Of a DNA stretch of 20,034 nt, positions 1-20,034 are shown one piece after another. Under the pieces are notes generated by a model. The model was not told the origin of the DNA. It saw only the letters and a program-made list of their open reading frames with translations, and did no database searches. The stretch is from a virus: positions 9,227 to 29,260 of the IMG/VR virus record IMGVR_UViG_3300030117_003288, one strand, 5' to 3'. Both the position numbers and the translations under genes were made by a program. Within the stretch, counting starts at the first letter, position 1, and each line of letters begins with the position of its first letter.

Positions 1-83
1 TCCTCATCGGTCATCTCATCAATGACATACTCTTTTTCATCAAGAGTAAGGACTGCAGGCTTTTCTTTTTCTTTTTTAGCCAT
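1..83 (-). CDS. Partial small protein, DUF6447-like N-terminus
   Basis: Only the first 27 codons are inside the window; the gene runs off the left edge. It starts at an ATG (complement of 81-83) preceded by a good Shine-Dalgarno sequence (AAAGGAG). The visible protein begins with a lysine/glutamate run, followed by LTLDEKEYVIDEMTDE. This 'xLxLDxKEYxxDxLTDE' pattern resembles the start of the short DUF6447-type phage proteins, which continue into a helical coiled coil. That match is from memory and rests on few residues. As the last visible gene of the late operon, just after the fibre cluster, it is probably a minor structural or fibre-associated protein. Function unknown. Confidence 0.6.
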   Translation of the reverse strand, partial: MAKKEKEKPAVLTLDEKEYVIDEMTDE

Positions 84-107
84 TATGTACTCCTTTGTTT
101 GTTATTG

Positions 108-431
108 TTAAAGTGCTTTTAAATCTTTTTCTAGTTCTTCCATATCAGCTTGTTCATCTTGTAATGTTGATATATCAGCTTTTATACGACTAATATCATT
201 AGCAAGACTATTTAAATCAAAAGACTGAACTGAATCATCTAATGCTTTACCACTATTTGAGTCAAACTGCTTTTTAACTAGCTGTAATTCATCGTGTGAT
301 TGTTCAGCTTTAGCTGCTCTTACAACATTTCCATCGTCATCTTTGACTTCAGAAACTGCTGGAGAATCAACCACTTTAGCTTTTTTTACAGACCAACTTT
401 TAGCAGATTTCATTGCTTTGTAGTTTTTCAT
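108..431 (-). CDS. Small coiled-coil protein downstream of giant fibre
   Basis: This 107-residue protein is of unknown function. Residues 1-20 are basic and contain SWSVKKA (12-18), a motif that recurs at the N-terminus of the 101-aa protein on the other side of the giant fibre gene. Residues 22-60 are polar and probably flexible. Residues 73-105 form a clear amphipathic helix with heptad-like hydrophobics (L, I, I, I, L, M, L), so a coiled coil is likely. The ATG follows the stop codon of the fibre gene with no spacer and has a Shine-Dalgarno (GAGG) inside that gene's end, so the two are translationally linked. A fibre-associated, assembly or chaperone protein is an inference from position only. 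Confidence 0.75.
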   Translation of the reverse strand: MKNYKAMKSAKSWSVKKAKVVDSPAVSEVKDDDGNVVRAAKAEQSHDELQLVKKQFDSNSGKALDDSVQSFDLNSLANDISRIKADISTLQDEQADMEELEKDLKAL

Positions 432-797
432 TTACTTTTCCTCTAATTGTTTTTTGAGTTGTTTTACTTCAGCAGATAACTCTTGAACTGCTTTGATTAA
501 TGGCATTACCATAGTGGAGTATGTTACAAGTTGTTTAGAGTTTGATTCCTCACTCCATCCACTAAATGTAGTTCCGCTTTTGTCCATTGCCTCCTTTACC
601 TCTTGGGCAATTAGACCATCCCAAACTTTATTAGCTTGAGCATCTGTCCACTCTCCAATAGTTCCATCATTTTTCTTTTTAATTTCATCAGGATATTCAG
701 CAGGGTTTACTTTTTTGAACTTGCGTACTTTTAATTCATTAATAAAATCGAGACCTAAATCACCATCTTGAATATCTCTTTTTATTCTCTTATCTGA
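432..797 (-). other. S74 chaperone domain and predicted self-cleavage point
   Basis: The codon at 795-797 encodes Ser1877, the expected nucleophile of the S74 family, in the sequence F-SDKRIK. Lys1882 is the expected partner, by analogy with phage endosialidase chaperones (Ser-Lys dyad). Cleavage before the serine would free a 121-residue C-terminal piece and leave a 1876-residue fibre subunit. The GLIAQEV box, a VTYSTMVMPLIKAVQEL helix and a terminal coiled coil (VKQLKKQLEEK) complete the family pattern. Cleavage itself is inferred from the family. Confidence 0.88.
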
Positions 798-3700
798 AAA
801 AGTAGAAAAATCAACTTGTCCTTTTATTTCATCAACGCTTGTATTGCCTATTGCAATATCATTAGCTGAGTCAGTTGTTGCCTGATACCCTATAGCTGTT
901 TGGTTATTGGCATCTATATCAAAAGCAACCCCACTTCCAAGTCCAGTATTATTTTTTCCTGTTGTGATTGTATCACCTGCTTGATACCCTATCATTGTGT
1001 TATGAGTAGCCGTTGAAGTTCCATCGCTACCACCTGCATTTTGGTCGTGAAGTGCTTCATATCCAATGGCTACATTGTAACTATCTTCTACTCCTGCTGT
1101 TAGTGCATCATTTCCTATCACCACATTTCTTTCGCCAATCGTCATAGTATTCATAGCATCAGTACCAATAGCAATATTTAGCCTTCCAGTACTCAAAGAG
1201 CCACCAGCAGTATATCCCATTAGAGTATTCCTATCTCCAGTTGTTATATCTTTTCCTGCTTCATACCCTACATATGTATTATAAGTGCCTGTTGTTGTAT
1301 CATAACCCGCATGATATCCTAGTGCAGTGTTCCCAGTAACCTCATCATTACTATCACTATTTTGACTATATAGAGCTTGATATCCTATAGCAGTTGTACC
1401 TCTACCAACATCTTCTGTGTTTAATGCTTGAACACCAACTGCCGTATTAAAGTCTCCAGTTGTCATACTAACCATAGAATTTGAACCAAGTGCCGTATTA
1501 CCAATTCCCTCTGTAAGAGAAACTCCTGCATTAGAACCTAAAAGAGTCGCATCGTATGCCGTTGTTACTGCAAGCCCAGCCTGATATCCAACAGCGGTAT
1601 TATTTGCAGTCCCACTTCTATCATGAGTTGCTAATGCTTTATAACCTATCGCAGTATTAAAATCTCCATCAGCATTTGTTTTTAATGCTTCGTATCCAAT
1701 AGCAGTGTTTTTTACACCTGTAGTCAAAGCAGTAAGTGCAGACCTACCTATTGCTACTGTTCCTGTTTGAGCGTTTGCACCAGTTGAGTCTAACGCTCCT
1801 GAACCTATTGCAATATTACCAATTAATGCTCCACTACCACCAGATAATGAACCTTTTCCAATGGCAACATTATGATCTGATGAATCATTATCAACACTTT
1901 GCATTGAACCCGAACCTATTGCGGTATTATAAGATTCAGCATTATCACCACTTGATAAAGCTAAATATCCTATTGCTACGTTATGAGCTCCACTAGTGAG
2001 TTCGTGTCCAGCTTCATACCCGATGAATACTTGACCTTGTCCATTAGCGTGATTAATAGAACCTCCAGCATCATAACCAATTAAAACTGTATCAAAGGTA
2101 TCTGTTATTGCATCTCCAGCATACGCTCCAATGGTTATATTTCTTCCACCTGTTAAAATTGATTTTAAACTATCATACCCAACAGCTACATTGTTATCTG
2201 CTTCAAAAACAGTATCAGCGGCACCACCACCCATTGCACTTTTACCAATTCCAACATTGTTATTTGAGGTGTTATTAGCAGCAGTATAATCACCGCTAGC
2301 CCCAGCTGCCGCTCCTATAAAAACATTATTATCTGCATCTGCGTGACCTAATAAAGCTCCAGTATAATACCCTAAAAAAGTATTATGAGTTCCAGTTGTG
2401 ACATTATGACCTGATTGCTTACCCACAAAAACTGAATATTGTTGATTTTCAGTAGCAGCTTGAGCAGCTTGATAACCTACCGCGACTATCCCATCTGAAT
2501 TATCATTATTAATAGCTGCACCAGATTGATGTCCAATAAGTGTGCATTCATCTTGAGTAGTAATTGACCATCCTGCCCTATACCCTATAGCCACATTGTA
2601 ATTACCAGTAGTAGTTTTATTAAGTGCTTGATAACCAATCGCTACACAGTTAAGTGGGCTATTAGAAGAACCTGAGGTTTTCATAGCTTCATTACCAATA
2701 ACCACATTTCCATATCCACCATCTACTGATTCCATAGCTTCTTTACCGATTGCTACGTTTTCTCCATTACTAGCTGCGTAGGTTAAACCTGCTTCATTTC
2801 CAATGAAAACATTAGAAACTGAATCTGTTATTGCTGTTCCTGCTGATCTACCAATACATACATTAAGCTGACCAGTTGTAAAATTTTCAAGAGCTTCCCT
2901 ACCTATTGCTACATTGTTACTACCTGTACTATATGAACCTGATGTTGTTCCACCTGTTCCTGCTAACCTACCTATAAATACATTATTATCACCACTTGCG
3001 TACACACCAGCGTTGTCGCCTATTATTACAGTTGAACTAGGATTTGTTAATTGAAGAGTAGCAGCCCCTACTGCAACATTTCTTTCTCCATCGGTTATTT
3101 TTGAACCTGAATCAGCACCGATTAATACATTTTGAGCACCACTTGTAACATCGTGCCCTGCTTGATAACCTATATAAACAGCCCAATTAGTACCGTCATG
3201 AACTAAACCTGCCTCATATCCGATAGCTACATTTTTATCGCCAGTTGTTAAACCACTTAATGCATTTGTTCCTATAGCAACATTGTACAATGCTCCATTT
3301 AAAGCGCCATCTAATGCATAGCTTCCAATTCCAATATTGTCAGTTGATACAGCAGTTGACCAAGAACCACCACCAGCATTAGCACCCATAAATATATTAT
3401 CTGAACCGCCAATAGAAGATGTCCCATCCATTGCAAAATATCCAATAGCAACATTCCTACTCAATGCCCCAGTTCCTCCAACCATTGAATTTCTACCGAC
3501 TGCTACATTATTAGCCGTACTATTATGGTTAACTCCACCCATTGAACTTTGACCAATAGCAACATTTGATGATTCTGTTCCATCCGCTGCTAACATAGCC
3601 TCCCTACCAATAACAGTATTATAACTAGCACCATTCTGAACTGGAGCAGCTTGGTAACCAATAACTGTATTCCCAGTTCCTGAAGTTTCTAATCTTAATG

Positions 3701-6425
3701 CTTGGTATCCTATAGCGGTGTTACCTGCTCCACTTGTTAAATCTTGTAATGCATCATAACCTACTGCAACAGTACCAGTTTGGTTATTATCACCAACTCC
3801 AGTTCCTATTGCATTATTTCCTATTGCAACATTCTTTGTTACTGTTCCTGTTCCACCTAATAAAGCAGAATCTCCAATAACTACATTATGGTCTGATGCG
3901 TCATTATTAATAGAACCCATTGCATTAGTGCCGATAGCAATATTGTTTGATTCACCACCATCAGCTACATCTAAAGCAAAATTTCCAATTCCAATGTTGT
4001 ATGTCCCAGTTGTTACATCGTGAAGAGACTCTCGACCAATAGCAATATTATTACTGCCACTTGTAAGACCATACAAAGCACTTGATCCTAAAGCGGTGTT
4101 ATCACTCCCTGCTCCACTTCCATTTTTTATTGTGTGATTACCTACGGCAACATTCTTTTCACCTGTATTTTGTAACCCTGAATTATATCCTATAAAAGTA
4201 TTATTACTGTCATCATCTAATGCGCTACCAGCCTGATGTCCTAAAAGCGTGTTTTGAGTCCCTGTCGTTAATGCATCACCACTCTCATATCCTATTGCTA
4301 CATTACCTGAACCCGAAGTGAGAGAGACTAACGCAGACCTACCTATTCCTATTGTGCCGTGAGTAGCAGATGTTAATGCACCTTTCATCGCCTCTCTACC
4401 AATGGCTATAGAACCATCAGAGTTTGAACTGCCTGACATCGCCTGATATCCTACAGCTACATTAGAGTTAATAGATATACTACTACCTTTTAACGCTTCA
4501 TATCCTATAGCAGTATTTGCATCTGTATCATCGTGGCTACAACTTGTCATTGCATAAGAACCAATCGCAGTATTTGCTGTTTCATTTCCAGCTGCTGATG
4601 CAAGTGCTTGATAACCAATTACTGTATTATCAGTACCATCATCAACCGAGTCCCCTGATTCGTTGCCCATAAAAGTATTTCTAGCACCAGTTGTAATTCC
4701 TAATCCTGCTCGATATCCAATACCAATATTGCTATCTCCTGTCGTAACTCCACTTAACGCCTGATAACCAAAAGCAGAATTATAATTTGCACCATCCATT
4801 GCCCCATCAAGTGTAAAATTTCCAACGCCAACATTATAATCTGATGTAGACCCAGTCCAACCACCTGCACCTGCACTTACTCCTATAAATGTATTATGAC
4901 TACAAGCTATTGCATTTGTATCACCCATCGCAAAATAACCGATTGCAGTATTATAAGCTCCAGTCGTGTTTTCTTGTAATGCTTGATAACCAATTGCAGT
5001 ATTTGATGCTCCTGATGTCAAAGCAGAAAGTGCTTTATACCCAATACCTATTGCACCATTTGCAGCATTAGTTATATCTGCTTCACCAGCATTCTTTCCA
5101 ATTATTACTGCATAATCAACATCGGTAGAAACATCCAATGCTCCAGTTCCAATAGCGATATTACTATGCCCAGTAGTAATGTTTTCTCCAGCACCTTTTC
5201 CAATTGCAACATTAGTGTAGCCAGTAGTAACATCTTTTAATGCTTCGTAACCTATAGCAGTATTGTATTCAGCGTTATTGTTAGTAGCAGTTCCACTTGA
5301 TTTCATCGAATTATGACCTATTGCAACATTTCCACCCGAACCAGCATTTATTACAGAAAGTGAATTATAACCTATTGCTATATTATATGATTGAGTTGTT
5401 AGAGCATCTCCCGCATTTGTTCCAATTAAAGTATTGTATCTACCCTCTGTAAGAGCTGAACCTACTGAATAACCAATTCCGACATTATCATCACCAGTTG
5501 TATAAGAAGTAAATGCTCCATATCCTATAGCTACCGAATCGTGTCCAGTCGTTATATATCTCATAGCCGTACTACCAATAGCTACATTATTATCTCCTTC
5601 AGTAAGTTGATGCATTGCATAGTAACCAATAGCAGTATTATCTTGTGCTAAACTCATATTACCACCACCAACTATTTGATTACCAAAAAATGTATTATAA
5701 CTTGAATTAGCAGGTGTAGCACCTATACTAGCACCAAAATATGTGTTTGATGTTCCGTTTCCACTAGAAGTATCATTATTAGATAAACTAATGCGAGAGT
5801 TGGCATCTAATTTTAATCTTATGTTTGCACCACCAGTTTCAAAAGCCATATAACTAGATGCATGGTTATAAAATATTGTACCCTGATTATGGTCTTGTTC
5901 ATCTCCAAAATGAATAACTCCTGAAGCTGCATTACCTGATATAAGCGACATTCTAACATTATCACTTGTAGCACTATTATTTTGTACAATGAATCCAGTT
6001 CCAGCTTCTCCACTAATATCGGGCATTGTTCCATCATCCATTGCAATGTGTATATTTGTATCAGGTGAGTCAGTTCCGATACCCAATCGACCTGCTGAAG
6101 TAACAGTCATTACTTCTGTTGATGTCGCTCTAAGATTTAAAAAATCTCCACTACCATCTTGTCTAATATCTAAAACAGTTCCTGATGATGATGCGTGATC
6201 TAATTCAAGTGATACAAAAGCAGAATTACCAGTTCCTGTAAAATTTTGGTTACTATATACATATAAAGCATTACCTGATGTTGAATCACCAGTAATTTTC
6301 ATATCGCCTTCAATTATTTCGTCAAAAGCAAAACTACCACCACCTTCTACTTTTAAATCACCTGTGATAGTAATGTCACCATATACTGTACCACCTCCTG
6401 TTAGTGACGGTGATCTAGTAATCAT
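432..6425 (-). CDS. Giant beta-roll tail fibre with S74 autoprocessing chaperone
   Basis: A 1997-residue fibre or host-contact protein. Residues 1-110 are beta-rich with GDITITGDLKVEG-type strands. GRLGIGTDSP (112-121) is a linker common in phage fibres, and 122-226 is a further fibre domain. Residues 227-1869 hold about 92 tandem units of mostly 17 residues, consensus NTAIGYxALxxxTTGxx, like the head repeats of YadA-type trimeric adhesins; a trimeric left-handed beta-roll shaft is the likely fold. Residues 1877-1997 form a peptidase S74 intramolecular chaperone: SDKRIK at 1877-1882, a GLIAQEV motif near 1937, and a C-terminal coiled coil from about 1967. In known members the serine cuts the chain just before itself, releasing the chaperone after trimerisation. 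No glycanase domain is evident. The ATG has an AAGGGGG ribosome site. Fibre role very likely; receptor unknown. Confidence 0.93.
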   Translation of the reverse strand: MITRSPSLTGGGTVYGDITITGDLKVEGGGSFAFDEIIEGDMKITGDSTSGNALYVYSNQNFTGTGNSAFVSLELDHASSSGTVLDIRQDGSGDFLNLRATSTEVMTVTSAGRLGIGTDSPDTNIHIAMDDGTMPDISGEAGTGFIVQNNSATSDNVRMSLISGNAASGVIHFGDEQDHNQGTIFYNHASSYMAFETGGANIRLKLDANSRISLSNNDTSSGNGTSNTYFGASIGATPANSSYNTFFGNQIVGGGNMSLAQDNTAIGYYAMHQLTEGDNNVAIGSTAMRYITTGHDSVAIGYGAFTSYTTGDDNVGIGYSVGSALTEGRYNTLIGTNAGDALTTQSYNIAIGYNSLSVINAGSGGNVAIGHNSMKSSGTATNNNAEYNTAIGYEALKDVTTGYTNVAIGKGAGENITTGHSNIAIGTGALDVSTDVDYAVIIGKNAGEADITNAANGAIGIGYKALSALTSGASNTAIGYQALQENTTGAYNTAIGYFAMGDTNAIACSHNTFIGVSAGAGGWTGSTSDYNVGVGNFTLDGAMDGANYNSAFGYQALSGVTTGDSNIGIGYRAGLGITTGARNTFMGNESGDSVDDGTDNTVIGYQALASAAGNETANTAIGSYAMTSCSHDDTDANTAIGYEALKGSSISINSNVAVGYQAMSGSSNSDGSIAIGREAMKGALTSATHGTIGIGRSALVSLTSGSGNVAIGYESGDALTTGTQNTLLGHQAGSALDDDSNNTFIGYNSGLQNTGEKNVAVGNHTIKNGSGAGSDNTALGSSALYGLTSGSNNIAIGRESLHDVTTGTYNIGIGNFALDVADGGESNNIAIGTNAMGSINNDASDHNVVIGDSALLGGTGTVTKNVAIGNNAIGTGVGDNNQTGTVAVGYDALQDLTSGAGNTAIGYQALRLETSGTGNTVIGYQAAPVQNGASYNTVIGREAMLAADGTESSNVAIGQSSMGGVNHNSTANNVAVGRNSMVGGTGALSRNVAIGYFAMDGTSSIGGSDNIFMGANAGGGSWSTAVSTDNIGIGSYALDGALNGALYNVAIGTNALSGLTTGDKNVAIGYEAGLVHDGTNWAVYIGYQAGHDVTSGAQNVLIGADSGSKITDGERNVAVGAATLQLTNPSSTVIIGDNAGVYASGDNNVFIGRLAGTGGTTSGSYSTGSNNVAIGREALENFTTGQLNVCIGRSAGTAITDSVSNVFIGNEAGLTYAASNGENVAIGKEAMESVDGGYGNVVIGNEAMKTSGSSNSPLNCVAIGYQALNKTTTGNYNVAIGYRAGWSITTQDECTLIGHQSGAAINNDNSDGIVAVGYQAAQAATENQQYSVFVGKQSGHNVTTGTHNTFLGYYTGALLGHADADNNVFIGAAAGASGDYTAANNTSNNNVGIGKSAMGGGAADTVFEADNNVAVGYDSLKSILTGGRNITIGAYAGDAITDTFDTVLIGYDAGGSINHANGQGQVFIGYEAGHELTSGAHNVAIGYLALSSGDNAESYNTAIGSGSMQSVDNDSSDHNVAIGKGSLSGGSGALIGNIAIGSGALDSTGANAQTGTVAIGRSALTALTTGVKNTAIGYEALKTNADGDFNTAIGYKALATHDRSGTANNTAVGYQAGLAVTTAYDATLLGSNAGVSLTEGIGNTALGSNSMVSMTTGDFNTAVGVQALNTEDVGRGTTAIGYQALYSQNSDSNDEVTGNTALGYHAGYDTTTGTYNTYVGYEAGKDITTGDRNTLMGYTAGGSLSTGRLNIAIGTDAMNTMTIGERNVVIGNDALTAGVEDSYNVAIGYEALHDQNAGGSDGTSTATHNTMIGYQAGDTITTGKNNTGLGSGVAFDIDANNQTAIGYQATTDSANDIAIGNTSVDEIKGQVDFSTFSDKRIKRDIQDGDLGLDFINELKVRKFKKVNPAEYPDEIKKKNDGTIGEWTDAQANKVWDGLIAQEVKEAMDKSGTTFSGWSEESNSKQLVTYSTMVMPLIKAVQELSAEVKQLKKQLEEK
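819..5747 (-). repeat. About 92 tandem ~17-codon (51-bp) units inside the fibre gene
   Basis: I parsed codons 227-1869 by hand into about 92 units, most of them 17 residues and ranging from 13 to 25. Each begins with a strand such as N(T/V)AIG and is followed by Y.AL, ..AM or ..AG and then a turn rich in T, G, D and N. The unit is clear at protein level but strongly diverged at DNA level. Two unit types mix along the array: 'YxAL' (for example NTAIGYQAL) and 'xxAG' (for example NTLIGTNAG). Length variation falls almost wholly in the turn after the second strand. The unit count has an error of a few units at the two ends, where the pattern decays. Confidence 0.95.
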
Positions 6426-6437
6426 ATAATAACCCCC

Positions 6438-6743
6438 TTAATATATAGCTATGAAAGTAAAAGCACTTTCACTAGCACTAAATTGAATAGAATCAGCTGC
6501 GAAAGGGACAATCGCTCCTGGTGAAAATAAAGCATTTATAGCTGAATTTGGTATTGTGACAGTAATGCCACTTACAAGATTTATATCTAAATTACCTGAA
6601 CCACTAGAAACAGTAACGCCCATAAGAGCTCTTGTTGTTTGGTCAAATGTAATTTTAGTTGTACCACTATTAGTGTGTATTGTTGCATTGATAATTGGAG
6701 CTCCTGCTTCTTTAACGCTCCAACTTTGTAATGATTTTGCCAT
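6438..6743 (-). CDS. Small beta-rich fibre-associated protein
   Basis: A 101-residue protein with no family I can name. The ATG at 6741-6743 is preferred because it sits 7 bases after a GGGAG ribosome site; a longer reading from a TTG at 6774-6776 would add 11 residues but has no such support. The N-terminus MAKSLQSWSVKEAG shares SWSVK(E/K)A with the 107-aa protein beyond the fibre gene. The rest is rich in T, S, V, I and G and looks like a small beta-sandwich. It lies 12 bases upstream of the giant fibre gene in the same operon, so an adaptor between tail and fibre is a reasonable guess. Confidence 0.72.
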   Translation of the reverse strand: MAKSLQSWSVKEAGAPIINATIHTNSGTTKITFDQTTRALMGVTVSSGSGNLDINLVSGITVTIPNSAINALFSPGAIVPFAADSIQFSASESAFTFIAIY

Positions 6744-6806
6744 CTTGTTCTCCCTATGCCTTACCGAGCTTGACAATTCTCATGGGCATATGCTTATTAA
6801 AATTTA

Positions 6807-7514
6807 CTAGCGCACTGCAAAATTACCAATAGGAAAAGATATAGATATCTTTCTTTTATTACTTTGGTCATCTGCAATCTTTTTATAAAATTCTCTCATG
6901 TAATACTCTTTCATTTGAGCATCACCTTGTTCTAAAGACATTTGAGCTTTAACATAATCAATAACTGCTAATGATAACAATCTATTTAAATTTAAATGTG
7001 TTGTTTCACTTACATTTGAATCTGATACTCCTTTAGGTATTTGATATATTGTTATACTTTCACTAGCTGTTTCAGCTGTAAATGTTCCAGTTGCTACTGT
7101 TAATGTACCAGCACTTGCACTACCAGATAATGTATATTCGCCATCATTACTGCTAGATCCAATTACTCTTATTCTATCTCCATCAGCAAAATCACCAAAT
7201 CCGCTATTACTATCTGTTATAGTGTCAGCGCCTCCGCCTCCATCTACAAATGCTATTCCAGTCCCTGATGCTCTAGCTGTTGTTGTTTCTATAGCTTCAG
7301 ATATAAAAGGATTATATAAAGCAGTATATTCAACTCTTAGTCCATTAGTTATATCTTCATCAGGATATATAAGTTGTTTTCCATAATATTCAGACGGAAG
7401 TTTAACTCTATAACTACCTAATGTATCTGTAGCGGCTGATTCAACCCATTGCCATAAATGTATATATCTACCATATAATTCATAAAACCAATTTTTATGT
7501 GTATCAAATGACAT
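6807..7514 (-). CDS. Head-tail adaptor, C-terminal part, with inserted beta module
   Basis: This 235-residue protein looks like the second half of a T7/P22-type head-tail adaptor. Residues 8-68 (WFYELYGRYIHLWQ, then TNGLRVEYTALYNPF) match the 'display and beta strand' portion. Residues 172-216 (LNRLLSLAVIDYVKA, GDAQMKEYYMREFYKKI) match the closing helices that usually pack against the portal. Between them, about 83-158 is a Gly/Ser/Thr-rich insert with DGDRIRVIGSSSNDGEYTLSG, a module I recall from other phage structural proteins. Its ATG overlaps the previous gene's stop by one base (TAATG) without a strong ribosome site, implying coupled translation. Alternative: a tail tube or neck protein of another fold. 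Confidence 0.65.
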   Translation of the reverse strand: MSFDTHKNWFYELYGRYIHLWQWVESAATDTLGSYRVKLPSEYYGKQLIYPDEDITNGLRVEYTALYNPFISEAIETTTARASGTGIAFVDGGGGADTITDSNSGFGDFADGDRIRVIGSSSNDGEYTLSGSASAGTLTVATGTFTAETASESITIYQIPKGVSDSNVSETTHLNLNRLLSLAVIDYVKAQMSLEQGDAQMKEYYMREFYKKIADDQSNKRKISISFPIGNFAVR

Positions 7515-7792
7515 TATTCAGGACTCGTATCTTCTCTAACAATAGACTCAGAAGATAACCTTCTAATTCTTTTGTATTTATTATCATTAGTATCTTTAAC
7601 AGCTATAGATTTAACAGATATAACATCATTAGGTAAATGATATTCTCTTTGACCATCTATTATATTTTGTTTATCTTCTCTCATTTCTTCATAGTTACCA
7701 GACTTAATTAAATTAATAGCATCTTGAACCCATGCTTTTGTTAAAGACATTCTATTATTATTAGTTCTTTCCATTATTTCTAAAATAGTCAT
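7514..7792 (-). CDS. Head-tail adaptor, N-terminal part
   Basis: A 92-residue protein. Residues 15-45 are helical (SLTKAWVQDAINLIKSGNYEEM). Residues 47-80 read DGQREYHLPNDVISVKSIAV and then a basic strand, which is the 'yxLPxDxxxVxSV' pattern typical of the first beta segment of podovirus-type adaptors. The protein stops exactly where such adaptors would continue, and the next gene supplies the missing second half, so the adaptor appears to be encoded as two coupled open reading frames. The start has only a weak ribosome site (GGTTAGAT) two bases after the stop of the upstream gene. Met7 and Met15 are alternative starts. Confidence 0.65.
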   Translation of the reverse strand: MTILEIMERTNNNRMSLTKAWVQDAINLIKSGNYEEMREDKQNIIDGQREYHLPNDVISVKSIAVKDTNDNKYKRIRRLSSESIVREDTSPE

Positions 7793-7794
7793 AT

Positions 7795-8292
7795 CTAACC
7801 ACCATCATCTATAATAGCTACAACTGTACATCTAACAGTACCTGATGAAGTAGCTGCGTGTAAATTATCAACATCTACACCTGAAGCTGCTTTAAATTTT
7901 AAATTTATAGCTTCATTAGCTCCTATTTCAATAGCATCTGTTACAGAAGCTCCATCGCCACCATCTAATGTTAAATATACTTTTGCTGAAGTTGATGTTG
8001 ATCCATCAGTAGTTCCACTATGTTTTAAAAATAAAAACCTAACATCATCACTTGTAGCTACAGTTCCACTTTCTGTAAAATCACCACTAATTAAATTAGC
8101 GTGAGAAGCTGTAACATCTGTAGATGTACTATAAAACCATTTATCATTAGCATCTGCTTTAGCATATTCTAAAACACCACCTAATGTTCCTTTAATATCG
8201 TGATGAATAGCATCAACAGAATCAGCATCTGAATCAGCAGCTATTGTAACAACTGGTGTCATACTTACTGCACCTCTTGCTGTATCTGCCAT
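7795..8292 (-). CDS. Small beta-rich virion protein
   Basis: A 165-residue protein I do not recognise. It is acidic and rich in A, T, S, V, D and G, with alternating strands and a hydrophobic VRFLFLKHSG segment near residues 84-93. There are no membrane segments and no signal peptide; the pattern fits a soluble beta-sandwich. The ATG is well supported by GGAG seven bases upstream. It lies between the coiled-coil neck protein and the adaptor genes, with only two intergenic bases before the latter. A head-completion, decoration or tail-knob component is likely from position. Nothing in the sequence decides between these. Confidence 0.7.
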   Translation of the reverse strand: MADTARGAVSMTPVVTIAADSDADSVDAIHHDIKGTLGGVLEYAKADANDKWFYSTSTDVTASHANLISGDFTESGTVATSDDVRFLFLKHSGTTDGSTSTSAKVYLTLDGGDGASVTDAIEIGANEAINLKFKAASGVDVDNLHAATSSGTVRCTVVAIIDDGG

Positions 8293-8303
8293 ATCTTATC
8301 TCC

Positions 8304-10022
8304 TTATTGTTGTTTAGCAGCTTGAGCTGCTATTGTTTGATTAATTATTTTAGAGTTATTCTGAATATACAACGATATTTCATTTTGATACCATTTGTAA
8401 TATTTATCTGATTCTTGCATATAATATGCAGAATTTTGTGTTTTAATAGTTGCTTTTTGAGTTTCATCAGCTATTAAGTTTTGATACTTTTGTAAATCAG
8501 CTGTATATAAAGCAATTTTATTTTGATACTCTTGTACTTCTTTTTGCAATGTATTAGTATAATCTTGAACTTCTTTTGCAACATCACCTTGATATTGATT
8601 TAACTCAGCATTATACTTTTCAAGTTTAGCCGTATATTCCTGCACTTCCTTTTGAAAATTTTGTATAGCATTTTGTAATGCTATTTGAACACTTTTATCT
8701 AAATTATGTTTTTTAACACTAATATTGTTTTGCACATCTTGTACTTTTTCTTGTATATCTTTTTGTAAATTTTGTGCTTTTCTTTGAATATCTTGTTGAT
8801 ACTCAACATTTTCTTTATTAAATACATTTAATTCATTTTGAATGTCAGAACCATATTCTTGTAGTTTAATTGAATTTTCAGTTTGCCATTGAACTATTTG
8901 TTGTTGATTTCCTTGTATAATTTTATTTACTTCAGCTTGATATGAACCTATTTCAGAACCATGTTTTTGTATAACTTGAGCATCGTCTTGTGAATCTAAT
9001 TGTGCATTTTGTAATGAAATTTGTAATTGAGCTTGATATTCAGAATTTTCTTTATTAAAAACAGCCTGAGCTTCTTGCATTCTAGCACTATATTCACTTA
9101 TTTGAGCTTGTATAGCTTGAACTCTAGATGATAACATTTCACTATCTTCTTCAGTATTTATCCATGTATTAGCATCTGCAAAGTCAGGAGAACTCATAAC
9201 AGGAGGCGTAAATGTTGGAGCTGTTTGAGTAAAACTAATACTACTATTTGTTAGTACAGGAATACTAGGTATACTAGGAAAAGACCAAGTAATAGTAGGA
9301 AATGTAGTTAAACTAAATACTGGTTTATTATAAGATGGAGCTGATACTGTCATAGAAGCCATATCAGATATAGTTAATAATGGTTGAACAATATCAGAAA
9401 CACTAGCATCTGTATAAGTAAAACTAGGAGATGATGGAGAAACTGGAGAAGATACACTTATAGAAAGGTCATTCCCAAAATCAGGTGAACTAGGAGCTAC
9501 TGGAACGCTAGGTGAAGACCAAGTATGTACTTGACTTGTAGCTAATTTCCCAAACTCGCTAGAACAAGCTCTGTATATAACAGCTGTTCTTAAATCACTA
9601 TCATCATCTACATTAGAATAATTAATATATAAAGCGTGAGCCGTCACACTTGAAGTTGGATCAGGTTTTACAACTACTGTATTATCTGGTCCTATAAAAT
9701 ATTTAGGGTAAGATGCTGATGGTTCTAATAAACTTCCACTATCAGCTTCTAAAAATGCTTTTTGTTCATAAGGAGCTTCTTCAGCGGCATAAGCACCTCT
9801 TCTAACAGCAATAACATTATCAGTTTTTACTGGTAAAGTAATTGAAGTAGGACTATCATCTCCACCATGTGAACCAGCAGTTGTTTCAGAAGTTGCCCAC
9901 TTCATTAAAGTTTTTGGTATACTTGATACTACTGCTTTTTGAGCAGATATAATAAACTGAGCATTAGCATCAGTTACCCCAGTAATATTTTCTATATCAA
10001 GTTCTATATTAGTTGTTGCCAT
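8304..10022 (-). CDS. Three-part neck/fibre protein: adaptor-like head, Pro-Ser linker, long coiled coil
   Basis: A 572-residue structural protein. Residues 1-165 look like a connector domain: SITLPVKTDNVIAVRRG, then YFIGPDNTVVVKPDP and ALYINYS, then a helix TAVIYRACSSEFGKLATS. Residues 168-285 are rich in P and S with repeated 'PSxPxF/SPxSPSF' elements, probably an extended beta or polyproline stalk. Residues 290-560 are a long Q/N/E/K-rich alpha helix with recurring 'YxxxLQxYQ/EVQEYxxK' units, a near-certain coiled coil of up to about 40 nm if continuous. The gene starts after an 80-base gap holding an RNA hairpin and has no clear ribosome site. It may be a collar/whisker or side fibre anchored at the neck, or an internal head protein. 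The domain layout is seen; the role is inferred. Confidence 0.78.
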   Translation of the reverse strand: MATTNIELDIENITGVTDANAQFIISAQKAVVSSIPKTLMKWATSETTAGSHGGDDSPTSITLPVKTDNVIAVRRGAYAAEEAPYEQKAFLEADSGSLLEPSASYPKYFIGPDNTVVVKPDPTSSVTAHALYINYSNVDDDSDLRTAVIYRACSSEFGKLATSQVHTWSSPSVPVAPSSPDFGNDLSISVSSPVSPSSPSFTYTDASVSDIVQPLLTISDMASMTVSAPSYNKPVFSLTTFPTITWSFPSIPSIPVLTNSSISFTQTAPTFTPPVMSSPDFADANTWINTEEDSEMLSSRVQAIQAQISEYSARMQEAQAVFNKENSEYQAQLQISLQNAQLDSQDDAQVIQKHGSEIGSYQAEVNKIIQGNQQQIVQWQTENSIKLQEYGSDIQNELNVFNKENVEYQQDIQRKAQNLQKDIQEKVQDVQNNISVKKHNLDKSVQIALQNAIQNFQKEVQEYTAKLEKYNAELNQYQGDVAKEVQDYTNTLQKEVQEYQNKIALYTADLQKYQNLIADETQKATIKTQNSAYYMQESDKYYKWYQNEISLYIQNNSKIINQTIAAQAAKQQ

Positions 10023-10031
10023 AATTAATTA

Positions 10032-10089
10032 GAATATACCGCCCCTCAGTAAGAAAGGAAGCCTGAAAAAACCAAAAGGCAGCATATTC
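10032..10089 (-). promoter_or_regulatory. Long RNA hairpin between decoration and neck genes
   Basis: On the minus strand GAATATGCTGCC (10089-10078) can pair over 12 consecutive positions with GGCGGTATATTC (10043-10032). Two of the pairs are G-U, which form only in the minus-strand transcript (they would be A-C mismatches in the other). The 34-base loop can form a small inner stem (TTCAG with CTGAG). The stem ends 9 bases before the ATG of the 572-aa gene, which lacks a ribosome site. It could control translation, mark an RNA processing site, or lower read-through. No U-run follows on the transcribed strand, so an ordinary intrinsic terminator is unlikely. Confidence 0.55.
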
Positions 10090-10101
10090 TTTTTTTACTT
10101 A

Positions 10102-10584
10102 TTAAGCATTGGCAGAAGCTGTACCAACAGCCCAACCATCTTGATCATTAGTAACACCATCAATGTACCATTTTCCTTCGCAGGAAACCATATGTACTCT
10201 ATCTCCAGCTGCTCCTTTAGAAGCTGCTAAAGTTAATTGATCGTGTGAACTTCCATCAAAGTCGATTCCAACGTCATTAGTGCCTTCAACGCTAACCATA
10301 CTACCAACAAAGAAATCAATACCATCTCTAGCATCAATATCAAAGTCACCAGTACCATTAGCAGCTGCTAACAAAAATGTGAACTCAAGACCGTCTTGAC
10401 CTTTGATGTGAGGCAAACTGCAAGCAGCTGCTCCATTAGTACCTCCAGCAATGTAAATTACAGAACCACTATCACTCGCTGAGAGTGAAACATCAGCTCC
10501 TCCAGTACATCTTATTATTGAACCTACTTTATCACCAAGTTGTCCGCCATCTTTATTTTGACCATATAAAGGTATATTACTCAT
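10102..10584 (-). CDS. Probable capsid decoration (cement) protein
   Basis: A 160-residue beta-rich protein directly after the major capsid gene, the usual place for a decoration or head-stabilising protein. Residues 20-75 hold short strands (GSIIRCTGG, GSVIYIAGG, LEFTFLLAA). The C-terminal part GDRVHMVSCEGKWYIDGVT (128-145) is of a type seen in small virion beta-sandwich proteins. It has a perfect AAAGGAGG ribosome site before the ATG, the strongest in the window, consistent with a product needed in hundreds of copies. There are no membrane segments. A short head fibre or a tail protein is possible. The assignment rests on position, size, predicted fold and the strong initiation signal. Confidence 0.68.
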   Translation of the reverse strand: MSNIPLYGQNKDGGQLGDKVGSIIRCTGGADVSLSASDSGSVIYIAGGTNGAAACSLPHIKGQDGLEFTFLLAAANGTGDFDIDARDGIDFFVGSMVSVEGTNDVGIDFDGSSHDQLTLAASKGAAGDRVHMVSCEGKWYIDGVTNDQDGWAVGTASANA

Positions 10585-10598
10585 TATTCATACCTCCT

Positions 10599-12185
10599 TT
10601 AAGACCAGTAAGCGTGAGCTTCAGGCATTTGCCATTCCATCCCAGCTTCTGTTTGAATTAAATCAACTCTACGGTCGATACCACTATTCTCTAGAGTTTG
10701 AATACCAACATAAACAGCAGTATCACGATTCAAGCCGTTACCAACAAGAGGTCTGTATTTACAGTACTTCATGTTGACAGCTAGCATCTTGATCTTATGT
10801 CCATCAAGGTGGATATTACGTGCTACTTTCATATCACCATAAGGTGTAGAAATAACATTAATATCAACTCCAAAGGCTTTAGTTTTACCTAGTGCACCCA
10901 TTTCAGCTCTAGCAAGTGAAGAGTTACTTAGTGTACTGCCAGTTCTTGAAGCGTATGCCGTAGCCGGAATCATAGTTCCAAGATTGTTAGTAAAGTAACC
11001 ACTTAACTTATGTAACCAGTTATAAGTAGCAGTATCACAAAAGAAAATAGACGCAGATGCGTTATTATATCTTGGATCTAGGTAGTTGCTTAAATCATCT
11101 AAGAAATCGTCTTGTGTCTTTGTTGAATGATTCAACGAAAATACATTACCATAACTTGAAATGAAATCAACAGCTCCTTGAGTATACCACTCATCACCAG
11201 AATCATATTGAGCTCCAAATAGGAGACTTTGTTCGATATCCCATTTATGTTCTACCAACTTTTCTTTCCATATACGAGCCCACTCATTTGGTTCATACTT
11301 TAGCACAGTAGCACGAGTTGTGTTATCCATTGCCATTGCAGTCTTCCAAATTTGTGTACGACCGTAACCGGTTGAGAAAGGTTGATCTTTCCATGTTTCA
11401 GGGTAACCTGAACCCTGAGCGTGTGAAGTACCTACAACATAAGCTCTCTTAGGTTCTAAGTATTCAGCGATTGAAAAACCAGATACATCAATACCATCTA
11501 AAGCATTGTTGTAAGCAGAATAAGAAGAAAGTTCCATAACCGAAGTACCTGAACCTTTTCTTACTACTTTTGTTTTCAATATAGCAGCGTTAGAAACACT
11601 ACTTGTATCAACGCTAAGTACTTGAACGATAAGATAATCGTCTGCCGCAGATGCGACGCTTGCTGATGAATCATCCCAAGAACCAGCTGTAACGCTAGTG
11701 CTATAAGGGATTCTCACCATTTGTCCTGCTAAAAAGAATGCAGGTTGTGTACCTGAATCACCAGGTGATATCTCATTTGTAGATTGACCAAAAACATTCT
11801 GAATATTACCAGAAGATTTATAGTCTGAAATCATACAAAAATAATAAATATCACCAGCGTCTACATTACCATGAGTAACAGAAGCATCGCCGCCAGCAAT
11901 AGATGCCGGTGCAGATGTTCCATGATTACTTACATATGCATAACGCTTGTGAAAAGATCCACGCCTTTCTGTGAACTTAAATTCAGGATCATCAGTAGGT
12001 TTCTTGGCGAGTTTAGACACCAACCTGAAGAAAGGGTCCTGAGCTATTGAAAGTTCAGATACTCTATCACCAAAGTTGTACTTACGTCTAAGGTCACCAG
12101 TACTAAGACTAGATGAAGCTGGACTAAGACCAGAGGGAGACGAGGATTCAGTTAAACCTGATTCTAACTGAAATAAATCAGCCAT
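10599..12185 (-). CDS. Major capsid protein
   Basis: A 528-residue protein placed between scaffold and decoration genes, the canonical site of the major head subunit. Residues 1-30 are Ser-rich and probably disordered. Residues 33-90 (RRKYNFGDRVSELSIAQDPF, then TERRGSFHKRYAYV) are the conserved opening seen in large phage capsid proteins of the SU10/marine phage type. The middle contains ATVLKYEPNEWARIWKEKL and a helix DIEQSLLFGAQ. The C-terminal third (MGALGKTKAFGVDINVISTPYGDMKVARN, then VDLIQTEAGMEWQMPEAHAYW) fits the P- and A-domain strands of an HK97 fold. The ATG has an AAGGAG site. No protease gene was seen beside it, so head maturation may not use one. Confidence 0.88.
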   Translation of the reverse strand: MADLFQLESGLTESSSPSGLSPASSSLSTGDLRRKYNFGDRVSELSIAQDPFFRLVSKLAKKPTDDPEFKFTERRGSFHKRYAYVSNHGTSAPASIAGGDASVTHGNVDAGDIYYFCMISDYKSSGNIQNVFGQSTNEISPGDSGTQPAFFLAGQMVRIPYSTSVTAGSWDDSSASVASAADDYLIVQVLSVDTSSVSNAAILKTKVVRKGSGTSVMELSSYSAYNNALDGIDVSGFSIAEYLEPKRAYVVGTSHAQGSGYPETWKDQPFSTGYGRTQIWKTAMAMDNTTRATVLKYEPNEWARIWKEKLVEHKWDIEQSLLFGAQYDSGDEWYTQGAVDFISSYGNVFSLNHSTKTQDDFLDDLSNYLDPRYNNASASIFFCDTATYNWLHKLSGYFTNNLGTMIPATAYASRTGSTLSNSSLARAEMGALGKTKAFGVDINVISTPYGDMKVARNIHLDGHKIKMLAVNMKYCKYRPLVGNGLNRDTAVYVGIQTLENSGIDRRVDLIQTEAGMEWQMPEAHAYWS

Positions 12186-12218
12186 CTTTTACTCCTTGTA
12201 TTTAATTAAGGTAGATGA

Positions 12219-12236
12219 CTAAATAATTTTATTTAG
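12219..12236 (-). repeat. Perfect 18-base palindrome at the scaffold/capsid junction
   Basis: CTAAATAAAATTATTTAG reads the same on both strands apart from its centre. It overlaps the stop codon of the scaffold gene (12233-12235) and lies 33 bases before the capsid ATG. It is A/T-only except at its ends and is not followed by a U-run in the transcribed direction. A weak RNA hairpin that separates or stabilises the capsid message is possible, but chance in AT-rich DNA is also possible. Confidence 0.4.
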
Positions 12237-13093
12237 CCAAATACCGATTCCAACTCGGAATCAAGACCTACAATGGCATCAAATACGTTATCGTCTGTGG
12301 ATTTTTGAACTTGAGTACTACCAGCTGTAGCGGCAGATTGAGGCTGATTTTGAGTTTTCCTCATTTGTTCAGCAATCTCTTCTCTAGTACTATCAGCTAT
12401 ATTAGCTTCTCTATTTTTTCGATTCATTAAATAATAAATATCTTCTAGCTCAAGTGATTTGGACTTAGCAAAATCAACAAAAGTAGACCATTCATCATCA
12501 GACATTTCATGTTGCTGACGAAAAGCAGTTTCTTTAGCCAACCTTTGGTTTTCAGCTTTTTGCCCTTTTAAAGCTTGATTAAGCCTTCGTTGGACAATAC
12601 CATCAACCGTAGCCCCGAGCACTTTAGCAGAATCTGAATCATTATTAGAGAACGCATCATCTGCGTCAAAAGAAAAATCTTCAGGAAGATTCAGTTGTTC
12701 TGTCATTGTTTGTGGTGCTTGACCCCCACCCTCAAAATAATTCCGCACATGCTGAATTAAATTAGGGTCTTCTCTCATTGCATCGAGTATAGGCATATAT
12801 GGTTCTAGTTCATTTAACTTGCCATTAAGGCGTTTAGCTTCACGACTTGAATCACTATACCTCTTTTGCAAGACTTCGTTGTTGTCTTGCTGCTGAACTT
12901 CACTAGGGCTCGAAGGTGTATTATCACCAATTTCCGAGGTTGACTGTGTTAGTTCTTTTTCTTGTATACCATTATTGACGCTTTGATCTAACTCCGCGAA
13001 GAAGTCTCCAGATGCCGATTCGTCAAATATGGCATTTTGGATATCACTTTCAGGGACCGATTGTTCGGTGTTGCTTACTTGTTCTTGTTCCAT
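12233..13093 (-). CDS. Scaffolding protein
   Basis: A 286-residue, acidic, highly charged protein lying between portal and capsid genes, the standard place for the head scaffold. Residues 1-70 are disordered and rich in E, Q, S, N and D. Residues 72-120 form a helical segment (QKRYSDSSREAKRLNGKLNELEPYM, then LDAMREDPNLIQHVRNYFEG), a pattern common in phage scaffolds. Residues 160-250 are a second helix-rich, coiled-coil-prone region (AENQRLAKETAFRQQHEM, then MNRKNREAN). The C-terminus ends DAIVGLDSELESVFG, a short amphipathic tail that may bind the capsid subunit. The start has an AAAGGA site eight bases upstream. No catalytic motif is present, so it is a plain scaffold and not a protease fusion. 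Confidence 0.85.
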   Translation of the reverse strand: MEQEQVSNTEQSVPESDIQNAIFDESASGDFFAELDQSVNNGIQEKELTQSTSEIGDNTPSSPSEVQQQDNNEVLQKRYSDSSREAKRLNGKLNELEPYMPILDAMREDPNLIQHVRNYFEGGGQAPQTMTEQLNLPEDFSFDADDAFSNNDSDSAKVLGATVDGIVQRRLNQALKGQKAENQRLAKETAFRQQHEMSDDEWSTFVDFAKSKSLELEDIYYLMNRKNREANIADSTREEIAEQMRKTQNQPQSAATAGSTQVQKSTDDNVFDAIVGLDSELESVFG

Positions 13094-13116
13094 TTTGCTT
13101 TCCTTTATTTATATTT

Positions 13117-13139
13117 ATATTAAGTTACTGCATTAATAT
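13117..13139 (-). repeat. A/T inverted repeat between portal and scaffold genes
   Basis: ATATTAA (13117-13123) and TTAATAT (13133-13139) are perfect 7-base arms around a 9-base loop, within the 54-base gap between portal and scaffold. The same gap contains TATAAATATAAATA on the minus strand, just before the scaffold ribosome site, which could act as a promoter -10 region or simply reflect AT richness. Weak as structure because every pair is A-T. Confidence 0.3.
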
Positions 13140-13147
13140 GGTAATAA

Positions 13148-15388
13148 TCAACTAGCCTTTTCATTTGATTGGATTTCGTTTTTTATTGCCATTTTTTCTT
13201 TTTCAAATTCTGCTTTAAGCATTCCTCTTAATAATTTTTGTTGAGCTTCTGTTTCTAATACAGACTTTTTAACTTGATTACTTCCTTCACCAACTTTCAT
13301 TTTAATACCAGCTTGTACTAATTGACGCTCTAATGTTTCAATAGTTCCTTCTTTATCTTTCATAGCTTCTTCCATTGATGCAATTTGTTGTTGCATTTGA
13401 GAATACATTGATTTTCTTTCTACAATAGATTTCTTATTTCTTATATCTGTTTCACCTATCATTGCAATATCATCAATTAATCCAGCTTGAAACCATCTAA
13501 AGTATTCTTCTAATAATGCCCATCTATTTATAGGCATTGTAGCTCCTGCTATTAATCTTACATCAAACTTAGCTGATGCATAATCTTTAAATTTACCAAT
13601 TGCTTTACCAAAGTCATTATAAATAGGAACATTAATTCTAGTTTCTTTTTCTTGATCTGGTTGTTGACCAGCTTCAGGTTGAACAATTCTAAATACTTTT
13701 TCAGCTGTATAATGAGATTGAGAAAACATTTGAAAACATTTACCTAAATGTTCTAATGCTGGTTCAGCTATACTGCCCATCCATGCTTTTAATCTACGAG
13801 TTCCAAACTCATCATTAGCAAGTAATCCTCTATATGTTTCTGATTGTTGTTGAGTAAAACCCATCATAGCCGATGGAACACCTGCTATATATTCAGCATC
13901 TCCTTTGCCTTCTTGAACTACAGTAAAGAAAGCATTATTAATAGGAGCTGGCATAACAGGTGTGGGAGCATTAAAACCTTGTCTATATTTTAATAAGGCT
14001 CCTGGGGCAGACGAATAACGCTCCCATTCTTCTTCAGGGACTGAACCTTCCTCATACATCCATCTAAGATTAGATGCGAGGTTTGCATTGTGTAGCATAA
14101 TTTGATGAGCTTTATTTATTTCTTGTTGTTTCCCCATTAGTGGTACTATAGAGCTCATTGGATAAGGAGTTCCTGTGTACATATAAGAAATTGGAACTAT
14201 TGGATATTCACTAACAGGAAGAGTTCTTTCATATAAAAGTATATCATCTCCTACAGAACAAGTAACAACTATTCTATTTTCATAAAATTTTATAGCATCA
14301 ATAATTTGTTTACCCATTTCCCCATCTTTAATTATTTTATAAGATGCCTCACTCATAATTTGATTTTCAACTTTACTAGCAGCGTCTTGAGCTTGAGCCA
14401 TCAACATAGTTTTTTGCTCTTCCAATGCTTCGTTAGCCATTTTCTTAGCTCGTTCAATTTCTAACTGACCTCTTTCAGGTATCATTTCACCAGCTTGTAC
14501 AGCTTGTTGTATTTGTAATTCTTTTTCTTGTAGTGATACGTTAGTCTCTTTTTCTAAATCAGATATTTGAGCTTCAACTGCTTTCTTTATTTGATTCATT
14601 TGTTGAGGACTTGGTAATACTTTTATAAAAACATTTCTATATGGAAATTTCTTCTTACTATATGTTTCATATAATGGAAGTATATTATCATCTTCAGCTT
14701 CTAAAGTAATTCCCATTGTTATATCTTCAGGTTGTATACTTTCTGACCTATCAATATCTCTTTGTGAATACCTTGTATTTTCTATATTACCAGCAGCTCT
14801 TTTTATTTTAGCTGAATGTTCAGGGTACATATTAACTAATACAGACCTTGCAATATTTTTACGAATCTGTATAAAGGCAGCGTCTCTAAATAGAAAATCA
14901 GTAGAAGCAGGATCAACAAAAACATCATATGGGTCAACTCTGTTAAACATAACTTCACCCATTCCCCTATCAGCATCTTTATCAATATTTATCATAAAGT
15001 ATCCAATGCCTTTAGTAAGAGAATCTAATATTACTTGACTATATATTGATTTACCATTTGATAAATGCCAACAATAATCTGCAATATCAGAATGAACTTG
15101 AGCTACATCAACATCATCTCCTGTAACACCTACTGCTTTCCATCTAGGATTATTAGCAGTAACAAAGTACTTCATTATTTCTACAATAGGTGTTATTCTA
15201 TTAACAATAAACGTAGGCATACCAGACTCTTCAAGTGTCTGTTTTTCATCTTTTGTTAATTGGTCATTAAGATAAAAATCATAACCTTTTTGAGAAGTTG
15301 TTTGCCATTTTACTCGTTCAGATGTATTAGCTCTATCCCAAAGTTGTTTATTTATTTGAGCTTTTGTTTTTTTAGTTTTTCTTGCCAT
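13148..15388 (-). CDS. Portal protein (P22-like)
   Basis: A 746-residue portal, the dodecameric ring through which DNA enters and leaves the head. The N-terminal region shows the P22-type pattern: FIVNRITPIVEIMKYFVTANNPRWK (60-84), ALV-type helix SQVILDSLTKGIGYFMINID (117-136), then FNRVDPYDVFVDPAS (148-162) and a conserved 'RDAAFIQ'. The core resumes at NRIVVTCSVGDDILLYERTLPV and YPIVPISYMYTGTPYPMSSIVPLMGKQQEINKAHQIMLHNA. Residues 262-345 are an unusual charged coiled-coil insertion, and 660-735 form a long C-terminal helix rich in Q, E and K that may make a barrel extension. The ATG follows the endolysin stop directly with only a weak GGAAATAAAG site, so coupling is likely. Confidence 0.88.
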   Translation of the reverse strand: MARKTKKTKAQINKQLWDRANTSERVKWQTTSQKGYDFYLNDQLTKDEKQTLEESGMPTFIVNRITPIVEIMKYFVTANNPRWKAVGVTGDDVDVAQVHSDIADYCWHLSNGKSIYSQVILDSLTKGIGYFMINIDKDADRGMGEVMFNRVDPYDVFVDPASTDFLFRDAAFIQIRKNIARSVLVNMYPEHSAKIKRAAGNIENTRYSQRDIDRSESIQPEDITMGITLEAEDDNILPLYETYSKKKFPYRNVFIKVLPSPQQMNQIKKAVEAQISDLEKETNVSLQEKELQIQQAVQAGEMIPERGQLEIERAKKMANEALEEQKTMLMAQAQDAASKVENQIMSEASYKIIKDGEMGKQIIDAIKFYENRIVVTCSVGDDILLYERTLPVSEYPIVPISYMYTGTPYPMSSIVPLMGKQQEINKAHQIMLHNANLASNLRWMYEEGSVPEEEWERYSSAPGALLKYRQGFNAPTPVMPAPINNAFFTVVQEGKGDAEYIAGVPSAMMGFTQQQSETYRGLLANDEFGTRRLKAWMGSIAEPALEHLGKCFQMFSQSHYTAEKVFRIVQPEAGQQPDQEKETRINVPIYNDFGKAIGKFKDYASAKFDVRLIAGATMPINRWALLEEYFRWFQAGLIDDIAMIGETDIRNKKSIVERKSMYSQMQQQIASMEEAMKDKEGTIETLERQLVQAGIKMKVGEGSNQVKKSVLETEAQQKLLRGMLKAEFEKEKMAIKNEIQSNEKAS

Positions 15389-15766
15389 TTACTTTATTTC
15401 CACATGCACTAGGTCATCAAACGAATTATCTTTAGTTTCGCCATCAGAATCCCAGTCGCCGCCCCAGCGCACATTAACATTTAATTGTTTTGCTATTCCC
15501 CTTATCATTCCACCCATATAATGAAACCTATCTCTATCCTCCCAATCTATTGGATAAGGAGCGAGATCAACAGCTTTTCCTTGTATGTGTTTGCTAAACC
15601 TAGTTTTGGTTTTGCCTTCTTTTAGTAACTTTTCCTGACGTTCCTCGCTCCGTAATCCTTCAATAATTGTGACATCCATTATCTTAATAAGTTCATTAAG
15701 AACATTAACTAATTTAGTGTCAACTCCCTTTAATCTTTCTTTAGAGCGTTTTCCAAATCTAGGCAT
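15389..15766 (-). CDS. Endolysin, M15 L-alanyl-D-glutamate peptidase type
   Basis: A 125-residue VanY/M15 metallopeptidase that would cut the peptide stems of peptidoglycan to lyse the host. The zinc motif SKHIQGKAVDLAPYP places ligands His60 and Asp67, and FDDLVHVEI supplies the third ligand His121, with Asp118 three residues before it as in the catalytic Asp of phage T5 endolysin (D-x-x-H). The length and single-domain build fit the T5 type. There is no signal peptide and no wall-binding domain, so a holin should be needed; none is obvious in this operon. The start overlaps the previous stop by one base (TAATG). Its position between terminase and portal is unusual for a lysis gene. Confidence 0.9.
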   Translation of the reverse strand: MPRFGKRSKERLKGVDTKLVNVLNELIKIMDVTIIEGLRSEERQEKLLKEGKTKTRFSKHIQGKAVDLAPYPIDWEDRDRFHYMGGMIRGIAKQLNVNVRWGGDWDSDGETKDNSFDDLVHVEIK

Positions 15767-16218
15767 TATGCTTTCTTACAAGAATAACTTCTACCTTGCC
15801 ACTTAAAAGACTTAGCTCCTCCACCACAAGCAGATTTAAACTTAGACCTAAAACTACCAGCAGATTTACTATCTTTCTTATACTTAGCGTATGTACCACC
15901 TTTAGTTTTTACAGCTCCAACAGCTCCTCTAGAGACCTTACCAGTTTTACCCATTCCAGGTACCGCTTTTTGTTGATCTTTCATACCTTTTCTTGAATAA
16001 GTTTTTGCTTTTACTGGTTGATTCTTTCTAGCTTTGCTAACATTAGCTGAGCTTACTTTACCTTTTCTAGCCAGTCTTTTAACTCTACGTCTTCCAACGC
16101 CTTCTTCGATTTTAGATTTAATTCCACTTACAACTTTTTTAAGAGCTGCTTTTCTTTTTACTCTTCTATTAGCCCTTTTGATTTTTCTTGAAGGCTGAGG
16201 TCCATATTGTTTAGCCAT
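15766..16218 (-). CDS. Very basic small protein with C-terminal phage motif
   Basis: A 150-residue protein with extreme positive charge: K and R make up about a third of residues 10-105, in runs such as RKIKRANRRVKRKAALKK and VGRRRVKRLARKGK. Residues 107-150 carry a motif I recognise in many phage proteins (YxKxSxxAxSFRxxFxxA, then FxWxGxxYxC/T), here GGTYAKYKKDSKSAGSFRSKF and SFKWQGRSYSCKK, with cysteines 131 and 147 flanking the second half. It is likely to bind nucleic acid and may be packaged with DNA or assist packaging, since it sits between large terminase and endolysin. Function is inferred only from charge and place. The ATG has an AAAGGA site. Confidence 0.78.
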   Translation of the reverse strand: MAKQYGPQPSRKIKRANRRVKRKAALKKVVSGIKSKIEEGVGRRRVKRLARKGKVSSANVSKARKNQPVKAKTYSRKGMKDQQKAVPGMGKTGKVSRGAVGAVKTKGGTYAKYKKDSKSAGSFRSKFKSACGGGAKSFKWQGRSYSCKKA

Positions 16219-16239
16219 TTTGTTTTCCTTTACTGTTTG

Positions 16240-17811
16240 TTATGCTACTATCCAACTTTTGGCTTTCCTTTTTTGTTTATACCATGTTTTATCTTTTTCA
16301 TTTCTTCTTAAATCTGCAGGGAATGAATGCAAATTAGCGTAAAAAAGAGCTTCTATGGTATCATCATGTGCCATTCTCGGTCCAAAAGTAATGATTTCGT
16401 TGCTTAAATCAAACATATTTTCCCTAATATGTATTGTTCCCATGCTAAAACGACCAGAAAGTCCACTATAAATGCGATTTATCTTCTGTCTTCCGCCTGG
16501 TTTTTCAGGTATAACAGCAATATCGAACTTATTTGTACGTCTTCTTTCTTCATTAAGTGCTTGAAATACACTTCGATTCATAGCTACATCTTCAACAGTA
16601 GATGATATACAATGATATTTTTGATGCATTTCTAATATATAATCAACTACACCTTTACGATCCATAATTTCATTATCAGTATTTTTTGCACCAATAGTCG
16701 GTATACTTCTATGCCTTTCGTATTCTAATACATAGAGATTATTTTCTGTATCAATCGCGATAGCCATAATAACAGAAAAGTCAGACTCTTTAGTATCAAT
16801 GTCAGTAGCAGGGTCACAACCAACAAAACAATTGACTGGAAACCTTTCATTGTTAATAGAAAGATAATTTTGATTTTCTTCAGCATCGTAATCATAATAT
16901 CCTTTCCAGTACTTAATGTGGTCTCTAGTCCATAAGGCATCTTCAGCACTTTGTACTTCCATCATATATTCTTGATAGAACTTTGAAGGTTGACCTGAAT
17001 CTCTGTAGAATTTTTTCTTTTCTTCTAATTTTGTTGTAGGAAACCAAGATGCCCATAATGGTTCTCCTGCTGGTGTTACAGCTTTGTAGGTAATTAATTT
17101 CCAAGCAAATTCTTCATTACTACTTTTAGCACGCTCGTGGTTAATAAGAAGATTGTTAATAAAAGAATCAAAGTGAACTGGAGTACCATTAACGCGAAGC
17201 CTCCCAGTATGAGGTTCAATTGCAGGATATACAACGGCGGTAACAAGATTGGCATTTTTATCTCTAGCCTCTCTTGTAATTGTGTTAGCCTCGTGTTCAA
17301 AATCATCAAGTACGATAAGGTCATATCGTTTATGGAGTTTAGCTCCTCCTCTGATCCCAGCGACATTACTCTTGGAAATGAGTTTACATCCATTTGATAA
17401 TTCTATATCTTCTTCTGTCCACTTAGTTCCTTTTGTTCTTCCAAAATAATAAATGAATCTATCATTAAACTCAAGATGATGTTTGATATAATCCATATTA
17501 CCGACAGATAATTTTTGTGTTGCCGATACCCAAGCATAAAACAACATATCATCTTTTGGACAAAAAACAAAGTCTTTTAGTATTGATGCTTTTGTTAATA
17601 CAGTTTTTCCATGACCTCGTGGTAAGATGATAGCAAGTTGTTTACATTTTTTATCATCAATAGCATCAGCTACTTCATAATGAAATGGAGGAGTTTCACT
17701 ACGAGTAAAGTCATCAGGTAAGAATAATTTACCAAATGATATTAAGTCTTTACTTGCTAGATGAAATACTTCTTCTGCTTGAGATACGTTTCTTGAATTT
17801 ATATTTGCCAT
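16240..17811 (-). CDS. terL: Terminase large subunit
   Basis: A 523-residue DNA-packaging motor. The N-terminal ATPase shows Walker A PRGHGKT (64-70), Walker B LIVLDD with the following Glu (165-172), and coupling motif VNGTPVHFDS (208-217). The C-terminal RNase H-like nuclease shows its acidic residues in order: Asp333 in FVGCDPATD, the pair Glu407-Asp408 in STVEDVAMNRS, and Asp483-Asp484 in MAHDDTIEAL. The length is normal for the family. It uses ATP to drive DNA through the portal and cuts concatemers. The start codon lies 53 bases after the small subunit gene with little ribosome-site support in an AT-rich leader (ATATTTAATG), which may keep expression low. Confidence 0.95.
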   Translation of the reverse strand: MANINSRNVSQAEEVFHLASKDLISFGKLFLPDDFTRSETPPFHYEVADAIDDKKCKQLAIILPRGHGKTVLTKASILKDFVFCPKDDMLFYAWVSATQKLSVGNMDYIKHHLEFNDRFIYYFGRTKGTKWTEEDIELSNGCKLISKSNVAGIRGGAKLHKRYDLIVLDDFEHEANTITREARDKNANLVTAVVYPAIEPHTGRLRVNGTPVHFDSFINNLLINHERAKSSNEEFAWKLITYKAVTPAGEPLWASWFPTTKLEEKKKFYRDSGQPSKFYQEYMMEVQSAEDALWTRDHIKYWKGYYDYDAEENQNYLSINNERFPVNCFVGCDPATDIDTKESDFSVIMAIAIDTENNLYVLEYERHRSIPTIGAKNTDNEIMDRKGVVDYILEMHQKYHCISSTVEDVAMNRSVFQALNEERRRTNKFDIAVIPEKPGGRQKINRIYSGLSGRFSMGTIHIRENMFDLSNEIITFGPRMAHDDTIEALFYANLHSFPADLRRNEKDKTWYKQKRKAKSWIVA

Positions 17812-17864
17812 TAAATATCATATATTTAGATGTTAGCGTTGTGGAAGGGGTAGAATAATTGCAA

Positions 17865-18650
17865 TTAATCTTCACTACCATTTGATATTTCTTTTGGTTT
17901 AACAGATTCTATTTGTTCAGGGGAAAAGCCTTGAAACATTCCGATTACTCCTACATCCCTTTGTTTAACTGAGTTTACTGATGTCCCAATTATCTTCCCT
18001 AGTTCTTTTGTAGATTGTAGTATAATATTATCATCCTCACTATTATCCGCTAAACATTTGAGTCTGTCTAATATATACTTATGGTCTATACCAAGTTCTT
18101 TGGCAACATCTAATACTCCCTTTTCTATGTCTGTCATAACTCTCTCCTGTTTTAGTAATACCAATGCTTTCTTGCGAGCTTTATCTTCTGACGTAGCTTT
18201 AAAAGCATCCATGTAAGCTTTAACAGGACCCATTCCAGAAACAACATTGGTTGTAAAAATTTTTTCATTATTTGTTAATTTTTTTCTTTTCTTTACTTGT
18301 TTGTTTGTATTCTTAATTGTCTTAGAGAATGTATATCTATTTGGATGTTGTTCAAAGTCTGTATCCATAAAAGTTTTCTCATTATTAACGAATGTCCCTA
18401 CAACAGTCCTCACATAATTTTTTGCCCATTTATAATTTTTTCTATCATTAGGATGATTTAATGTACCTACTTTTAGTAATTGTACAATACGATTATCATC
18501 ACTAAATACCCAATCACCTTGTTTTCCATCACGCCAATTTGCTTTTACTTCAGGACTACTCATCATTTTTGAATGAAAGTATTCTTGAAATTCTTTTGCA
18601 TTTTCAAATACATAATGACGTTCTTTTTTTATTACTTTATACTCAGACAT
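17865..18650 (-). CDS. terS: Terminase small subunit with long N-terminal extension
   Basis: A 261-residue protein directly upstream of terL. Residues 124-175 (KLTNNEKIFTTNVVSGMG, PVKAYMDAF, ARKKALVLLKQERVMTDI) are the helix-turn-helix DNA-recognition pattern of small terminases. Residues 180-223 (AKELGIDHKYILDRLKCLAD, then STKELGKIIGT) fit the central oligomerisation helices. Residues 1-120 are an extra domain with a compact pattern QGDWVFSDDNRIVQLLKVGTLN and NYVRTVVGTFVNN, followed by a basic linker (KQVKKRKK). This is much longer than the usual 150-180 residues. The ATG overlaps the stop of the 67-aa gene by one base (TAATG). It would select the packaging site and load the large subunit. 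Confidence 0.82.
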   Translation of the reverse strand: MSEYKVIKKERHYVFENAKEFQEYFHSKMMSSPEVKANWRDGKQGDWVFSDDNRIVQLLKVGTLNHPNDRKNYKWAKNYVRTVVGTFVNNEKTFMDTDFEQHPNRYTFSKTIKNTNKQVKKRKKLTNNEKIFTTNVVSGMGPVKAYMDAFKATSEDKARKKALVLLKQERVMTDIEKGVLDVAKELGIDHKYILDRLKCLADNSEDDNIILQSTKELGKIIGTSVNSVKQRDVGVIGMFQGFSPEQIESVKPKEISNGSED

Positions 18651-18853
18651 TAATTTTTTGTTTCAATATCTTGAACATATTTTTGACATTGGTTATATAG
18701 ACTTTCTATTAAGTCTGATACAGCTTCTTCTACTAGGTATACTTTGCCATCTATTTCTATTGGATATTTAGCCAAAGTTTTTGATAAATCTCTTAAAACC
18801 TCTTCTTGAGTGTCTACTGGTAAGTTTTGTAAAAATTCTAAATTAATTGCCAT
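18650..18853 (-). CDS. Small unknown protein at head of the late operon
   Basis: A 67-residue acidic protein, helix-rich at both ends (INLEFLQNLPVDTQEEVLRDLSKTLA and AVSDLIESLYNQCQKYVQDIETK) with a central YPIEIDGKVYLVEE beta pair. I do not recognise a family. It is the first gene of the minus-strand operon and its stop overlaps the small terminase start by one base, so it is probably co-translated with terminase and may be a packaging or regulatory accessory. No Shine-Dalgarno is visible; the ATG follows TATATAAAGCT in the A/T-rich control region. Confidence 0.62.
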   Translation of the reverse strand: MAINLEFLQNLPVDTQEEVLRDLSKTLAKYPIEIDGKVYLVEEAVSDLIESLYNQCQKYVQDIETKN

Positions 18854-18865
18854 AGCTTTATATAG

Positions 18866-18912
18866 TATATATAATATATATATATATAATTATATAATAT
18901 ATATATTTATTT
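18866..18912. repeat. Pure A/T tract of 47 bases
   Basis: An uninterrupted A/T run dominated by TATA repeats, immediately upstream of the first late gene. Easily melted DNA of this kind is found at promoters and replication origins. It contains many overlapping -10-like sequences, so no single one can be chosen. Confidence 0.6.
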
Positions 18913-18941
18913 CTTTTCTTTATGTTACTTTCTTTTCTTTA
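18910..18941. repeat. Tandem 13-bp direct repeats (TTTCTTTTCTTTA)
   Basis: Two exact copies at 18910-18922 and 18929-18941, 19 bases apart start to start (about two helical turns), separated by TGTTAC. On the late transcript they read as purine-rich AAAGAAAAGAAA boxes. They could be protein binding sites on one face of the helix, iteron-like elements, or leader sequence. Confidence 0.5.
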
Positions 18942-18954
18942 AAAATCACGATCA

Positions 18955-18984
18955 AATATATAAGTATGACCATGTTGTTTTCAA
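18955..18984 (-). promoter_or_regulatory. Candidate sigma70-type promoter for the late operon
   Basis: On the minus strand TTGAAA (18984-18979) is followed after 18 bases by TATATT (18960-18955), each one mismatch from consensus. It points toward the 67-aa gene and terminase about 100 bases downstream. The spacer contains AACATGGTCATA, a 12-mer found once more at 19541-19552 on the plus strand. Other AT-rich hexamers in the region could also serve. Confidence 0.45.
18965..18976 (-). promoter_or_regulatory. AACATGGTCATA element, copy 1
   Basis: An exact 12-base match (opposite orientation) to 19541-19552. Here it lies within the spacer of the candidate late promoter, ending 4 bases before the -10 hexamer. 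It may be a repressor or activator site shared by two promoters. It is not a perfect palindrome itself. Confidence 0.4.
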
Positions 18985-19027
18985 GAAATTTATAGCATTT
19001 TGTTATACATCGTTATTTGTACATACA

Positions 19028-19064
19028 CCGGTCTATAACCGGATTTCCGTAAATAGAATTTACG
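19028..19064. promoter_or_regulatory. Two tandem inverted repeats between divergent promoters
   Basis: CCGGT-CTATA-ACCGG (19028-19042) has 5-base GC-rich arms, and CGTAAAT-AGA-ATTTACG (19048-19064) has perfect 7-base arms; the two are separated by 5 bases. The first stands out as the only GC-rich stretch in an otherwise AT-rich gap. They sit between the minus-strand and plus-strand promoter candidates, the expected place for an operator controlling both directions or for origin hairpins. If transcribed rightward the second arm is followed by TTATTTTT and could also act as a weak terminator. Confidence 0.5.
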
Positions 19065-19070
19065 TTATTT

Positions 19071-19099
19071 TTGATTTTGATTTATTTATGATTGATAAT
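19071..19099 (+). promoter_or_regulatory. Candidate promoter for plus-strand small genes
   Basis: TTGATT (19071-19076), a 17-base spacer, then GATAAT (19094-19099). It lies just upstream of the ribosome site (AAAGGA, 19110-19115) of the 92-aa gene. Match is moderate in an AT-rich region, so the exact site is uncertain. Confidence 0.4.
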
Positions 19100-19121
19100 G
19101 TAAATAATAAAGGAATAAATC

Positions 19122-19400
19122 ATGTTAAATAGATTAAAGAAAATACTTAATAATGTGACTCGTGATTATACATCTAAGTATCTAGCTGCTGGCTTGCGGC
19201 GTGAGTGGGTAGGTGGCATTAGTATACCTGCTAAGAAAGATGTGCGTAGAGCATTTCTAATGGATGTAAAGATGATACTTGAAACTGCTAAGTTCCATAA
19301 CATAGCAGCTGAACAGTTGATTCAAGATAAGTCATTGATGGATGAGTTAGATGGCATTAAAGATGAAGATAACCCATTAGATGAGGTAGATTTGGATTAA
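19122..19400 (+). CDS. Unknown 92-residue protein, first plus-strand gene
   Basis: The ATG follows AAAGGA by six bases and is well supported. The N-terminal 45 residues are basic (NRLKKILNNVTRDYTSKYLAAGLRREW, then PAKKDVRRAF). The middle is helical (LMDVKMILETAKFHNIAAEQLI). The C-terminal 20 residues are strongly acidic (KDEDNPLDEVDLD). No family recognised and no membrane segment. The opposing charge ends suggest a small nucleic-acid-binding or anti-host protein, but this is only a guess. Its codon use is less A/T-biased than the late genes, with several G- or C-ending codons around residues 20-35. It is transcribed away from the virion operon and is probably an early gene. Confidence 0.72.
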   Translation: MLNRLKKILNNVTRDYTSKYLAAGLRREWVGGISIPAKKDVRRAFLMDVKMILETAKFHNIAAEQLIQDKSLMDELDGIKDEDNPLDEVDLD

Positions 19401-19415
19401 GGTACGGAAGCGGTT

Positions 19416-19443
19416 TGGGAGCACCGATAGACAAAAGCTCCCA
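19416..19443 (+). terminator. GC-rich hairpin after the 92-aa gene, possible terminator
   Basis: TGGGAGC (19416-19422) pairs with GCTCCCA (19437-19443), seven perfect base pairs around a 14-base loop, starting 16 bases after the stop codon. It is followed by a pyrimidine-rich stretch (GCTCCTCTTCTTTC) in place of a clean U-run, so termination may be inefficient. The hairpin could instead stabilise the transcript's 3' end or belong to a small RNA. Confidence 0.4.
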
Positions 19444-19673
19444 GCTCCTCTTCTTTCATAGCTGCAGACACATTGTTCTTGTGTTTATAATATAGCATGC
19501 TATCTAGATATTCCTTGTATTATACATATAAAATTTAATAAACATGGTCATATAACATACTATTGTGGTGAACTGTTAAATATGCAGAGAGGCTGGGCTG
19601 TAGTCCATTCTTTACTATCCTTCAGCAAGATAGACATAATAGTTGTATGATACATATAAAAAGAAAGAACAAA
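19444..19673. other. Intergenic stretch between small plus-strand genes
   Basis: This 230-base stretch has no convincing gene. It contains a perfect 12-base palindrome ATAGCATGCTAT (19492-19503) directly followed by the overlapping palindrome ATCTAGAT (19502-19509), the second AACATGGTCATA element (19541-19552), and GATAGACA, which also occurs in the loop of the preceding hairpin. I looked for a tRNA fold and did not find one. A 22-codon frame from 19582 has no ribosome site. It probably holds the promoter for the next gene. Confidence 0.45.
19541..19552 (+). promoter_or_regulatory. AACATGGTCATA element, copy 2
   Basis: The exact 12-mer of the late-promoter spacer, here on the plus strand and 5 bases upstream of TACTAT (19558-19563), a possible -10 hexamer. 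The similar distance to the -10 in both copies (4 and 5 bases) supports a shared promoter element or operator. The -35 region here (TTTAAT) is poor. Confidence 0.4.
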
Positions 19674-19886
19674 ATGAAACATACATTAATTATTACTAAT
19701 AATAGTTTTAAAACACCTAGAACCAAAATTGTTGAATGTGAAGGCACTGATGATTATGCTGTTGCGTATTTTGCTGGGTACTTACAATCTTTAATAGATT
19801 CTACACCTTATAAATTAGAAAAGTTTATTGAAGTGTCTCATATAAGAGATTCAATAGATTATCTTGGTAGGGGGGAATATGTTTGA
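19674..19886 (+). CDS. Unknown 70-residue protein
   Basis: The ATG at 19674 is chosen because it follows AAAGAAAGAACAAA, a weak purine-rich ribosome site; an ATG at 19647 would add nine basic residues but has no site. The protein is a small alpha/beta type: strand KHTLIITNN, a charged stretch, strand KIVECEG, helix DDYAVAYFAGYLQSLIDS, then strand KLEKFIEVSHI. The pattern could suit a small regulatory or anti-host protein, but I recognise no family. Its end overlaps the start of a 30-codon membrane peptide by eight bases, suggesting coupled expression. Confidence 0.62.
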   Translation: MKHTLIITNNSFKTPRTKIVECEGTDDYAVAYFAGYLQSLIDSTPYKLEKFIEVSHIRDSIDYLGRGEYV

Positions 19887-19971
19887 GTTTATTATGATAT
19901 CATTTATAATAGTTATCTGTATGTCTATGGGCATGCTGATACTATTAGCATATCAAAACTGGAATAATTAA
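19879..19971 (+). CDS. 30-residue single-span membrane peptide
   Basis: A very short gene. The ATG lies five to ten bases after a GGGGGG run that can serve as a ribosome site within the end of the 70-aa gene, overlapping it by eight bases. The product begins MFEFIMISFIIVICMSMGML and continues to a tail YQNWNN: residues 4-24 are almost wholly hydrophobic (I, F, V, M, L), one membrane span with a short polar end. Small membrane peptides of this kind occur in phage early regions and also as holin-like or antiholin proteins. No function can be assigned. The chance of a 20-residue hydrophobic run directly behind a G-rich site is low, but shortness keeps confidence moderate. Confidence 0.55.
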   Translation: MFEFIMISFIIVICMSMGMLILLAYQNWNN

Positions 19972-20034
19972 GTGCAGGCTAGTTATTAATATATTGGATT
20001 ACGCTAACGTCATGTATACCATATATCTAGTCTG

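Follow-up and report, generated by a model that had tools for sequence, protein, structure and literature searches.

Among the described counterparts of the shaft analyzed here are the beta-roll heads of the trimeric autotransporter adhesins YadA, UspA1, BpaC and CbpF, which carry an invariant glycine in each layer. In BpaC, with 42 layers in one head, this glycine is completely conserved and a rise of 4.8 Å per layer has been measured (PMC9543794), and CbpF binds its receptor via a loop protruding from the beta-roll (PMC13432900). The MAT fibres of Bdellovibrio form a second point of comparison, as these long trimeric fibres have self-cleaving S74 ends and an AlphaFold model of ~55 nm, although they differ from the present fibre in their shaft, in their beta-helix tip and in being cellular rather than of phage origin (PMC10769870). 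The serine and lysine of S74 domains form a dyad, with cleavage taking place after folding and trimerisation (PMC3742443, PMC10769870); the domain has also been described as a folding sensor (PMC3742443), and the substitution S782A stops cleavage of an S74 fibre (PMC10769870).

YadA domains have been mentioned in marine phages (PMC3909814, PMC7029224, PMC9146016). ORF108 of cyanophage S-TIM4 (L362, 35210-41920), a long marine virion fibre, is labelled 'YadA domain-containing structural protein'; considered as a precedent for the present repeat, it was ruled out with 1 unit in 2,236 residues, so this label spans unlike proteins. Neither the fibre type nor S74 maturation is new, and marine phages were already known to carry YadA-like domains; the new findings here are the extreme length of the array, the series of lengths found at a single locus and the conservation of the flanking genes. 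The first-pass annotation of this DNA lacked the C-terminal S74 domain, the conservation of the flanking genes and the strong variation in length among relatives.

The window, the whole stretch of 20,034 nucleotides that was analyzed, corresponds to positions 9227-29260 of the 29,728-bp virus record IMGVR_UViG_3300030117_003288, and nearly all of its genes lie on the minus strand. The fibre gene (432-6425, minus strand) is a single open frame that starts with ATG and encodes 1,997 amino acids, with a computed mass of ~202 kDa, or ~188 kDa with the predicted self-cleavage. It most likely encodes a host-attachment fibre of a phage, one of the longest examples of a fibre type that is found widely. 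Its initial description as a virion fibre is borne out by its position in a structural operon, by a Peptidase_S74 match above the cut-off and by matches to PHROG 4636 (tail spike; E 1.8e-186 in 16 stretches, driven partly by the repeat) and to PHROG 6002 and 23837 (virion structural). A plus-strand reading of 819-5747 was ruled out by the many stops found there; these positions encode residues 227-1869 of the minus-strand protein. The N-terminal region (residues 1-226; 5748-6425, minus strand) carries the motifs GGTVxGDITITGDLKVEGGGSF and LGIGTDSP, with G16, G22, D23, V26 and G28 invariant in 13 aligned sequences. The N-terminal motif is common to the fibre genes of relatives, and this region is the probable virion-attachment end, through which the fibre would dock.

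The repeat shaft (residues 227-1857; 855-5747, minus strand) is built from units of ~17 residues with the consensus NVAIGYQALxxLTTGxx. Placing units by a position-specific scan with dynamic programming gave 91 of them between residue 227 and about residue 1857, or 90 at a stricter penalty, in agreement with the first-pass figures of about 92 units over some 1,640 residues; one degenerate half-turn (DIAIGNTSVDEIKG) is present in addition. The residue-shuffled protein accommodated a mean of 7.1 unit placements (maximum 12), and the autocorrelation of the native protein has its top peak at lag 17, followed by lag 34. Of the 90 spacings, 48 are of 17 residues, with the remainder at 18 (14), 19 (14), 16 (4), 20 (4), 22 (3), 23 (2) and 25 (1). 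The glycine at unit position 5 is invariant (91/91), and asparagine at position 1 (73/91), alanine at position 8 (68/91) and isoleucine at position 4 (66/91) complete the conserved columns, whereas residues vary at columns 7 and 10-12 and at the two final columns. In the unit list, the length of positions ~1-9 is fixed and variation is confined to the turn that follows; these turns are diverse, and 38 of the 91 units exceed 17 residues. The six longest units, at residues 366-387, 1148-1170 (23 residues; 2916-2984, minus strand), 1367-1389 and 1390-1411 (adjoining, 23 + 22 residues; 2193-2327, minus strand), 1677-1698 and 1784-1808 (the longest, 25 residues; 1002-1076, minus strand), are candidate receptor-contacting loops that may be exposed on the shaft surface. 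The array is acidic (132 acidic vs 47 basic residues, net charge ~-85, pI 4.3).

An AlphaFold model of residues 1643-1997, covering the last units and the S74 domain (pLDDT 84.6), places a strand every 17 residues, consistent with the regular coil of one turn per unit that had been proposed. Among PDB entries it aligns best to the beta-roll heads of trimeric adhesins, namely UspA1 (Z 17.0, 200 aligned, 4.8 Å), CbpF (Z 16.9, 178 aligned, 2.5 Å), BpaC (Z 14.1, 195 aligned, 4.2 Å, 26% identity) and YadA (Z 13.8, 158 aligned, 3.0 Å), and a CsgA chain scores Z 14.3. In plain Foldseek searches the PDB rows have weak E-values, the best being 1.4e-3 (CbpF), and 102 predicted viral proteins match the model at E < 0.001, many of them phage S74 proteins. 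A resemblance to YadA heads was part of the first reading of this repeat; it holds for the fold matches of this model and the invariant glycine and does not extend to Pfam YadA_head, for which the best score of 19.3 bits lies below the cut-off of 25. PDB sequence searches with the whole fibre protein and with one array piece returned no matches, and a sequence profile of the array alone found no adhesin in the PDB, only weak hexapeptide-repeat matches. Relative to the autotransporter heads, the present layers are longer (17 vs 14-15 residues) and far more numerous, and the protein terminates in an S74 domain in place of a membrane anchor, no C-terminal anchor barrel being found by Pfam.

The hexapeptide-repeat matches are among the observations that would fit a different coil, either a right-handed beta-helix or a monomeric left-handed helix, rather than a trimeric beta-roll. 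The same C-terminal model also aligns to left-handed acyltransferases (Z 12-13), and the array part of a second model, of residues 1-420 (N-terminus and first units), aligns to right-handed beta-helices (Z 11-15). This second model is of low confidence (mean pLDDT 65, with a poor N-terminus), and its fold matches serve as a caution only; the disagreement between the two monomer models nevertheless means that they leave handedness unfixed. We consider either of these other coils unlikely, given that adhesin heads rank first for the C-terminal model, with about 20-26% identity versus 3-15% for nearly all enzyme rows, and that trimeric proteins with S74 domains have been described (PMC3742443, PMC10769870). 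A left-handed roll is favoured over a right-handed helix because the model on which it rests is the more confident, the identity to adhesins is higher and the invariant glycine fits the known rule. The shaft is probably a homotrimer built as in the bacterial trimeric adhesin heads, in which ~91 stacked beta-roll turns would form an acidic rod. At the 4.8 Å per layer of BpaC (PMC9543794), this rod would be ~44 nm long, the length first estimated. The accompanying notion of thousands of exposed turn positions was overstated, as 91 units in each of 3 chains amount to 273 layers per trimer.

The C-terminal domain (residues 1877-1997; 435-797, minus strand) matches Peptidase_S74 (PF13884) in Pfam at residues 1877-1951, with 25.5 bits against a cut-off of 22, and ends in a C-terminal helix. 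It opens with SDKRIK at residues 1877-1882, which contains the dyad residues Ser1877 and Lys1882; the S, D, R and K of SDxRxK are invariant in 33 aligned sequences, which were chosen by motif, such that this invariance is partly built in. By Foldseek, the model matches the ICA domain of MyRF (7dc3) with probability 1.00, and a profile of these 33 relatives matches the solved chaperones 8jov (1.2e-10), 7dc3 (2.8e-9) and 6f45 (4.8e-9), as well as 3gud. The domain would bring the chains together, sense correct folding and then cut itself off, with the cut predicted from the S74 dyad to fall between Phe1876 and Ser1877. Only ~19 residues separate the roll from this site, and a separate tip domain is absent between the two. 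The degenerate final half-turn and link (residues 1858-1876; 798-854, minus strand) would accordingly be the mature C-terminal tip, the end of the roll remaining once the S74 domain has been removed.

The fibre gene sits inside a phage structural operon that includes genes for an SU10-type capsid protein (10599-12185), a P22-type portal (13148-15388), an M15 peptidase (15389-15766), a large terminase (16240-17811; PHROG 38) and a small-terminase-like protein (17865-18650; PHROG 2606, with Pfam Terminase_2 below cut-off). The capsid-to-fibre distance of only about 4 kb, together with the filing of PHROG 6002 and 23837 under head and packaging, could suggest that the protein decorates the head or coats the virion surface instead of forming a tail fibre. 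PHROG 4636, by contrast, is a tail spike family, and related isolates label the protein a tail fibre beside tail genes (labels that are themselves annotation), and a role at the head seems to us quite improbable. Beyond the window, the upstream part of the record (L003) contains a second large fibre-like ORF (2-3271, minus strand; PHROG 33450, tail fibre), whose length of at least 1,090 aa is a lower bound set by the contig edge. Adjacent to the capsid genes, a 572-aa protein (8304-10022, minus strand), which matches no family above a cut-off, is rich in Pro and Ser over its first half and resembles a long coiled coil over its second.

Two small proteins flank the fibre gene on the same strand, one upstream (6438-6776, minus strand; start at or near MAKSLQSWSVKEAGAP) and one downstream (108-431, minus strand; MKNYKAMKSAKSWSVKKAK). 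They have a common N-terminal SWSVK motif and little else alike, and SWSVK is possibly a common docking peptide. The upstream type is also found 5' of the fibre genes in L151, L192, L205 and L210, and the downstream type directly 3' of those in L228, L232, L233 and L242.

In contigs with 59-79% identity to the present phage in the capsid protein, fibre-sized ORFs lie 2.3-5.0 kb downstream of the capsid gene, and the syntenic ORFs contain 12, 23, 21, 19, 51, 1, 0, 37 and 19 units. In L225 (IMGVR_UViG_3300030098_002838) the gene order and the S74 domain are kept, the N-terminal part is up to 76% identical, and the last units are collinear with the last units of the present array at 48% identity, yet the protein has only 1,026 aa and 19 to about 22 units, with an additional non-array module ahead of the roll. 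Elsewhere the S74 domain is replaced on the shaft by other tips, a C1q domain in L151 (15221-18244) and other domains in L175 (16551-21179), L168 (13908-17033) and L196 (14987-18724). Given this length series and the swapped tips at syntenic loci, shaft length evolves independently of the ends. These relatives describe a modular fibre in abundant environmental phages, comprised of a shared N-terminus, an elastic shaft and an interchangeable S74, C1q or other tip. Together with the present array they also constitute a natural length series, ranging from 0 up to 90 units at a single locus, against which a growth of 0.48 nm per unit and a possible influence of length or loop content on host range could be tested.

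Taken as a whole, the protein is quite likely a long phage attachment fibre with a docking N-terminus, a trimeric roll and an S74 domain that removes itself, leaving host contact to the roll or its end. Contact would most likely be made by the roll turns, by the longer inserted turns or by the last turns, with the roll also serving as a spacer, because no separate tip domain is left after the cut. How much of the binding falls to the roll itself can be read in two ways. The roll may be a passive spacer that binds nothing, with adhesion provided by its last turns or by a second fibre, such as the second fibre-like ORF of this genome; the relatives in which C1q-type or other tips are mounted on the same kind of shaft make the roll look like a spacer, as does its freely varying length. 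Set against this are the lack of a tip domain here after S74 removal and the diversity of the unit turns, more than a third of which are lengthened, and we regard a purely passive roll as conceivable yet doubtful. Our more specific proposal, that the 91-layer roll left after S74 removal is both shaft and adhesive surface, presenting spaced loops multivalently, with its length tuned by block swaps between constant ends, is offered tentatively and faces the same tip-bearing relatives.

TRF found no tandem array at the DNA level in the fibre gene, identity across units averages 46% (adjacent units, mean 48%, maximum 63%), and all four glycine codons encode the invariant glycine. The absence of a TRF array, the low identity of adjacent units and the mixed glycine codons therefore rule out a recent tandem expansion, whether by slippage or as an assembly artefact; judged from their sequences, the array copies are old. 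Two pairs of collinear blocks were found within the array. Block A comprises units 33-40 (3621-4049, minus strand) and units 70-77 (1602-2033, minus strand), with 48% amino acid and 61% DNA identity and a run score of 12.1, and Block B comprises units 16-20 (4680-4952, minus strand) and units 44-48 (3183-3455, minus strand), with 53% amino acid and 64% DNA identity and a run score of 10.8. In 300 shuffles of unit order the 95th percentile of the run score was 8.9 and the largest value 13.4, and the blocks are suggestive, if not overwhelming, evidence that the array grew partly by block duplication. Between the duplicated blocks, about half of the conserved residues show synonymous differences, which, with the divergent DNA copies, points to long purifying selection on the protein. 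In the favoured reading of an attachment fibre, array length would shift by block duplication, loss and recombination, setting the length and the surface of the fibre.

Among 50,697 phage records, tblastn found the fibre in 65 and one array piece in 77, with matches in Bacillus SPO1-like, Synechococcus, Prochlorococcus, Pelagibacter, Roseobacter, Escherichia and other phages, and a DNA-level search of the phage collection gave no match. HTVC111P gp52 and HTVC112P gp48 (Pelagibacter), CRP-7 gp48 (Roseobacter), P-SSM2 PSSM2_298 (Prochlorococcus), Venkman gp55 (Methylophilales) and SPO1 gp2.52 (Bacillus, PHROG 4636) all combine NTAIGYQAL-type 17-residue units with an S74 SDxRxK end, and their annotations read tail fibre, spike or structural protein. 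These six differ from the present fibre in having roughly 12-30 units instead of 90-91, and their identity to it is only about 26-39%.

A wider survey of IMG/VR and bacterial genomes used a degenerate DNA pattern for NTAIGYQA, and its many matches in both collections indicate that the 17-residue repeat is common in both, among the matches listed. Pelagiphages, roseophages, cyanophages and SPO1-like phages carry the repeat, as do many bacterial genomes, and S74 usually accompanies it. The array lengths come from these motif-chosen matches and are not a census: 79 complete arrays of at least 8 units, the present one included, have a median of 16 and a 95th percentile of 59 units, with the present array as the maximum; 99 other complete viral ORFs among the matches listed, with later loci added, have a median of 19 and a maximum of 87; and 63 complete bacterial ORFs among the matches listed reach 69. 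The view that so long an array is rare holds for its length but is tempered by the existence of arrays of 70-87 units and by how common the fibre type is. Such arrays, in L005 (marine virus AG-345-L05) and in the IMG/VR contigs L030, L086 and L042, have 87, 78, 75 and 70 units in all, and none of the four matches the N-terminus of the present fibre. In L005, the units of a 2,491-aa ORF without SDxRxK fall in separate runs, the longest of 28. The present array is the upper mark for beta-roll shaft length in the sample examined. In the bacterial genomes L245-L361, many of them Bacteroidota, 17-residue arrays are likewise present, often together with S74.
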